The notes under the pieces are model-generated. The model made no database searches, had not been told where the DNA came from, and saw nothing but the letters and a program-made list of their open reading frames with translations. 60,390 nt of DNA from Rhodoferax sp. (GTDB lineage Bacteria > Pseudomonadota > Gammaproteobacteria > Burkholderiales > Burkholderiaceae_C): contig JAEUOX010000043.1 of the NCBI GenBank assembly GCA_016790475.1, positions 1-60,390 on the forward strand, written 5' to 3'. Shown piece by piece: positions 1 to 60,390 of this stretch (position 1 is the first letter of the stretch; the number at the start of each line of letters is the position of its first letter). Position numbers and translations under genes: made by a program.

Positions 1-392
1 TGATCAGCGGGCAGGTGCAGGCGGCCTTCATCAGCAGCGCCGTCGCGCTGCCGCAGGTCAAGGCCGGCAAGTTGCGCGCGATCGGCATGTCTTCGGCCAA
101 CCGGCTGCCGGGCATTCCGGAGGACATCCCGCCGATCGCCGACACGCTGCTAGGCTACGACGTCACCGCGATCAACTACCTGGCGCTGCGCAGCGGCACG
201 CCGCGCGTCATCGTCGAGCGGGCCAGCCGCGCGATCAATGAAGTGCTGGTCATGCCCTCGGTGCGGGACCGCATTGCCGCCGTCGGCGTCGTGCCGGTGG
301 GCAGCACGCCGGAGGAGCTCGGACGGCGGGTCGCCACCGAGCGCACCAAGTGGGCCGAGGTGCTGCAGAAGGCCAACATCGTGCTGGAGTGA
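1..392 (+). CDS. Bug/TctC-family tripartite tricarboxylate transporter substrate-binding protein (C-terminal part)
   Basis: The gene enters from the left edge; the reading frame is open from base 3 and the last 129 or so codons are present, ending at TGA 390-392. The protein reads as the C-terminal lobe of a periplasmic Bug (TctC, PF03401) receptor: the segment around PQVKAGKLRAIGMSS is the hallmark of the family, followed by the closing helices with PEELGRRVATERTKW. Bug proteins capture small carboxylates for TctAB permeases, but many are orphans and the ligand cannot be told from this part. One base separates it from the following SDR gene, so the two are probably co-transcribed with the crotonase-type gene downstream. 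Family call is secure, ligand unknown. Confidence 0.85.
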   Translation, partial: ISGQVQAAFISSAVALPQVKAGKLRAIGMSSANRLPGIPEDIPPIADTLLGYDVTAINYLALRSGTPRVIVERASRAINEVLVMPSVRDRIAAVGVVPVGSTPEELGRRVATERTKWAEVLQKANIVLE

Positions 393-393
393 C

Positions 394-1140
394 ATGGCCG
401 GCCCGTCCGCATCACCGCCGGTCGCGGTGGTCACCGGTGCCGGTCGCGGCATCGGCCTGGCGATCGCGACGCGCCTGGCCCGCGACGGCCTGCGTGTCGT
501 CGCAACCGACGTCGACGCCGAAGTGCTCGATGCCGCAGTGGCGCAGCTGCGCGGGCAAGGGCTGGATGTCGCCGGGTCGGTCTTGGACGTGCGGGACCGC
601 CCGGCCGTGGCGACACTGTTCGAGCGGCTGGGCGCCGTGCGGGTGGCCGTCAACAATGCCGGGCGGGCCTCGCGGCTGCTGCCGCTGCGCGAGCTCGATG
701 CCAAGTCGCTGCGCGACATGCTGGCCGTGAACGTGCTGGGCAGTTTCATCGTGGCCCAGGAGGCGGCGCGCCGCATGCCGCAGGGCGGGCGGATCATCCA
801 GATCGCGTCGCGCGGCTACCTGGGCGGCGCAGGCGCGGCGCACTATGTCGCCAGCAAGGCGGCCGTCGTGGGCATGGTCCGCGCGATGGCGATCGAGCTG
901 CGCTGGGCCGGCATCACCGTCAACGCAGTGGCGCCCGGCATGGTCGATACGCGGATGCTGGACGACTTCACGCCGGCTATGCGCCGCAGCCTGGAGAGCC
1001 GCGAGCCGAGCGGCCACGCCGCCCACCCGGGCACGATCGCGGACACGGTGGCCTTCCTGGCCTCGGACGATGCGGCCCAGATCCAGGGGCAGGTGCTGCT
1101 GGTCGACGGCGGCAAAAGCGTCGGGATGCCACCGCTATGA
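394..1140 (+). CDS. SDR-family NAD(P)-dependent oxidoreductase
   Basis: Classical short-chain dehydrogenase of 248 residues, the usual family length. The Rossmann motif TGAGRGIG lies at residues 14-21, NNAG at 87-90, and the catalytic set N113, S139, Y151 and K155 (YVASK) is intact, so it should be an active alcohol/ketone oxidoreductase; FabG-type and 3-hydroxyacyl-CoA dehydrogenases share this pattern. The ATG at 394 is chosen because it lies one base after the upstream stop and about twelve residues before the Rossmann motif; the longer frame upstream is only overlap with the preceding gene. The stop overlaps the next start as ATGA (1137-1140), implying translational coupling. Company with a crotonase-fold gene suggests acyl-CoA or carboxylic-acid catabolism; this is inference. 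Confidence 0.88.
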   Translation: MAGPSASPPVAVVTGAGRGIGLAIATRLARDGLRVVATDVDAEVLDAAVAQLRGQGLDVAGSVLDVRDRPAVATLFERLGAVRVAVNNAGRASRLLPLRELDAKSLRDMLAVNVLGSFIVAQEAARRMPQGGRIIQIASRGYLGGAGAAHYVASKAAVVGMVRAMAIELRWAGITVNAVAPGMVDTRMLDDFTPAMRRSLESREPSGHAAHPGTIADTVAFLASDDAAQIQGQVLLVDGGKSVGMPPL

Positions 1141-1764
1141 AACCTGTCGTGGTGCTGATCGGCGCCGGCGCTGCCGGTGGCGCGGAGATCCCCGCGCAGC
1201 TGCAGCAGGACGGCCACACGCTGTGCTGCGTGGACGCTCCCGACCTGAACGCATGGCTGGCCAGCACGGATGCGGACGTCCCTGTCGAGGCCTTGGTGGT
1301 CCATGGCCCGGTACAGCGCAGCGGTCTGCGTTTCGACCAGATCGATGACGCCGCCTTCGAGCACGCACTGCAGACCCAGCTGCTGGACGTCGTGCTGGCG
1401 ACGCAGTCCGTGCTGCCGCGCATGCACGCCGGCGCACGGATCGTGTTCACCGGCGTACGCGGGCACCTGGGGTGGTGTGCACCAGATGGCGGGCAGCGCC
1501 GCACTGGCCGCGATGGCGCGCTCGATGGCCCTGGAGCTTGCGCCCGAAGGCATCCGGGTGAACCTGGCGGCCGCCGCGTTCACCGGGGAGCGCGTCGACA
1601 CCGCCGACCTGCGCGCCAGCGTCGCCCGGACCGTGTCCTTCCTTTGCGCCGCAGGGCCCGGCCTCAGTGGCGAGACGCTGCTGGTGGACGGCCTGGCGGC
1701 ACTGCGCATGACCGAGGCGCGCGCGCCTGGGCCTGACAAAACTCCCCCACCATCCACCCCCTGA
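1137..1764 (+). pseudogene. SDR-like protein gene interrupted by a frameshift
   Basis: Two overlapping frames together encode one SDR-like protein. The first, from ATG 1137, gives the N-terminal half up to about RGHLG; the second carries HQMAGSAALAAMARSMALEL through the C-terminal LLVDG signature and stops at TGA 1762-1764. The frames join cleanly if one G is removed from the GGGG run near 1469-1472, which then reads HLGGVHQMAG. Even repaired the protein is unusual: the N-terminus has GAGAAGGAEI instead of TGxxxGIG, and the YxxxK dyad is replaced by Q and S, so it would lack normal SDR catalysis. It may be a genuine pseudogene, a sequencing slip in a homopolymer, or a non-catalytic partner of the preceding SDR, to which it is coupled by ATGA. 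Confidence 0.75.
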
Positions 1765-1777
1765 AGGAGATCCCCCC

Positions 1778-2545
1778 ATGCAATTCGTCGAACTCGACAT
1801 CACCGACCACGTCGCCCTGGTCACCATGAACGCGCCGCCGGTGAACGCTGTCTCGGCCACGCTGATGGACGAAATGATCGCCACCTTCGACAAGATGAGC
1901 GACCTGGACGAGGTGCGCGTCGTGGTGCTGACCGGCGCCGGCAAGATGTTCTGCGCCGGTGCGGACATCAAGAGCCGCGCGGGCCTGCAGATGCAGCCCG
2001 GCGACCGCTGGGCCCATTCGCGCCGCGCGCGGGAGCTGAGCTATTCGATCATCGAGTGCAAGAAGCCGGTGATCGCCGCGATCAACGGGCCGGCGCTGGG
2101 TGCCGGGCTGGGCATCGCGGTGTCCTGCGACATCCTGCTGTGCTCCGAGAACGCCAGCCTGGGCCTGCCGGAAGTGGACGTCGGCCTGATGGGCGGCGGC
2201 CGCCATGCGATGCGCGTCTGCGGCCACTCGCTGACCCGCCGCATGATGATGACCGGGGACCGCATCCCCGGCGCCGAGCTGTACCGCCGCGGTATCGTCG
2301 AGGCCTGTGTGCCGCTGGAGGAGCTGATGCCCACGACGATGGCGATGGCCCGCCGCATCGCCGCCAAGAGCCCGCTGGCCAGCCGCACGGCGAAGAACTC
2401 CGCCAGCACGATCGAGGGCATGACGCTGCGCGACGGCTACCGCTTCGAGCAGAACATGACCGCCGAGCTGGGCCGCAGCAACGACTCCCGGGAAGCGATG
2501 CGCGCCTTCGTCGAGAAGCGTCCACCGGTGTTTACCGGCACCTGA
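1778..2545 (+). CDS. Enoyl-CoA hydratase/isomerase (crotonase) family protein
   Basis: A 255-residue crotonase-fold protein of normal length. The acyl-CoA and oxyanion-hole region is visible as FCAGADIK (59-65) and INGPALGAGLG (102-112), followed by SCDILL and LPEVDVGLMGG. Of the two glutamates used by true enoyl-CoA hydratases only the second is present (E132 in LPEV); the first position is glycine (G112). This argues for an isomerase, lyase or other crotonase reaction rather than simple hydration. A good ribosome site, AAGGAGA at 1764-1770, sits 7 bases before the ATG. It closes the group formed by the Bug receptor and two SDR genes; substrate unknown. Confidence 0.88.
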   Translation: MQFVELDITDHVALVTMNAPPVNAVSATLMDEMIATFDKMSDLDEVRVVVLTGAGKMFCAGADIKSRAGLQMQPGDRWAHSRRARELSYSIIECKKPVIAAINGPALGAGLGIAVSCDILLCSENASLGLPEVDVGLMGGGRHAMRVCGHSLTRRMMMTGDRIPGAELYRRGIVEACVPLEELMPTTMAMARRIAAKSPLASRTAKNSASTIEGMTLRDGYRFEQNMTAELGRSNDSREAMRAFVEKRPPVFTGT

Positions 2546-2590
2546 CATCTGGCCACGGGCTGGTGGCACGCGTCGCGCAACCGGCGCGCG

Positions 2591-2606
2591 CTGATTTACT
2601 GATTTA
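2591..2606. repeat. Tandem 8-bp direct repeat CTGATTTA x2
   Basis: CTGATTTA occurs twice head to tail at 2591-2598 and 2599-2606, ten bases before the ATG of the channel gene. It is strikingly AT-rich for this genome and may contain promoter elements for that gene; function not shown. Confidence 0.6.
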
Positions 2607-2615
2607 AGCTGTCGC

Positions 2616-3254
2616 ATGCCGCTGAAAATCGCCCTGCTGCTTCTGACCCTTCTGGTCAGCCCCTGGGCCCGCGCCCAGACCCCGTCCAACCCGCCTGCGG
2701 CCGCCGCATCCGTCACCCGGAGCGAGGAGGCCACCCTGCAGGTGTTCAACCGGCCGATCCTGGTGTTCCGGGCGCCGCTGCTGGGCGTGTCGGCGCCGGA
2801 CCGGGCCACCCGTGCGCGCGCCCGGATCCAGGCGCAGCTGGCCGCCCCGGGTCCGCACCAGGTCACCGAGAAGCGGGAGGCCGTCGGCGTGCTGGTGCAG
2901 ATCAACGGCGCCACCAGCTTCATCGTCACGGCCGACGACACCGATCGTCTGGAACAGGAGCCGCTGGAGCGGGCGGCCAGCCGGGCCGCGGAGGCCCTGC
3001 GGCGCGTGGTTCAGGAAACCCGCGAGAGCCGGGATCCGGACGCCCTGGCTCGAGGCGCGGGGATGGCCCTGGCTGCGACCGTGGCTTTCGGACTGCTCGC
3101 CTGGGGCCTGCGCCACCTGCGCGATGCAGGCCGCCGCTGGCTGGTGGTTGCGGCGCAGCGGCATGCCGGGCGGCTGCAGCTGGCGGGCGTGCAGGTGGTG
3201 CGGCGCGAGCGGATGGCCCATCTGGTCGAACGGCTGCTGACAGGTCTGTGGTAG
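2616..3254 (+). CDS. MscS-family mechanosensitive channel, N-terminal half (gene split by in-frame TAG)
   Basis: The first 212 codons of what looks like one gene continuing to 4232. The product has a signal peptide (residues 1-20, ending ARA|QT), a periplasmic region of about 130 residues with a ferredoxin-like segment (REAVGVLVQINGATSFIV), then a first membrane helix near 147-165. Translation stops at TAG 3252-3254 after LLTGLW, exactly where the next membrane segment should start; the following in-frame codons (VVVLLLAIEW) continue the helix with no frame change. This is therefore a nonsense change or a read error rather than two genes by design. If real, this product is a truncated periplasmic/membrane fragment without a pore. 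Confidence 0.7.
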   Translation: MPLKIALLLLTLLVSPWARAQTPSNPPAAAASVTRSEEATLQVFNRPILVFRAPLLGVSAPDRATRARARIQAQLAAPGPHQVTEKREAVGVLVQINGATSFIVTADDTDRLEQEPLERAASRAAEALRRVVQETRESRDPDALARGAGMALAATVAFGLLAWGLRHLRDAGRRWLVVAAQRHAGRLQLAGVQVVRRERMAHLVERLLTGLW

Positions 3255-3260
3255 GTCGTC

Positions 3261-4232
3261 GTGCTTTTGTTGGCCATCGAGTGGACAGGTTATGTGCTGA
3301 CCCGTTTCCCGTTCAGCCGGCCCTGGGGCGAAATGCTCAACGGGTTTCTGTTCGACCTGGCGGGCCGGCTGCTGCACGCGACCTTTACCGCCGTGCCGGG
3401 GCTGTTGACCGCGCTGGTGATCTTCCTGCTGGCGCGCTTCGTGACCCGGCTGGTGCACAGCTTCTTCGAGCGCATGCGCACGACGCCATCGCAGCCGACC
3501 TGGCTGGACGCCGGGGCGGTCGTGGCGACGCGGCGCATCGCCAAGCTGCTGGTCTGGCTGTTTGCGTTGGCGATGGCATACCCCTACCTGCCAGGGGCCC
3601 AGACCGAGGCCTTCCGGGGCCTGTCGGTGCTGGTCGGCCTGATGGTCTCGCTCGGCGCATCGAGTCTGGTCGGACAGGCGGCCAGCGGACTGATCCTCAC
3701 CTACGGACGGGTATACCGCAAGGGGGAGTATGTCCGCGTCGGGGAGCACGAGGGCACCGTCATGGACCTGGGCGTCTTCGCCACCCGGTTGCGCACCGGC
3801 CTGGGCGAAGAGCTCACGCTGTCCAACGCCGCGGTGCTGGCGGCCACGACGCGCAACTACTCCCGCGCGGTGCAGGGCGAAGGGTTCGTGCTCGACACCA
3901 CCGTCACGATCGGCTACGACACCCCCTGGCGCCAGGTGCACGCGATGCTGTGCGAGGCGGCACGACGCACCGAAGGCGTGGTGGCGGACCCGGCGCCGCA
4001 GGTGTTCCAGACCGCGCTGTCGGACTGGTACCCGCAATACCGGCTGGTGTGTCAGGCGGTCCCGGCCGAACCGCGGTCGCGCGCCCTGGTCCTCAGCGCA
4101 TTGCATGCCCACATCCAGGACGTGTTCAACGAACACGGGGTGCAGATCATGTCGCCGCACTATTTCGAGGACCCGGCCGCACCCAAGGTGGTGCCGCCCG
4201 CGAAATGGTTCACGCCGCCGGCCCGGCCCTGA
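3261..4232 (+). CDS. MscS-family mechanosensitive ion channel, pore and cytosolic half
   Basis: The same frame as the preceding 212-codon piece, resuming at GTG 3261 just after the TAG. It carries the conserved MscS part: membrane helices near residues 1-15, 37-60 and 92-110, the pore helix with the glycine/alanine pattern LVGLMVSLGASSLVGQAASG, then the beta domain (YRKGEYVRVGEHEGTVMDLG) and the C-terminal alpha/beta domain with TIGYDTPWRQVHAML. MscS channels open on membrane tension to release osmolytes. With the missing part restored the protein would be about 538 residues with a periplasmic extension. No clear ribosome site precedes GTG 3261, so independent expression of this half is doubtful. 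No partner gene is suggested by neighbours; the next gene is convergent. Confidence 0.75.
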   Translation: MLLLAIEWTGYVLTRFPFSRPWGEMLNGFLFDLAGRLLHATFTAVPGLLTALVIFLLARFVTRLVHSFFERMRTTPSQPTWLDAGAVVATRRIAKLLVWLFALAMAYPYLPGAQTEAFRGLSVLVGLMVSLGASSLVGQAASGLILTYGRVYRKGEYVRVGEHEGTVMDLGVFATRLRTGLGEELTLSNAAVLAATTRNYSRAVQGEGFVLDTTVTIGYDTPWRQVHAMLCEAARRTEGVVADPAPQVFQTALSDWYPQYRLVCQAVPAEPRSRALVLSALHAHIQDVFNEHGVQIMSPHYFEDPAAPKVVPPAKWFTPPARP

Positions 4233-4245
4233 ATCGTCCGGAGCC

Positions 4246-4920
4246 TCACCCCCACTGATCGATTGCCGTGTCGTCCAGCACGGCGCGCAGCAGGTCGGTC
4301 CGGCTGAGGATGCCGACCACCGAGCCCTGCTCATCGACGACTGGTAGGGCCGGCAGCGCGGACTCCAGCAGCAGACCTGCCACGCGGCGCAGATCGGCAC
4401 CGGGGGCGACACTGGGCACCGGCGTGAGCATGCACTCTCCGACCGTGGGCTCGGCACCGGCCGCAGTCGTGGACACCCGCGCCCCCAGCGCCCGGCGCGC
4501 CAGCATCGGCAGCGTGACGAGGCCGACCAGCACCTTCGCACCGCTGACCACCGGCGCCTGCGCGTGCTGCTGAGCCTCGAGCTGGCGCCAGGCGGCCGTG
4601 ACGGTGTCGGACTGCTGCAGCACCAGCACGGGCTGGTGCATCGCGCTCTCTGCGGTGCGGTGGCCCCAGCGTTCGCCCGGCGGGTCGCCGGGGGCGGCGT
4701 AGGCCTGCAGCGCATCGCGGGCCGCGTCCCGCAGCGTGCCCGGCCGGCCGGCGTGCGTCAGGCCAGCCGGCACGCCCGGAACCGGTTCGCGTGGTCCGCC
4801 CTCGGTCCCAATCGGCTGAATCCGCGGCGCGCGGTCCGGCGCATGCACCGGGCTGATCTGGCGCAGCTGCTCCAGCGTGCCGCGAAACAGCCGCCCCGAC
4901 GCGCCGTAGACAGAGAACAT
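4246..4920 (-). CDS. CBS-domain protein
   Basis: A 224-residue cytosolic protein with two CBS motifs in its second half: one around SAMHQPVLVLQQSDTV to VLVGLVTLPML and one around GECMLTPVPSV to VVGILSRTDLLRAV. Paired CBS motifs form a Bateman module that binds adenine nucleotides and regulates partner domains; here there is no attached enzyme, so it is a stand-alone sensor. The N-terminal 90 residues (FSVYGASGRLFRGTLEQL) are Pro/Arg-rich and not assigned. The ATG at 4920 is preferred over a longer frame because MFSVYG begins conserved-looking sequence. It is downstream of hemW on the same strand, 67 bases away, and convergent with the channel gene. Confidence 0.82.
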   Translation of the reverse strand: MFSVYGASGRLFRGTLEQLRQISPVHAPDRAPRIQPIGTEGGPREPVPGVPAGLTHAGRPGTLRDAARDALQAYAAPGDPPGERWGHRTAESAMHQPVLVLQQSDTVTAAWRQLEAQQHAQAPVVSGAKVLVGLVTLPMLARRALGARVSTTAAGAEPTVGECMLTPVPSVAPGADLRRVAGLLLESALPALPVVDEQGSVVGILSRTDLLRAVLDDTAIDQWG

Positions 4921-4987
4921 GGCGAGCCCCCTCCAGATGGTGGGCGCACTGTACCGCCGCAGCCCGGCAGCCCACAAGCCTCCTGTA

Positions 4988-6193
4988 TCAATCCGGCGCG
5001 TCGGCGAGGAACAAGGACTGCAGGTCGTTCAGGAAGTCGAACCCGCGCGCCGTCGGTGTCACGGTGTGCAGGCTGCGCGACAGGAACCCCTGCGCCTCCG
5101 CCTGCGCCAGTGGTGCCTCGATCGCGCTGAGCGGCAGGCCGGTGCGCTCCTGAAACTGCGCCAGCGCAAAGCCCTCGCGCAGGCGCAGCGCATTGAGCAT
5201 GAACTCGAAGGGCAGATCCGCGCGCGGCACCTCAGTGCTGCTGGCCAGGCTCTCCCCGGCGAGCGTCCGATCCATGTAGAGACGCGGATCGCGGTGGCGG
5301 ACCTGCCGCAGCACCCGGTGCGCGAAGCTCAGCTTGCTGTGGGCGCCGGCACCGATGCCCAGGTAGTCGCCGAACTGCCAGTAGTTGAGGTTGTGCCGGC
5401 AACGGTGGCCCGCGCGCGCATAGGCGGATACCTCGTAGCGCTGCAGGCCTGCGTCCCCGGTCATCGCGGTGATGCGGTCCAGCATGTCGTAGGCGCTGTC
5501 CTCATCCGGCAAGGCCGGCGGAAATTTCGCGAAGTAGGTGTTCGGCTCGATCGTCAGGTGGTAGATCGAGATGTGCGGGGCCTGCAGCGCCAGGGCCTGC
5601 GAGACATCCGCCTCCAGCTCGGCCAGGGTCTGCCCGGGCAAGGCATACATCAGGTCCAGATTGAAGGTGTCGAACGCGCGGGATGCCTCCTCGACGGCTG
5701 CCAGCGCCTGCGCGCCATCGTGCACCCGGCCGAGTGCGCGCAGGTGGTGGTCCTGGAAGGTCTGCACGCCGACCGACAGGCGCGTGACGCCGGCACTGCG
5801 GAACGCCCGGAATCGGTCGCGCTCGAAGGTGCCGGGATTGGCCTCCAGCGTGATCTCGCAGTCCGCCGCCAGTCGCAGGCGGGCCCGGATGTCCGACAGC
5901 ATGCGGTCGATCGCCTGGGGGGAAAACAGGCTGGGCGTGCCGCCGCCGATGAAGATGCTGTGGACCGTGCGCCCCCACACCAGCGGAAGCGCCGCCTCCA
6001 GGTCGGCGACCAGCGCGTCGAGGTAGCGTTGCTCCGGCAGTTCGCCCGGCGCCACCGCATGCGAGTTGAAATCGCAGTAAGGGCACTTCTTGAGGCACCA
6101 GGGCAGGTGCACATAAAGACCCAGCGGAGGGGGCGCCCCCAGCTGCAGGCTGCCCGGGCGCATCAGGTGCGCCAGATCCGGTTGCGCGGCCAT
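4988..6193 (-). CDS. hemW: Radical SAM heme chaperone HemW
   Basis: A 401-residue radical SAM protein of the HemW (formerly HemN-like) family. The cluster motif CxxxCxxC is present as C33, C37, C40 in LPWCLKKCPYC, followed by the SAM-binding GGGTPS and the LSVGVQTF and DLMYALPGQT motifs, and it ends with the HemN C-terminal domain. HemW binds heme and inserts it into respiratory enzymes; it is not a coproporphyrinogen oxidase even though often annotated so. The ATG at 6193 is chosen because it begins six bases below the rdgB stop and gives the usual length. It forms a unit with rdgB and rph upstream. Confidence 0.93.
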   Translation of the reverse strand: MAAQPDLAHLMRPGSLQLGAPPPLGLYVHLPWCLKKCPYCDFNSHAVAPGELPEQRYLDALVADLEAALPLVWGRTVHSIFIGGGTPSLFSPQAIDRMLSDIRARLRLAADCEITLEANPGTFERDRFRAFRSAGVTRLSVGVQTFQDHHLRALGRVHDGAQALAAVEEASRAFDTFNLDLMYALPGQTLAELEADVSQALALQAPHISIYHLTIEPNTYFAKFPPALPDEDSAYDMLDRITAMTGDAGLQRYEVSAYARAGHRCRHNLNYWQFGDYLGIGAGAHSKLSFAHRVLRQVRHRDPRLYMDRTLAGESLASSTEVPRADLPFEFMLNALRLREGFALAQFQERTGLPLSAIEAPLAQAEAQGFLSRSLHTVTPTARGFDFLNDLQSLFLADAPD

Positions 6194-6198
6194 GCCGC

Positions 6199-6804
6199 TC
6201 AGACCCAGTGGGCGCGGATCATCTCGACCATGCGCTGCGCCGCCTGGCCCCGGTGGCTGTGGGCATTCTTGACCTCCACCGGCAACTGGGCGAAGGTCTG
6301 CCCGAACTGCGGGATCCACATCACCGGGTCGAAGCCGAAGCCGTTGCTGCCCACCGGTGCACGGGCGATCTCACCGTGGACACGGCCTACGGCGATCAGG
6401 GGCTCCGGGTCTTCCGGGGTGCGCAGCGCCACGAGCGTCGACACCATCGTGGCGCGCCGGTCGTCGATGCCCTGCATCTGCTCCAGCAGCGCACGCACGT
6501 TGTTGTCGTCGCCCTTCGGATAGCCGAAGCGGGTGGCGTAGTAGGCGGTGTCGACCCCCGGTTCGCCGCCGAACGCATCGACGCACAGGCCGGCGTCGTC
6601 CGCCAGGGCTGGAAGACCGCTGTGCTGCGCGGCATGGCGGGCCTTCGCCAGCGCGTTCTCGACAAAGGTGCGATGCGGTTCGGGGGCCTCCGGGATGCCC
6701 AGGTCCGCCTGGCACACAAGAACGCAGCCCAGGGGCGCGAGCATGCGCTGGAGTTCGTCGAGTTTGCCCCGGTTGTTCGAGGCCAGGACGATGCGCGGCG
6801 GCAT
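6199..6804 (-). CDS. rdgB: RdgB/HAM1 non-canonical purine NTP pyrophosphatase
   Basis: A 201-residue Ham1/RdgB pyrophosphatase that removes ITP, dITP and XTP from the nucleotide pool. Diagnostic motifs are ASNNRGKLDEL at the N-terminus, the metal-binding ALADDAGLCVDAF with the paired aspartates, GGEPGVDTAYYA, the SNGFGFDPV nucleotide-binding segment, and the C-terminal KNAHSHRGQA. Length is normal. One base separates its start from the rph stop (6806) and five bases separate its stop from the hemW start, so rph-rdgB-hemW is one transcription unit. Confidence 0.95.
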   Translation of the reverse strand: MPPRIVLASNNRGKLDELQRMLAPLGCVLVCQADLGIPEAPEPHRTFVENALAKARHAAQHSGLPALADDAGLCVDAFGGEPGVDTAYYATRFGYPKGDDNNVRALLEQMQGIDDRRATMVSTLVALRTPEDPEPLIAVGRVHGEIARAPVGSNGFGFDPVMWIPQFGQTFAQLPVEVKNAHSHRGQAAQRMVEMIRAHWV

Positions 6805-6805
6805 G

Positions 6806-7534
6806 TCAGACGCCCAGGGCCTGCCGCTGGAGCTGCATCAGCTCGCCGATGCCCTTCTCGGCGAGGGCCAGCAGCGCGTCCATCTCCTTGCGGGAGAAGG
6901 CCTGTCCCTCGGCGGTGCCTTGCACTTCGACAAAATGGCCGGCGCCCGTCATCACGACGTTCATGTCGGTGTCGCAAGTCGAGTCTTCGGTGTACTCCAG
7001 ATCCAGCAGCGGCGTACCGTGCAGGATGCCGACTGAAATGGCGGCCACCGGGGCCAGCAACGGCGACGCCGTGATGCGGCCCTGTGCCAGCAGCCAGGAA
7101 ACCGCGTCGTGGGCTGCCACATACGCGCCGGTGATGCTGGCGGTGCGGGTGCCACCATCCGCCTGCAGCACATCGCAGTCGATCTGGATCGTGCGCTCGC
7201 CCAGCTTCTTCAGATCGAACACCGCACGCAGCGACCGGCCGATCAGGCGCTGAATCTCCTGCGTCCGGCCGCTCTGCTTGCCGCGCGCCGCCTCGCGATC
7301 GCTGCGGGTGTGCGTGGAGCGCGGGAGCATGCCGTATTCCGCCGTCACCCAGCCCTCGCCGCTGCCGCGCTTGTGGCCGGGCACCTTTTCCTCGACCGAG
7401 GCGGTGCACAGCACCTTGGTGGCACCGAACTCCACCAGCACCGATCCTTCGGCATGCACGGTGTAGTGGCGGGTCAGGCGCACGGGGCGCATCTGGTCGG
7501 CAGCGCGGCCGCCCTGGCGTTGGTAGTCTGTCAA
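6806..7534 (-). CDS. rph: Ribonuclease PH
   Basis: RNase PH trims tRNA 3' ends phosphorolytically. The protein shows the family N-terminus [18 protein letters not shown], the RNA-binding [14 protein letters not shown] with [18 protein letters not shown], the [19 protein letters not shown] core and ISVGI. Homologues start a few residues before GGRAADQ, and the only nearby start is TTG at 7534, giving 242 residues; ATG codons further upstream would put the N-terminus inside the PP2C gene. The TTG start is therefore inferred. It is 37 bases below the PP2C stop on the same strand, so kinase, phosphatase, rph, rdgB and hemW may be one operon. Confidence 0.9.
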
Positions 7535-7571
7535 GGGAGTGTCCTGGAAGAGTGGGCCTGCGCCCGGGGTA

Positions 7572-8489
7572 TCAGCGGCGCCGGGATGCGGAGCGGCGGA
7601 TGGCTTCGTTGATCTCGGCGATCGAACGCTCGATGGCGGCGTCGTCCAGGTCATCGTCATCGGCCGCCGCGGTTTGCGCCGCCTGCACGGTGCTGGAGAA
7701 GCCGCTGTCGCTGACATCGCTGGAGGTGACGGTGCCCTTGGTCGTCTCGAACTCGTCGGGGGACTCCCATTCGAGCGCGATCACGGTGACGTTGTCGCTG
7801 GTGGCCCCGGCCTTCTGCAGCGCGCTTTCGACCAGATCCGGCACCGCAGCGCCGACCGCCTTCATGGACAGCTGGCGGACGATGTCCTCGTCGTCCAGGC
7901 TCCCCCACAGGCCGTCCGAGCACAACATGATCTTGTCGCCCTGCTGCAGGGCCACCGGGCCGCCGATGTCGAAGACCGGCTTGGTCGGCGAACCCAGGCA
8001 GGTGAACAGGATGTTGCGGTTCAGTCGCTCGGCCGCGCGCGAGGCGGACTGACTGGACGGCGGCTGTTCCATGTAGGAGTGGTCGCGTGTGCGGGTGACG
8101 AGCTTGCCTTCGCGCACCAGGTACAGCCGGGAATCCCCGCAATGCACCCAGCTGGCCGAGCCGTCCTGCACCAGCGCGGCGACGACCGTCGTGCGGGGCG
8201 TGTCGAGCATGCCCTTGTCGACAGCGTACTTGATGATCTGCCGATGCGCCGCCATGACCGCCGCGGTCAGGAAGGCCTGCACGTCGTCGATCTTGGGGTT
8301 GGCCTGTTTCTGGTACAGCGCCGAGATGGCCTGCAGCGCCAGTTGCGCGGCGACCTCGCCCTCGGGATGGCCGCCCATGCCGTCGGCCAGCAGCAGGATG
8401 CCGGAAGCCCGCGTGTAGCTGTAGCCCATGCGGTCTTCATTGAGCTGGCGACCCCCCTTGCGGGTGACCTGGAAAACGGAGAACTTCAT
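7572..8489 (-). CDS. PP2C-family Ser/Thr protein phosphatase
   Basis: A 305-residue PP2C (PPM) phosphatase. Metal-binding and catalytic motifs are all there: NEDR at 17-20, ADGMGG at 35-40, [24 protein letters not shown] and SDNVTVIAL. After about residue 250 there is an acidic and Ser/Thr-rich tail ([10 protein letters not shown]) that is not part of the catalytic fold. The start codon overlaps the stop of the kinase gene as ATGA (8486-8489), so the pair is translationally coupled and almost certainly acts on shared targets, including the kinase itself. No substrate is encoded next to them; the downstream genes are RNA and nucleotide housekeeping enzymes. Confidence 0.92.
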
Positions 8490-9493
8490 TTGGGTTTGAT
8501 CACCGACGCGGCAATGCTCTTGGTGTTCTTCTTGGTATCGGTCACCATGGTGTCGAACTGGAGGCGGACCTTCTCGGCCACCGACAGCTTCGTATAGCGG
8601 CGCTCGCCTTCCCGGCTGAGTTCCTTCTGCAAGGCAAACACCGATTGCGGGCGGGACAGCGGATCCAGCGCCATGCACCACTCGACGACCTCGATCAGGT
8701 TGTCGGAGTAGACCCCGCGCAGGCGGGTCAGGGCGGTGGCGATGCGGTCCTTCTCGACACGTTGGGGGGCCTCGTTCGGCGGGTAGCCCTGCATGCAGGC
8801 ATAGATGCACGCGCCGATCGCGTAGATGTCGGTCCAGGGCCCCATCGAGGAGTCGCGCCGGTACATCTCGGGGGCTGCAAAGCCAGGGGTGTACATCGGG
8901 CGGATGAAGTTGCCTTCCTTGCTGAGCACCTCGCGCGCGGCGCCAAAGTCGATCAGCACCGCCCGGTTGTCGTCGGTGATGAAGATGTTGGCCGGCTTGA
9001 TGTCAAGGTGCAGCATCTTGTGCTGGTGCACGATGCGCAGCCCGCGCAGGATCTCGTCGAACAGCGAGCGGATCGTCGATTCACGGAAGACCTTCTGCTG
9101 CTTCAGATCACGGGCCGTGATGATGAAGTCCTGCAGGGCAGCGCCCTCCAGGTAGTTCATGACCATGTAGACCGTCTCGTTCTCGCGGAAGAAGTTCATC
9201 ACGCTGACGACCGAGGGGTGCGAGATCTGTGCCAGCGCCCGGCCTTCCTCGAAGAAGCTCTTCAGACCGAGCCGGTACAGCGACAGCTTTTCGGAGGGCA
9301 CCGTCGGGGCGAGTTCCCCGGGGGCGCGGGTCGCCAGCGAAGCGGGCAGGTATTCCTTGACGGCCACCTGCTGGCCGTCGGCATCCAGCGCCAGGTACAC
9401 GACGCCGAATCCGCCGGCAGCCACTTTGCGGATAATGCGGTAACCGCCGATCATCGTGTCGGGCGGCAATGCGGCGGGTTTGGCCTTGGACAT
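8486..9493 (-). CDS. Ser/Thr protein kinase (Hanks type)
   Basis: A 335-residue eukaryotic-like kinase. Residues 18-50 hold the glycine-rich loop (AAGGFGVVY) and the VAIK-type lysine (VAVKEY, K46); the catalytic loop is HLDIKPANIF (an HLD rather than HRD variant, keeping Asp, Lys and Asn), the magnesium loop is IDFGAAR and the activation-segment end is FAAPEMY. There is no membrane helix or PASTA-like sensor domain; about 60 residues follow the kinase domain. The ATG at 9493 (MSKAKPAALPP) is chosen over a longer frame because it sits just before the domain. It is coupled by ATGA overlap to the PP2C gene and divergent from yicC. Confidence 0.92.
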   Translation of the reverse strand: MSKAKPAALPPDTMIGGYRIIRKVAAGGFGVVYLALDADGQQVAVKEYLPASLATRAPGELAPTVPSEKLSLYRLGLKSFFEEGRALAQISHPSVVSVMNFFRENETVYMVMNYLEGAALQDFIITARDLKQQKVFRESTIRSLFDEILRGLRIVHQHKMLHLDIKPANIFITDDNRAVLIDFGAAREVLSKEGNFIRPMYTPGFAAPEMYRRDSSMGPWTDIYAIGACIYACMQGYPPNEAPQRVEKDRIATALTRLRGVYSDNLIEVVEWCMALDPLSRPQSVFALQKELSREGERRYTKLSVAEKVRLQFDTMVTDTKKNTKSIAASVIKPK

Positions 9494-9576
9494 TCCTGAT
9501 CGGTGCTTGTTGAGGGCATCCAGGCCGGCCCTGGTCGGCGGCACGGGATGTTTCCATCACTTCGGGAAGCGACTTC

Positions 9577-10494
9577 ATGCCAGTTTACAGTATGACCGGC
9601 TACGCAGCGGTCCAGTCCAATGCCGGAAATGCACCCGTGCAGGGTGAAGCGAAAGCCCCCGGTCCCGGAGGCCTGGGCCTGGAAATCCGCTCGGTCAACA
9701 GCCGCTTTCTGGACCTGACGTTTCGGCTCCCGGAAGAACTGCGGCAGCAGGAGCCAGCCCTGCGCGAACTGCTCGGCCAGCAACTCAAGCGCGGCAAGGT
9801 GGAGGTCCGCGTAGCGATCGACACTGGCACAACGGGCCCGGTGGCGGACCCTTCAGCCCGCCTTCTTCAGCGCCTGTCCACCGTCCAGGACCATGTCCGG
9901 GCCTGGCTGCCCCAGGCCGAGCCGCTGCGGGTGGCGGATGTGCTGCGCATCGCCTCATTGGAGCAGATGCCCGGGCAGGAATGGGCCGCAGAAGTGCTGC
10001 CACTGGCTCAGAAGGGCGTGAAAGAGCTGATGCTGGCCCGCAAGCGCGAAGGCGCGCGGCTCGCCGCGGTGCTGCTGGAGCGTGTGGCCGAGATCCGCGC
10101 ACTCGCACAGCAGGCCGTGCCGCTGGTGCCACAGTTGGTGGCGCAGCAGCGTCAGCGTTTCCTGGAGCGCTGGAACGAGGCGATGACCGCTGGCTCCGGA
10201 ACCATCGCGCCGGAGCAAGCCCAGGACCGGGCTCTGGCCGAAGCCACCGCGTTCGCGATCCGGATCGATGTAGCCGAAGAGATCACCCGGCTCAACGCCC
10301 ACCTGGACGAGATCGAACGGCTGCTGCGCCAGGGTGGAGAGATCGGCAAACGGCTGGACTTTCTGATCCAGGAACTGCACCGCGAGGCCAACACGATGGG
10401 GGCCAAGTCCGCAGCGCTGTCGCTGACCCACCTGTCGGTGGACATGAAGGTGCTGATCGAGCAGATGCGCGAGCAGGTGCAGAACATCGAATAA
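9577..10494 (+). CDS. YicC-family endoribonuclease
   Basis: A 305-residue protein with both YicC signatures: the N-terminal MTGYAAV and [20 protein letters not shown], and the C-terminal DUF1732 stretch [17 protein letters not shown] ending in [12 protein letters not shown]. YicC proteins are stress-linked endoribonucleases in enterobacteria; the role in betaproteobacteria is less clear. The gene starts 83 bases from the divergent kinase gene, and its end is 28 bases from the end of the convergent metallo-hydrolase. Yic-C-like genes often stand close to gmk and rpoZ, as here. Length and start are normal. Confidence 0.92.
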
Positions 10495-10522
10495 GCGACG
10501 CGCCCCGTCGTGGCGACGCTGC

Positions 10523-11596
10523 TCAGCGCCGCTGGTACCAGGCGACGCCGTGGTCGTCCAGAGTCACTCGTGCTTCGTCCCGGTGCACCAGATAGTTCAG
10601 GTGCGCCAAGCTCTCACCGGTGGCCATGCCGAGCAGATTGGGCTCGTTGCTGATCGGGCGGGCAAACAGTTCCGGAAACACGTCAATGGCGCGCCGCGGC
10701 TGCGCCAGCGATACGCGCAGCCTGTTCAGGGCCTCGTTCTGGCTTCGTTCAAGGTGGTTCAGCCGGGCATGCAGGCCACGGAAGGGCTCGTTGTGCGAGG
10801 GCAGCACCAGGACGTCGTCCGGCACTTCACGCCGCAGCTTGGCCAGGGACGACAGCCAGTCGCCCAGCGGATCGGCATCCGGTTCGGTCGGGAAGACCGA
10901 CACATTCGACGAGATCCGGGGCAGGACCTGATCGCCCGAGATGAACAGCTTGCGCGCCGGGCAGTGGAAGCAGGCGTGCTCCGGGGAATGGCCGTGGCCG
11001 ACGACGACGCGCCATTCCTGGCCGCCGATCAGGACCCGCTCGTCGTCGAACAGGCGGCGGTAGCTGTCCGGTATCGCGTGGACCAGCTTGCCGAAGCCGC
11101 CGAAGCGCGCACGGTAGTTCTCGATGGCCTCGTCATCCCAGCCGGCGCGCCGGTAGAACTGCACGCCATCGGACGGCACCTCGCGGCCGGTGTCCGCCAC
11201 CAGCACGCGGCACATCAGGTACTCCAGGCGCGTGATCCACAGCCGGCAGTCGAACTTGCGGGTCAGCCAGCCCGCCATGCCCATGTGATCGGGGTGCATG
11301 TGGGTCACGAAGACGCGGGTCAAGCCCTCGGGGCCCAACGCGCCGCCTGCGGCAAAGAGCGTCCGCCAGGCGGCGGCCGTCTCGCTGGTCTGCACACCGC
11401 TGTCGAACACCGCCCATCCGGTGTCGTCGCGAACGGCCCACAGGTTGATGTGCGCCAGCGCGAACGGCAGCGACATCCGCAGCCATTGCACACCGGGCGC
11501 AATCTGGTGCGCCTCGCCGGGCGCCGGAGGTGTTCCGCAGGGGTACTCCAGAACGGGTTTGCCGACGGGGTCGCTGACAAGGCTGTCGTCACTCAT
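10523..11596 (-). CDS. MBL-fold metallo-hydrolase
   Basis: A 357-residue metallo-beta-lactamase-fold hydrolase. The metal-binding motif is THMHPDHMG, followed by the downstream ligand histidine in [14 protein letters not shown] and the SGDQVLP aspartate, all conserved in the glyoxalase-II/LACTB2-type branch. The C-terminal 80 residues form the helical domain that follows the MBL domain in such proteins. Substrate cannot be read from sequence; thioester or nucleic-acid substrates are both possible. The ATG at 11596 is preferred over a TTG five codons earlier. It is divergent from gmk across a 114-base gap. Confidence 0.87.
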
Positions 11597-11710
11597 GGTG
11601 GGGGCACTCAAGCTGCAATCCGTCCATTGTGCGCCAGCCTTCCCCCTGGCGCGAGCAAGTGCGGGACAGCCCCCGCCCTACAATGCGACTCACCGTCACC
11701 GTACGCATTG

Positions 11711-12343
11711 ATGCCGCCGTTCATGGACTACCCAGGCAATCTTTTTGTTGTCGCAGCGCCCAGCGGAGCGGGCAAATCCAGCCTCGTGAAGGCCCTGCTC
11801 GAACTGGATTCCGTCGTCAAGCCGTCGGTGTCGCACACCACGCGGCCACCGCGCGGCCAGGAGATCCACGGCCGGGAGTACTACTTCGTCTCCCCCCAGG
11901 AGTTCGACACCATGGTGGCCCAGGACGGCTTCGTCGAATGGGCGCTCGTGCATGGCCACCGCTACGGGACGTCGCGCCAGGCGCTGGCCGAGCGCATGCA
12001 GGCGGGCTCCGACGTGGTGCTCGAGATCGACTTCCAGGGAGCCACCGCGATCAAGCGGGTCTTCACCAACGCGGTGCTGATCTTCATCCTGCCTCCGAGC
12101 TGGGAGGAACTGCAGTCGCGCCTGGAACGCCGCGGCGAGGACGCGGCCGCCACGATCGCGCTGCGCCTGCGCAATGCAGCACTGGAAGTGGCGCAGGTCG
12201 ACAAGTTCGACTTCGTTATAATCAATGATTCTTTTGACCGCGCATTGTTCGATCTCAAGGCGATCGTCCATGCCCAGCGGCTCCGGCTCGCAGCCCAGCG
12301 CCGCAGCCGTGCCGGGATCTTCGCGGCACTGAACATTTCCTAG
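11711..12343 (+). CDS. gmk: Guanylate kinase
   Basis: GMP to GDP kinase of 210 residues. It has the P-loop APSGAGKSS (16-24), the GMP-binding [34 protein letters not shown], and the EIDFQGA and ILPPS motifs of the family. ATG 11711 is used; a second ATG at 11723 (MDYPGN) is an equally possible start. It heads the conserved gmk-rpoZ-spoT order, which links GTP supply to the polymerase omega subunit and (p)ppGpp metabolism. Near its 3' end the codons GTT ATA ATC create a perfect TATAAT. Confidence 0.95.
12217..12222 (+). promoter_or_regulatory. Possible internal promoter -10 element for rpoZ
   Basis: A perfect TATAAT lies inside the 3' end of gmk, 148 bases before the rpoZ start, made by a rare ATA isoleucine codon in an otherwise GC-rich gene. 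A convincing -35 box 16-18 bases upstream is not seen, so the call is tentative. Confidence 0.3.
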
Positions 12344-12369
12344 TTGCACCCGTTTTCACCGGAGTTTCC

Positions 12370-12573
12370 ATGGCCCGCATCACTGTCGAAGACTGCCTCG
12401 TCCAGATCCCGAACCGCTTTCAGCTCGTGCTGGCTGCGACCTACCGGGCCCGCATGCTGAGCCAGGGCCATGCGCCCAAGATCGAGAGCAAGAACAAGCC
12501 TGGCGTGACGGCACTGCGCGAAATCGCGGCCGGCAAGGTCGGGCTGGAAATGCTGAAGAAAGTCCCCCTCTGA
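12370..12573 (+). CDS. rpoZ: RNA polymerase omega subunit
   Basis: A 67-residue omega subunit beginning [24 protein letters not shown], the invariant family N-terminus, with the ARML and [12 protein letters not shown] segments that wrap the beta' C-terminus. Omega assists assembly of the polymerase and forms part of one ppGpp-binding site. It lies 26 bases after gmk and is followed at once by a strong intrinsic terminator, which separates it from spoT even though the gene order is conserved. Length matches betaproteobacterial omega proteins, which are shorter than the E. coli one. Confidence 0.96.
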
Positions 12574-12593
12574 AGCCCTCCCGGCGACGAAAT

Positions 12594-12622
12594 ATGGCAC
12601 CTTGCGAGGTGCCATTTTTTTT
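12594..12622 (+). terminator. Rho-independent terminator after rpoZ
   Basis: The stem ATGGCACC / GGTGCCAT (12594-12601 and 12608-12615) with loop TTGCGA is followed by a run of eight T. It ends the gmk-rpoZ transcript 21 bases after the rpoZ stop. Confidence 0.9.
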
Positions 12623-12661
12623 GCACCGCTCGGTCCAGACATCGCGCGCTATATTCGAGGG

Positions 12662-14926
12662 GTGAGCGACCCGATCAGCCCGCCCCAGTTGCCTGCCAAG
12701 CGCCCCCGCAAGGGCCCTGCCAACGCATCGATCAGCCCTGCCGCGGCGAATGCGGCTGCGGCCAGCTTCAAGGCGCTGACATCCAAACTTGACTATCTGC
12801 CGGCCGGTGACATCGAGAAGATCCGGCAGGCCTACAAGTTCGCGGATGAAGCGCACCTGGGGCAACTGCGCAACAGCGGCGAACCCTACATCACGCACCC
12901 GATCGCGGTGGCTGCGCAATGCGCGGACTGGAAACTCGACGCGCAGGCCCTGATGGCGGCCCTGCTGCACGACGCCCTTGAAGACTGCGGCGTGACCAAG
13001 GTGGAGCTCATCGAACGCTTCGGGTCGCAGGTGGCGGACCTGGTCGATGGGCTCACCAAGCTCGACAAGCTGCATTTCACGACGCGCGAAGAAAACCAGG
13101 CGGAGTCGTTTCGCAAGATGTTGCTGGCCATGGCCCGAGATGTCAGAGTGATCCTGATCAAGCTGGCCGACCGCTCTCACAACATGCGCACGCTGGCGGA
13201 TGTGTCGCGCGAGAAGTGGGGGCGCATCTCGTCCGAAACCCTGGACATCTATGCGCCGATTGCGCACCGGCTCGGCCTGAACCAGATCTATCGGGAACTG
13301 CAGGACCTGTCCTTCGCCTATCTGTACCCGTGGCGCAATGCGATTCTTGCCAAGGCCGTCGAGAAATCGCGCAGTCGTCGGCGCGACCTGATCCAGAAGG
13401 TGCATCGCGAACTGGAGGCGGCATTTGCCACCGCCGGCATCGCAATTCGCATTGCCGGGCGCGAGAAGTCGGTGTATTCGATCTATCGCAAGATGCTCCA
13501 GAAGCATCTGAGCTTTGCGCAGGTGACCGACATCTACGGATTTCGCCTCATCGTCCCCTCGCTGCTGGACTGCTACACGGCATTGGGCACGCTGCACCAG
13601 CTTTACAAGCCGGTTCCGGGACGCTTCAAGGACCACATCGCGATCGCGAAGCTCAATGGGTACCAGTCGCTGCACACCACGCTGGTCGGTCCGTCCGGCG
13701 TGAACATCGAGTTCCAGCTACGTACCGAATCCATGCACCTGGTCGCGGAGTCGGGCGTGGCCGCGCACTGGCTGTACAAGGCCCGGAACCCGGAAGCGGC
13801 CAACTCCGAGCGACTGGGCAACCAGTGGCTGCAGTCCCTGCTCGACATCCAGCGCGAAACCGGCGATGCGGCGGAGTTCTGGGACCACGTCAAGGTGGAC
13901 CTGTACCCGGATGCGGTCTATGTGTTCACGCCCAAGAGCCAGATCCTGTCCTTGCCACGCGGGGCCACCGTGGTCGACTTCGCCTATGCGATCCACAGCA
14001 ACGTGGGGGACCGCACGATGGCGGCACGCATCAATGGCGAGCAGGTCCCCTTGCGGACCGAGCTCAAGAACGGCGACGTGGTGGAGGTGGTGACCGCCCC
14101 GCTGTCGAGCCCGAATCCCGCCTGGCTGAGCTTCGTGCGCACGGGCCGGGCACGCTCCAAGATCCGCCATCACCTGAAGACGCTGGCCCACGCGGAGTCC
14201 GAGAGCTTCGGCAAGAAGCTGCTGGCCCAGGCCCTGCGGGCCGAAGGCATCGAACGGTTCCCGGAGGACGATCCGGCGCATCAGGTGGTCTGGGAGCGGC
14301 TGCTGCGGTTCTCCGGCAACCGGTCACGCTCCGAACTGCTGATCGACATCGGTCTGGGCAAGCGCATCGCCACGATCGTGGCCAAGCGGCTGGTCACGCT
14401 GCTGTCGGAAGAGACGGGCGAGAAGCCGGATGCCTTGCTGCTGACCCGGGAGCGCTTCACGGCGCAGGACTCGCTGGCGCAAGGCGTCGTGACGCTGGAC
14501 GGCAGCGAGAACGCGTCCGTGCACTACTCCAGCTGTTGCCGGCCGATACCCGGTGACGCGATCGTCGGCTATCTCGGTCGGGGCGAAGGCTTGGTGGTAC
14601 ACACTGCGGAGTGCCCTGTCGCGAGCAAGCTGCAAGCCAAGGACAGCGAGCGCTTCATCGCCGTGGATTGGGCCGATGAGCCAGTCCGTCCGTTCGAGGT
14701 GCAAGTGCTGGCCTCGGTCGTCAACGGCAAGGGCGTCCTGGCGCGGGTGGCCGCGGCACTCGCCAATGCGGAAGCAGACATCACGCACATCGACATGGGG
14801 CAGGATGGCGCACAGGACGCCACCGACCTGCGCTTCGTGATCGCGGTACGCGACCGCGCCCATCTGGATGTCGCGTTGCGCAATTTGCGCCGGACGGCGT
14901 CCGTGTTGCGCGCGGAGCGCACCTAG
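12662..14926 (+). CDS. spoT: Bifunctional (p)ppGpp synthetase/hydrolase, RelA/SpoT family
   Basis: A 754-residue long RSH enzyme that makes and degrades (p)ppGpp. In order it has the HD hydrolase domain with intact AALLHDALED, the synthetase domain (REKSVYSIYRKM, TDIYGFRLIV, NGYQSLHTT), the TGS domain beginning YPDAVYVFTPKSQI, a central cysteine motif SSCCRPIPGD, and a C-terminal ACT domain (VNGKGVLARVAAALANAEADI). Intact HD residues support hydrolase activity, so SpoT fits better than RelA. A GTG at 12662 with GAGG upstream gives the expected start; the open frame back to 12602 overlaps the terminator and is ignored. The 3' end overlaps the convergent greB end by four bases. Confidence 0.93.
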   Translation: MSDPISPPQLPAKRPRKGPANASISPAAANAAAASFKALTSKLDYLPAGDIEKIRQAYKFADEAHLGQLRNSGEPYITHPIAVAAQCADWKLDAQALMAALLHDALEDCGVTKVELIERFGSQVADLVDGLTKLDKLHFTTREENQAESFRKMLLAMARDVRVILIKLADRSHNMRTLADVSREKWGRISSETLDIYAPIAHRLGLNQIYRELQDLSFAYLYPWRNAILAKAVEKSRSRRRDLIQKVHRELEAAFATAGIAIRIAGREKSVYSIYRKMLQKHLSFAQVTDIYGFRLIVPSLLDCYTALGTLHQLYKPVPGRFKDHIAIAKLNGYQSLHTTLVGPSGVNIEFQLRTESMHLVAESGVAAHWLYKARNPEAANSERLGNQWLQSLLDIQRETGDAAEFWDHVKVDLYPDAVYVFTPKSQILSLPRGATVVDFAYAIHSNVGDRTMAARINGEQVPLRTELKNGDVVEVVTAPLSSPNPAWLSFVRTGRARSKIRHHLKTLAHAESESFGKKLLAQALRAEGIERFPEDDPAHQVVWERLLRFSGNRSRSELLIDIGLGKRIATIVAKRLVTLLSEETGEKPDALLLTRERFTAQDSLAQGVVTLDGSENASVHYSSCCRPIPGDAIVGYLGRGEGLVVHTAECPVASKLQAKDSERFIAVDWADEPVRPFEVQVLASVVNGKGVLARVAAALANAEADITHIDMGQDGAQDATDLRFVIAVRDRAHLDVALRNLRRTASVLRAERT

Positions 14927-15489
14927 GGAGTCGCTGCCTTTTCGGGATAGTCGACCCGCAGCACCTCGATCTCCATCGTGCCAGCCGGCGTGACGAGGCT
15001 GAGGACATCACCGACCCGCGCCTTCAGCAAGGTTCTGGCAACCGGTGACACCCAGGTCACCTCACCCCGGGCACTGTCGGCCTCATCGATGCCGAGAATG
15101 GTCACGACCCGCTGGACGTCGAGCTCATCGACATAGGTGACGGTTGCTCCAAAGAAGATCTGGTCATTGCCGTGGTGGACTGCCGGGTCGGTGACTTCCG
15201 CAATTTCCAGCCGCTTGGTCAGAAACCGGATGCGGCGGTCGATCTCCCGCAGGCGCTTCTTGCCGTACAGGTAATCACCGTTCTCGGAGCGGTCGCCGTT
15301 GCTGGCAGCCCAGTGCACGACCTCGACAACCCTGGGCCGTTCGTTGTCGATCAGGTCCAGCAGTTCCGCCCGCAGGCGGGCGTACCCGGCAGGGGTGATG
15401 TAGTTCTTGCCATTGCCCGGCAACGGGGGCAAGGGCACGTCCTCATCGTCTCCTGCGTCTTCGGACTCTCTGGTAAAAGCCTTGCTCAT
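14923..15489 (-). CDS. greB: Transcription elongation factor GreB
   Basis: A 188-residue Gre factor that stimulates RNA cleavage in backtracked polymerase. The coiled-coil tip NGDRSENGDYLYGKKRLREIDRR carries the acidic residues that reach the active site, and the basic, GreB-type RRIRFLTKRLE follows. The C-terminal FKBP-like domain begins near GATVTYVDEL. About 22 acidic residues precede the usual N-terminus (ESEDAGDDEDV). It is convergent with spoT and lies directly downstream of the tRNA-Arg gene on the same strand. Confidence 0.94.
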   Translation of the reverse strand: MSKAFTRESEDAGDDEDVPLPPLPGNGKNYITPAGYARLRAELLDLIDNERPRVVEVVHWAASNGDRSENGDYLYGKKRLREIDRRIRFLTKRLEIAEVTDPAVHHGNDQIFFGATVTYVDELDVQRVVTILGIDEADSARGEVTWVSPVARTLLKARVGDVLSLVTPAGTMEIEVLRVDYPEKAATP

Positions 15490-15545
15490 GGGATGTCGGA
15501 CGGATCGCGCGCGCGAGTTCTGCCAACGGGGTGCGCCGGCAATGG

Positions 15546-15581
15546 AAAAGGGCCTGCGCCTTGTTCGGACGCAAGCCCTTT
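15546..15581 (-). terminator. Probable terminator downstream of tRNA-Arg
   Basis: On the minus strand a 7-bp stem AAAGGGC/GCCCTTT, extended past one mismatch by TGCG/CGCA, encloses an 11-base loop and ends in TTTT. It begins eight bases after the tRNA 3' end, between the tRNA and greB. Confidence 0.55.
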
Positions 15582-15588
15582 GCCTGAT

Positions 15589-15665
15589 TGGTGCGGCTGG
15601 CAGGAATTGAACCCACGACCCCTTGGTTCGTAGCCAAGTACTCTATCCAACTGAGCTACAGCCGC
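15589..15665 (-). tRNA. tRNA-Arg (anticodon ACG)
   Basis: A complete 77-base cloverleaf on the minus strand. Acceptor arms GCGGCTG and CAGCCGC pair fully, the anticodon stem CTTGG/CCAAG encloses the loop CTACGAA with anticodon ACG, the T arm contains GGTTCAATTCC, and the 3' CCA is encoded. The ACG anticodon would be read as ICG after deamination. Confidence 0.95.
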
Positions 15666-15700
15666 GCAAGACCGAGATTCTAGCACCACAAAATCATGGC

Positions 15701-16726
15701 TCAGGCCCGGCCGGTGTTTTCAGGCCGCAGGCGCAACCAGGATTTGCGCAGAAGGTGTGGCAGCAACAAGCGCATCGGCATCTTCATCCAATGGGAATAG
15801 GCCAGCACGAGTGTGTCGGAGGCTACGCCCCACACCGATGGTGTGGCCCCGTTCGCCTCCCGTGCCGAACGCAGGATGCTGCGCTGCAGCCAGTCCGACG
15901 GGACCCGACCGCCGGGCTGGAACAAGCCCCGGGCGACCGCGGTCGCCGTCGCAACATGGGCTCCAACACCCAACTGTTCGGCGCGCGAAGCCAGTCCCTC
16001 CCGGCTGGACTCCGTCGGGTAATGCTGTTGCAGGAGCAGATGCAGGTCCAACAGGTCACGCAGCAGCTTCTTGGGCTCGCCCTCCTGCAGCAGGTGCAGG
16101 CAGCAGTGCACCACACGATCGGCAGCGCACAGCACGTAGACGCCTGGCTGCACCTCCACCCGGCTCGCCATCAGTGGGCCCGGATTCACATGGCAGCGTG
16201 AAACCGGCGGATTGATCGCATGGTGCAGATCCACCACGGTATGGCGCCGGACATGCTCCATCGGCGGCACTTCGTGCATCCAGTCCCGGTAGTAGGCGGC
16301 GTCATAGTCGTTGACACGGCCAGGTTTCCAGCCAGCGCCGAACAGCGCGCTCTCGGTCGCCGCCAGCTGCGCGCGGGGCACCAGCAGGTCCACATCCGAG
16401 AAGAGCCGTCCCTCGCCGTTGACGTCTCCGCCGGCCGCATAGGCACAGCCCTTGAGCAGGGTCAGAGGGATGTCCGGATCCACGGCTCGGCGAATCGCGT
16501 TGACTTCCCACAGGGCCGCCAGCCTGCGCTGCCGCGCAGTCAAAGCAGCAAGCTCCAGATGGCGCCTGACGGCGGCGGGCGCCATATCGGTACATCCAGC
16601 ACGATGCATCAGCGCGGACAGTTGCCCGAGCACCTGCGCCCGCCGGCCCACCTCCACGACGGCATGCCATTGCGCATCACGCAGGGACGCTGCACGACGC
16701 GGGTCGGCGAGCAACTCGATCAACAC
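15701..16726 (-). CDS. Nucleotidyltransferase-family protein of the HprK-related cassette
   Basis: A protein of about 341 residues resembling the NTP_transf_5 family (PF14907). The polymerase-beta-like motif is visible as LLKGCAYAAGG followed by GEGRLFSDVDLLVPRAQL, where S-D-V-D gives the metal-binding aspartates. A later segment VVDLHHAINPP supplies the third conserved acidic strand, and the C-terminal half is helical with VHCCLHLLQEG. The start is uncertain: GTG 16726 lies just before the conserved sequence and overlaps the kinase stop by seven bases, but GTG 16738 and TTG 16753 are in frame. It is the last gene of a four-gene unit with the HprK-related kinase. The acceptor of the nucleotide is unknown. 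Confidence 0.78.
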   Translation of the reverse strand: MLIELLADPRRAASLRDAQWHAVVEVGRRAQVLGQLSALMHRAGCTDMAPAAVRRHLELAALTARQRRLAALWEVNAIRRAVDPDIPLTLLKGCAYAAGGDVNGEGRLFSDVDLLVPRAQLAATESALFGAGWKPGRVNDYDAAYYRDWMHEVPPMEHVRRHTVVDLHHAINPPVSRCHVNPGPLMASRVEVQPGVYVLCAADRVVHCCLHLLQEGEPKKLLRDLLDLHLLLQQHYPTESSREGLASRAEQLGVGAHVATATAVARGLFQPGGRVPSDWLQRSILRSAREANGATPSVWGVASDTLVLAYSHWMKMPMRLLLPHLLRKSWLRLRPENTGRA

Positions 16727-17643
16727 TCTGGAATGCACGTGGAATTGACCCAATCGACAATCGAGTCCAGATCACCGTACTCGACCGCATAGCATTTCGC
16801 ACCCGCGATCGCCCGGGCCAGTGCCTCGAACCCCTCAGCGCCCAGCAGTCCGATATTGAATGTGTTGTCCATCAGTTCGGCCAGTGCCACGGCACGCGGC
16901 AATGGCTCGTACACCAGTGAGGTCCCTGCCTTGAATTTCGGGAACACCAGAAATCCGACCGGAACCGTCTCTCCGACACTTCGAACCGCCGCCGTCGGTG
17001 GCCGTGCATAGGCGATGGAGCCTTTGTGGGTGTCTTCGATGGGGTCCGTGATGTCGGCTGCCGGAAAGGCCTTGCGGATCAGGTCGATCGAAGTGCCTTT
17101 GAGGCTCACCGGCCGGGGCACGGGCTGAACCTGTCCGTCGGCGTGCGCGATGATGGTCAGTTCGTCGGACAGGATGCGCCAGTCGCCCAATGCCAGCGCA
17201 GCACACAAGGTGCTCTTGCCGGATCCGGGCTGACCCGGCAGCACCAGCGCCAAGCCGTTGCGCTCGACAACAGCGGAGTGAATGACGGTGTGCATGCCGC
17301 TGGCCGTGGCAACGCACCAGTTCAGACCCCATTCGAACAGCGGGTGGGCTTGCGTGATCGGGAGTGGCGGGAAGGGCGTCGAGCCTTCCCAGTCGAATTC
17401 CACCTTCCAGGCGCGCCAGGGGAACTCCCGCTTTCGCATCAGGTTGATGCGGAAATCGAAAAAGCCGGTGGCATCCGGGTCACAAAGGAAATCTCTGTAG
17501 AGAAGGTGCAATGGCGCCGTCAGTTGCCCGGTATCTGAACGAATCAGCGCACGGAAGCTACCGATCTCCAGGCCCAGCCCGGCTCCCGCCAGGCATCGGG
17601 AGACCTGATCGTCACTGAGCGAACCCAACAAGATGCCGGACAT
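16720..17643 (-). CDS. HprK-related kinase A
   Basis: A 307-residue P-loop protein related to the kinase domain of HPr kinase/phosphorylase. The Walker A motif GQPGSGKST is at 137-145 and ILSDELTII (157-165) matches the acidic strand that follows in HprK-type kinases; VPRPVSLKG and VGFLVFPKF are also typical of the related family. The N-terminal 120 residues do not resemble the HprK N-terminal domain. From memory, TIGRFAM defines an HprK-related kinase A found with a PqqD-like protein and a nucleotidyltransferase, which is exactly this neighbourhood. It is not canonical HprK: the C-terminal K3-type loop is not evident. ATG 17643 is chosen since the frame above it has no conserved sequence. 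Phosphoacceptor unknown. Confidence 0.83.
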   Translation of the reverse strand: MSGILLGSLSDDQVSRCLAGAGLGLEIGSFRALIRSDTGQLTAPLHLLYRDFLCDPDATGFFDFRINLMRKREFPWRAWKVEFDWEGSTPFPPLPITQAHPLFEWGLNWCVATASGMHTVIHSAVVERNGLALVLPGQPGSGKSTLCAALALGDWRILSDELTIIAHADGQVQPVPRPVSLKGTSIDLIRKAFPAADITDPIEDTHKGSIAYARPPTAAVRSVGETVPVGFLVFPKFKAGTSLVYEPLPRAVALAELMDNTFNIGLLGAEGFEALARAIAGAKCYAVEYGDLDSIVDWVNSTCIPEC

Positions 17644-17688
17644 CCGGTGATTGTGCCGGCAAATTCGGCACGGCCTCACGCTGCCCGA

Positions 17689-17943
17689 TCAGGTCAGGGC
17701 GACACCCAATGTGTCCAGCAAATCGCGCAATTGATCTCCGTCCGCAGCTTCCAGGGAGGCCGCTGAGCCACCCGCGTCAAGCGCCTGGGTCAGCGATGTC
17801 CACGCGTCCTTGGGGCAAAGGACTACTTCTGCAGTGGCTGCACAAAAAAGCGCCACATGGGTTTCTGCGGCATAGGTGATCGCCACCCATTCGCCGCGAT
17901 GCGCCACTGCCAGGGAGTCATTGCCCTGTCGGGATGCCCCCAT
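17689..17943 (-). CDS. PqqD-like protein of the HprK-related cassette
   Basis: A small protein of 84 residues that fits the PqqD-like fold: a beta hairpin region (WVAITYAAETHVALFCAATAEVVLC) followed by helices ending LRDLLDTLGVALT. PqqD-type domains bind precursor peptides and present them to modifying enzymes. Sequence similarity to true PqqD is low; the assignment leans on length, secondary-structure pattern and position between the kinase and the exported protein. It starts at ATG 17943, six bases below the exported-protein stop, and ends 45 bases above the kinase start, so the genes are co-transcribed. Confidence 0.6.
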   Translation of the reverse strand: MGASRQGNDSLAVAHRGEWVAITYAAETHVALFCAATAEVVLCPKDAWTSLTQALDAGGSAASLEAADGDQLRDLLDTLGVALT

Positions 17944-17949
17944 GTCCGA

Positions 17950-18603
17950 TCAGTTCCAGGTCTGCTTGAGGAACCCGATCAGATTGTTGATCTGCAGTTC
18001 ACCGGTCTGAATCTTGATGACTTCTTCCGCGGTCAGCGCGTAGTTGGTGACGGCCAGTGCGTTGAGGTAGGCCGCACAAAGAAACCAGTTCATGTTGCCG
18101 GCAGAGTTTCCACTCTCGTCAATCAGGATTCTGCTGAAGCTGCGCCCTTCGTTGCTACCGGTAAAGATCTCATTGAACTTCGTGCCGGTAGCCCAACGGG
18201 GGTCGGTCCACGCAATGCCGCTCCAGGACAGGTTGGGCTGGCTGGTGTAGTTGGAAAAGGGCACGACGGTCGGTGCCGGCCATGCAATGGACTGAAATGT
18301 TTGTCCGTTCTTGTTGGGGCGCCAGTAGCCAGGTGACCTGCCCAGCGAATTCCTGCCGACGGCATGCGACATGGCGGCACACATGCGACCGTCCGGAGAC
18401 AGCGACGCCCAGGCCATCGGCGAAAGTCCTCCCACGGCCAACTCGGAGCAGATGGGTGCCGCCATTGCCGAGCGGCCACTCACGGCCAGCATCACCGGCG
18501 CAGCGGACAGGCCGGCACGCAGCAGATGCCGCCGCCCGATGCCAGTCCTCCCCGGCGCAGGGGCCTCGTCCTGGGTGCTTTGGGTATCTGGATTTGTCGA
18601 CAT
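17950..18603 (-). CDS. Exported protein with twin-arginine-type signal and SPGYW motif, function unknown
   Basis: A 217-residue protein heading the cassette. An N-terminal polar stretch of 23 residues leads to GRRHLLRAG (24-25 are the arginine pair), a hydrophobic core and a likely cleavage site after SAMA (48), so Tat or Sec export is probable. The mature part of about 169 residues is rich in Trp, Ser and Asn, has three cysteines, and contains SPGYW at 90-94; a similar GYW element recurs in assorted exported bacterial proteins. No enzymatic motif is recognised. Being first in an operon with a kinase, a peptide-binding PqqD-like protein and a nucleotidyltransferase makes it the obvious candidate substrate, which is inference. 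Confidence 0.75.
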   Translation of the reverse strand: MSTNPDTQSTQDEAPAPGRTGIGRRHLLRAGLSAAPVMLAVSGRSAMAAPICSELAVGGLSPMAWASLSPDGRMCAAMSHAVGRNSLGRSPGYWRPNKNGQTFQSIAWPAPTVVPFSNYTSQPNLSWSGIAWTDPRWATGTKFNEIFTGSNEGRSFSRILIDESGNSAGNMNWFLCAAYLNALAVTNYALTAEEVIKIQTGELQINNLIGFLKQTWN

Positions 18604-18932
18604 AGTAATTACCTGGCTAAAGGACTGGACCGAGGAAGGCGCCGGATGCGCCCCGATCGACGTCAGCGTTCAGTATGCACGTTGACCACGAACCTCCACT
18701 GTCTACCCGTACTGCTGGGCACGAAGCAAGATCCAGGCCATCAGGAAGACGCTTTCTAAGCCTTTGATTTTCCATCAGAAAGACCCATGCCCTGGACGCT
18801 GGCGGCAGGTCCACGAACAATTCTGTAAAGCCTGCCGACAGGCTGACAGCAGGACGCCCGGTACCCCATCGCACGAACCGGCACAGGCTCACCGAGAACA
18901 CTCTGGCCCACATCGCTCACGCACTCCCGGCT
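18604..18932. other. Intergenic region upstream of the HprK-related cassette
   Basis: About 330 bases between the first cassette gene and the tRNA gene. It must hold the cassette promoter (minus strand), but no clear -35/-10 pair is seen. The open frames here show no codon bias or recognisable domain. The only distinct structure is the hairpin at 18829-18844, listed separately. Confidence 0.5.
18829..18844. repeat. Inverted repeat AGCCTG-CCGA-CAGGCT
   Basis: Perfect 6-bp stem with a 4-base loop. On the minus strand it lies 89 bases downstream of the tRNA 3' end and is followed by TTTACAG, so it could be a weak terminator. The GCCTG-N4-CAGGC core recurs at 34127-34140 and 49448-49461. Confidence 0.55.
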
Positions 18933-19009
18933 TGGTAGGGCGTGTTGGACTTGAACCAACGACCAAAGGATTATGAGTCCTCTGCTCTGACCAACTGAGC
19001 TAACGCCCC
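18933..19009 (-). tRNA. tRNA with anticodon CAT (Met elongator or Ile2)
   Basis: A 77-base tRNA on the minus strand with encoded CCA. The anticodon loop is CTCATAA. The D arm TTAGCTCAGTTGG and the T arm GGTTCAAGTCC are regular. The acceptor stem GGGGCGT/ACGCCCT pairs except that the first pair is G-U. CAT may be elongator Met or, if its cytidine is lysidinylated by TilS, Ile2; the anticodon-stem sequence GACTCATAATC resembles both groups, so identity is left open. Confidence 0.92.
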
Positions 19010-19033
19010 GACCGCGCGGGCATTGTACGGGCG

Positions 19034-20038
19034 CTACTTCTGGTGACTGAGGGCGTTGCTGACCAGCTTGGAGGTGATGTCGACGATCTGGATCATCCGG
19101 TCATAGGCCATGCGCGTCGGCCCGATGACGCCCAGCGTACCGACGATCTGGCCATCCACCTCGTAGGGCGCGCTGACGATCGACAGATCCTCAAAGGGCA
19201 CGACCTGGCTCTCGCCACCAATGAAGATGCGCACGCCCTCCGCCTGCCCCGCCACATCCAGCAGCCGCATCAGCTGCGCCTTCTGCTCGAACAGCTCGAA
19301 GGCCCGGCGGAGTTGTCCCATGTCGCTGGAAAAATCGGAAAGGGCCAGCAGGTTCCGCTCGCCGGAGATCACCACGCCGTCGCGCTCCTCGGCAATCGCA
19401 TCGGAATTGACCTTCACCGCCGCCTGCATCAGGGTGGCGATCTCCGACTGGAGTGACTCGACCTCACGCTGCAGACGCTCGCGGACTTCCTCGATGGCCA
19501 TGCCCACATAGTGCGCGTTGAGGAAGTTGGCCGCCTCCACCAGTTGGGATTGGGAGTAATCCTGCTCCGTATGGATGACGCGGTTCTGCACATCGCCATC
19601 GGGCGATACGATGATCACGAGCAGCCGGCGCTCCGACAGGCGCAGGAACTCGATGTGACGAAAGACGGAACTCCGGCGCGGCGCCAGCACGACGCCGACA
19701 AATTGCGAAAGGCTCGACAGCAGATGGGCTGCGTTGGATATGACCCGTTGGGGTTGGTCTGGGGCCAGCCGTTGGCCGGTGAATTCCCCTTTGGGGACCG
19801 TCAGCATGGTGTCCACGAAGAGCCGGTAACCCCGCGCCGTGGGGATGCGCCCGGCGGACGTGTGCGGGCTGACGATCAGGCCCATTTCCTCCAGATCCGA
19901 CATCACGTTGCGGATGGTGGCCGGAGAAAGCTCCAGCCCGGACGCCCGCGATAGCGTGCGCGACCCCACCGGCTGGCCGTCTGCGATGTAGCGTTCGACC
20001 AGCGCTTTCATGAGCAACTTGGCACGGTCATCAAGCAT
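19034..20038 (-). CDS. hrcA: Heat-inducible transcription repressor HrcA
   Basis: A 334-residue HrcA repressor, which binds CIRCE elements in front of groE/dnaK-type operons and is reset by GroEL. The N-terminal winged helix ([23 protein letters not shown], then [17 protein letters not shown] and [12 protein letters not shown]) is highly conserved, followed by the GAF-like domain and the [14 protein letters not shown] and [13 protein letters not shown] segments. It is divergent from nadK across 28 bases. No CIRCE palindrome (TTAGCACTC-N9-GAGTGCTAA) is visible here, so autoregulation by that element is not supported. Confidence 0.95.
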
Positions 20039-20066
20039 GATTTCATTTTAGTGATGTAATTTATCG

Positions 20067-20963
20067 ATGCGCTCAAAATTCCGTCACGTCGCGCTGATCG
20101 GCAAGTACCAGGCCATCGCGTCCGGCAGCCAGGGCGCGTCGTCGCGCCGGGCGATGGAAGATGTGGCCCATTTCCTCCATGCACAAGGCTGCGAGGTGGT
20201 GTTCGAGAGCCAGACGGCTGCCAACATGGGCATCACCGGCTACACGTCGCTGGACGTGGCCCAGATCGGTGACCAGTGCGACCTCGGTCTGGTGGTCGGC
20301 GGGGACGGCACGATGCTGGGCATCGGCCGGCAACTGGCGCGCTACGGCGTCCCGCTGATCGGCATCAACCAGGGTCGCCTCGGGTTCATCACCGACATTC
20401 CGTTTGAAGGCTTTCAGGCCACGCTGTTGCCGATGCTCGCAGGCGCCTACGAGGAAGACCACCGCAGCCTGATGCAGGCCCGCGTGCTGCGCGACGGCCA
20501 CAGCGTGTTCGATGCCCTGGCCATGAACGATGTCGTCGTCAATCGCGGCGCCACGTCGGGCATGGTGGAACTCCGGGTCGAGGTGGACGGGCACTTTGTG
20601 GCCAACCAGCGGGCGGACGGCCTGATCATTGCGACACCGACCGGATCCACCGCATACGCCTTGTCTGCCGGCGGCCCGATGCTGCACCCGTCGATTCCGG
20701 GCTGGCTGCTGGTGCCGATCGCACCGCACACGCTGTCCAACCGGCCGATCGTGTTGGCGGATGCCACCGAGATCGCGATCGAGATCGTGGCGGGCCGGGA
20801 TGCCAGCGCGAACTTCGACATGCAATCCCTGGCGACTCTGCTGCACGGGGACCGCATCGTCGTCTCGCGGTCGCAGTTCCGGGCGAGATTCCTGCACCCC
20901 AAGGGCTGGAGCTACTTCGACACGCTGCGGCGAAAGCTGCACTGGAACGAAGGGGTGGCCTGA
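20067..20963 (+). CDS. nadK: NAD kinase
   Basis: ATP-NAD kinase of 298 residues making NADP. The GGDGT motif is at 78-82, preceded by [19 protein letters not shown], the NDVVV segment, and [16 protein letters not shown] complete the active site and NAD site. Length is normal. recN starts two bases after its stop, so nadK-recN is an operon; the same order is widespread in betaproteobacteria. Confidence 0.95.
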
Positions 20964-20965
20964 CC

Positions 20966-22615
20966 ATGGCCCTGCGCCGCATCGTTCTGCGCGACTTTGT
21001 CATCGTCGAGGAACTGGACCTCGACCTGGCAGAGGGATTCACGGTGCTGACCGGCGAAACGGGGGCCGGCAAGTCCATCCTGATCGACGCCGTGCAACTC
21101 GTCACCGGTGCCCGTGCCGACGCGTCAATGGTCCGCGAGGGCGCTGCCCGCGCCGAGGTAACGGCGGAATTCGACGCCCCCAAGGGCATGCAGGACTGGC
21201 TGGATGCCGGCGGTTTCGAGCCCGGCGAACTGCTGTTCCTCCGCAGGATGGTGGACCGCCAGGGCAAGAGCCGCGGCTGGATCAACGGCAGTCCGGCCAC
21301 GGCAACCCAGATGCGGGCGGTCGGCGAGCAGTTGCTGGACATTCACGGCCAGCATGCCTGGCAGACCTTGACCCGGCCGGATTCCGTCCGTGCGCTGCTG
21401 GATGCCTATGCCGAACTGGACCTGACTGCGCTGTCCCAGCGCTGGCAGGAATGGCGCCAGGCCGACAAGACGCTCCAGGAAGCCCTGGCCGCGCAGGACA
21501 GCCTGCAACGTGAACGGGACCGACTCACCTGGCAGATCGGCGAGGTGGCGGCGCTGGGGCCGCAAGCCGGTGAATGGGACGAACTCCAGACCGACCATGG
21601 CCGGCTGTCGCATGCGCAGGCCCTGATGGATGCGGCCCAGGCAGCGACCGCTGACCTGCAGGATCGTGACGGCAGTGCCGTCGACTCCCTGAACCGGGCC
21701 ATCCACCTGCTGCGCCAGCAGCAGCATCTGGAGCCCGCTTTCGTCCCGCTCGTGGAGGTCCTTTCGTCGGCTATCGCCGAAGTGGAAGACACCGCGCATG
21801 GCCTGCGCGCCTATCTGCGACGGACCGACCTGGATCCGCAGCGCCTGGCCAAGCTGGACGAGCGCCTGGCGCAGTGGATGGCCCTGGCCCGCCGCTTCAA
21901 GCGTGCACCGGAAGAGCTGCCCGGCTTGCTGACCGGATGGCAAGCGGAGTTGCAGAAGCTGGATGCGGCGTCGGACCTGCCGGCACTCGAGCAGGCCGCG
22001 GCAGCCGCCCAATCCGCATTCACCCGCGAAGCCACCACCATCTCACGGCAGCGTGCCCGGACGGCACCGAAACTCGCCGCTGCGATCACGGCCGCGATGC
22101 AGAACCTGGGCATGGAGGGCGGGCGCTTCGAGGTCGCACTGGCCCCGCGCGCAGCCCCGATGCAGGATGGCCTGGAGGATGTCCATTTCCTCGTCGCCGG
22201 CCACGCCGGGAGCACGCCGCGGCCCGTCGGCAAGGTGGCGTCCGGCGGGGAACTCTCCCGGATCGCGCTGGCCATCGCCGTGACAACCAGCGAACTGGGC
22301 GCCGCGCAGACCCTGATCTTCGACGAGGTGGACAGTGGCGTCGGAGGCTCTGTCGCGCAGGCCGTGGGCCGGCTGATGCGGCAACTGGGCCGGGATCGCC
22401 AGGTGCTCGCCGTGACCCACCTCGCGCAGGTCGCGGTGTGTGCCGACCACCACCTGGTCGTCGCCAAGCGCCTGCAGCGGGACACCACGCTGAGCTCCGT
22501 GACCGCCGCCACCGGCGAAGCCCGTGTGTCCGAGATCGCGCGCATGCTGGGCGGTGAACGCATCCTGGCATCGACGCTGGCCCATGCGCGTGAGCTGCTG
22601 CAGACCCCACCCTGA
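20966..22615 (+). CDS. recN: DNA repair protein RecN
   Basis: SMC-like ATPase of 549 residues used in double-strand break repair. The Walker A motif GETGAGKS is at 30-37, the ABC-type signature is ASGGELSRIALA, and Walker B is TLIFDEVDSGVGG; between them are two long helical arms forming the coiled coil. The D-loop and H-loop (VLAVTHLAQVA) are present. It follows nadK by two bases and precedes rapZ by 18 bases. Confidence 0.95.
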   Translation: MALRRIVLRDFVIVEELDLDLAEGFTVLTGETGAGKSILIDAVQLVTGARADASMVREGAARAEVTAEFDAPKGMQDWLDAGGFEPGELLFLRRMVDRQGKSRGWINGSPATATQMRAVGEQLLDIHGQHAWQTLTRPDSVRALLDAYAELDLTALSQRWQEWRQADKTLQEALAAQDSLQRERDRLTWQIGEVAALGPQAGEWDELQTDHGRLSHAQALMDAAQAATADLQDRDGSAVDSLNRAIHLLRQQQHLEPAFVPLVEVLSSAIAEVEDTAHGLRAYLRRTDLDPQRLAKLDERLAQWMALARRFKRAPEELPGLLTGWQAELQKLDAASDLPALEQAAAAAQSAFTREATTISRQRARTAPKLAAAITAAMQNLGMEGGRFEVALAPRAAPMQDGLEDVHFLVAGHAGSTPRPVGKVASGGELSRIALAIAVTTSELGAAQTLIFDEVDSGVGGSVAQAVGRLMRQLGRDRQVLAVTHLAQVAVCADHHLVVAKRLQRDTTLSSVTAATGEARVSEIARMLGGERILASTLAHARELLQTPP

Positions 22616-22633
22616 CCCTCTACCCGTGAACCG

Positions 22634-23551
22634 ATGGACCTGGAACTGATCCTCATCACCGGCATGTCCGGATCCGGCAAATCCGTGGCGCTGCATGCAC
22701 TGGAGGATGCCGGTTTCTACTGCGTGGACAACCTGCCGCCGGAGTTGCTGCTCCCGTTTGTCCAATTGATCCAGAAGCGGCGGGCCACGCGCGTCGCCAT
22801 CGCCATGGATGTGCGCAGTGCCGCCGCGCTGCCGCAGGTTCCCGAACGCCTGCGGGCCTTGCGCGGGCTTGGTGTCGGAATCAAGTCGATCTTCTTGGAT
22901 TCCAACACCGACACGCTGGTGCGTCGCTACTCGGAGTCACGCCGCAAGCACCCGCTGTCCCAGCCGGAAAACGACACCGGCCTGACGGAACAGCGGCCGG
23001 CGCTGGTCGAGGCGATCGAACTGGAACGCGAACTGCTGGCGGACCTGCGCGAGCACGCCCAGGTCGTCGACACCAGCCTGATCCGGCCCTCCCAGCTGCA
23101 ACGCTACGTGCGTTCGCTGATCGAGCTGCCCGGCGGGCAACTGACGCTGGTGTTCGAGTCCTTCGCATTCAAGCGCGGCATCCCGACCGACGCGGACTAT
23201 GTGTTCGATGCGCGCATGCTGCCCAACCCGCATTACGAGCCGGAACTCAAGGCCCTGACCGGGCGCGACGAACCCGTCGTCGCCTTCTTCCAGCAGCATG
23301 ACGAGGTCCGCAAGCTGATGCTGCACATCGCCCAGTTCCTGGACACCTGGCTGGCCTCGCTGTCCAACGACAACCGCAGCTACGTCACCGTGGCGATCGG
23401 CTGCACCGGCGGCCAGCATCGCTCGGTCTACCTGGTGGAGGAACTCACCCGGCTGTTTGCGGATCGGTGGACCACGCTGTGCCGGCACCGGGAACTGGAC
23501 GCGACGCCGGGCCGCTACCCGTCGACATCCTTCGGCTGGCTGCAAGCCTGA
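22634..23551 (+). CDS. rapZ: RNase adapter protein RapZ
   Basis: A 305-residue RapZ (YvcJ/YhbJ) protein. Walker A GMSGSGKS is at 10-17, followed by DNLPPELL; the C-terminal RNA-binding half has [21 protein letters not shown] and [15 protein letters not shown]. In E. coli RapZ guides RNase E to the GlmZ small RNA and so controls glucosamine-6-phosphate synthesis. In many Burkholderiales hprK lies directly upstream; here recN does. Its last 37 bases overlap the 3' end of the convergent mutY. Confidence 0.95.
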
Positions 23552-24585
23552 GTCAGCCATTGGCGCACCGGCGCCGGAAGGCCCAGGCCGGGCCACTGTG
23601 CCGCCGTGAACCACTGCCCCGCCATGGGAGGCGCCGCATCGGCTGCCGCGCGGTGGCGCACCACATGCAGGTAGAGATCCTTGTGGGTCAGCACATGCTT
23701 GACGACCGGCAAGTCATCGGCCCGCTCCGGCAACCAGGCCCCCGGGGCGCGCTCCAGCGCCTGGCGATCCGGGAATGCCGGGAAGCTGTACAGGCCGGCC
23801 CAGACACCCGGGGCGGGTCGGCGCTCCAGCCAGGCCGCACCGTCGGGCCGCTGCAGCCACAGCAGCCACTGGGACAGCGCGGTACGCCGCAACTTCCGGG
23901 AGCGTACCGGGTAGCGCTCCGGCGCCCCGACGGCACGTGCCCTGCAATCGGCCGCGACCGGACATTGCTCGCAGGCCGGCGCCTTGGGCAGGCATACCGT
24001 TGCCCCCAGATCCATCATGCCCTGCGTATAGCGTGGCATCGCCGGACTCTGGCCCTCCGACGGCAACAGCGATTCAGCCAGCGACCAGAGCTCGCGCTCA
24101 CTGCGTGCCGATGCGAGGTCACCGTCAAAGCCCAGCACCCGGGTCAGCACCCTGCGCACATTCGCATCCAGGATCGCGACCCGTTCGCCGAAGCACAGCG
24201 ACGTGATGGCGGCCGCGGTGGAGCGGCCAATGCCCGGCAGTGTCTGCAGCAGTTCGGCACGCTCCGGAAAACGGCCTCCATGCCGGGATACCACCTCCTT
24301 GGCGCAGCGGTGCAGATTGCGGGCCCGGCTGTAATAGCCCAGACCGCTCCACAAACCCAGCACCTGGTCCTCCGAGGCTGCGGCGAGTGCGGCAACCGTG
24401 GGTAGCTCCGCAACGAAACGTGCGAAGTAGGCACGCACGGTAGCCACCTGCGTCTGCTGCAGCATCACCTCCGAGAGCCAGACCCGGTAGGGGTCCCGGG
24501 TGTTCTGCCAAGGAAGATCATGGCGCCCCGCCCGGGCATGCCACGCAATGACGCGGCCGGCGAAGCTGCGATCCGGACTGTCCAA
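23515..24585 (-). CDS. mutY: A/G-specific adenine glycosylase MutY
   Basis: A 356-residue adenine glycosylase that removes A opposite 8-oxoguanine. Catalytic E39 (SEVMLQQTQ), the helix-hairpin-helix [12 protein letters not shown], the catalytic D140 in [10 protein letters not shown] and the iron-sulfur cysteines C-x6-C-x2-C-x5-C ([18 protein letters not shown]) are all present; a NUDIX-like C-terminal domain follows. The only plausible start is TTG at 24585, six bases after the stop of the dynamin-like gene. It is one half of the GO repair system whose other half, mutM, is two genes upstream on the same strand. Confidence 0.94.
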
Positions 24586-24590
24586 TCCGC

Positions 24591-26552
24591 TCAGGCGCCG
24601 GCGACTGCGGCCGCCGCTTCCTCGCGGGGCGCCTGCCGCACACGCATCAGGTACTCCGTCAGCTCGTCGAGCTTGCTTTCGAGCTCGTTGAGCGTGGATT
24701 CCTGGCCTTCGATCTCCGCAATCCGGTCATTCAAGCCGCCCGTGGCCTGCTGGATGCGGTCGATGGCCTCGATGCGCCGGCCGAAGTTGCGCCTGCGCTC
24801 GCGCAGCTGGGCATCCAGCTGCGCCGCCGCGGTCTTGCTCCAAAGCTCCACATCCGCCAGCGCCGCTTCATGGATCGTGCGCAGCCGCGTCGCCAGCGCC
24901 CGCACCAGGCGATCGGAGAAGTCCGCCTGCGCCAGCCGGAAGGCGTTCGTGACGCCCAGGTACTGCACATGGCCCCGCTCCACCGCATCCAGATCGCTCA
25001 GGTGCGTCGTGAAGTCCGGCTGGGCAGGCGCCTGCAGCGAGAAGCCGTGCTCGCCGTTGAGCTGGCGGAAGGTCGCGGCCAGCATCGTGTGGATCTCGGT
25101 GCAAAGACCCTGCACCCGCTTGAACACCGCCCGCAGGCGCTCGAAGGTTTCCGCGTAGGGCTTCTTGATGCCGATCTTGAAGCCCTTTTGCTGCAGGGCC
25201 GTATTCAGCTGCGCCATCTCGGCCTTCAGGGCCGCACCACTGAGGCTGTCAAAGACCTCGCGCAGCAGCTTCAGGTGGACCGAGCGCACCGCATGGATCT
25301 TGGCCCCGCTGAGATCGAACTCCGCCTGCTCCTGCGTGATGCGCGTGCGCATGTGCTTGATGACCGACGCATTCTTGCCTTGCAGGCCCTTGAGCTCGCT
25401 CATCTGTTCGGTCAGATCCCGGCGACGGATATGGATCACCCGCCCGCTCTCCTGGCGCAGGCTGCCGATACCGGACGCCACGACGGCCCCCAGGATCTTC
25501 TGCCGCTGCCCCATGATGCCCTGACCCAGCGCCCGCTCCAGGTCCGGCAGGCAGCTGGCGGCCAGCAGCTTGGGGTCGTCGGTGACCTTGGCCACCAGAC
25601 CCTTCTGGGCCGACACCGGGATCACGTTGGCGCGCGGGATGCCCAGGATCTCGGCCGTGGATGCACACTGCCGCTCGATCTGGGCATGCACCTGCGCCGA
25701 TGAGCTGAGTGCGTCCCACAGCGTATCGATCTTGTTGAGCACCACCAGGCGCACATCGGACTGGTCCGAATCCACGATCAGGTGCTCGCGCCAGATCGAC
25801 AGGTCGGACTTGGTGACACCGGTGTCAGCCCCCAGGATGAAGACGACCGCCTGCGCCTGCGGCAGCAGGCTCACCGTCAGTTCCGGCTCGGCGCCGATCG
25901 CATTGAGGCCCGGCGTGTCCAGGATCACGAGGCCCTGCTTCAGCAGTGGATGCGCGATGTTGATCAGCGCATGGCGCCAGCGCGGCACCTCGACCAGGCC
26001 CTGGGCGTCGACCATCGGGTTGTCATCCGGCGTCTCGCTGTGCCACAGGCCCAGTGCGCGGGCGTCATCCTTCGTGACCTGGCGCGTCTGGGCCACCATT
26101 TCCAGGGCCGCCGCGAGCTGCTGCGGGTCGTTGACGTCCAGATCGACCCGGGTCCACTTCTCGGGCGCCATGCGCCATTCCATCAGGGCCTGGGGCTGCA
26201 GGCGCGTCTCGATCGGCAGCAGGCGCAGACAGGGCGGGACATCCGCGTCGTAGCCCATTTCCGTCGGGCACATCGTCGTGCGTCCGGCGCTGGCAGGCAT
26301 GATCCGGCGGCCATAGCCGGCAAAGAAGATCGCATTGATCAGTTCAGACTTGCCACGCGAGAACTCGCCGACAAAGGCCACCATGACCTTGTCCGCACGG
26401 ACCTGCATCTCCAGGCGTCGCAGCCGCTCCTCGACGCCCGCATCGAGCAGATCGTGGTCTTTCATCCACTCGGCCAGCAACTTCAGGCGCAGCCCGAACT
26501 CGCGACGCCAGGCACCATGCTGATCAAATTGCTCGTTGAAGGATGTGCTCAC
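24591..26552 (-). CDS. Dynamin-like GTPase
   Basis: A 653-residue large GTPase. G1 is GEFSRGKS (62-69), G2 is likely the threonine pair in AGRTTMCPTE (92-93), G3 is DTPG (212-215) and G4 is NKID (273-276), the pattern of bacterial dynamin-like proteins. The rest is long helical sequence suitable for a stalk, including a heptad-rich C-terminal coiled coil (RIEAIDRIQQATGGLNDRI). No obvious paddle or transmembrane segment is seen, so membrane contact is uncertain. GTG 26552 is the start, with GGGG upstream. It lies between mutM and mutY, six bases ahead of mutY, and has its own promoter candidate overlapping the mutM end. Confidence 0.9.
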   Translation of the reverse strand: MSTSFNEQFDQHGAWRREFGLRLKLLAEWMKDHDLLDAGVEERLRRLEMQVRADKVMVAFVGEFSRGKSELINAIFFAGYGRRIMPASAGRTTMCPTEMGYDADVPPCLRLLPIETRLQPQALMEWRMAPEKWTRVDLDVNDPQQLAAALEMVAQTRQVTKDDARALGLWHSETPDDNPMVDAQGLVEVPRWRHALINIAHPLLKQGLVILDTPGLNAIGAEPELTVSLLPQAQAVVFILGADTGVTKSDLSIWREHLIVDSDQSDVRLVVLNKIDTLWDALSSSAQVHAQIERQCASTAEILGIPRANVIPVSAQKGLVAKVTDDPKLLAASCLPDLERALGQGIMGQRQKILGAVVASGIGSLRQESGRVIHIRRRDLTEQMSELKGLQGKNASVIKHMRTRITQEQAEFDLSGAKIHAVRSVHLKLLREVFDSLSGAALKAEMAQLNTALQQKGFKIGIKKPYAETFERLRAVFKRVQGLCTEIHTMLAATFRQLNGEHGFSLQAPAQPDFTTHLSDLDAVERGHVQYLGVTNAFRLAQADFSDRLVRALATRLRTIHEAALADVELWSKTAAAQLDAQLRERRRNFGRRIEAIDRIQQATGGLNDRIAEIEGQESTLNELESKLDELTEYLMRVRQAPREEAAAAVAGA

Positions 26553-26572
26553 GTTTACCCCGCAGTTGATTC

Positions 26573-26604
26573 AATATAGCATCCGACAGCACTTTCGTTG
26601 TCAA
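26573..26604 (-). promoter_or_regulatory. Sigma-70-type promoter for the dynamin-like gene
   Basis: On the minus strand a perfect TTGACA (26599-26604) precedes GCTATA (26575-26580) by 18 bases; TATATT (26573-26578), with a TGC extension, is an alternative at 20 bases. The -35 overlaps the mutM stop codon. Expression would run into mutY. Confidence 0.6.
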
Positions 26605-27416
26605 AATCTCTGACAGTTCCGGCAGAAAAACGTGGATCGCTGGCCTTGCCGCATCACGCCAATGGGGCTGGCGCAGACCCTGCAGGGCGCGCCGGCCCGG
26701 CCATAGACCGTGGCCTCCTGCTGGAATTCGCCGCTGTCCCCGTGGGCGTTGGAGAAGTCCCGCAAGGTCGATCCGCCGCGCACGACCGCGCGCGCCAGCA
26801 CCTGGCGGATGGCGGCATGCAATCGCGCGACGCGCGGCCCGGTCAGCCGGTCGGCGCGCACGGTCGGCCGGATGCCAGCGAGGAACAGCGCCTCGCAGGC
26901 GTAGATGTTGCCGACCCCGACCACGACGTCGCCGGCCAGCAGAACCTGCTTGATCGCCATGCGGCGGGACCGCAGGCCGGCCCGGAACTGTGCCAGGTCG
27001 AACGCTTCCGACAGGGGTTCCATGCCCAGATGCCCCAGCAGCTTGGCCGCCACCGGCGACTGCTCCGACTCGGCGTAGACAACGGCGCCGAATCGGCGTG
27101 GATCGTGCAGTCGCAACAGGCCCTGGCTGGTCCGCAGATCGAAATGGTCATGGCGCCCGGCGGGTGGAAGCTCCGGTGCGAAGGCCAGGCTACCGGACAT
27201 CCCGAGGTGGATCAGCAGCAGGCCGCGGTCCAGATCCAGCAGCAGGTACTTTCCGCGGCGGCGCACGCCCCGCACCTGCCGGCCCGCCAGGTCAGAGCCG
27301 GTGCATCCGAGCGGCCAACGCAGCGGCTTGCCGATTGCCACGCCCTCGATGCGCGCCCCGGCGATGCGGTCCGCAAAACTCAGACGGGTAACCTCGACTT
27401 CGGGAAGCTCTGGCAT
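26601..27416 (-). CDS. mutM: Formamidopyrimidine-DNA glycosylase
   Basis: Fpg of 271 residues, excising 8-oxoguanine and formamidopyrimidines. The N-terminus MPELPEVEV supplies the catalytic proline and glutamate, [10 protein letters not shown] the conserved lysine, and the helix-two-turn-helix region ([18 protein letters not shown]) precedes the C-terminal zinc finger CRVCASPI...[12 protein letters not shown] 27416 is fixed by the requirement that Pro follows the initiator. It is divergent from the TPR-protein gene. Confidence 0.96.
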
Positions 27417-27469
27417 GGGAAAGCCCAGGTGGCGGGACGCGGCGGGATCGCTTGGATTATTATGGTTCG

Positions 27470-29224
27470 ATGTACCGATCCCTCCGCGCAGCCGCGCTGA
27501 GCCTGGCAGCCGTGCTGCTGGCTGCGCCGGCCATCCACGCCCAGGATGCCGATCCCAAGCCCCTGGCCGAACCGAATTCCTCGATGGACGGGCAGCTGTT
27601 CTACCAATTGCTGCTCGGCGAGGTGAACGCCACCGGCGGCGAGCCCGGCCTGGGATTTCAGCTGATCCTGGACGCCGCGCGAAAGACCGGGGACGACCGC
27701 CTGTACCGCCGCGCCACCGACATCGCTTTGCAAGGGCGCTCCGGCGAGTCGGCGCTGCAGGCCGCACGGGCCTGGCGGCAGGCCCTCCCCGAATCGCGTG
27801 ATGCCAACCGGTACCTGCTGCAGATCCTGATCGGACTGAACCGGATCACGGAGGTCGTCGACCCGCTGCGGCGCGAACTGGCCGCAGCGCCCGACAACAA
27901 CGAGCGCATCGGAGCAATGGCCAGCATCCCGCGGCTGTTCGCCCGTGCCAACGACAAGCGCCTGTCCGCCAGCGTGGTGGAGCAGGCGCTGGCGGACCAT
28001 CTTGCCAGCCCGGCGACCGGGCCGGCCGCCTGGACGGCGGTCGGCCGGATGCGCATGGACGCCTCCGACATTGCAGGGGCGCTCGAGGCGGCTGTCCGTG
28101 GACATGCTCTGGATGCGTCCGCCGAAGGCCCGGCGATTCTCGCGCTGAGCCTGATCGATCCGGCCCGCCCGCAGGCCGAGACGATCGTGAAGCGCTACCT
28201 GGCTGCTGGCAAGGGCCGGGTCGAGATCCGCATGGACTACGCCAGGATCCTGCTGAACAACCAGCGCTATGCGGAGTCCGGCGCCGAACTGGCGCGCATC
28301 ACCACCGAAAACCCGGACTTCGCTCAGGCCTGGCTCGTCAAGGGGATGCTGGATCTGCAGAACCGGCAGGATGCAGAGGCCGAGAAGTCCTTGCTGCGCT
28401 ATATCGATCTGGAGAATGGCAAAGCCCGGGGCGACGCCCGGGAGGACGAAGCCCGCCGCGGACTGACCCAGGCCTACATGACGCTGGCCGAAGTCGCCGA
28501 ACGCAGGAAGGACCTCGCGGGCGCCAAGGCCTGGCTGGACCGCATCGACAGCAGTGAGGACATGGTCAATGTGCAGGTCCGGCGGGCCGCCCTGCTGGCC
28601 CGGCAGGGTCGGCTCGACGAGGGTCGCGCGCTGCTGAAAGCGCTGCCCGCGCGCAATCCGGCTGAAAAGCGCGCCAGGGTCGCGGCCGAGGTGCAGCTGC
28701 TGCGGGACAACAAGCAGACCCAGCAGGCGTACGACCTGCTCACCGAATCGCTGGCGGCGGACCCGGCCGATCTGGACTTCATGTACGACAAGGCGATGAT
28801 GGCAGAGAAGCTGGGGCGCCTGGACGAGATGGAGCGGCTGCTGCGCGCGGTCATCGCCGCCAAGCCGGACTACCACCACGCCTACAACGCCTTGGGTTAT
28901 TCGCTGGCGGATCGCAATGTCCGGCTGCCCGAGGCGCGGCAGCTGATCCTCAAGGCGCTCGAGTTCGCCCCCGGCGACCCCTACATCACCGACAGCCTGG
29001 GATGGGTCGAGTTTCGCGCCGGCAATCTTCCGGAGGCCCTGCGCATCCTGCGCCAGGCCTACAAGGACAAGCCGGACGCCGAGATCGCCGCCCATCTGGG
29101 CGAAGTCCTGTGGGTGCTGGGCGAGAAGACGCAGGCCATGGTGATCTGGAAGGAAGGTCTGGCACTCAATGCCGAGAACGAGACCTTGCTGGAGACCCTC
29201 AAGCGGCTGCGCGTGCGGCTGTGA
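27470..29224 (+). CDS. Exported tetratricopeptide-repeat protein
   Basis: A 584-residue protein with a signal peptide ([18 protein letters not shown]) and a long array of TPR-like helices, clearest in the C-terminal third ([50 protein letters not shown]). It is probably periplasmic and acts as a protein-interaction scaffold. The gene directly precedes lolB, with its stop overlapping the lolB GTG as GTGA; this TPR-lolB-ispE order is common in betaproteobacteria and suggests a role in lipoprotein or envelope assembly, which is inference. ATG 27470 is chosen over a TTG at 27452 because it begins the signal peptide. Confidence 0.87.
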
Positions 29225-29703
29225 ACCGGCGACGGATCGCGCTGGCCACCGTCGCCGCAGCGTGCGTCCAGGGACTGGCAGGCTGTGCGCTGCCGCCGGT
29301 GGACGCCGCCAGGCCCGGGTGGAACGGCCGGCTCTCGGTGCGCATCGACAGTGATCCGCCGCAGTCGTTCTCCGCAGGCTTCGAACTGCAGGGCGATGCG
29401 CTGCAGGGTCGCCTGGCACTCTTTTCTCCGCTGGGCTCCACATTGGCAGAATTGCTCTGGGCGCCGGAGTCCGCACGCCTGCTGTCAAACGGGCAGGACC
29501 GGACTTTCCCGTCGCTGGATGCGCTGACCCGGGATGCCGTGGGTACCGCCCTCCCGGTGGCAGCCCTTTTCGCCTGGCTGCGCGGACAGCCGGCCGACTT
29601 CGCACCCTGGCAGGTCTCGGTCGAGGACCGCGGCGCCGGACGCCTCCAGGCGCGCCGCGCACTGCCCGCCCCGGCGGTCGAGATGCGGCTGATCCTGGAT
29701 TGA
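29221..29703 (+). CDS. lolB: Outer-membrane lipoprotein localization protein LolB
   Basis: A 160-residue lipoprotein that accepts lipoproteins from LolA and inserts them in the outer membrane. The signal peptide ends in the lipobox LAGC, and the mature part has GWNGRLSVRIDSDPP, SAGFELQGDALQGRLALFSPLGSTLA and the C-terminal ARRALPAPAVEMRLILD typical of LolB. It is shorter than the enterobacterial protein (about 200), losing mostly loop sequence. GTG 29221 overlaps the preceding stop. ispE follows with a 4-base overlap if its TTG is used, or 20 bases away from its ATG. Confidence 0.85.
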   Translation: MNRRRIALATVAAACVQGLAGCALPPVDAARPGWNGRLSVRIDSDPPQSFSAGFELQGDALQGRLALFSPLGSTLAELLWAPESARLLSNGQDRTFPSLDALTRDAVGTALPVAALFAWLRGQPADFAPWQVSVEDRGAGRLQARRALPAPAVEMRLILD

Positions 29704-29723
29704 CCCTCGTTTCCACCAAGACA

Positions 29724-30566
29724 ATGCGCTGCCTCCTGGACATCCCGGCACCCGCCAAGCTGAACCTGTTCCTGCACATCACCGGGCGCCGTGCCGACGG
29801 CTACCACGAACTGCAGTCGGTGTTCGCGCTGATCGACTGGTGCGACACGCTGCACTTCGAACTGCGCAGCGATGGCCAGCTCAGCCGGGAAGACCTGGGC
29901 ACCCCGCTGCCGCCAGACGACCTGGTGCTGCGGGCAGCCCGGCTGCTGCAGGCGCGCTGCGGGGTGCCGCACGGTGCCCACATCGGCGTCGACAAGCAGG
30001 TTCCGGCAGAGGCGGGCATGGGCGGTGGATCGTCGGACGCAGCCTCCTGCCTGCTCGCCCTCAACCGCCTGTGGAACCTGGGGCTCCCGCAGGCGGAGCT
30101 CTGCCGCATCGGCCTGGCGCTGGGCGCGGATGTGCCCTTCTTCATTGCCGGGCGCAATGCCTGGGTCGAGGGAATCGGGGACATCCTGATGCCGATCACG
30201 CTGCCATCGGAGCGCTACGTCGTCGTGAAGCCGCCACAGGGATTGGCAACGGCACGCATCTTCTCCGACCCGGACCTCAAAAGGAACAGCAATACTGCTA
30301 CACTCTCAGGCTTTGCTGCGGACCCAAAGAATTTCGGGTGCAACGACCTCCAGGAAGTTGCACAGCGTCATTGCAGTGGCATCGCGCAGGCGCTGGGCTG
30401 GTTGCAGACCCAGGGGTTGCGGGGCCGCATGACCGGTTCCGGCAGTGCTGTGTTTGCTTGGGCGGATCGCTCCGTGGACCTGGCCAGTGTGCCACCCGGA
30501 TTCCGGAGCCGCCTGTGCAGTGGATTGGAGAATCATCCCCTGGTGGGATGGGCTCAAAGCGAGTAA
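29724..30566 (+). CDS. ispE: 4-diphosphocytidyl-2-C-methyl-D-erythritol kinase
   Basis: IspE of the MEP isoprenoid pathway, 280 residues from ATG 29724 (a TTG at 29700 is in frame and would overlap the lolB stop). The GHMP-kinase motifs are PAPAKLNLFLHITGRRADGYHEL, the ATP-binding PAEAGMGGGSSDAA and the C-terminal MTGSGSAVFA; DVPFFIAGRNAWVEGIG is also characteristic. It is followed by tRNA-Gln and prs, the usual order in this group. Confidence 0.95.
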   Translation: MRCLLDIPAPAKLNLFLHITGRRADGYHELQSVFALIDWCDTLHFELRSDGQLSREDLGTPLPPDDLVLRAARLLQARCGVPHGAHIGVDKQVPAEAGMGGGSSDAASCLLALNRLWNLGLPQAELCRIGLALGADVPFFIAGRNAWVEGIGDILMPITLPSERYVVVKPPQGLATARIFSDPDLKRNSNTATLSGFAADPKNFGCNDLQEVAQRHCSGIAQALGWLQTQGLRGRMTGSGSAVFAWADRSVDLASVPPGFRSRLCSGLENHPLVGWAQSE

Positions 30567-30598
30567 TGCCGGTGGAGGGCGCAAGCCGCCACCCGTGT

Positions 30599-30675
30599 AG
30601 GGGAGTCGCCAAGTTGGTTAAGGCACTGGATTTTGATTCCAGCATGCGAAGGTTCGAATCCTTCCTCCCCTGCCA
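30599..30675 (+). tRNA. tRNA-Gln (anticodon TTG)
   Basis: A 77-base tRNA with acceptor AGGGGAG/CTCCCCT, anticodon stem CTGGA/TCCAG around TTTTGAT (anticodon TTG), T arm GGTTCGAATCC and encoded CCA. The first pair is A-T, whereas many glutamine tRNAs begin with U-A. It lies between ispE and prs. Confidence 0.95.
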
Positions 30676-30736
30676 AACCTGCCCTCCGGGCAGGACGACT
30701 GGACGAAGCCGCCCCAACTGAATCGCTGGAATCCAC

Positions 30737-31714
30737 ATGCAGGCACCACAAGCTCCAGACTTCATGGTCTTCACCGGCAACGCCAATCCGCGGATGGCGG
30801 CCGAGATTGCCGACCATCTCGGGATCTCGCTGGGGGCCGCATCCGTCGGCCGGTTCTCGGACGGCGAAGTCACGGTGGAGATCAACCAGAACGTCCGCGC
30901 GCGCGATGTCTTCGTTGTCCAGAGCACCTGTGCCCCGACCAACGAGAACCTGATGGAACTGCTGATCATGGTCGATGCCCTCAAGCGGGCCTCGGCGGAG
31001 CGCATCAGCGCCGTGATCCCCTATTTCGGCTACGCCCGCCAGGACCGCCGCCCCCGCTCGACCCGGGTTCCGATCACCGCCAAGGTCGTGGCCAACATGC
31101 TGCAGACGGTCGGCGTGGCCCGCGTCCTCACGATGGACCTGCACGCCGACCAGATCCAGGGCTTCTTCGACATTCCGGTCGACAACATCTATGCCTCGCC
31201 GGTTCTGCTGGGGGACCTTCGCCAGAAGAAGTACGAGGACCTGATCGTCGTGTCCCCGGACGTCGGCGGCGTGGTCCGGGCGCGCGCGCTGGCCAAGCAG
31301 CTCAATTGCGATCTGGCCATCATCGACAAGCGCCGCCCGCGGGCCAACGTCAGCGAAGTGATGCACGTGATCGGCGAGATCGAGGGCCGCAACTGCGTCG
31401 TCATGGACGACATGATCGACACCGCAGGCACGCTCGTGAAGGCGGCCGAAGTGCTGAAGGAACGCGGCGCCCGCAACGTGTATGCCTATTGCACGCACCC
31501 GATCTTCTCGGGGCCGGCCATTGAACGCATCGCCCAGGGCAATGCCCTGGACGAGGTGGTGGTGACCAACACCATCCCCCTGAGCACGTCCGCCGAGGCG
31601 TGCACCAAGATTCGCCAGTTGTCCGTGGCACCGCTGATCGCCGAAACGATCCAGCGGATCGCCAGGGGGGATTCGGTGATGAGTTTGTTCTCGGACCAGG
31701 AAAATCTCTTCTGA
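30737..31714 (+). CDS. prs: Ribose-phosphate pyrophosphokinase
   Basis: PRPP synthetase of 325 residues. The ATP-binding flexible loop YARQDRR, the [17 protein letters not shown] metal/ribose region and the PRPP-binding [13 protein letters not shown] are all conserved, as is the N-terminal [10 protein letters not shown]...GRFSDGEV. It forms a unit with rplY and pth downstream. Confidence 0.96.
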
Positions 31715-31832
31715 CCCTTCACCGGGCCAGCCTGTACGGGGCAAGGCGTGTCGGCAGGGGTCCCTGGGGCTCCCGCCGGCTTTTTGAAACCGGAGTCACA
31801 CTGGTCGCGGTGGACTTCCCATGGAGTGAACT

Positions 31833-32522
31833 ATGAAATTCGTCGCATTTGAGCGCGCAAAGCAGGGGACGGGTGCGAGCCGCCGTCTCCGCGTCACCGG
31901 ACGCACGCCCGGCATCGTGTATGGCGGTACCGGCCAACCCCAGCTGATCGAGCTGGACCACAACGCACTGTGGCATGCCCTGAAAAAGGAAGCCTTCCAC
32001 GCCACCATCCTGGACATGGAGCTCAACAACGCCACCAGCCAGGTGCTGCTGCGCGATGTGCAGATGCATCCGTTCCGCCAGCTGATCCTGCATGTGGACT
32101 TCCAGCGCGTCGAAGCCAACACCAAGCTGCACATGAAGGTGCCGCTGCACTACAGCGGTGAAGAGGAGTCGCCGGCCGTCAAGGTCGACCACTGCCTGGT
32201 GAATCACGTCATCACGGAGCTCGACATCGCCTGCCTGCCGGGCGACCTGCCGGAGTTCATCGCCGTCGACCTGAGCGGCCTCAAGAAGGGCACCTCGCTG
32301 CACGTGAAGGACGTCGTGCTGCCCAAGGGTGTCACTGCCGTGACCCGCGGCAAGGAGAACCCGGTGCTGGTGTCGGTCGTGGCCTCGGCCGCCGAAGCCT
32401 CCGAGGCCTCCGCCGAGGCGGCCGCTGCCGCGGCGGCTCCGGCCAAGGGCGCACCGGCCGGCAAGGCGGCACCCGCCGCCAAGGCTGCTCCGGCGGCCAA
32501 GGCCCCTGCTGCCAAGAAGTAA
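31833..32522 (+). CDS. rplY: 50S ribosomal protein L25/general stress protein Ctc
   Basis: A 229-residue L25 of the long Ctc type that binds 5S rRNA. The N-terminal domain starts [20 protein letters not shown] with [10 protein letters not shown], and the C-terminal TL5-like domain spans about residues 100-190 ([15 protein letters not shown] to [10 protein letters not shown]). The last 40 residues are an Ala/Lys/Pro-rich tail made of AAPAKG-like repeats, common in this group and probably disordered. A strong terminator follows. Confidence 0.95.
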
Positions 32523-32556
32523 GGCACGCCACGGGCCCGCAAAGCCCGTCGGCACG

Positions 32557-32584
32557 AAGGCCCACCTCGGTGGGCCTTTTTTTT
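32557..32584 (+). terminator. Rho-independent terminator after rplY
   Basis: Stem AAGGCCCA/TGGGCCTT around the loop CCTCGG, followed by a run of eight T. It sits 35 bases after the rplY stop and 20 bases before pth, so pth probably needs read-through or its own promoter. Confidence 0.9.
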
Positions 32585-32603
32585 CGCGCCCGATAATCCA
32601 CCG

Positions 32604-33206
32604 ATGATCAAGCTGTTCGTCGGCCTGGGGAATCCGGGCGCAGAGTACCAGGCCACGCGCCACAACGCCGGCTTCTGGTGGATCGATGCGCTGGCCCGGG
32701 AGTGGAAACTCACGCTGGCACCGGACAGGACGATGCACGGGCATGTCGCGCGGACCACGATCGACGGTCGACCTGTCTGGCTGCTCAAGCCGCAGACCTT
32801 CATGAACCTGTCCGGCCGCTCGGTGTCGGCGCTGGCACGCTTCTACAAGATCACGCCCCAGGAGATCCTGGTGGCCCATGACGAACTCGACATCCCGCCG
32901 GGCCAGGTCAAGCTCAAGCAGGGCGGAAGCCATGCCGGCCACAATGGCCTGCGCGACATCCATGAGCAGCTCGCGAGTGCCGACTACTGGCGCCTGCGTC
33001 TGGGCATCGGCCACCCGGGCGTCAAGTCGGAAGTGATCCACTGGGTGCTGAAGAAGCCGATGCAGGCGCACCTGCAGGCGATCGAGGACTGCATCGAACG
33101 CTCGATGCAGGCGGTTCCGCTGCTGCTGGCCGGCGACATGACGCGGGCCACGATGCTGCTTCATACCAAGGTGGTAAAAGCCCCTCCGCCGGCCGCACCG
33201 GCCTGA
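32604..33206 (+). CDS. pth: Peptidyl-tRNA hydrolase
   Basis: Pth recycles peptidyl-tRNA; 200 residues. It has [19 protein letters not shown] (with the catalytic His in RHN), [10 protein letters not shown], the HDELDIPPG aspartate and [13 protein letters not shown]. Length matches the family with a Pro/Ala-rich tail (KAPPPAAPA). Confidence 0.96.
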
Positions 33207-33245
33207 GCTCCGGCGTGCCAGACTGCGCCGCAGGAGGTCTGCGGC

Positions 33246-33680
33246 ATGCCATCCCCCATCACTTTCTCCCGCATTCTGGCGCTGGTGTTCCTGTGCGGCA
33301 GCGCGCCCCTGCCAGGGCAGCCGGTCTACCGGTGCGGCACCCTGTACAGCGATGCCCCCTGCGCGGGTGCGGTGGCCATCGACGTGGACGACCGTCGCAC
33401 ACCGCAGCAGAAGGCACAGACCGACGCCGCCACCAGGCAGGCCGCCACGCTGGCCCGTCAGCTGCAGCAGGAACGGCTGGCCCTGGAGCGGGCGGCCCTT
33501 CCCACGGCGCGCCCGGCCAGTGCGGCCACCGCGGCAAAGCCGGCGCCGCGCAAGCCGGCACAGGCGGGCGCTCAGGCCGCGGCACGCAAGTCAGTCAACG
33601 AACCCTTCACCGCCAGCAGCGTGGCGCCGCCCAAGGCAACGCCACGCAAGGCGGCATCGGCGCCGGAAGCCCGCACCTGA
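33246..33680 (+). CDS. Small exported DUF4124-like protein
   Basis: A 144-residue protein with a weak N-terminal signal sequence and a short motif QPVYRC-GTLYSDAPC like that of DUF4124 proteins, where two cysteines flank a beta hairpin. The remainder is an Ala/Pro/Lys/Arg-rich, low-complexity stretch that is likely unstructured. The role of DUF4124 proteins is unknown. It follows pth by 39 bases on the same strand and is convergent with the ferredoxin gene. Confidence 0.65.
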   Translation: MPSPITFSRILALVFLCGSAPLPGQPVYRCGTLYSDAPCAGAVAIDVDDRRTPQQKAQTDAATRQAATLARQLQQERLALERAALPTARPASAATAAKPAPRKPAQAGAQAAARKSVNEPFTASSVAPPKATPRKAASAPEART

Positions 33681-33729
33681 GGCACTGCCGGCCTTCGCCA
33701 TCACACGAAGCCGTGCCGCTGCGGCGGCC

Positions 33730-34124
<395 letters not shown>

Positions 34125-34125
34125 G

Positions 34126-34141
34126 AGCCTGCCCGCAGGCT
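34126..34141. repeat. Inverted repeat AGCCTG-CCCG-CAGGCT
   Basis: Perfect 6-bp stem, 4-base loop, just downstream of the sigma-54 element and about where its transcript would start. It has the same GCCTG-N4-CAGGC core as the hairpins at 18829 and 49447. Confidence 0.55.
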
Positions 34142-34163
34142 GACATCGCCTCGACACATCCGC

Positions 34164-35114
34164 ATGGGACTTTTTCTTCTCAAACGTGTTCTGACACTGA
34201 TCGCCACACTGGTGGGTGCGTCGATCGTCGTGTTCCTGGTGCTGGAGATCCTGCCGGGCAACGCGGCCCAGATCATGATGGGCCCGGATGCCGCACCCGA
34301 AGCGGTCAGCGCGCTGGCGAGCAAGCTCGGACTCGATCGGCCACCGATGGAGCGCTACCTGCACTGGGTGCAGGGCATGTTGACGGGCGAGCTGGGCGAC
34401 AGCTACGCCTACAGCTCGCCGGTCGTGGAGATCGTTCTGGAGCGCCTGGCCGTCACCGTGCCGCTGGCCTTCCTGGCGATGGCGCTCACGACGGTGCTGG
34501 CGCTGTCGGTCGGCATCTATGCCGCCGCGCGCCACAACCGGCTAGGCGACGTCGGCCTGATGGCGGTGACCCAGGTCGGCATCGCGATCCCGAACTTCTG
34601 GTTTGCGATCCTGCTGATCCTGCTGTTCTCGGTCAAGCTGCAATGGTTCTCCGCCGGCGGCTTCCCCGGCTGGAGCGAGGACCCGCTGGGCTCGCTGCAG
34701 TCCCTGCTGCTGCCGGCTCTCTCGCTGGCGGTCGTGCAGGCCGCGATCCTGGCGCGCATCACCCGCTCCGCGGTGCTGGAGGTCATGCGCGAGGACTTCG
34801 TGCGCACCGCGCGGGCCAAGGGCCTGTCGCAGCGGGCCACGCTGTGGGGCCATGTACTGCGCAACGCGATGATCCCGGTCATCACCGTGATGGGCCTGCA
34901 GGCGGCCGAGTTGCTGGCCGGCACGATCGTCGTCGAGAACGTCTTCTACCTGCCCGGGCTGGGGCGGCTGATCTTCCAGTCCATCTCGAACCGCGACCTG
35001 ATCGTCGTGCGCAACTGCGTGATGCTGCTGGCGACGATGGTGGTCGTCGTGAACTTCATCGTCGACGTGCTGTACGCCGTGATCGACCCGCGCGTGAAGG
35101 CCAGCGACATATGA
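34164..35114 (+). CDS. Peptide/nickel-type ABC transporter permease (DppB-like)
   Basis: An inner-membrane permease of 316 residues with six membrane helices, the first at residues 10-30 (VLTLIATLVGASIVVFLVL). The EAA loop near the C-terminus reads ARAKGLSQRATLWGHVLRNAMIPVIT, contacting the ATPases. The N-terminal region PEAVSALASKLGLDRPPMERYLHWV is typical of DppB/OppB/GsiC permeases. It opens an operon with permease, two ATPases, receptor, amidase and a TPR protein, preceded by a sigma-54 promoter. The stop overlaps the next start as ATGA. Confidence 0.92.
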   Translation: MGLFLLKRVLTLIATLVGASIVVFLVLEILPGNAAQIMMGPDAAPEAVSALASKLGLDRPPMERYLHWVQGMLTGELGDSYAYSSPVVEIVLERLAVTVPLAFLAMALTTVLALSVGIYAAARHNRLGDVGLMAVTQVGIAIPNFWFAILLILLFSVKLQWFSAGGFPGWSEDPLGSLQSLLLPALSLAVVQAAILARITRSAVLEVMREDFVRTARAKGLSQRATLWGHVLRNAMIPVITVMGLQAAELLAGTIVVENVFYLPGLGRLIFQSISNRDLIVVRNCVMLLATMVVVVNFIVDVLYAVIDPRVKASDI

Positions 35115-35965
35115 GCGCCGTCAGCGCCACCGCCGCCTTCCTGCGCCGGGCGATCGGCCACCGCAGCTTCGTGGCCGGCGGCATCCTGACGCTGGCGCTG
35201 CTTGGCGCAGCCCTGCTGTCGCTGGTCTGGACGCCCTGGTCCCCGTACGAGATCGACATGGCGTCCAAGCTGCAGCCCCCCACCGCCCGGCACTGGCTGG
35301 GGACCGACCCGTTCGGGCGCGACATCAGCTCGCTGCTGCTGGTCGGCGCGCGCAACTCCATCCTGGTGGGCGTGATCGCGGTCGGCATCGGTCTGGTGGC
35401 CGGCACGGCACTCGGCCTGCTGGCCGCAGCCCGGCGCGGCTGGGTCGAGGAGACCATCATGCGCCTGTCGGACTTCACGTTCGCCTTTCCGGCGATCCTG
35501 TCCGCGATCATGATGACCGCGGTGTTCGGCGCCGGCATCGTCAACTCGATCGTCGCGATCGGCATCTTCAACATCCCGACCTTCGCCCGCATCACGCGCG
35601 CATCAGCGAACGCGCTGTGGGCGCGGGAATTCGTGCTGGCTGCGCGCGCCTGCGGCAAGGGGCCCTGGCGCATCACCTTCGACCACATCCTGCCCAACAT
35701 CCTGTCGGTGCTGACGGTACAGGTCACGATCCGCTTTGCGATCGCGATCCTGGCCGAGGCCGCGCTGTCCTACCTGGGCCTCGGCACGCAGCCGCCACAG
35801 CCCTCCTGGGGCCGGATGCTGGCCGAGGCGCAGTCGCTGCTGTTCCAGGCCCCGCTGCTGGCGGTGTTCCCGGGCGTGACGATCGCGCTCGCGGTGCTCG
35901 GGCTCAATCTGCTGGGCGACGGCCTGCGGGACCTGATGGACCCGCGCCTGGCCCGCAAGAGGTGA
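35111..35965 (+). CDS. Peptide/nickel-type ABC transporter permease (DppC-like)
   Basis: The partner permease, 284 residues. A first helix at about 21-43 is followed by the family-specific HWLGTDPFGRDISSLLLVGARNS, and the EAA loop reads ARACGKGPWRITFDHILPNI. The C-terminal YLGLGTQPPQPSWGRMLAEAQ is the normal DppC signature. ATG 35111 overlaps the DppB-like stop, so the two permeases are made together as a heterodimer. Confidence 0.93.
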   Translation: MSAVSATAAFLRRAIGHRSFVAGGILTLALLGAALLSLVWTPWSPYEIDMASKLQPPTARHWLGTDPFGRDISSLLLVGARNSILVGVIAVGIGLVAGTALGLLAAARRGWVEETIMRLSDFTFAFPAILSAIMMTAVFGAGIVNSIVAIGIFNIPTFARITRASANALWAREFVLAARACGKGPWRITFDHILPNILSVLTVQVTIRFAIAILAEAALSYLGLGTQPPQPSWGRMLAEAQSLLFQAPLLAVFPGVTIALAVLGLNLLGDGLRDLMDPRLARKR

Positions 35966-35971
35966 CACCGC

Positions 35972-36949
35972 ATGCTTGAAGTCTCCAACCTGCGCGTACG
36001 CCTGCAGACCCAGCGCGGCCCGGCGGAAGCGATCCGCGGCGTCAGCTTCGGGCTGCAGCGCGGCGAGACGCTGGGCCTGGTCGGCGAGTCCGGCTGCGGC
36101 AAGTCCATGACCGCGATGGCACTGATGGGCCTGTTGCCGGAGAGCGCCGTGGTCAGCGGCAGCATCCTGCTCGACGGCCAGGAGCTTGCGGGGCAGCCGG
36201 ACGCCGTGTTGCGCCACATCCGTGGCAACCGGATCGGCATGATCTTCCAGGAGCCGATGACCGCGCTGAACCCGGTGCACAGCATCGGCGACCAGGTGGC
36301 CGAACCGATGCGGCTGCACCGGGGCATGACGCGCCAGGCGTCGCGTGCCCGCGCGATCGAACTGCTGGAGCGGGTCGGCATCCCCCAGGCGGCGACGCGC
36401 ATCGACGCCTACCCGCACCAGTTCTCCGGCGGGCAACGCCAGCGCATCACGATCGCGATGGCGCTGGCCTGCGAGCCGGACCTGCTGATCGCCGACGAGC
36501 CGACGACCGCGCTGGATGTCACGATCCAGGGCCAGATCCTGGACCTGATCCAGGACCTGGTCCAGGAGCGTGCGATGGCGCTGGTGCTGATCTCGCACGA
36601 CCTCGGCGTCATTGCGCAGAACGTGCAGCGCATGATGGTCATGTACGGCGGCAGCGTCATCGAGAGCGGCCCGACGGCCGAGGTATTCCGGCAGATGGTG
36701 CACCCGTACACCCGCGGCTTGTTCGGTGCCCGCCCGCGGCTCGGCGAGCGCACCGGTGCCCGGCTGACGACGATCGATGGCATCGTGCCCGAACTGGTGG
36801 ACCTGCCGGCCGGATGCGCCTTCTCCGACCGGTGCGCCTACGCGCAGGACGCCTGCCGCAGCACGCGGCCGCAGGCCACACCGCTGGAAGCCGGACATGC
36901 CGTGAGCTGCCTGCGCCTGGACGCGGTGCGGGCGGAGGTGGTCCGGTGA
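35972..36949 (+). CDS. Peptide-type ABC transporter ATP-binding protein (DppD-like)
   Basis: A 325-residue ATPase with Walker A GESGCGKS, Q-loop MIFQEPMTALNP, signature FSGGQRQRI, Walker B LLIADEPTTALDVT and H-loop VLISHDLGV. The C-terminal oligopeptide/dipeptide extension with clustered cysteines (GCAFSDRCAYAQDAC) may hold an iron-sulfur site as in other DppD proteins. It pairs with the DppF-like ATPase, which it overlaps by four bases (GTGA). Confidence 0.93.
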   Translation: MLEVSNLRVRLQTQRGPAEAIRGVSFGLQRGETLGLVGESGCGKSMTAMALMGLLPESAVVSGSILLDGQELAGQPDAVLRHIRGNRIGMIFQEPMTALNPVHSIGDQVAEPMRLHRGMTRQASRARAIELLERVGIPQAATRIDAYPHQFSGGQRQRITIAMALACEPDLLIADEPTTALDVTIQGQILDLIQDLVQERAMALVLISHDLGVIAQNVQRMMVMYGGSVIESGPTAEVFRQMVHPYTRGLFGARPRLGERTGARLTTIDGIVPELVDLPAGCAFSDRCAYAQDACRSTRPQATPLEAGHAVSCLRLDAVRAEVVR

Positions 36950-37935
36950 GCACCGCTGCACCCCTGTTGCAGGTCGAGGACGTCACGCGCACCTACACAC
37001 TGCCGCGCGAGAAGCTGTGGGCGCCGCCGCCCCAGGTCCGGGCGCTGCAGGGTGTCAGCTTCACGCTGCAGACCGGGCACAGCCTGGGCATCGTCGGCGA
37101 ATCCGGCTCCGGTAAGTCGACCCTCGCCCGGCTGGTGATGGCGCTGGAGCCTCCCACGTCCGGCCGGGTGCACATCCTGGGGCAGGACATGACCACACTG
37201 GACCCGACCGCACTGCGACGGGCCCGGCGCGACTTCCAGATGGTGTTCCAGGATCCTTACGGCTCGCTGGATCCGCGCCAGACCGTCGAGCGCATCGTCA
37301 CCGAACCGCTGCAGGCCCAGCCCGGCTCCGGCACGCCAGCGCAGTGGCGAAGCCAGGCCCAGGCGGTGCTGGCGTCCGTCGGCTTGCGCAGCGCCGACCT
37401 CGACAAGTACCCGCACGAGTTCTCCGGCGGCCAGCGCCAGCGCATCGCGATCGCCCGGGCGCTGATCACCCGGCCCCGGCTGATCGTTGCCGACGAGCCG
37501 GTCAGCGCGCTTGACGTGTCGGTGCAGGCCCAGGTCCTCAACCTGATGCAGGACCTGCAGCAGCAGTTCGGCGTCACCTACCTGCTGATCAGCCACGATC
37601 TGGCGGTGGTGGACCACCTGTGCGCCGACGTGGCCGTGATCTTCCAGGGCCGCATCGTCGAGCAGGGCAGCCCGCTGACGCTGTTCCGCGAGGCGGCCCA
37701 CCCGTACACCCGCACGCTGCTGGACGCCGTGCCGCGCATGGAGCCCCGCGCGCCGGGCGAGGCACGCCGGCGTGTCGCGGCGGTCGCGCCGCGCCCGCAG
37801 CAGCCCGGCGCCTGCCCCTATGCCCACCGCTGCGAGCAGGCCCGGCCGGAATGCGACCAGGCCCGCCCGGAACTGCAGGAACTCGCCACAGGCCATAAGG
37901 TTGCCTGCCACTTTCCGCTGTCGGCCCGGCGATAG
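36946..37935 (+). CDS. Peptide-type ABC transporter ATP-binding protein (DppF-like)
   Basis: The second ATPase, 329 residues from GTG 36946. Walker A GESGSGKST, Q-loop MVFQDPYGSLDPRQTV, signature FSGGQRQRI, Walker B LIVADEPVSALDVS and LLISHDLAV are intact, with the C-terminal ACPYAHRCEQARPECDQARP cysteine region. The start is set by the GTGA overlap with the upstream ATPase. Confidence 0.93.
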   Translation: MSTAAPLLQVEDVTRTYTLPREKLWAPPPQVRALQGVSFTLQTGHSLGIVGESGSGKSTLARLVMALEPPTSGRVHILGQDMTTLDPTALRRARRDFQMVFQDPYGSLDPRQTVERIVTEPLQAQPGSGTPAQWRSQAQAVLASVGLRSADLDKYPHEFSGGQRQRIAIARALITRPRLIVADEPVSALDVSVQAQVLNLMQDLQQQFGVTYLLISHDLAVVDHLCADVAVIFQGRIVEQGSPLTLFREAAHPYTRTLLDAVPRMEPRAPGEARRRVAAVAPRPQQPGACPYAHRCEQARPECDQARPELQELATGHKVACHFPLSARR

Positions 37936-37943
37936 TGCTATCG
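37930..37943. promoter_or_regulatory. Inverted repeat CGATAG-TG-CTATCG before the receptor gene
   Basis: A 6-bp perfect inverted repeat with a 2-base centre overlaps the stop codon of the second ATPase gene. It lies about 64 bases before the receptor ATG and could be an operator or an mRNA-processing hairpin. Confidence 0.35.
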
Positions 37944-38006
37944 TTCCGGTTGCCACTCCCCGTCGATGCATCCAAGAGCATGACTGTCTTTGAAAGGAAT
38001 CTGACC

Positions 38007-39503
38007 ATGGTCAATCGCCGTACCGTTCTCTCCACCGCCGTTGCAGGCGCCGCCCTGTCGGCCAGCCCCTTTGCAGCGCAGGCCCAGTCGCGCAAGGACA
38101 CGATGGTCCTGGGCATGGCGCTGGAACCCGCGCCCGGCCTGGACCCGACCACCGGCGCCGCCGCCGCGATCGCCGAGATCACGCTCTACAACATCTTCGA
38201 GACGCTGACCAAGATCAACGGTGACGGCAGTGTGACCCCGCTGCTGGCCGAGCGCTGGGAGATCTCCCCCGACCTGAAGACCTACACCTTCTTCCTGCGC
38301 AAGGGTGTGAAGTTCCAGAACGGCGAGGCCTTCAACGCCCAGAGCGTCAAGTACAGCTTCGACCGCGCCGGCGGCGAGAAGAGCACCAACAAGGACAAGC
38401 GCACCTTCGCGAACCTCAGCACGCAGGTGGTCGACGAGCACACGGTGGTGCTGATCAACAAGGAGATCGATCCCAACCTGCCCTTCGTGCTGGGCCAGGC
38501 CACGGCCGCGATCGTCGAACCCAAGAGCGCCGAAGGCAACACCAACAAGCCGGTCGGCACCGGACCCTACAAGCTGGATGCCTGGGTCAAGGGATCCTCG
38601 CTGACGCTCAGCAAGTGGGACGGTTACCGCAACAAGGCCCACGCCAAGATCAACAAGGTGGTGTTCCGCTTCATCGCCGACCCGGCCGCCCAGGCCGCGG
38701 CGCTGCTGTCGGGCGACGTCGACGCCTTCCCGCGCATCGGGACGCGGGTCGTGCCGCAGTTCGAGAAGAACCCGCAATTCCAGGTGATCCGTGGCGCCTC
38801 GCTGGCCAAGACGATCGTCGCGATGAACAGCCGGCGCAAGCCGCTGGACGACGTGCGTGTTCGCCGGGCGATCCTGGCGGCGATCGACCGCAAGGCCTTC
38901 GTCGAAGGCGCGGCCGACGGGCTGGGCGCACCGATCGGCAGCCACTACGCCAAGGGCCTTCCGGGCTATATCGACACCACCGGCATCAACCCCTACGACC
39001 CGGAGAAGGCCAAGAAGCTGCTGGCCGAAGCCGGCATCAAGACGCCGCTGGAGCTGACGATGACGCTGCCCCCGCCGCCGTACGCGCGCCAGGGGGGCGA
39101 GGTCATCGTGGCGCAGCTGGCCAAGGTCGGCATCACGGTCAAGGTGCAGAACGTCGAATGGGCGCAATGGCTCAGCAACACCTATGGCGGCCCGTTCAAC
39201 TACGACCTGTCCATCATCTCGCACGTGGAACCCTTCGACCTGGGCAACTATGCCAAGCCGGAGTACTACTGGGGCTACCAGTCGAAGGCCTTCAACACGC
39301 TGTTCGACAAGATCAAGAACACCGGCAACGAGGCGGAGCGCCTGAAGCTGCTGGGCGAGGCCCAGAAACTGCTGGCGACCGACGCCGCCAACGGTTTCAT
39401 GTACCAGCCGCAGTTCCCAACGGTCGCCAAGAAGGGCGTCAAGGGCCTGTGGAAGGAGATGCCGATCTTCGCGAACGACCTGGCCGCGATGTCCTGGGGC
39501 TGA
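38007..39503 (+). CDS. Peptide-type ABC transporter substrate-binding protein
   Basis: A 498-residue periplasmic receptor of the SBP_bac_5 family. The signal VNRRTVLSTAVAGAALSASPFAAQAQ has an Arg pair and could use Tat. The mature protein has family elements such as LAERWEISPDLKTYTFFLRKGVKFQNGEAF, near VKYSFDRA, and AAIDRKAFVEGAADGLGAPI. Ligands in this family include peptides, nickel, heme and glutathione; the adjacent amidase suggests an amide-containing compound, which is inference. ATG 38007 has GAAAGGA 9 bases upstream. It is the fifth gene of the operon. Confidence 0.92.
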   Translation: MVNRRTVLSTAVAGAALSASPFAAQAQSRKDTMVLGMALEPAPGLDPTTGAAAAIAEITLYNIFETLTKINGDGSVTPLLAERWEISPDLKTYTFFLRKGVKFQNGEAFNAQSVKYSFDRAGGEKSTNKDKRTFANLSTQVVDEHTVVLINKEIDPNLPFVLGQATAAIVEPKSAEGNTNKPVGTGPYKLDAWVKGSSLTLSKWDGYRNKAHAKINKVVFRFIADPAAQAAALLSGDVDAFPRIGTRVVPQFEKNPQFQVIRGASLAKTIVAMNSRRKPLDDVRVRRAILAAIDRKAFVEGAADGLGAPIGSHYAKGLPGYIDTTGINPYDPEKAKKLLAEAGIKTPLELTMTLPPPPYARQGGEVIVAQLAKVGITVKVQNVEWAQWLSNTYGGPFNYDLSIISHVEPFDLGNYAKPEYYWGYQSKAFNTLFDKIKNTGNEAERLKLLGEAQKLLATDAANGFMYQPQFPTVAKKGVKGLWKEMPIFANDLAAMSWG

Positions 39504-39515
39504 TGGCCGCAGCGC

Positions 39516-40919
39516 ATGGCTGAGTTGTACGCACTGGGCAGCGCAGGGCTGCTCGCGGGTTACCGGCAGCGGCAGTTCTCGCCGGTGGAGGTGGTGCAGT
39601 CGGTGCTGGAGCGCATCGCGCGCTGGGAGCCCACCCTCTGTGCCACCTACCTGCTGCGGCCGGAGCTGGCACTGCAGCAGGCCCGGGCCTCCGAGGCGCG
39701 CTGGCTGCGCGGCGAGCCCTGCGGCCCGCTGGACGGCGTACCGGTCACGATCAAGGAGAACATCGCGACGGCCGGCGACCCGATGCCGGCCGGTACCGCC
39801 GCCTCGAAGCTGCCGCTGGCGGAGCGCGATGCGCCGCCGGCCGCGCGACTGCGTGAGGCCGGCGCGGTGCTGGTCACCAAGACCACGATGCCGGACTACG
39901 GCATGCTGTCCTCCGGGCTGTCGAGCTTCCATCACCTGTCGCGCAACCCGTGGGATTTGCGCAAGACGCCCGGCGGATCCAGCGCCGGTGCGGGCGCTGC
40001 CGCGGCGGCAGGCTACGGCCCGCTGCACATCGGCACCGACATCGGCGGGTCGCTGCGCCTGCCGGCCGGCTGGTGCGGCATCTTCAGCCTCAAGCCCAGC
40101 AACGGGCGCATCCCGATCGACCCGCCCTACACCGGGCGTGCGGCCGGCCCGATGACGCGCACCGTCGACGACGCCGCCCGGATGATGCAGGTGCTGAGCC
40201 AGCCGGATGCGCGCGACAGCATGAGCCTGCCCTACCAGGCGATCGCCTGGGAGCAGGCGGAGTGCGACATCGACCGGCTGCGGGGCCTGCGCATCGGTCT
40301 GCTGCTGGATGCCGGCTGCGGCCTGCCGGTCGCGCCCGACATCGCGCAAGCGGTGCAGCAGGCCGCCCGTCTGTTCGAGCAGGCCGGCGCCATCGTCGAG
40401 CCGATGCAGCCCTTCATGACGCCGGCCATGCTGGATGGCCTGGACCACTTCTGGCGCATGCGCTCGCACGTCGATCTCGCCGCGCTGGACCCGCAGGACA
40501 AGGCCCGGGTACTGCCCTACATCCGGGCCTGGGCCGACAGCGCCAGCACGATGACACCGACCCAGGTCTTCGTGGCGGCCAGCCAGAGCCATGTGACCCG
40601 CGTCACGACGGTGGCGGCCTGCCGCCGGTTTGACTACATCCTGTCCCCGGTGTCGCCGGTGCATGCCGCACCGGCCGAGGACCCCTCGCCGACCAACGAT
40701 CCGCTGCACGGCCTGGAGCACATCGGCTTCACGGTGCCTTTCAACATGTCGGAGCAGCCGGCCGCGTCGATCAACTGCGGCTACTCGGCGTCCGGCATGC
40801 CGATCGGCCTGCAGATCGCCGGCCAGCGTTTCGACGACCTCGGCGTGCTGCAGGTGTCCCGGGCCTTCGAGCGCCTGCGCGGCGCGCAGCGCGCCTGGCC
40901 GGAGCCGCAGACCGCTTGA
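39516..40919 (+). CDS. Amidase (amidase-signature family)
   Basis: A 467-residue amidase-signature enzyme. The Ser-cisSer-Lys triad is K80 (VTIKEN), S155 (GGSSAG) and S179 (DIGGSLRLP), all intact, with the strand AGAVLVTKTTMPD before it. These enzymes hydrolyse carboxamides in the cytosol. Being 12 bases after the receptor gene it should be co-expressed with the transporter and act on the imported compound. It is not GatA: there is no gatB or gatC here and the C-terminal part differs. Confidence 0.9.
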   Translation: MAELYALGSAGLLAGYRQRQFSPVEVVQSVLERIARWEPTLCATYLLRPELALQQARASEARWLRGEPCGPLDGVPVTIKENIATAGDPMPAGTAASKLPLAERDAPPAARLREAGAVLVTKTTMPDYGMLSSGLSSFHHLSRNPWDLRKTPGGSSAGAGAAAAAGYGPLHIGTDIGGSLRLPAGWCGIFSLKPSNGRIPIDPPYTGRAAGPMTRTVDDAARMMQVLSQPDARDSMSLPYQAIAWEQAECDIDRLRGLRIGLLLDAGCGLPVAPDIAQAVQQAARLFEQAGAIVEPMQPFMTPAMLDGLDHFWRMRSHVDLAALDPQDKARVLPYIRAWADSASTMTPTQVFVAASQSHVTRVTTVAACRRFDYILSPVSPVHAAPAEDPSPTNDPLHGLEHIGFTVPFNMSEQPAASINCGYSASGMPIGLQIAGQRFDDLGVLQVSRAFERLRGAQRAWPEPQTA

Positions 40920-40932
40920 GGAACCCGGCCGC

Positions 40933-42300
40933 ATGCTGACCGACAGCCTGGGCAATCCGGTCCACCTGGACCAGGCCGACAGCCTGCCGCTGCTGCATGA
41001 TTTCGTCGGCGGCTTCCTGACCTGCGAATCCCGCGTCGCCCGCATCCTGCAGGCGGCGTCGACCGACCACAGCGCGATCGTCCAGGCGGCCTGCGCCGCG
41101 CTGCACATGTTTGCGGAATCCGCCGATGCGCCGCAGCAGGCCCGGCCCTTCATCACGACCGCGCTGCGCCGCGCGCCGCAGGCCTCGGAGCGCGAGCAGC
41201 GCTTCGTCGCCGCGGTGGCCGCCTGGGTGGCGGGCGATGTCCCGCGCGCCATCAAGCTGCATCAGGAGCAGGCCCGCCTGCATCCACGCGATCTGGCGTC
41301 CGTCAAGCTGGGCCAGTACCACCTGTTCAATCGGGGCCAGGGCCCGGCCATGCTGCACCTGGCATTGCAGGTGCTGCCACACGCCCCGGAGGTGCCGCAG
41401 CTGCACGGCATGGCCGCGTTCGGCTGGGAACAGTGCCATCTGCTGCCGCAGGCCGAGGCGGCCGCACGCCACGCCCTGAGCCTCTGCACCAAGGAACCCT
41501 GGGCCCAGCATGCGATCGCCCATGTGATGCTGACGCAGGGCCGGCTGCAGGAGGGCCTGCAGTTCATGCAGCACGCGAGCAGCACCTGGGTCGGGCTGAA
41601 TTCCTTCATGCAGACGCACAACTGGTGGCACCTGGCGCTGTTCGCGCTGGAGCTGGGCGATGCCCAGCAGGCCCTGCAGCTCTACGACAGCCAGGTCTGG
41701 GGCGTCGTCAAGGAATACTCCCAGGACCAGATCGGTGCGGTGTCGCTGCTGGCCCGGCTGGAGCTGGCCGGTGTCGATGTCGGGGACCGCTGGCAGGATG
41801 TGGCCGACCATCTCGTCGCGCGGGTGCATGACCATGTGCTGCCCTTCCTCGACATGCAGTACCTGTACGGCCTGGCCCGGGCCGGCCGGCCGGAGGCCGC
41901 CACGCTGCTGGGCAGCATCGAGGCCCACTGCCAGGGCATGGCGGCTGCGAACCTGCAGGCCTCCGGCAACCCGGTCGCCGATGATGTCTGGGAGCGGGTC
42001 TGCCTGCCCGCCAGCCGCGGCCTGCTGGCGCACGCACAGGGGCGCCACCGCGAAGCCGTCGAGGCCCTGGGCACCGCACTGCCCCGCATGCTCGAGATCG
42101 GCGGAAGCCACGCCCAGCGCGACCTGTTCGCGCAGATCCACCTGGACGCACTGGTGCGCGCGGGCGCCTGGAGCAGCGCGCAGCAGATCCTGCAGCCGCA
42201 GATCAACAGCCAGCCAGAGTCGCGGCGCCTGCAGCGGCAGGCGGCGCCGGTCTACCAGGCCCTGGGGCTGACCGACGCGCTGGCAGACGCCAGCGCCTGA
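40933..42300 (+). CDS. TTC38-like tetratricopeptide-repeat protein
   Basis: A 455-residue protein similar to the tetratricopeptide repeat protein 38 family, found in bacteria and animals and of unknown function. Recognisable elements are VAAVAAWVAGDVPRAIKLHQEQ, HGMAAFGWEQCHLLPQAEAAARHAL, AQHAIAHVMLTQGRLQEGL and the conserved THNWWHLALFALELGDAQQAL. There is no signal or membrane segment. ATG 40933 lies 13 bases after the amidase stop, so it is the last gene of the transporter operon. A 7-bp inverted repeat (GGCCGGC at 42301, GCCGGCC at 42323) follows the stop. Confidence 0.82.
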   Translation: MLTDSLGNPVHLDQADSLPLLHDFVGGFLTCESRVARILQAASTDHSAIVQAACAALHMFAESADAPQQARPFITTALRRAPQASEREQRFVAAVAAWVAGDVPRAIKLHQEQARLHPRDLASVKLGQYHLFNRGQGPAMLHLALQVLPHAPEVPQLHGMAAFGWEQCHLLPQAEAAARHALSLCTKEPWAQHAIAHVMLTQGRLQEGLQFMQHASSTWVGLNSFMQTHNWWHLALFALELGDAQQALQLYDSQVWGVVKEYSQDQIGAVSLLARLELAGVDVGDRWQDVADHLVARVHDHVLPFLDMQYLYGLARAGRPEAATLLGSIEAHCQGMAAANLQASGNPVADDVWERVCLPASRGLLAHAQGRHREAVEALGTALPRMLEIGGSHAQRDLFAQIHLDALVRAGAWSSAQQILQPQINSQPESRRLQRQAAPVYQALGLTDALADASA

Positions 42301-42331
42301 GGCCGGCGCGCGCAGCGGCCGTGCCGGCCGC

Positions 42332-42766
42332 TCAGTCCTGGTCGGGCTTGACGATCACCACCGGCACCTGGGCCGCGTGCAGGACCTCCTGCGACACCGA
42401 ACCCAGCAGCGCGCTGCGCATCGCACCGATGCCGCGCGCGCCCATGATGATCATGTCGCAGCCGAAGCGCTCGCCGATCTCCACCAGCATGTGCGCCGGA
42501 TCGCCGGTGGCGACCTCGCGCTCGTAGACCACGCCCTCCGCCAGCACCAGGGCCTCGGCGGCCTGCAGCGCATCCACACCGGCAGCCGTCGCGACACGCC
42601 GCAGCACCTCGCCGTCGGGCGCCACCACCATCTCGTACAGCGTGGCCGGCTCCTGCACGTTGGCCAGCACCAGCGTGCCGGACAGGCCCTGGCGCAGCAG
42701 GTCCACCGCCAGCCGCACCGCCTTCAGCGAGAGTTCCGAACCATCCACCGGAAGCAGGATCTTCAT
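42332..42766 (-). CDS. Universal stress protein, UspA family
   Basis: A single-domain Usp of 144 residues starting MKILLPVDGSELS. The ATP-binding pattern G-2x-G-9x-G-S is present in GARGIGAMRSALLGSVS, so it should belong to the ATP-binding branch, and the closing VPVVIVK strand is intact. ATG 42766 begins the conserved strand. It is convergent with the TPR gene and divergent from the hydrolase gene. No promoter was identified. Confidence 0.92.
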   Translation of the reverse strand: MKILLPVDGSELSLKAVRLAVDLLRQGLSGTLVLANVQEPATLYEMVVAPDGEVLRRVATAAGVDALQAAEALVLAEGVVYEREVATGDPAHMLVEIGERFGCDMIIMGARGIGAMRSALLGSVSQEVLHAAQVPVVIVKPDQD

Positions 42767-42893
42767 CAGGGTCTCCCGTTTCTGCGGGCCCGGATGCCCG
42801 CACCCGACAGCATACGCCGCAGCACGCCGCCCGGGTTGATGCGCGGCAAGCTGGGTCGCGATACCGGGCCTGCGCCGCACGGATAATCCGCGC

Positions 42894-43607
42894 ATGACCC
42901 AGCTCGTCCTGCTTCCCGGCCTGGCCTGCGACGACCGCATGTGGCAGCACCAGCTGGCCGTGCTGCCCGCCGCCTGGCAACCCACGGTCACCGATGTGCA
43001 TGCCCGCCACGACAGCATCCCGACCATGGCGGAGGCGCTGCTGGCGCGGCACCCCGGCCCGCTGGTGCTGTGCGGCGCGTCGATGGGCGGCATCGTCGCG
43101 ATGGAGGTCGCGCGCCAGGCCCCGCAGCGCATCCGCGGGCTGGCGCTGCTGGGTACCAATGCCCGGCCGGAAACACCGGACATGCGCCAGCTGCGCGAGG
43201 CCGCCATCGGCTTCTTCGAGCAGGGCCGCGCGCTGGAGGTGCTGCGCCTGAACGTGCCGCTGGCCTTCCATGCCAGCCGCCTGCAGGACACGGCCCTGAC
43301 GCAGCACTACCTGGATTTCGTGATGGAAGCCGGCGCCGGCCAGCTGGTGCGGCAGAACCGCGCCATCATCACCCGCCCGGACGCCCGCTTGCACCTGCCG
43401 CAGCTGCGCTGCCCGTTGCTGGTACTTTGCGGCGATGCAGACCAGCTCACGCCCCCGGAGTGCTCGGAAGAGATCGCCGCCCTGGTGCCGCATGCGGAGT
43501 TCGAGCTCGTACCGGCCTGCGGCCACATGCTGACGATGGAACGGCCGGAGATCGTGAACCCGCGCCTGCTGCGCTGGCTCGACACGCTGGCAGCCCGGCC
43601 GCAGTGA
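42894..43607 (+). CDS. Alpha/beta hydrolase
   Basis: A 237-residue alpha/beta-hydrolase with the nucleophile elbow GASMGG, oxyanion strand LVLLPGLACDDRMW, an acid residue in LVLCGDADQLTPP and the catalytic His in CGHMLTMERP. This is the usual triad order and a compact lid. Substrate is unknown; BioH- or MhpC-like esters are plausible. It starts 127 bases from the divergent uspA gene and its end is seven bases from coaD, which is convergent. Confidence 0.87.
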   Translation: MTQLVLLPGLACDDRMWQHQLAVLPAAWQPTVTDVHARHDSIPTMAEALLARHPGPLVLCGASMGGIVAMEVARQAPQRIRGLALLGTNARPETPDMRQLREAAIGFFEQGRALEVLRLNVPLAFHASRLQDTALTQHYLDFVMEAGAGQLVRQNRAIITRPDARLHLPQLRCPLLVLCGDADQLTPPECSEEIAALVPHAEFELVPACGHMLTMERPEIVNPRLLRWLDTLAARPQ

Positions 43608-43613
43608 CGCGGC

Positions 43614-44117
43614 TCAGGCCGCGCGCTTGAGTTCCTGCACCTTGTTCACCAGGCGGCGCAGCACCGAGGCCTCGACGAACTTGTCGACCTCGCCGCCCAG
43701 CACGGCGATCTCGCGCACGAAGGTGCTGGAGATGAACTGGTACTTGTCGCTGGGCGTCAGGAACACCGTCTCGACATCCGGCATCAGCGTGCGGTTCATG
43801 CCGGCCAGCTGGAACTCGTAGTCGAAGTCGGTCACCGCGCGCAGGCCGCGCACCATGGCCTTGGCGCCCCGCGCGACGACAAAATCGCGCATCAGGCCCT
43901 CGAAACTCTCGACCGTCACGTGCGGAAAGGGGCGAACGACGTCGCGGACCATGTCGACGCGCTCCTGCAGGCTGAACATGGTCTTCTTGTGGTGGCCGGC
44001 CGCCACGGCGACGATGACCCGGTCGAACAGCTGGGTCGCGCGCCGGATCACGTCCTCATGACCCAGCGTCAACGGATCAAAGGTGCCCGGGTACACGGCG
44101 ATGATGTTGTTGCTCAT
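43614..44117 (-). CDS. coaD: Phosphopantetheine adenylyltransferase
   Basis: CoaD catalyses the penultimate step of coenzyme A synthesis; 167 residues. The nucleotidyltransferase motif is PGTFDPLTLGHEDVI (T/HxGH type), with RGLRAVTDFDYEFQLA and ISSTFVREI. It follows rsmD by 48 bases on the same strand, the standard order. Confidence 0.96.
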   Translation of the reverse strand: MSNNIIAVYPGTFDPLTLGHEDVIRRATQLFDRVIVAVAAGHHKKTMFSLQERVDMVRDVVRPFPHVTVESFEGLMRDFVVARGAKAMVRGLRAVTDFDYEFQLAGMNRTLMPDVETVFLTPSDKYQFISSTFVREIAVLGGEVDKFVEASVLRRLVNKVQELKRAA

Positions 44118-44165
44118 GGTGTCTCCAGGACAGATTCCGGCGGGGGCTCCCGCCGGTGCGCCGCA

Positions 44166-44771
44166 TTATGCATGCGTCCTGTCGGCATGCCGCAACAGGT
44201 GCGCATGCACGGCGCCGGCCTTCAGATGCCGCGCGACACACAGCCCCAGCGGGGCCAGCTGCGCGTCGGTCCAGGCCACCGGCGCCTCCAGATACAGGTA
44301 GCCGTCCGCCGCCAGCGCGGCGGCGGCGGCCCGCAGCGCGGGCTCGGCCAGCGCCGAATCGAAAGGGGGATCCAGCAGCACCAGGTCGAGGCTGGCCGGC
44401 GCGGCCTGCCGCAGCATCGCCACACCGTCACCGCGCACGACCCGCACGCCGCTGGCCTGCAGCCGGGCGATCGTGTCGCCGATCTGCGCGACCAGCCCGC
44501 GATCCTGCTCGACCAGCTGCACGCTGGCCGCGCCCCGGGAGGCCGCCTCCAGACCCAGCACGCCGGTGCCGGCAAAGGCATCCAGACAGCGCCAGCCTGC
44601 CAGGTCCTGGCCCAGCCAGTTGAACAGCGTCTCGCGCACTCGGTCCGGCGTGGGGCGCAGGCCCGGCAGGTCGGGCACCTTCAACCGGGTGCGTTTCCAG
44701 GCGCCACCCACGATGCGGATCTCGTGGCTGGGGCGCCGGGGCGGGAGGGTCTTGCGGGGGGCTGCGGGCAT
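44166..44771 (-). CDS. rsmD: 16S rRNA (guanine(966)-N(2))-methyltransferase RsmD
   Basis: A 201-residue methyltransferase. RPTPDRVRETLFNWL and the SAM-binding CLDAFAGTGVLGLEA are diagnostic, and the catalytic motif is LLDPPF. It methylates N2 of G966 in 16S rRNA. It lies upstream of coaD and 55 bases from the GST gene, on the same strand. Confidence 0.95.
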   Translation of the reverse strand: MPAAPRKTLPPRRPSHEIRIVGGAWKRTRLKVPDLPGLRPTPDRVRETLFNWLGQDLAGWRCLDAFAGTGVLGLEAASRGAASVQLVEQDRGLVAQIGDTIARLQASGVRVVRGDGVAMLRQAAPASLDLVLLDPPFDSALAEPALRAAAAALAADGYLYLEAPVAWTDAQLAPLGLCVARHLKAGAVHAHLLRHADRTHA

Positions 44772-44826
44772 GGGGGCAAGCTTAACCCGCCTTGCGCACG
44801 ATGGCCGGAGGCGCCGCGCTGGGGCG

Positions 44827-45534
44827 TCAGCCCGTCACCGACCCCCGGGAAGGCTGGGGCACCACCGGCGCCGTGAAGGCCTGCAGACCGACCTCCTCAC
44901 GCTGGCAGGCGCGCTGAACTGCGGGCCGCTGCTGCAGCGCCTCCAGCAGCGACCACAGCCGGGGCCGCGCCGCCAGCGCGGCGCCCGGCAGCGTATCGCC
45001 GACCGGGTACAGCTGCGCCCAGCGCGCGCACCAGGCCAGGTACAGGTCGCAGACCGACAGCGCCTCGCCCAACAGCCAGGGGCCGCCATGGCGTGCGATC
45101 TCGGCATCCAGCAGGCCGAAATGCGCCTCGACCCGGCGGTGCATCGCAACGCGCAGCGACGGGATCGCCGCTTCGTCGCTGACATAGCGTGCGCTGTAGA
45201 ACAGCACCCGCAGATCCGCATGCAGCGTGTTCGACAGGAAGAAGAGCCACTTCAGGCCCCGGCCACGCGCGGACGGCGCCTGCGGCAGGAGCGCAGCGTG
45301 CCGGTCGGCCAGGAACAGCAGGATCGCGGCGGTCTCGAACAGCGGCTCATCCTGCCCGGGCACGACCAGCACCGGCAGCAGGCCCTGCGGATTCAGCGCC
45401 CGGTAGGCCGCGCTGTGCTGGGCGGCCGCGCCGCGGTCGACCAGCACGTCCTGGTAGGGTTGCGCCAGTTCCTCGAGCGCGGTGCGCACCACGGCGTTGG
45501 CACTGTCCGGGGAGCCGTACAGCGTGTAGCTCAT
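44827..45534 (-). CDS. Glutathione S-transferase family protein
   Basis: A 235-residue GST with a thioredoxin-like N-domain (YTLYGSPDSANAVVRTALEEL; cis-proline in LNPQGLLPVLV; ETAAILLFLAD) and an all-helical C-domain from about residue 90. The catalytic Ser/Cys position is in GSPDSAN, so a serine is likely. Substrate is unknown. The ATG at 45534 overlaps the stop of the M16-type gene as ATGA, so three genes (M16, M16, GST) run together, with rsmD and coaD after them. Confidence 0.88.
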   Translation of the reverse strand: MSYTLYGSPDSANAVVRTALEELAQPYQDVLVDRGAAAQHSAAYRALNPQGLLPVLVVPGQDEPLFETAAILLFLADRHAALLPQAPSARGRGLKWLFFLSNTLHADLRVLFYSARYVSDEAAIPSLRVAMHRRVEAHFGLLDAEIARHGGPWLLGEALSVCDLYLAWCARWAQLYPVGDTLPGAALAARPRLWSLLEALQQRPAVQRACQREEVGLQAFTAPVVPQPSRGSVTG

Positions 45535-46880
45535 GGGCTGCCACCGACGATCACCGTGACCATCGCGCCCGGCTGCAGCGCCCGCGCAAACGCGGCCCGC
45601 ACATCCGCCACCGTCACGCGATCGACCCGGGCCGTCCAGCCGTCGAGGTAGTCCAGCGGCAGGTCGTTCCAGGCGATGTTGGCCACATTGCCCAGCAGCT
45701 TGCGGTTGCTGTCGATCAGCAGCGCGAAGCCGCCGATCAGGTTCGACTTGGCGGCGTCGAGCTCCTGCTGCGTCGGGCCCTCCGCGACAAAGCGCGCGAC
45801 GACCTCGCGGGCCACCGCCAGGGCCTGCGTGGCCTGGTCCGGGCGCGTCTGCAGCCCGACCGTGAACGCGCCGGCATGCAGGCCGGGCGAGAAATAGCTG
45901 TACACGCTGTAGCTCAGCCCCCGCTTCTCGCGCACCTCGCTGGTCAGCCGCGACACGAAGCCGCCGCCGCCCAGGATGTAGTTGCCGACGGTGAGTGCGA
46001 AGAAGTCCGGATCGCTGCGCTTGACGCCGGGCTGGCCCAGCAGCACATGGGCCTGGGCCGAGTCGGCCGGCAGCCGCAGGTCGTTCGCCTGCGTCAGCGG
46101 CGCGACCTCCGGCACCGCCGGCAGCGCGGTGCAGGGGCCCGCCGCGACCGGCAGGCGCGCAAACAGCACGCCGAGCAGCTGCTCGACCTGCGCCCGCGAG
46201 ACCGCCCCGACCACCGACACCCGCGCGCGGCACGGAACGACCGCGCGCTGATACAGGGCCTGCATGTCGGCCACCTCGATCCGGGCCAGCGTCTGCGCCG
46301 TCATTTCCTGGCCATAGGGATGCGTGCCATAGACTGCCGCCGCGAAGGCCCGCGCCGCGACGGTGGCCGGGCGGGTGCCGGCCTCGCGCAGGCCGGCGAT
46401 CAGACGTTCCCGCTCGCGCTGCCAGACTGCCTGCGGAAACGCCGGCTGCCCCAGTTGCCGCGCGGCCAGCGCCACCGCACGCGCCAGCAGGTCCGGGTAG
46501 GTCAGCGAGCGCAGCGAGAAGGACAGGCGGTCGGAGGACGCGCTGGCACCGAACGAGGCGCCCAGGTCGGCCCAGGCCTCGCTGAGGCTGTTCTCGTCCA
46601 GCGCCGGCTCGCCCGATCCGGTGCCCGCCAGCACGCCGCGCGACGCCATGCCGGCCGTCACGCTGGCGAGACCGGCCTGTGCGGCCGGGTCCCGCCGTGC
46701 GCCACCGTCGAAATCGATCTGCAGGTCGACCATCGCGATCGACGGGCTCTCGACCAGATAGACGCGCGCCCCGGAGGCCATCGTCCAATGCTGGATCGGG
46801 ATCGCCGCCCGGGCCGCCAGGCACGACAGCAGCACCAGCAGCAACAGGCCTTGTCGGAAGGAGGAAAGTGACAGCATCAT
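45531..46880 (-). CDS. M16-family peptidase-like protein, non-catalytic subunit
   Basis: A 449-residue exported M16 (pitrilysin/MPP) family protein. The signal is FRQGLLLLVLLSCLAARA. The inverted zinc motif HxxEH is absent: the equivalent region reads AGLASVTAGMASRG. The substrate-side R/Y motif (LTSEVREKRGLSYSVYS) is present, as in the alpha-type subunits of M16 heterodimers. Thus it should assist the catalytic partner encoded just upstream (46889-48283). ATG 46880 (MMLSL) is used; the longer open frame runs into the partner gene. Confidence 0.88.
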   Translation of the reverse strand: MMLSLSSFRQGLLLLVLLSCLAARAAIPIQHWTMASGARVYLVESPSIAMVDLQIDFDGGARRDPAAQAGLASVTAGMASRGVLAGTGSGEPALDENSLSEAWADLGASFGASASSDRLSFSLRSLTYPDLLARAVALAARQLGQPAFPQAVWQRERERLIAGLREAGTRPATVAARAFAAAVYGTHPYGQEMTAQTLARIEVADMQALYQRAVVPCRARVSVVGAVSRAQVEQLLGVLFARLPVAAGPCTALPAVPEVAPLTQANDLRLPADSAQAHVLLGQPGVKRSDPDFFALTVGNYILGGGGFVSRLTSEVREKRGLSYSVYSYFSPGLHAGAFTVGLQTRPDQATQALAVAREVVARFVAEGPTQQELDAAKSNLIGGFALLIDSNRKLLGNVANIAWNDLPLDYLDGWTARVDRVTVADVRAAFARALQPGAMVTVIVGGSP

Positions 46881-46888
46881 GCGGTCCT

Positions 46889-48283
46889 TCAGTGCCGGCC
46901 ACCGGGCGCCGGTGCACGGCTGCGGCGGTTCGGGTCCGGGGGTTGCGGGCGCAGCGTCGCGATCGTCAGCTGGTCGTCGCCGAAATAGCGGGCCGCCACC
47001 GCCTGCACCTGGGCCGGCTGCACACCGCGCAGGCGCGCCACCAGGCGCTCGCCGGCGTCCAGCGGCAGGCCCAGGGCCCAGTAGCTGCCCAGGCTGCGCG
47101 CCTGGTTGAACACGGAGTCCAGCTTGTAGACCTCGCTGGCCACCCACTGGGTCTTGACCCGCTCCAGCTCGGCCTGGCTGACGCCCTCGCGCGCAACACG
47201 CGCCACCTGCTGGCGCAGCGCCTGCTCGACCTGCTCGGCGGTCTTGCCCTTCACCGGTACGCCGTCCAGCATGAAAACCTGCGGCCCGCGGCCCCACAGG
47301 CCGTTGCCGGCCCCGGCGCTGTCGGCGACACGGTCGTCGCCCTGCGTCAGCGCGCGGTCCAGCCGGGCACCGGCATAACCGTCCAGCACGGCGGCCAGCA
47401 CGGTCAGCGCCAGCGCGTCCTCGTCGGCGGCGGTGGCCGTTGCCGCATCCAGGCCGGCCGCCGACAGGCCCGGGACCTTGAAGGCCAGCGCCACATAGGC
47501 CTGCTCGGCCGCGGCCTTCACGTCGATGCGCCGCAATCCGGCCTGCGGCGGCTCCAGGCGTGGCTTGCGTGCCGGCACCGGGCGCGCGCCGACCGCCCCG
47601 TAATACTTCTCGGCCCACTGGCGCACCTGCGCGACATCCACATCGCCGGCCACGACCACTGCGGCGTTGGCCGGCACATACCACTGGCGATGGAACGCCC
47701 GCACGTCCTCCGGTGTCATCGCCTCCAGATCGTTCATCCAGCCGACGATCGGGCGGCGGTAGGGCGAGGCGACGAACACCGCGGCGTTCAGCGACTCGTA
47801 CAGCAGCGCGCGCGGGTTGTCGTCGGTGCGCAGCCGGCGCTCCTCCTTGACGACCTCGACCTCGCGTGTGAACTCCGCATCGGGCCAGCGGTTGTTCGCG
47901 AAGCGGTCCGCCTCCAGCTGCATCACCTCCTCGAGCCGGGCGGACGGGATCTGCTGGTAGTAACCGGTGTAGTCGCGGGCCGTGAACGCGTTCTCGCGCC
48001 CGCCCAGCGCAGCGACGCGGCGCGAGAACTCCCCGGCCGGCACGCGCTCGGTGCCCTTGAACATCATGTGCTCCAGCACATGGGCCACGCCCGACGTGCC
48101 GTCCACCTCATCCATGGCCCCCACGCGGACCCACAGCATGTGCACGGCGGTCGGGGCGCGCCGGTCCGGCTTGACGATCAGCTGCATGCCGTTGGCCAGC
48201 GTGAACTGCGCGATCGGCGCCGGGCCCTGGGCTCCGGCCAGGCCGGCCACCAGCAGCAGCAAGGCGACACATAAACGTTTCAT
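46889..48283 (-). CDS. M16-family zinc peptidase, catalytic subunit
   Basis: A 464-residue exported M16B protease. The signal peptide is KRLCVALLLLVAGLAGAQ; the active-site motif HVLEHMMFKGT (HxxEH) and the more distal glutamate in REVEVVKEERR are intact. It probably degrades small peptides in the periplasm in a heterodimer with the following non-catalytic subunit. ATG 48283 is chosen because it begins the signal peptide. It is divergent from ftsY with only 29 bases between the starts. Confidence 0.92.
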   Translation of the reverse strand: MKRLCVALLLLVAGLAGAQGPAPIAQFTLANGMQLIVKPDRRAPTAVHMLWVRVGAMDEVDGTSGVAHVLEHMMFKGTERVPAGEFSRRVAALGGRENAFTARDYTGYYQQIPSARLEEVMQLEADRFANNRWPDAEFTREVEVVKEERRLRTDDNPRALLYESLNAAVFVASPYRRPIVGWMNDLEAMTPEDVRAFHRQWYVPANAAVVVAGDVDVAQVRQWAEKYYGAVGARPVPARKPRLEPPQAGLRRIDVKAAAEQAYVALAFKVPGLSAAGLDAATATAADEDALALTVLAAVLDGYAGARLDRALTQGDDRVADSAGAGNGLWGRGPQVFMLDGVPVKGKTAEQVEQALRQQVARVAREGVSQAELERVKTQWVASEVYKLDSVFNQARSLGSYWALGLPLDAGERLVARLRGVQPAQVQAVAARYFGDDQLTIATLRPQPPDPNRRSRAPAPGGRH

Positions 48284-48312
48284 AAAATGCTGTGATCCCA
48301 CGATCGGTCCCC

Positions 48313-49389
48313 ATGTTCAGCTTCTTCCGGAAAAAAACGCCACCCGCTCCCGCCGACCCGGACAAGACGGTCGCGCCCAATGCCACCACGCTGGCACCGG
48401 AGACCCTGGCGCCGGAGGCGGTGCGCGACGGCGCCGTGAAGTTCTCCCGCCCGGGGCCGTCGGACGACGCCACGCCGGTCGCGGTCTCGGCCCGCAACTC
48501 CTGGATCTCGCGCCTGCGCGCCGGCCTGCGCAAGACCAGCTCGAACATCGCCGCCGTCTTCACCGGCACCCGCATCGACGAAGCCCTTTACGAGGAACTG
48601 GAATCCGCGCTGGTGCTGGCCGACTCCGGCGTCAAGGCCACGCAGCACCTGCTCGACGACCTGAAACGTCGCGTCAAGGAGACCCGGGCCACCGACCCGG
48701 CCGTGGTCAAGGGCATTCTCGCCGATGCCCTGACGGAACTGCTGCAGCCGCTGGAGAAAACCCTGGTGGTCGGGGAACACCGGCCGACCGTGATGATGGT
48801 CGTGGGTGTCAACGGCGCCGGCAAGACCACCTCGATCGGCAAGCTCACCCGCCACCTGTCCTACCGTGGCGCGTCGGTGCTGCTCGCGGCCGCCGACACC
48901 TTCCGGGCCGCGGCGCGCGAGCAGCTCGGCATCTGGGCGGACCGCAACACGGTGGAGATCATCAGCCAGCAGGGCGGTGACCCGGCGGCCGTCAGCTACG
49001 ACGCCGTCGTCGCCGGCACGGCCCGCGGCAAGGATGTCGTGCTGGTCGACACCGCCGGCCGACTGCCGACCCAGCTGCACCTGATGGAAGAGCTGCGCAA
49101 GATCAAACGCGTGATCGGCAAGGCGGACGCGGGCGCGCCGCACGAGGTGCTGCTGGTCATCGACGGCAACACCGGCCAGAACGCGCTGGCGCAGGTCAAG
49201 GCCTTCGACGATGCGCTGTCGCTGACCGGGCTGATCATCACCAAGCTCGACGGCACCGCCAAGGGTGGCGTGCTGGCGGCGATCGCGCGCGAACGGCCGG
49301 TGCCGGTCTACTTCATCGGTGTCGGCGAGAAGCTCGAGGAGCTCGAGACCTTCAATGCGCGGGAGTTCGCCAACGCGCTGCTGGCATGA
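48313..49389 (+). CDS. ftsY: Signal recognition particle receptor FtsY
   Basis: The SRP receptor GTPase, 358 residues. After a short N-terminal A region (about 60 residues, not strongly acidic), the four-helix N domain begins near NSWISRLRAGL, and the G domain has G1 GVNGAGKTTSIGKL, ADTFRAAAREQL, G3 DTAGRL, G4 TKLDGTAKGG and the closing FIGVGEKLEELETF. It targets ribosomes with the SRP to the membrane. ATG 48313 (MFSFFRKK) is preferred to an earlier in-frame codon because the Phe-rich N-terminus is typical. Confidence 0.95.
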   Translation: MFSFFRKKTPPAPADPDKTVAPNATTLAPETLAPEAVRDGAVKFSRPGPSDDATPVAVSARNSWISRLRAGLRKTSSNIAAVFTGTRIDEALYEELESALVLADSGVKATQHLLDDLKRRVKETRATDPAVVKGILADALTELLQPLEKTLVVGEHRPTVMMVVGVNGAGKTTSIGKLTRHLSYRGASVLLAAADTFRAAAREQLGIWADRNTVEIISQQGGDPAAVSYDAVVAGTARGKDVVLVDTAGRLPTQLHLMEELRKIKRVIGKADAGAPHEVLLVIDGNTGQNALAQVKAFDDALSLTGLIITKLDGTAKGGVLAAIARERPVPVYFIGVGEKLEELETFNAREFANALLA

Positions 49390-49446
49390 CGCCGCTCGCC
49401 GGCTGCGCCCCGAGGCGCGGCCGCCTCCACCGGGCCGGTGAACTTT

Positions 49447-49462
49447 TGCCTGCCTGCAGGCA
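49447..49462. repeat. Inverted repeat TGCCTG-CCTG-CAGGCA
   Basis: A 6-bp stem with 4-base loop, ten bases before the receptor gene start and 57 bases after ftsY. It is the third copy of the GCCTG-N4-CAGGC core in the window and might act as a weak terminator or leader hairpin. Confidence 0.55.
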
Positions 49463-49471
49463 CCAACCCGG

Positions 49472-50677
49472 ATGACCCGTACCCTCCCCCCCGTCTCGCG
49501 CCGCCAGGTGCTGGCCGCCCTGGCCGCCAGCCTCGCCGTGCCGGCACGCGCCCAGTCCGGCACCGGATGGCCCGCGATCGAAGCCCGCGCACGCGGCCAG
49601 ACCGTCTACTTCAACGCCTGGGCCGGCAGCGAGCGCATCAATGCTTACTTGCAATGGGCTGCGGCAGAACTGCAGCGCCTGCATGGCGTGAAGCTGGAAC
49701 ATGTCAAGATCAGCGATGCGGCCGAGGTCGTCAAGCGTGTTCGGGGCGAGAAAGCCGCCGGCCGGCAGGACGGCAGTGTCGACCTGGTCTGGATCAATGG
49801 GGAGAACTTCCTGACGATGAAGCGCGAGGGCCTGCTGTTCGGCCCGTTCGCCGAGACGCTGCCCTCCTTCCAGCATGTGGACGTCACCGGCAAGCCGACG
49901 ACCCGGCTGGACTTCTCCGAGCCGGTCGAGGGCCTGGAAGCCCCCTGGGGCATGGCCCAGCTGACCTTCTTCGCGGACCGCCGCTTCGTGCCCGCCGCGC
50001 CGCGCAACATGGCGGCCCTGCTGGACTTCGCCCGGGCCCACCCGGGCCGGGTCACCTATCCGCGCCCGCCAGAGTTCCATGGCACCACCTTCATCAAGCA
50101 GGCGCTGCTGGAATCGGCGAGCGACCGCGCGGTGCTGTACAAGCCGTTCAGTCCGGCCGCCCTGGCGGCAGCGACCGGCCCGCTGTGGTCCTACCTGGAC
50201 GCGCTGCATCCGCAGCTGTGGCGCGCCGGCAAGCAGTTCCCGCAGAACTCGGCTGCGGTGCGTCAGATGATGGCCGACGGCGAACTGCTGCTCGCGCTGA
50301 CCTTCAACCCGAACGAAGCCGCCAACGAGATCGCCGCCCGGCGGCTGCCCGACACCGTCTACAGTTTCCAGTTCGCCGGCGGCACGATCGGAAACACCCA
50401 TTTCCTGGCCATTCCGGTGAACGCCCGCGCCAAGGAGGGCGCGCAGGTGGTGGCGAACTTCCTGCTCTCGCCAGCGGCCCAGGCCCGCAAGGCGGACATC
50501 AGCCACTGGGGCGACCCGACCGTGCTGGCCATCGACCGGCTCCCGCCAACGGACCGGGCCCTGTTCGCAGCCCGACCGCTGCCGGGCCAGGTGGTCCAGC
50601 CGATGCCCACGCTGCCCGAGCCGCATGGCAGCTGGGTGGACCCGCTGGAGAAAGAATGGCTGCGGCGCTACGGCTGA
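49472..50677 (+). CDS. YnjB-like ABC transporter substrate-binding protein
   Basis: A 401-residue periplasmic receptor. The signal VSRRQVLAALAASLAVPARAQ contains an Arg pair. The mature part follows the YnjB/thiamine-type receptor pattern: QTVYFNAWAGSERINAYLQWAA, VDLVWINGENFLTMKREGLLFG, and FNPNEAANEIAARRLP. It matches the later YnjC-like permease (52087) and YnjD-like ATPase (55518), but is separated from them by other genes. In E. coli the corresponding ynj cluster has no proven substrate. Its 3' end overlaps a convergent gene by ten bases. Confidence 0.85.
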   Translation: MTRTLPPVSRRQVLAALAASLAVPARAQSGTGWPAIEARARGQTVYFNAWAGSERINAYLQWAAAELQRLHGVKLEHVKISDAAEVVKRVRGEKAAGRQDGSVDLVWINGENFLTMKREGLLFGPFAETLPSFQHVDVTGKPTTRLDFSEPVEGLEAPWGMAQLTFFADRRFVPAAPRNMAALLDFARAHPGRVTYPRPPEFHGTTFIKQALLESASDRAVLYKPFSPAALAAATGPLWSYLDALHPQLWRAGKQFPQNSAAVRQMMADGELLLALTFNPNEAANEIAARRLPDTVYSFQFAGGTIGNTHFLAIPVNARAKEGAQVVANFLLSPAAQARKADISHWGDPTVLAIDRLPPTDRALFAARPLPGQVVQPMPTLPEPHGSWVDPLEKEWLRRYG

Positions 50678-51387
50678 CGCGCCGGCGGCGGGCGCCGCGC
50701 GTCGCAGGTGCCGGAGAACAGCATCTCGCCGCTGGGCGCGGTGCGCCGCACATGCAGGGCCTTGCGGTCGACATGCCAGGTGCTCTGCGTGCCGAAGCGC
50801 ACCTCCTGCGGCCCGACCGAGCCGGAGCTCAGCCACTGCCGGTTGACGGCCACCGCATCCGCGGATTCGCTGTAGTTGACCTCGACGCCGGGCCGGGTCT
50901 GGTCGCTGCCGTCGGGCTGCAGCTCACAGAACACCGTCTGCATGTCCGGCGGGCCGCCGCGCTCGAACAGTTCGCGCGCCAGCCGCGCCGCGCGGCCGGG
51001 CTGGCGCGTGACCTCGCAGGCGAACTCGGCGGCGAACCAGGTGCCGTCCAGAATCTGGGCGGGGCTGAACTCCAGCCGCTCCGGCTGCGGCCGGCCGGTC
51101 ATCGTGGCCGGCACCGCGGCAAAGCGCAAGGGCCGCTCGCAATCCACGACAAAAGGCGTACTGCCCCGGATCGGGCTGGGCTGCTGCACGTTGATGCGCA
51201 GCAGCGTTCCGGCCACATGGCGCCGGTCCAGGATCACCAGCGCCAGGTTGTCCATGCCGAACAACACGTCGTCCACACGCTGCAGCAGCTGGTAGCCACG
51301 GTTGCTGGTCCATTGCGCCGAGACCTGCATCGGAAGCAGGGCGGCCAGCAGCAGCATTCCCACCCAACCCATCAGCCGACCCGCCAT
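50668..51387 (-). CDS. Exported protein of unknown function
   Basis: A 239-residue protein with a clear signal peptide (MGWVGMLLLAALLPMQVSAQ) and a mature region with four cysteines (VDCERPLRF, EFACEV, VFCEL, SGTCDARR), which could form two disulfides in the periplasm. It is not recognised as any known family. The C-terminus is Pro/Arg-rich. ATG 51387 has AAGG nine bases upstream. Its start codon shares CATG with the divergent carboxylesterase, and its end overlaps the YnjB-like gene. Confidence 0.75.
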   Translation of the reverse strand: MAGRLMGWVGMLLLAALLPMQVSAQWTSNRGYQLLQRVDDVLFGMDNLALVILDRRHVAGTLLRINVQQPSPIRGSTPFVVDCERPLRFAAVPATMTGRPQPERLEFSPAQILDGTWFAAEFACEVTRQPGRAARLARELFERGGPPDMQTVFCELQPDGSDQTRPGVEVNYSESADAVAVNRQWLSSGSVGPQEVRFGTQSTWHVDRKALHVRRTAPSGEMLFSGTCDARRPPPARQP

Positions 51388-52078
51388 GAACACATGCCTT
51401 CCCTGCATTGAGACCCTCACCGGCCCGATTCCGACCGCCTCCGTCATCTGGCTGCACGGCCTGGGCGCCAGCGGTGACGACTTTGCCGCGATTGTGCCCG
51501 AGCTCGATCTGACGGGCTGCCCGTCGATCCGCTTCGTGTTCCCGCATGCGCCCAGCATGCCGGTCACCATCAACGGCGGCTATGTGATGCCGGCCTGGTA
51601 CGACATCCTGGGCACACCGGGCCAGGGCGCGGAGGATGCCGAGGGCATCACCCGGTCCGCCGCGGCGATCGAGGCGCTGATTGCGCGGGAGGGCACCCGC
51701 GGCATCCCGCCGCAGCGCATCGTGCTGGCGGGCTTCTCGCAGGGCTGCGCGATGGTGCTGCACACCGGGCTGCGGCACCCGGAGCGGCTGGCCGGCATCC
51801 TGGCCCTGTCAGGCTACCTGCCACTGGCCAGCCGGCTCGAAGCCGAGCGCAGTGCGGCCAACCAGCACACGCCGATCTTCCTGGCGCATGGCCAATCCGA
51901 CCCGGTGATCGTGCTGGCACGCGCCGAGGCATCGCGCGACCGCCTGCAGTCGCTGGGCTACGCGGTGCAGTGGCACACCTACCCGATGCCGCACAGCGTG
52001 CACCCGGCCGAGGTCGAGGACATCGGCCATTTCCTGCGCAGCGTCCTGGCACCTGGCAGCACCTGGGGCAAGGCCTGA
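51386..52078 (+). CDS. Carboxylesterase/phospholipase family hydrolase
   Basis: A 230-residue alpha/beta-hydrolase of the Abhydrolase_2 (acyl-protein thioesterase-like) family: IWLHGLGASGDDF near residue 20, nucleophile elbow GFSQGCAMV, Asp in HGQSDPVI, and the His in PMPHSVHPAEV. It cleaves short-chain esters. ATG 51386 overlaps the divergent gene start in the tetranucleotide CATG (51385-51388). The permease gene begins nine bases after its stop, so the two are co-transcribed. Confidence 0.9.
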   Translation: MNTCLPCIETLTGPIPTASVIWLHGLGASGDDFAAIVPELDLTGCPSIRFVFPHAPSMPVTINGGYVMPAWYDILGTPGQGAEDAEGITRSAAAIEALIAREGTRGIPPQRIVLAGFSQGCAMVLHTGLRHPERLAGILALSGYLPLASRLEAERSAANQHTPIFLAHGQSDPVIVLARAEASRDRLQSLGYAVQWHTYPMPHSVHPAEVEDIGHFLRSVLAPGSTWGKA

Positions 52079-52086
52079 CGGCGCGC

Positions 52087-53739
52087 ATGGCAGGCCGCCA
52101 TCGGCATCCGGTCGCTGGCGGGGACGTGCTGCCGCTGCTGCTGCTGCTCGCGGCAGTGGCGCTGCCGATGCTGCACGCGCTGGGTGCCGCGCTGTCCGCC
52201 GCTGCCCAGCCTGCGGCCTGGACCGCCCTGCTGAAGGAGCGCCAGCTGGGCCCCGCGCTGGCCCTGAGCCTGTGGAGCGGCGTCGCCTCGGCGCTGCTGG
52301 CCTTCGGGCTGGCGGCCTGGGTGCTCCAGCAGGTCTGGGACACCCCGCTGTGGCACCGGCTCGTGCGCCTGCTGGCGCCGATGCTGGCCGTGCCGCATGC
52401 GGCCTTCGCGATCGGCTTCGCCGCACTGATCGCACCCAGCGGCTGGCTGCTGCGCGCGCTGTCGCCCTGGGCCACCGGTCTGGAGGCGCCGCCGCCCTGG
52501 AGCACGACGCAGGACCCGTGGGCCCTGGGCCTGATCGCGGTGCTGGTCGGCAAGGAGCTGCCCTTCCTGCTGTGGGCCGCGGCCTCGCACCTTCAGCGGC
52601 CGGATGTCGCCCACCGGCTGCGGCGTGAGCTGCTGCTTGCACACACGATGGGCTATGCCGCTCCGCAGGCGTGGTGGCGGGTTGCCTGGCCGCAGATCCG
52701 CCCCAGGCTGCGCTGGCCGTTGCTGGCGGTGCTGGCGTATTCGCTGACGGTCGTTGACCTGGCGCTGGTGATCGGCCCTGGGGCACCGCCCACGCTGGCG
52801 GTGCTGGCCTGGACCTGGCTGCTGGATGCCGACCCCGCGACGCAGGCCAAGGGGGCCGCCGCGGCCTGGCTGCTGGCGCTCCTGCTGGCACTCACGGTCG
52901 CCCTCGGGTGGGTCGTGCTGCGCGGGCCGGTCTGGCGCCGGCGCTGGACCGATGGGCATCGCGGCCACGCGCGTGCCGCCGGCCGGCGGATGCCGCGCGC
53001 ACTGCTGCCTGGCGCGCTTGCCGCCGTCTACGGCCTGGTCCTGCTGGCCCTGGCAATCGGCAGCGTGTCCGGCGTGTGGCGCTTTCCGGCGCTGTGGCCG
53101 CAGACGCTGACCGGGGAGGGCTGGCTGTCGGTCGCGCAGAGCAGCCGCACCTTGGGCACCACGCTGTCGCTGGCCCTGGCCGCCAGCGCGGCCGCACTGG
53201 TCTGGTCCGTGGCCTGGCTCGAATGCACGCCCGCCGCCTGGGACGCCCAGCTGCGCCGGCTGGTCTACCTGCCGCTGGTGCTGCCGCCGGTGCTGTGGGT
53301 GCTGGGCCTGCACGCGACCGCGCTGCAGCTGGGCATCGACGGCGCCTGGGCCGGCGTCTGGATGGCCCACACGCTCGCCTGCGTGCCCTACGTGCTGATC
53401 GCGCTGAGCCCGGCCTACACCGGCTTCGACCCGCGGCTCGGGCAGGTCGCGGCCTCGCTCGGCCAGAGCCGGCTGCGCTTCCTGCTGCGCGTGAAGTGGC
53501 CGCTGCTGCGCGCGGCCTTGACGTCGGCACTCGCCGTCGGTTTTGCGGTCAGCGTCGCGCAGTACCTGCCGACGCTGTTCGTCGGGGCCGGGCGCTTCAA
53601 CACCGTGACGACCGAGGCCGTCACGCTGGCCTCCGGTGCCCAGCGCTCGCTGACCTCCGCCTATGCCTGGCTGCAGTGGCTGCTGCCGGCCGCCTGCTTC
53701 GCGCTGGCGGCCTGGGCAGGCCGGCCCCGGCGGTTCTAG
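52087..53739 (+). CDS. YnjC-like ABC transporter permease (fused two-domain)
   Basis: A permease of 550 residues with about twelve membrane helices in two halves, so both permease domains are fused as in YnjC and ThiP. The first half runs from VLPLLLLLAAVALPMLHALG to LALTVALGWVVL, the second from LLPGALAAVYGLVLLALAI onward. Each half keeps an EAA-like loop: AHTMGYAAPQAWWRVAWPQIRPR and VAASLGQSRLRFLLRVKWPLL. It should pair with the YnjB-like receptor (49472) and the YnjD-like ATPase (55518). Confidence 0.88.
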   Translation: MAGRHRHPVAGGDVLPLLLLLAAVALPMLHALGAALSAAAQPAAWTALLKERQLGPALALSLWSGVASALLAFGLAAWVLQQVWDTPLWHRLVRLLAPMLAVPHAAFAIGFAALIAPSGWLLRALSPWATGLEAPPPWSTTQDPWALGLIAVLVGKELPFLLWAAASHLQRPDVAHRLRRELLLAHTMGYAAPQAWWRVAWPQIRPRLRWPLLAVLAYSLTVVDLALVIGPGAPPTLAVLAWTWLLDADPATQAKGAAAAWLLALLLALTVALGWVVLRGPVWRRRWTDGHRGHARAAGRRMPRALLPGALAAVYGLVLLALAIGSVSGVWRFPALWPQTLTGEGWLSVAQSSRTLGTTLSLALAASAAALVWSVAWLECTPAAWDAQLRRLVYLPLVLPPVLWVLGLHATALQLGIDGAWAGVWMAHTLACVPYVLIALSPAYTGFDPRLGQVAASLGQSRLRFLLRVKWPLLRAALTSALAVGFAVSVAQYLPTLFVGAGRFNTVTTEAVTLASGAQRSLTSAYAWLQWLLPAACFALAAWAGRPRRF

Positions 53740-54797
53740 CGGCCGGTGGCGGCGCCCAGACCTTCGGCCAGCGCGCGCGTCAGCTCCGCAGCCGGCACGG
53801 CACGGCAGCCGCTGGCGTTCTGGCCCGACCACAGCGGCGTGAAGTCCGCGCTGCCAGCGGCCTCGGCGCGGTTGCGCAGCGCTGCCATCCCGGCGCTGGC
53901 CAGCGGGAAGGCCGGCGCCATCGGGTCGATCGGCCCGAGCTCCCGCACGGCGCGGTTGACGATGCCGCGCGCCGGGCGACCGGTGAACACATTGGTCAGA
54001 GCCGTGACCGCCCCAGCGTCAGATTGCAGGGCCGCGCGGTGCAGCGCACTCGTCTGCGCCTCCGGGCACAGCAGGTAGGCGGTGCCGACCTGCACGCCGC
54101 TTGCGCCCAGCGCCATGGCCGCTGCCACGCCGCGGGCATCCGCGATGCCGCCGGCGGCGATCACCGGCACGCGCAGCTGCCGCGCCAGCTGCGGCACCAG
54201 CGCCAGTGTGCCGAGTTGCGTGGACAGGTCTTCCGACAGGAACATGCCCCGGTGACCGCCCGCCTCCAGCCCCTGCGCAATCACCGCATCGACACCCTGG
54301 GCCTGCAGCCAGAGCCCCTCGGCCACCGTGGTGGCCGACGACAGGATGCGCCCGCCCCAAGCCCGCACGCGCGCCAGCAGCGCCGGCGCCGGCAGCCCGA
54401 AATGGAAACTCACGACGCGCGGGCGGAAGGCCTCCAGCAGCTCGGCGGTGGCTGCATCGAAGGGTGCGCGGCTGGCGGCGGGCCAGGCCATCGCCGGATC
54501 CAGCCCCCAGCTGCGGTAGCCTGGGGCCAGGCGTTCCCGCCAGTGCTGCTCGCGCGCCGGGTCCGGCTGCGGCGGCGTGTGGCAGAAGAAATTCACATTG
54601 ACGACGGCGCCCTCCACCGCCTGGATGCGCTGCAGCTCGGCGCGCAGCGCGTCCGGCGACAACATGGCGCACGGCAGCGAGCCCAGGCCACCGGCACCGG
54701 ACACGGCCAGCGCCAGCGCACTGCCCTGCACACCGGCCATCGGCGCCTGGATCAGCGGCCAGCGTACACCGAGCAGATCGGCCAGCGCGGAGGACAT
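53736..54797 (-). CDS. Nitronate monooxygenase (NMO/2-nitropropane dioxygenase family)
   Basis: A 353-residue FMN protein. The N-terminus WPLIQAPMAGVQGSALALAVSGAGGLGSLP is diagnostic of the family; IAQGLEAGGHRG contains the catalytic/FMN-region histidine and VPVIAAGGIADARGVAAAMALGASGVQVGTAYL the phosphate-binding site. It oxidises nitronates or acts as an FMN-linked oxidoreductase. It sits between YnjC-like and YnjD-like genes on the opposite strand; its 3' end overlaps the permease gene by four bases. Confidence 0.92.
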   Translation of the reverse strand: MSSALADLLGVRWPLIQAPMAGVQGSALALAVSGAGGLGSLPCAMLSPDALRAELQRIQAVEGAVVNVNFFCHTPPQPDPAREQHWRERLAPGYRSWGLDPAMAWPAASRAPFDAATAELLEAFRPRVVSFHFGLPAPALLARVRAWGGRILSSATTVAEGLWLQAQGVDAVIAQGLEAGGHRGMFLSEDLSTQLGTLALVPQLARQLRVPVIAAGGIADARGVAAAMALGASGVQVGTAYLLCPEAQTSALHRAALQSDAGAVTALTNVFTGRPARGIVNRAVRELGPIDPMAPAFPLASAGMAALRNRAEAAGSADFTPLWSGQNASGCRAVPAAELTRALAEGLGAATGR

Positions 54798-54828
54798 CGG
54801 TGCGCGTGTTGCAGGGCTACAGGCGGCC

Positions 54829-55410
54829 TCAGTTGCTGGCGGCCTTGGCCGGCGGCCGGGCGGTCGTGGGTGCCGCCGGCGCGGTCGCCGGAATGCCCAG
54901 GCGGCCGGCCACGGCCAGCTCGAAGGTCTTGAACTTCGGCTCCAGCGTGGCCTTGAGTTCGTTGACCAGCTTGGCCTGCAGGCTGCGGGTCATCTCGCCA
55001 TCCATCTGCTGGTACTTGCGGTAGGCGGGGTTCTCCAGGACGCTGACCAGCTGCTTGAGCTCGTCCTCGGTGAAGCGCTCATCCAGCAGCGTGCCGACGG
55101 TCGTCGGTGCCAGCTTCACGGCGCGGTCCCGGATCAGCGGCAGCACCTCGTCGACATACTTGCGCGCGTCGGCCTGGATCTCCTTGCCCATGGCCTCGCG
55201 CTTCTCCGGCGGAACGCGCTGCTGCATCACCGAGCCCGCACGCTGCAGCAGCACCATGGCCGGCTGCTCCGCCATGCCACGCGACATGGCCTCGATCGCG
55301 GGCTGCTGGATCTGCAGGATCTTCGCGATCAGGTCCTTCTTGCCGCCGGCGGTCTGCGCGCCAGCACCGAAACTCGCAGCCAGCAGGGCCACAATGATCA
55401 ACTTCTTCAT
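54829..55410 (-). CDS. DUF2059-domain exported protein
   Basis: A 193-residue protein with a cleavable signal (KKLIIVALLAASFGAGAQ) and a helical DUF2059-type core, most clearly LDERFTEDELKQLVSVLENPAYRKYQQM. The C-terminal 25 residues are Ala/Pro-rich. Function unknown; such proteins are periplasmic. ATG 55410 begins the signal; the divergent YnjD-like ATPase starts 107 bases away. Confidence 0.82.
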   Translation of the reverse strand: MKKLIIVALLAASFGAGAQTAGGKKDLIAKILQIQQPAIEAMSRGMAEQPAMVLLQRAGSVMQQRVPPEKREAMGKEIQADARKYVDEVLPLIRDRAVKLAPTTVGTLLDERFTEDELKQLVSVLENPAYRKYQQMDGEMTRSLQAKLVNELKATLEPKFKTFELAVAGRLGIPATAPAAPTTARPPAKAASN

Positions 55411-55517
55411 GGGGGTCTTTCCAATCAAGGGATGCGTGCGATGCGATCCGGGGCCCAAGGGCGGGAGCCCGTATTATCACCCCGCCCCTCTGCCGGATCC
55501 CCCGATAACCCTGCGCC

Positions 55518-56141
55518 ATGCCCCTTGAACTGCACGTCGACGAACTGCGCGCCGGCCCGCATGTCCTGCTGCGCAACCGGCAGCTGCGGGTGCTGCCGGG
55601 CGAGATCCACACCGTGATGGGCCCCAGCGGGTCGGGCAAGTCGAGCCTGCTGGGCGCGATCGCCGGCACGCTGCCGCCCGGCGTGCAGTTTCGCGGCAGC
55701 GTGTCGCTGCAGGGGCGGCGCATCGAGGCGCTGGCCACCGAGCAGCGGCAGGTCGGGTTGCTGTTCCAGGACGACCTGCTGTTCGCGCACTTGACGGTCG
55801 CCGAGAACCTGCTCTTCGGCGTGCCGCCAGGGCCGGCGGCCCAGCGCCGGCAGCGCGTGGCACAGGGCCTGCGTGACCTCGAGATGGAGGCCTTCGCCAC
55901 AGCGGATCCGGCCACGCTCTCCGGTGGCCAGCGCACCCGGGTGGCGCTGATGCGCGCGCTGCTGGCCGAACCGCAGGCGCTGCTGCTGGACGAGCCGTTC
56001 TCCCGGCTGGACACCGGGCTGCGCGGCCGCCTGCGGGACTTCGTGTTCACACGCGTTCGGCAGCGCCGCATCCCGGTGCTGCTGGTGACCCACGATGCCG
56101 AGGACATCGCCGACCCGGCCGCCGTCACGCGGCTGGATTGA
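55518..56141 (+). CDS. YnjD-like ABC transporter ATP-binding protein
   Basis: A 207-residue ATPase with Walker A MGPSGSGKSSL, Q-loop LLFQDDLLFAHLTV, signature LSGGQRTRVALMRAL, Walker B ALLLDEPFSRLDT and H-loop VLLVTHDAEDI. It belongs to the compact ATPases that serve YnjC-type fused permeases. It precedes the phosphatidyltransferase gene by nine bases. Confidence 0.9.
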   Translation: MPLELHVDELRAGPHVLLRNRQLRVLPGEIHTVMGPSGSGKSSLLGAIAGTLPPGVQFRGSVSLQGRRIEALATEQRQVGLLFQDDLLFAHLTVAENLLFGVPPGPAAQRRQRVAQGLRDLEMEAFATADPATLSGGQRTRVALMRALLAEPQALLLDEPFSRLDTGLRGRLRDFVFTRVRQRRIPVLLVTHDAEDIADPAAVTRLD

Positions 56142-56150
56142 CGCGCCACG

Positions 56151-56756
56151 ATGCTGGACCGGGCCCTGCAACAACGCATCGCGCCAGCGATCGAGCGCAT
56201 CGCGCAGGGGTTGGTGCGCCGCGGCGTGACCGCCAATCAGCTGACGCTGGTCGGATTTGCGATCGGCATCGCGGCGGCGGTGCTGATCGCGCTGCATCTG
56301 TACCAGGCTGCGCTGGCGCTGATCCTGCTGTCCCGGCTCTGCGACGGGCTGGACGGTGCGGTGGCGCGGATCACCCGGCCCACCGATGTCGGCGGCTTTC
56401 TGGACATCGCGCTGGACTTCCTGTTCTATGCCGCGATCCCGCTGGGCTTCGCGTTCGCCGACCCGGCGCGCAATGCGCTGGCGGCCGCCACCTTGCTGGC
56501 GGCCTTTGCAGGCACGATGTCCAGCTTCCTGGCGTTCGCGGTGCTGGCGGCCAAGCGGCAGATGCACAGCCTGGACTACCCCGACAAATCCTTCTATTTC
56601 CTCGGCGGGCTCACGGAGGCCACCGAAACCCTGGCCTGCTTTGCGGCGATGTGCCTGTGGCCGCAGCATTTCGCGCTGCTGGCCTACGGCTTCGCGGCGC
56701 TGTGCGCCATCACGACGCTGACGCGCCTGTGGTGGGGCTCGCGGGCCCTGTCGTGA
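56151..56756 (+). CDS. CDP-alcohol phosphatidyltransferase family protein (YnjF-like)
   Basis: An integral membrane enzyme of 201 residues. The catalytic motif D-x2-D-G-x2-A-R-x7-G-x3-D-x3-D is visible as DGLDGAVARITRPTDVGGFLDIALD. Several membrane helices surround it (LILLSRL..., FLAFAVLAA, LACFAAMCLW). Such enzymes attach CDP-diacylglycerol or a similar donor to an alcohol; the acceptor is unknown. In E. coli ynjF lies in the same cluster as ynjBCD, which supports the assignment. The next gene starts 26 bases on, or overlaps if a GTG at 56753 is used. Confidence 0.88.
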   Translation: MLDRALQQRIAPAIERIAQGLVRRGVTANQLTLVGFAIGIAAAVLIALHLYQAALALILLSRLCDGLDGAVARITRPTDVGGFLDIALDFLFYAAIPLGFAFADPARNALAAATLLAAFAGTMSSFLAFAVLAAKRQMHSLDYPDKSFYFLGGLTEATETLACFAAMCLWPQHFALLAYGFAALCAITTLTRLWWGSRALS

Positions 56757-56782
56757 ACCGGGTCGACCGCCCATCGCCCGCC

Positions 56783-57859
56783 ATGACGCAGCCCGAACCG
56801 ATCCGCACCGCAGCGTCGACGGCCGATCCGGTGCTGCTCGTCGGTGCCGGTCCGAGCCACCGGCAGCTGCTGCGGCAGCTGGCCCGCCGCCCGGAGCCCG
56901 GCCGGCGCATCCTGCTGCTGCACCCCGCGACGCACGGCACCGACCCGGCCCATCTGGCGGCCTTCGTGGCCGGGCCAGGCCACCCGCCCTTCGCCGCGGT
57001 GGAGCTGCGCCCGCTGGTGGACGCGGCCGGCGTGACCTGGCAACCGGATCGCGTGCGGGCACTGGAGACCGAGGCCCGGCGCCTGCTGCTGGATGACGGC
57101 GAGGCGCTGCCGTATGCCCAGCTGTCGATCGACCTGGGTCCGGTGCAGGAGCGCGCTGCACTGGAGCAGCAGCTGCCCGGTGCGCGCGAGCACGGCCTGT
57201 TCCTGTGGCCGGCCGAACGCTTCGTCAGCCTGTGGCCGCAGGTGCTGGCACTGGGTCCGGCGCGGCTGCGCAGCCTCGCGGTGATCGGGCCGGGCCGCAC
57301 GGCGATGGCGCTGGCGCTCGCACTGCGCCAACACCTGCCACAGGCCGCGGTGACCTGGGTGACCGGCGGCGCGCAGGCGGGCGCCGGCCTGCCCGCCGCC
57401 GTCGCGCGCTGCATCACGGCCGAGCTGGCCCGGCGCGCGGTCACGGTGCTGCCGGACCACGCCACCCGGCTGGTGACCGGCGAAGTGCAGCTCGGGTGCG
57501 GAGGCCGGCTGGCCTGTGACGTGCCGCTGCTGGCGCTGGAGTCCGGCCCGCCCGCGTGGCTCGCGGAGAGCGGCCTGGCGCGCGACGCACAGGGCGGGCC
57601 GGTGCTCGACGGTGCGCGGCGCTGCGGCGGCTTGCCCGACGTCCTGCTGGCACCGGAGGCGGAAGCGCCCCCGGGCCTGCATGCACGCCATGCGCGCAAC
57701 CTGCGCCGGGCCATCGCCGGTGCGCCGTTGCAGAACCTTCCGACGCCCGCCGCCTGGCGGCTGTGGCTGCGCTGCGGCGACGGCGCGGCCATCGTCGGCG
57801 GCCCGCACTGGGCCCTGCGCAGCCGCTGGCTGGGGCGCTGGCTGCGCGGGCCGGCCTGA
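56783..57859 (+). CDS. Degenerate pyridine-nucleotide-disulfide-oxidoreductase-like protein
   Basis: A protein of 358 residues resembling the oxidoreductase that is fused N-terminally to SelD in some bacteria. It begins PVLLVGAGPSHRQLLRQLARR, where a FAD-binding GxGxSH motif normally lies, then RILLLHPATHGTDPAHLAAFVAG in place of the usual Tyr-Ser-Gly-Met-Leu-Pro segment, and LRSLAVIGPGRTAMALALALRQH for the second Rossmann unit. Several flavin and substrate residues look lost, so it may not bind FAD. ATG 56783 is chosen; GTG 56753 would overlap the preceding stop as GTGA. It ends the ynj-like group and is followed by the regulator gene on the opposite strand. Confidence 0.65.
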   Translation: MTQPEPIRTAASTADPVLLVGAGPSHRQLLRQLARRPEPGRRILLLHPATHGTDPAHLAAFVAGPGHPPFAAVELRPLVDAAGVTWQPDRVRALETEARRLLLDDGEALPYAQLSIDLGPVQERAALEQQLPGAREHGLFLWPAERFVSLWPQVLALGPARLRSLAVIGPGRTAMALALALRQHLPQAAVTWVTGGAQAGAGLPAAVARCITAELARRAVTVLPDHATRLVTGEVQLGCGGRLACDVPLLALESGPPAWLAESGLARDAQGGPVLDGARRCGGLPDVLLAPEAEAPPGLHARHARNLRRAIAGAPLQNLPTPAAWRLWLRCGDGAAIVGGPHWALRSRWLGRWLRGPA

Positions 57860-57874
57860 CGCCGCCGCCGACCT

Positions 57875-58660
57875 TCAGCCCGAGCGCGAGCGCACGCTCA
57901 CGTAGTCGTGCAGCTGGGTGTGGATCGTCGAGATCCGGTACTCGACCGGTCGCTCGCCGAAAGTCATCGCGATGCGGTGCACCTCCAGCACCGGCATGCC
58001 GGCCGGCAGGCCCAGGATGCGGGCGGTCGTGCGGTCCGCCGCGACGGCGCGGGCCCGCTCCTGCGCGCGAAGCACCGTGATGCCGAACTCGGTCTGGTAC
58101 AGGCTGTAGATCGTGCTCGGGCGGTCCAGCAGGCGCTTCTCGGTCAGCCCCCGGAACAGCGATGCCGGCACGACGATGCGGTCATGGACGACGGCGCGCC
58201 CGCCCAGCGACAGACGGTTCTCGAAACGCAGCACCGCCTCGCCCTGCTTGATGCGCAGCGCCAGCGTGTCCTGCTCGCCGGCGCGGTCCCGCTCGAAGGC
58301 CACGCACTCCACGGTCGGGTACTCCACCTGCTGCACCACCTCGCCGAAGCGCGGATCGGCCCGCGGCTCGACATGGAAGAACTGGAACATGAACCGTTCG
58401 CTGTTGTGCTGCGCGACGAAGGTGCCCTTGCCCTGGCGCCGCACCAGCACATGTTCATGCACCAGCTCGTCGACGGCGCGCCGCAGCGTGCCCACGCTGA
58501 CACCCAGGCCCCGCGCGATCGTCGTCTCGTTGGGCAGCGACTGCCCGGGGCGGCAGGCGCCGGACTCGATCAGCCCGAGCAGCGCCCGCTTGACCTGCAG
58601 GTACAGCGGTGTGCCGCCGCTGTCGCCGAGCGGGGTCAGGTTCAGGGGTTCGGTCTTCAT
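57875..58660 (-). CDS. GntR-family regulator with UTRA domain
   Basis: A 261-residue repressor of the HutC/UTRA subfamily. The N-terminal winged helix spans about 18-85 (PLYLQVKRALLGLIESGACRPGQ, then LGVSVGTLRRAVDELVHEHVLVRRQGKGTFV), and the UTRA effector domain follows (VVHDRIVVPASLF, YQTEFGITVLRAQERARAV, LPAGMPVLEVHRIAM). UTRA domains bind small carbohydrates or acids. It is divergent from the UxaA-type genes and most likely controls them. Confidence 0.9.
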   Translation of the reverse strand: MKTEPLNLTPLGDSGGTPLYLQVKRALLGLIESGACRPGQSLPNETTIARGLGVSVGTLRRAVDELVHEHVLVRRQGKGTFVAQHNSERFMFQFFHVEPRADPRFGEVVQQVEYPTVECVAFERDRAGEQDTLALRIKQGEAVLRFENRLSLGGRAVVHDRIVVPASLFRGLTEKRLLDRPSTIYSLYQTEFGITVLRAQERARAVAADRTTARILGLPAGMPVLEVHRIAMTFGERPVEYRISTIHTQLHDYVSVRSRSG

Positions 58661-58701
58661 CGGTGCCGCGCAGTGTAGCCAGGTCCGCACGGGTGCTCCA
58701 G

Positions 58702-58724
58702 GTCATCCATATTACCCGATTGAC
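58702..58724. promoter_or_regulatory. Candidate operator in the regulator/UxaA intergenic region
   Basis: An imperfect inverted repeat GTCA-TC (58702-58707) and GATTGAC (58718-58724) with a ten-base centre overlaps the -35 box of the downstream promoter. The position fits repression by the divergent GntR-type protein; binding is inferred. Confidence 0.35.
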
Positions 58725-58747
58725 AGTGCGGGACCGGCCACTACACT
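58720..58747 (+). promoter_or_regulatory. Sigma-70-type promoter of the UxaA-type genes
   Basis: TTGACA (58720-58725) and TACACT (58742-58747) are 16 bases apart, 39 bases before the ATG of the small subunit. The -35 is perfect. Confidence 0.7.
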
Positions 58748-58785
58748 GCGGCTCTTTTGCGACCCCAACGAGGACTGGAGACCCA

Positions 58786-59067
58786 ATGATTCACTTTGTA
58801 TTGCATGACGCCCGCGACACCGTGGCCGTGGTCGTCGTGGAAGGCGTCAAGGCCGGCACGTCCATGACCGGCTGGATCATGGACGAAGACCGCATGATCA
58901 ATGTGCCGGCGCTGCAGGACATCCCGATCGGCCACAAGGTGGCCCTCAAGGACATGGCCGTCGGTGACACCGTCTGGAAGTACGGCATCGACATGGGCAA
59001 GGTGGTCGCGCCGATCCAGGCCGGGCAACACGCCCACGTGCACAACATCAAGACCAAGCGCTGGTAA
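58786..59067 (+). CDS. UxaA-family small subunit (SAF domain), SuyA-like
   Basis: A 93-residue protein made of one SAF-like domain (MIHFVLHDARDTVAVVVVEG to GKVVAPIQAGQHAHVHNIKTKRW). In altronate and galactarate dehydratases this domain is fused N-terminally to the catalytic part; as a separate small subunit next to a 391-residue large one it resembles SuyA of (R)-sulfolactate sulfo-lyase. HVHNIKT at the end is the usual closing motif. ATG 58786 follows GGACTGGAG at about 8 bases. The large subunit follows 30 bases later. Family is firm; substrate is inference. Confidence 0.82.
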   Translation: MIHFVLHDARDTVAVVVVEGVKAGTSMTGWIMDEDRMINVPALQDIPIGHKVALKDMAVGDTVWKYGIDMGKVVAPIQAGQHAHVHNIKTKRW

Positions 59068-59097
59068 GCCCTCCCCCCTTCCTTTCGAAAGACACCC

Positions 59098-60273
59098 ATG
59101 TCCATCATCGACAAGAACACCACCTTCCTGGGCTACCGCCGCGAGAACGGCCGCGTCGGCGTGCGCAACCACGTCATCATCCTGCCGCTGGACGACCTCT
59201 CCAACGCCGCAGCCGAGGCCGTGGCCCACAACATCAAGGGCGCGCTCGCGATTCCCCATCCCTACGGCCGCCTGCAGTTCGGCGCCGACCTGGAGTTGCA
59301 CTTCCGCACGCTGATCGGCACTGGCTGCAACCCGAACGTTGCCGCGGTCGTCGTCATCGGCATCGAGGACGGCTGGACGCAGAAGGTCGTCGACGGCATC
59401 AAGGCCACCGGCAAGCCGGTGGTCGGCTTCGGCATCGAGCTGCACGGCGACCACGACACCATCCTGCGCGCCTCCAAGGCGGCGCGCGAGTTCGTGCAGT
59501 GGGCCAGCGAGAAGCAGCGCGAGGCCTGCGCGATCTCCGAGCTGTGGATCAGCACCAAGTGCGGCGAGAGCGACACCACCAGCGGCTGCGGCGCGAACCC
59601 GACCGTCGGCAACGCCTTCGACAAGCTGCACCCGCTGGGCACCACGCTGTGCTTCGGCGAGACGACCGAGCTCACCGGCGGCGAGCACATCGTCGCGGCG
59701 CGCTGCGCAAACGACGCGGTGCGCGAGAAGTTCATGTTCATGTTCAACCGCTACCAGGAAGTCATCAACCGGCACAAGACCAGCGACCTCTCCGACAGCC
59801 AGCCGACCAAGGGCAACATCGCCGGCGGCCTGACGACGATCGAGGAAAAGGCCCTGGGCAACATCCAGAAGATCGGCAAGCTGTGCACTGTGGACGGCGT
59901 GATCGACAAGGCCGAAATGCCGACGCACCCGGGCCTGTGGTTCATGGACTCCAGCAGCGCGGCTGCCGAGATGGTGACGCTGTGCGCCGCCTCCGGCTAT
60001 GCGGTGCACTTCTTCCCGACCGGCCAGGGCAATGTGATCGGCAACCCGATCCTGCCGGTCATCAAGATCTGCGCCAACCCGCGCACGGTGCGGCTGATGA
60101 GCGAGCACATCGACGTCGACAGCTCGGGCCTGCTGCAACGCGAGATCACGCTCGACCAGGCCGGCGACAAGCTGCTCGAATGCATGCTGCGCACGGCCAA
60201 CGGCCGCCTCACCGCCGCCGAGGCGCTGGGGCACCGCGAGTTCGTGCTCACGCGGCTGTACGAGAGCGCTTGA
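59098..60273 (+). CDS. UxaA-family large subunit, SuyB-like lyase/dehydratase
   Basis: A 391-residue C-terminal-type UxaA/GarD enzyme: [44 protein letters not shown], the metal/active-site [36 protein letters not shown], and [20 protein letters not shown]. Cysteines near CGESDTTSG may bind metal. With the separate SAF subunit this has the arrangement and length of SuyB, which eliminates sulfite from (R)-sulfolactate, but altronate- or galactarate-like hydro-lyases share the fold. An Ldh-family gene follows and a GntR regulator precedes, matching a catabolic operon. Confidence 0.85.
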
Positions 60274-60295
60274 TCGCGGCCGGAGGGCCCTGCCC

Positions 60296-60390
60296 GTGAA
60301 GCTGCCGCTGGCCGAGGTGCAGGCCCTCGTGGCGGGCCACCTGCAGCGCGCCGGAGCCACGCCCGCCATGGCGCAGAGCACGGCGCGCGC
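60296..60390 (+). CDS. Ldh-family (malate/lactate/sulfolactate) dehydrogenase, N-terminal part
   Basis: Only the first 31 codons lie in the window, from GTG 60296 with GGAGG nine bases upstream; the gene leaves the right edge. The start KLPLAEVQALVAGHLQRAGATPAMAQSTAR matches the N-terminal helices of the Ldh_2 family (YlbC, ComC, SlcC-like). In sulfolactate operons this family contains (R)-sulfolactate dehydrogenase, so it would supply or interconvert the SuyAB substrate. With so little sequence the substrate is inferred only from context. Confidence 0.6.
   Translation, partial: MKLPLAEVQALVAGHLQRAGATPAMAQSTAR

Follow-up and report, generated by a model that had tools for sequence, protein, structure and literature searches.

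The closest described systems are gene clusters in which HprK-type kinases modify precursor peptides. In clusters that also hold an RRE and an NTP transferase, LppK is reported to phosphorylate Ser3 of its precursor (PMC13381572), and PsmN, the studied enzyme nearest to the transferase considered here, is reported to install a hexose on phospho-Ser (PMC9266682). Bufferin precursors bear Sec signals, and according to the available account the signal may take part in recognition (PMC12452194). A further set is represented in NCBIfam by TIGR04352 ('HprK-related kinase A') and TIGR04353 ('HPr-rel-A system PqqD family peptide chaperone'); we found no report in the literature of a substrate for the HPr-rel-A kinase and its PqqD-like partner. 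Here we describe a cassette from Rhodoferax sp. (GCA_016790475.1, contig JAEUOX010000043.1, positions 1 to 60,390; this whole stretch of 60,390 nt is referred to as the window). With a probability of roughly 60%, we read it as a modification-and-export unit for a twin-arginine (Tat) protein, which would be held by the RRE, phosphorylated, passed through a transferase step and released by Tat. The kinase, RRE and transferase probably tag the exported protein with phosphate, and perhaps with a sugar, before it leaves the cell.

All four open reading frames proposed in the original prediction are found at 15701-18603 on the minus strand (Table 1), including the GQPGSGKST and SDVDLLV motifs cited for the kinase and transferase, respectively. 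An alternative GTG start of the kinase at 17679 is likewise open, and the start of the transferase overlaps the end of the kinase. The genome holds these four genes a second time, and the kinase of that copy scores 361 bits against TIGR04352. Because of this second copy, and because most of the set recurs in most of 141 kinase loci, the four-gene set goes beyond chance.

Table 1. Features of the cassette and its borders in the window.
Feature	Coordinates	Strand	Remarks
Tat-exported protein (class A), proposed substrate	17950..18603	(-)	217 aa, GIGRRHLLRAGLSAAPVMLAVSGRSAMAA
Proposed leader, the twin-arginine signal (residues 1-48)	18460..18603	(-)	predicted from sequence
84-residue RRE/PqqD-like protein, divergent	17689..17943	(-)	weakly suggested by fold
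HprK-related kinase A	16720..17643	(-)	307 aa from ATG; TIGR04352 306 bits
NTP_transf_5 nucleotidyltransferase	15701..16753	(-)	350 aa, TTG start; PF14907 158 bits
tRNA-Arg(acg), one border of insertion slot	15589..15665	(-)	
tRNA-Met(cat), other border of insertion slot, adjoining hrcA	18933..19009	(-)	

The kinase (E 2e-91) lies above the 200-bit cut-off of TIGR04352, and this score, together with the NCBIfam family names, bears out the HprK-related-A system named in the original prediction. Its best sequence match in the PDB is an HPr kinase (E 7e-4). Assignment as an ordinary HPr kinase/phosphorylase, which would have spoken against the prediction, is rejected, TIGR00679 giving 13.9 bits against a cut-off of 240. 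H122, the P-loop lysine K143 and the pair D160-E161 are invariant in an alignment of 28 kinases that includes the one in the window (alignment A1).

The identity of the small protein is less clear-cut. In profile searches it matches neither TIGR04353 (cut-off 35 bits) nor PF05402 at E<=1, and for TIGR04353 the same holds for the small protein of the second copy and for eight relatives of the window protein. By contrast, all 19 other scanned family members match TIGR04353 and 8 of the 19 match PF05402 (E<=0.01), with weak matches to HvfC in two. The predicted structure of the window protein is closest to RRE proteins, with low fold scores, and profile-profile comparison between window-type and TIGR04353-recognized RREs is poor (probability 10.5%). 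The PqqD-like label finds no backing in the sequence profiles, and the models weakly suggest a divergent RRE.

The exported protein displays the features expected of a Tat substrate, namely RR at residues 24-25, a hydrophobic stretch and an AxA-type cleavage site (AMA/A, placed by eye near residue 48), and the predicted twin-arginine signal is accordingly present. Further landmarks are Cys52, Ser67, SPGYW at 90-94 and AAYLN at 177-181. In class A, to which the protein belongs, the RR pair is found in 85/85 aligned members (most of which had been detected by requiring RR), the Ser67 column is kept in 83/85 and Cys52 in 82/85. For the window protein, neither Pfam nor NCBIfam gives a family at E<=1, and 34 class A members scanned against the same collections gave no family apart from single weak matches. 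Partners range from 82 to 288 residues including the signal, with a median of 200 (123 called members); a protein target, as originally proposed, is likely, but not a short one. Whether the signal could serve as a leader was judged from signal profiles, and the idea appears only partly borne out: the class A profile distinguishes class B signals from ordinary Tat signals with an AUC of 0.89 (26 ordinary signals), the reverse test is weak (AUC 0.61, p 0.058), and class C signals are not separated from ordinary Tat signals (AUC 0.44 and 0.38).

The transferase exceeds the PF14907 cut-off of 31.2 bits, and its K101-G102 and D120xD122 are invariant among 22 sequences, window included (alignment A7); the DxD site is, we presume, that of a pol-beta-type fold. 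Since PsmN is reported to add a hexose (PMC9266682), the predicted nucleotide transfer is one possibility only. Deletion of LppN is reported to cause no change in its host (PMC13381572), so that a transferase step would be putative even in the LPP relative. It is also conceivable, if rather unlikely, that kinase and transferase instead serve to make or activate some small molecule, such as a phosphorylated sugar or nucleotide cofactor, which the Tat protein would then carry or have attached to it; in that case the RRE would be a scaffold and the Tat protein cofactor-bearing rather than a phosphoprotein. The DxD site would suit such chemistry, the exopolysaccharide (EPS) setting described below would supply sugar nucleotides, and Tat often exports folded proteins loaded with cofactor; however, RREs bind peptides, and in our alignments the mature parts of the three exported classes (A, B and C) have no common conserved site. 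Related HprK-type kinases, moreover, are reported to modify precursor peptides (PMC9266682, PMC13381572).

The four-gene unit is present in many bacteria, and its genes co-occur in relatives, as had been predicted. Tat-partner profiles, of which 114 called partner proteins were seeds, match in 131/141 kinase loci (E<=0.01). At E<=1e-3, the partner is found in 60/61 kinase genomes, although in some (for example G102, G126 and G303) the match covers little beyond the signal, versus 11/337 kinase-less genomes; among kinase genomes that supplied no profile seed, it is found in 29 of 30. Six loci (L053, L054, L060, L068, L077 and L092) have no partner in the locus yet have one elsewhere in the genome (three of these were inspected individually), as expected of an enzyme and its substrate. 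The order Tat-RRE-kinase holds in 110/110 loci with an adjacent Tat protein and a profile-recognized RRE, and the exported class tracks the kinase tree, with 12 changes versus 46.5 in shuffles. Sampling was centered on the phylum of the window, and nearly all loci are from Pseudomonadota, with one from Thermodesulfobacteriota (L107).

These patterns bear on two other explanations. The kinase might be an HprK-like regulator of some cytoplasmic protein, with the Tat protein as downstream effector rather than substrate; HprK is a regulatory enzyme, and the distant similarity to HPr kinase would fit, but the low TIGR00679 score, the RRE-type partner in most kinase loci, the agreement of exported class with kinase phylogeny and the retention of partners encoded elsewhere in the genome make this very unlikely. 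Alternatively, the set might modify a separate, unnoticed short peptide, the Tat protein being exported alongside it as a receptor, an immunity protein or an assembly factor. Short precursors are the usual substrates of RRE-containing clusters; nevertheless, among the neighbor clusters covered (at least 8 loci, ORFs of at least 110 codons, 141 loci) no other constant gene stands out, and the only near-constant non-enzyme partners seen are the RRE protein and the Tat protein, so that we regard this explanation as improbable.

An EPS setting is evident for many loci. Two class B loci adjoin XrtA glycosyltransferases and an amidotransferase, two class A loci adjoin XrtA EPS export genes, and sequence clusters of the same kinds of XrtA neighbor occur in 18-29 loci. 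In a chosen set, an exosortase is present in all 18 kinase genomes that do not belong to class B (12 in class A, 3 in class C and 3 unclear) and in 11/40 kinase-minus genomes, and 16/22 class B genomes tested have no detectable exosortase, class being confounded with taxonomy there.

In the modification-and-export reading, the Tat protein would be made in the cytoplasm, where the small RRE protein would hold it by its N-terminal part, the Tat signal being the likeliest site, and deliver it to the HprK-type kinase, which would phosphorylate a conserved hydroxyl residue. Candidate acceptors vary by class, with no strictly shared motif, the best being Ser67 in the window's class A and the Ser of CWxS and of C[FY]xS in classes B and C, respectively. 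The NTP_transf_5 enzyme would then add a hexose or nucleotide to the phosphorylated protein, and the signal would be kept bound until modification is complete, which would amount to proofreading. The folded protein would then leave via Tat and act outside the cell, often amid XrtA/exosortase-type exopolysaccharide. More tentatively, the cassette may define a new RiPP-like class in which a Tat signal is the leader read by the RRE, a kinase of the HprK type, together with a pol-beta-type transferase, puts a phospho-sugar on a conserved Ser in the mature part, release by the RRE serves as Tat proofreading, and the phosphoglycosylated protein enters an exosortase-type polysaccharide matrix; we consider this possible, with the odds somewhat against it. 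If the signal is the leader, RiPP-type recognition would be linked with Tat proofreading, and protein phosphorylation, perhaps phosphoglycosylation, would be placed in the poorly understood XrtA exopolysaccharide context found in many Pseudomonadota.

The LPP clusters (linear polyphosphorylated peptides), as reported, likewise combine an HprK-type kinase, a discrete RRE and an NTP transferase, and resemble the cassette in their precursors of 35-200 residues and their polysaccharide loci (PMC13381572). However, LPP belong to Bacillota, unlike the cassette loci under our sampling, and a peptidase resembling SipW and a transporter resembling MsbA are reported as part of their core sets, whereas the putative cassette precursor has a Tat signal; neither protein was noticed among the recurring neighbors in the clusters covered. 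The reported LPP motif YxxPxVLxHQxIxFETxxS occurs in 0/123 called partners, window included, and the looser [YW]xxPx[LVIFA] in 2/123 within the first 100 residues, and also somewhere in the window protein. The paeninodin and pseudomycoidin lasso clusters (PadeK, PsmK and PsmN) are reported to share a kinase that targets a precursor Ser, a hexose-adding nucleotidyltransferase and an RRE (B1) protein (PMC9266682), but the likely substrate of the cassette is a whole protein. Judged by eye, His122, Lys143, Asp160 and Glu161 of the window kinase resemble the His-Lys-Asp-Asp motif reported there, with the last Asp replaced by Glu161. Neither a lasso cyclase nor a B2 protease was noticed, the cyclase profile having been run on two class B neighbors; these asparagine-synthase-like proteins belong to TIGR03108 (XrtA amidotransferase) and fall below the cyclase cut-off. 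Bufferins and other MNIO-modified RiPPs share with the cassette an N-terminal export signal possibly used in recognition and some long precursors, but differ, as far as reported, in oxidative MNIO chemistry mostly on Cys, Sec export and other partner proteins (PMC12452194). With its kinase above the curated cut-off, the cassette is a member of the HPr-rel-A system, and it shares the order RRE-kinase-transferase with an annotated Sphingomonas plasmid record, although its RRE falls outside TIGR04353. The Tat partner is annotated as 'hypothetical protein' in two plasmid records; as the one near-constant exported partner, it gives the substrate question of the HPr-rel-A system a direct test.

The cassette consists of four consecutive minus-strand genes flanked in the window by tRNA-Met and tRNA-Arg (see the table). 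Its kinase scores 306 bits against NCBIfam TIGR04352 (HprK_rel_A; cut-off 200), and its transferase 158 bits against PF14907 (cut-off 31.2); assignment of the kinase as an HPr kinase was rejected, with a score of only 13.9 bits for TIGR00679 (cut-off 240). Neither the 84-residue protein nor the exported protein in the window reaches any Pfam or NCBIfam cut-off. A second four-gene copy is found on the plus strand of another contig of the same genome (L005, ~8096-11100); its kinase scores 361 bits for TIGR04352 and is ~39% identical to the window kinase.

Genes of the cassette and the tRNA genes at its borders
Feature	Position	Strand	Remark
Exported protein, twin-arginine signal	17950-18603	-	
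84-residue protein	17689-17943	-	
P-loop kinase	16720-17643	-	counted from ATG
Nucleotidyltransferase	15701-16753	-	
tRNA-Met	18933-19009		border of cassette
tRNA-Arg	15589-15665		border of cassette

Kinases above the TIGR04352 cut-off are present in 61 of 398 genomes taken evenly across the phylum. For 59 of these genomes, the region surrounding the kinase (loci L035-L093) was combined with the window, the second copy and 80 further named loci, the best 80 of 571 relatives from a contig scan and biased to near kin, to give a set of 141; the window's genome (already included) and G173 (fragments only) were left out of the 59, and L094, a weak kinase match, was excluded. In this set, which includes the best 80 of 571 relatives, the transferase profile matches 131 loci, the RRE/PqqD-like profile 118, and at least one of three partner profiles 131 (E<=0.01). 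Two of the ten loci lacking a transferase match have <140 bases downstream. Ten of the 23 loci lacking an RRE profile match are the window plus its nine nearest relatives; all ten have a small open reading frame at the same position, and these sequences can be aligned with one another. At L239, the transferase reading frame is broken in two and the short contig yielded no Tat partner; this is perhaps a decayed or sequencing-damaged copy.

Tat-signal proteins lie upstream of the kinase in most of the loci listed, and the three partner profiles were built from 114 of these kinase-side proteins. Gene order is Tat-RRE-kinase in every one of the 110 loci with calls for both an adjacent Tat protein and a profile-recognised RRE; in L051 the partner is downstream on the opposite strand. 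Of the ten loci lacking a partner match, three have little upstream sequence (L093, 2 bases; L100, 325; L132, 98), and six have a partner encoded elsewhere in the genome (L053/G069, L054/G081, L060/G022, L068/G125, L077/G268 and L092/G214), with RR signals on the distant partners read (G081, G125 and G268); the tenth, L144, gave no match in a search of the locus. Three loci (L136, L165 and L167) each encode a pair of class A Tat paralogues, 2-4 kb downstream from the start of the kinase, which suggests that a single set of enzymes serves two substrates.

Across the 398 genomes, a partner match at E<=1e-3 was obtained in 60 of 61 kinase genomes versus 11 of 337 kinase-minus genomes; the one kinase genome that gave no match, G189, is 57% complete. 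At 1e-5 the counts fall to 59/61 and 2/337. Some of the 60 matches span little more than the signal (for example, G102, G126 and G303). Because the profiles came from kinase-side proteins, the fairer figure is that for kinase genomes that supplied no seed: a partner was found in 29 of 30. The two kinase-minus matches at 1e-5 (G342, L182:1342-3594; G284, L183:2487-3353) are seemingly Sec-exported proteins that carry the SPGYW/ALLNA-type domain of class A and have neither the RR leader of the Tat partners nor the Ser67 segment; this domain, for which no Pfam family matched in class A, therefore seems to be a wider one. In a further genome, a kinase under the TIGR04352 cut-off lies ~2 kb from a weak Tat-partner match (G036:C25:18225-21357), possibly a more distant version of the system.

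The exported proteins fall into three classes, with that of the window in class A. In the class A alignment (85 of 91 members), RR is present in all 85, most having been detected by requiring it, followed by Ser67 (83), Cys52 (82), Trp108 (78) and Asn181 (72). Class B (27 of 30 members aligned) has RR, Lys42, Pro49, Thr53, Cys69, Cys90 and a C-terminal Cys178-Trp179-x-Ser181 in 27/27, and class C (8 of 9) has TC[FY]ASLQ close to the C-terminus in 8/8. An 82-residue class B protein (L061) ends in SCLDSF, resembling the CWxSF of its class. Pfam and NCBIfam scans of class A (34 members) and class B (18) gave isolated weak matches only, and a Pfam scan of seven class C members gave one. On a maximum-likelihood tree of the 141 kinases, built by a quick method and with several long branches, the classes require 12 changes, versus a mean of 46.5 on shuffling (0/200 shuffles as low).

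Whether the signals share more than the Tat consensus was examined against 26 ordinary Tat signals from relatives. The class A signal profile ranks class B signals (12 non-redundant) above the ordinary ones (AUC 0.89, p 6e-5); the reverse comparison gave an AUC of 0.61 (p 0.058), and class C signals (5 non-redundant) were not separated from ordinary Tat signals (AUC 0.44 and 0.38). The motif [TSA][LVIA]x[SN][GRKQSPT], chosen post hoc with the data already seen, occurs in 54/85 class A, 17/27 class B, 0/8 class C and 1/26 ordinary signals. Together, profiles and motif counts make a leader within the Tat signal plausible for classes A and B.

Several neighbours are of XrtA type. Among those tested, two class B loci both carry the XrtA/PEP-CTERM glycosyltransferase TIGR03087, along with the XrtA amidotransferase TIGR03108, and TIGR03088, a further such glycosyltransferase, was identified in the single class B locus where that gene was tested; two class A loci neighbour the XrtA exopolysaccharide export protein TIGR03027. 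By sequence clustering, neighbours of the same kinds occur at 29 class A loci and at 19 to 26 loci that belong mainly to class B. In 80 hand-chosen genomes, exosortase (PF09721) was detected in 24 of the 40 kinase genomes versus 11 of the 40 kinase-minus ones. Within this chosen set it is present in all 18 kinase genomes outside class B, the window's included (12 class A, 3 class C and 3 unclear: G102, G268 and G303), but in class B just 6 of 22 have it; the remaining 16 (for example, G026, G030, G045 and G073) have no detectable exosortase, despite the XrtA-type glycosyltransferases and amidotransferase in the two class B loci tested. A cluster of trypsin-like proteases (for example, L038:4086-4874), one member of which is Trypsin_2, occurs in the vicinity of 43 of the 91 class A loci, where such an enzyme could act on the exported protein as a processing protease.

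Four of six congeners searched have the kinase (G399, G400, G401 and G402). The slot (window 15589-19009) lies between tRNA-Met, beside hrcA, and tRNA-Arg, beside greB. Other cassettes occupy it in G399 and G402, with both borders seen; in G400 the cassette adjoins tRNA-Met and the contig stops short of the other border, and the G401 cassette lies on a different contig. The G399, G402 and G400 kinases are 36-39% identical to that of the window, and their cassettes are oriented, relative to hrcA, opposite to the window's. The slot is occupied by other genes in G405 and G404, whereas G406 has nothing there but 213 bases separating the two tRNAs. With differing cassettes, oriented opposite to the window's, in three congeners and one empty slot, the site looks like an insertion hotspot (L236, L237, L238 and L245). 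Neither hrcA nor greB was found within the loci of the window's closest relatives (L095-L101). The kinase also occurs on 4 of 72,556 plasmid records (three Vibrio alfacsensis, one Sphingomonas); both records read encode a Tat-signal 'hypothetical protein' upstream of it, and a Sphingomonas plasmid relative has TCFLSVQ at the position of the class C TC[FY]ASLQ.

The closest studied systems are the LPP clusters and pseudomycoidin. In the LPP clusters, the core set comprises a signal-peptidase-like enzyme, an RRE, an HprK-like kinase, an NTP transferase and a transporter, and LppK phosphorylates Ser3 of a precursor handled with the RRE (PMC13381572). For pseudomycoidin, PsmK is reported to phosphorylate and PsmN to add a hexose, with nucleotidylation followed by a host glycosyltransferase as an alternative not excluded there (PMC9266682). 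The cassette has the same enzymes, and its own near-constant partner is a Tat-signal protein; the two together point to this protein as the substrate of the cassette enzymes. The acceptor residue, the second step and the role of the cassette are what we infer. Modification would take place first, in the cytoplasm, and Tat export second, a route that would suit such a protein; the bufferin study raises the same need for delayed export and suggests the signal as part of recognition (PMC12452194).
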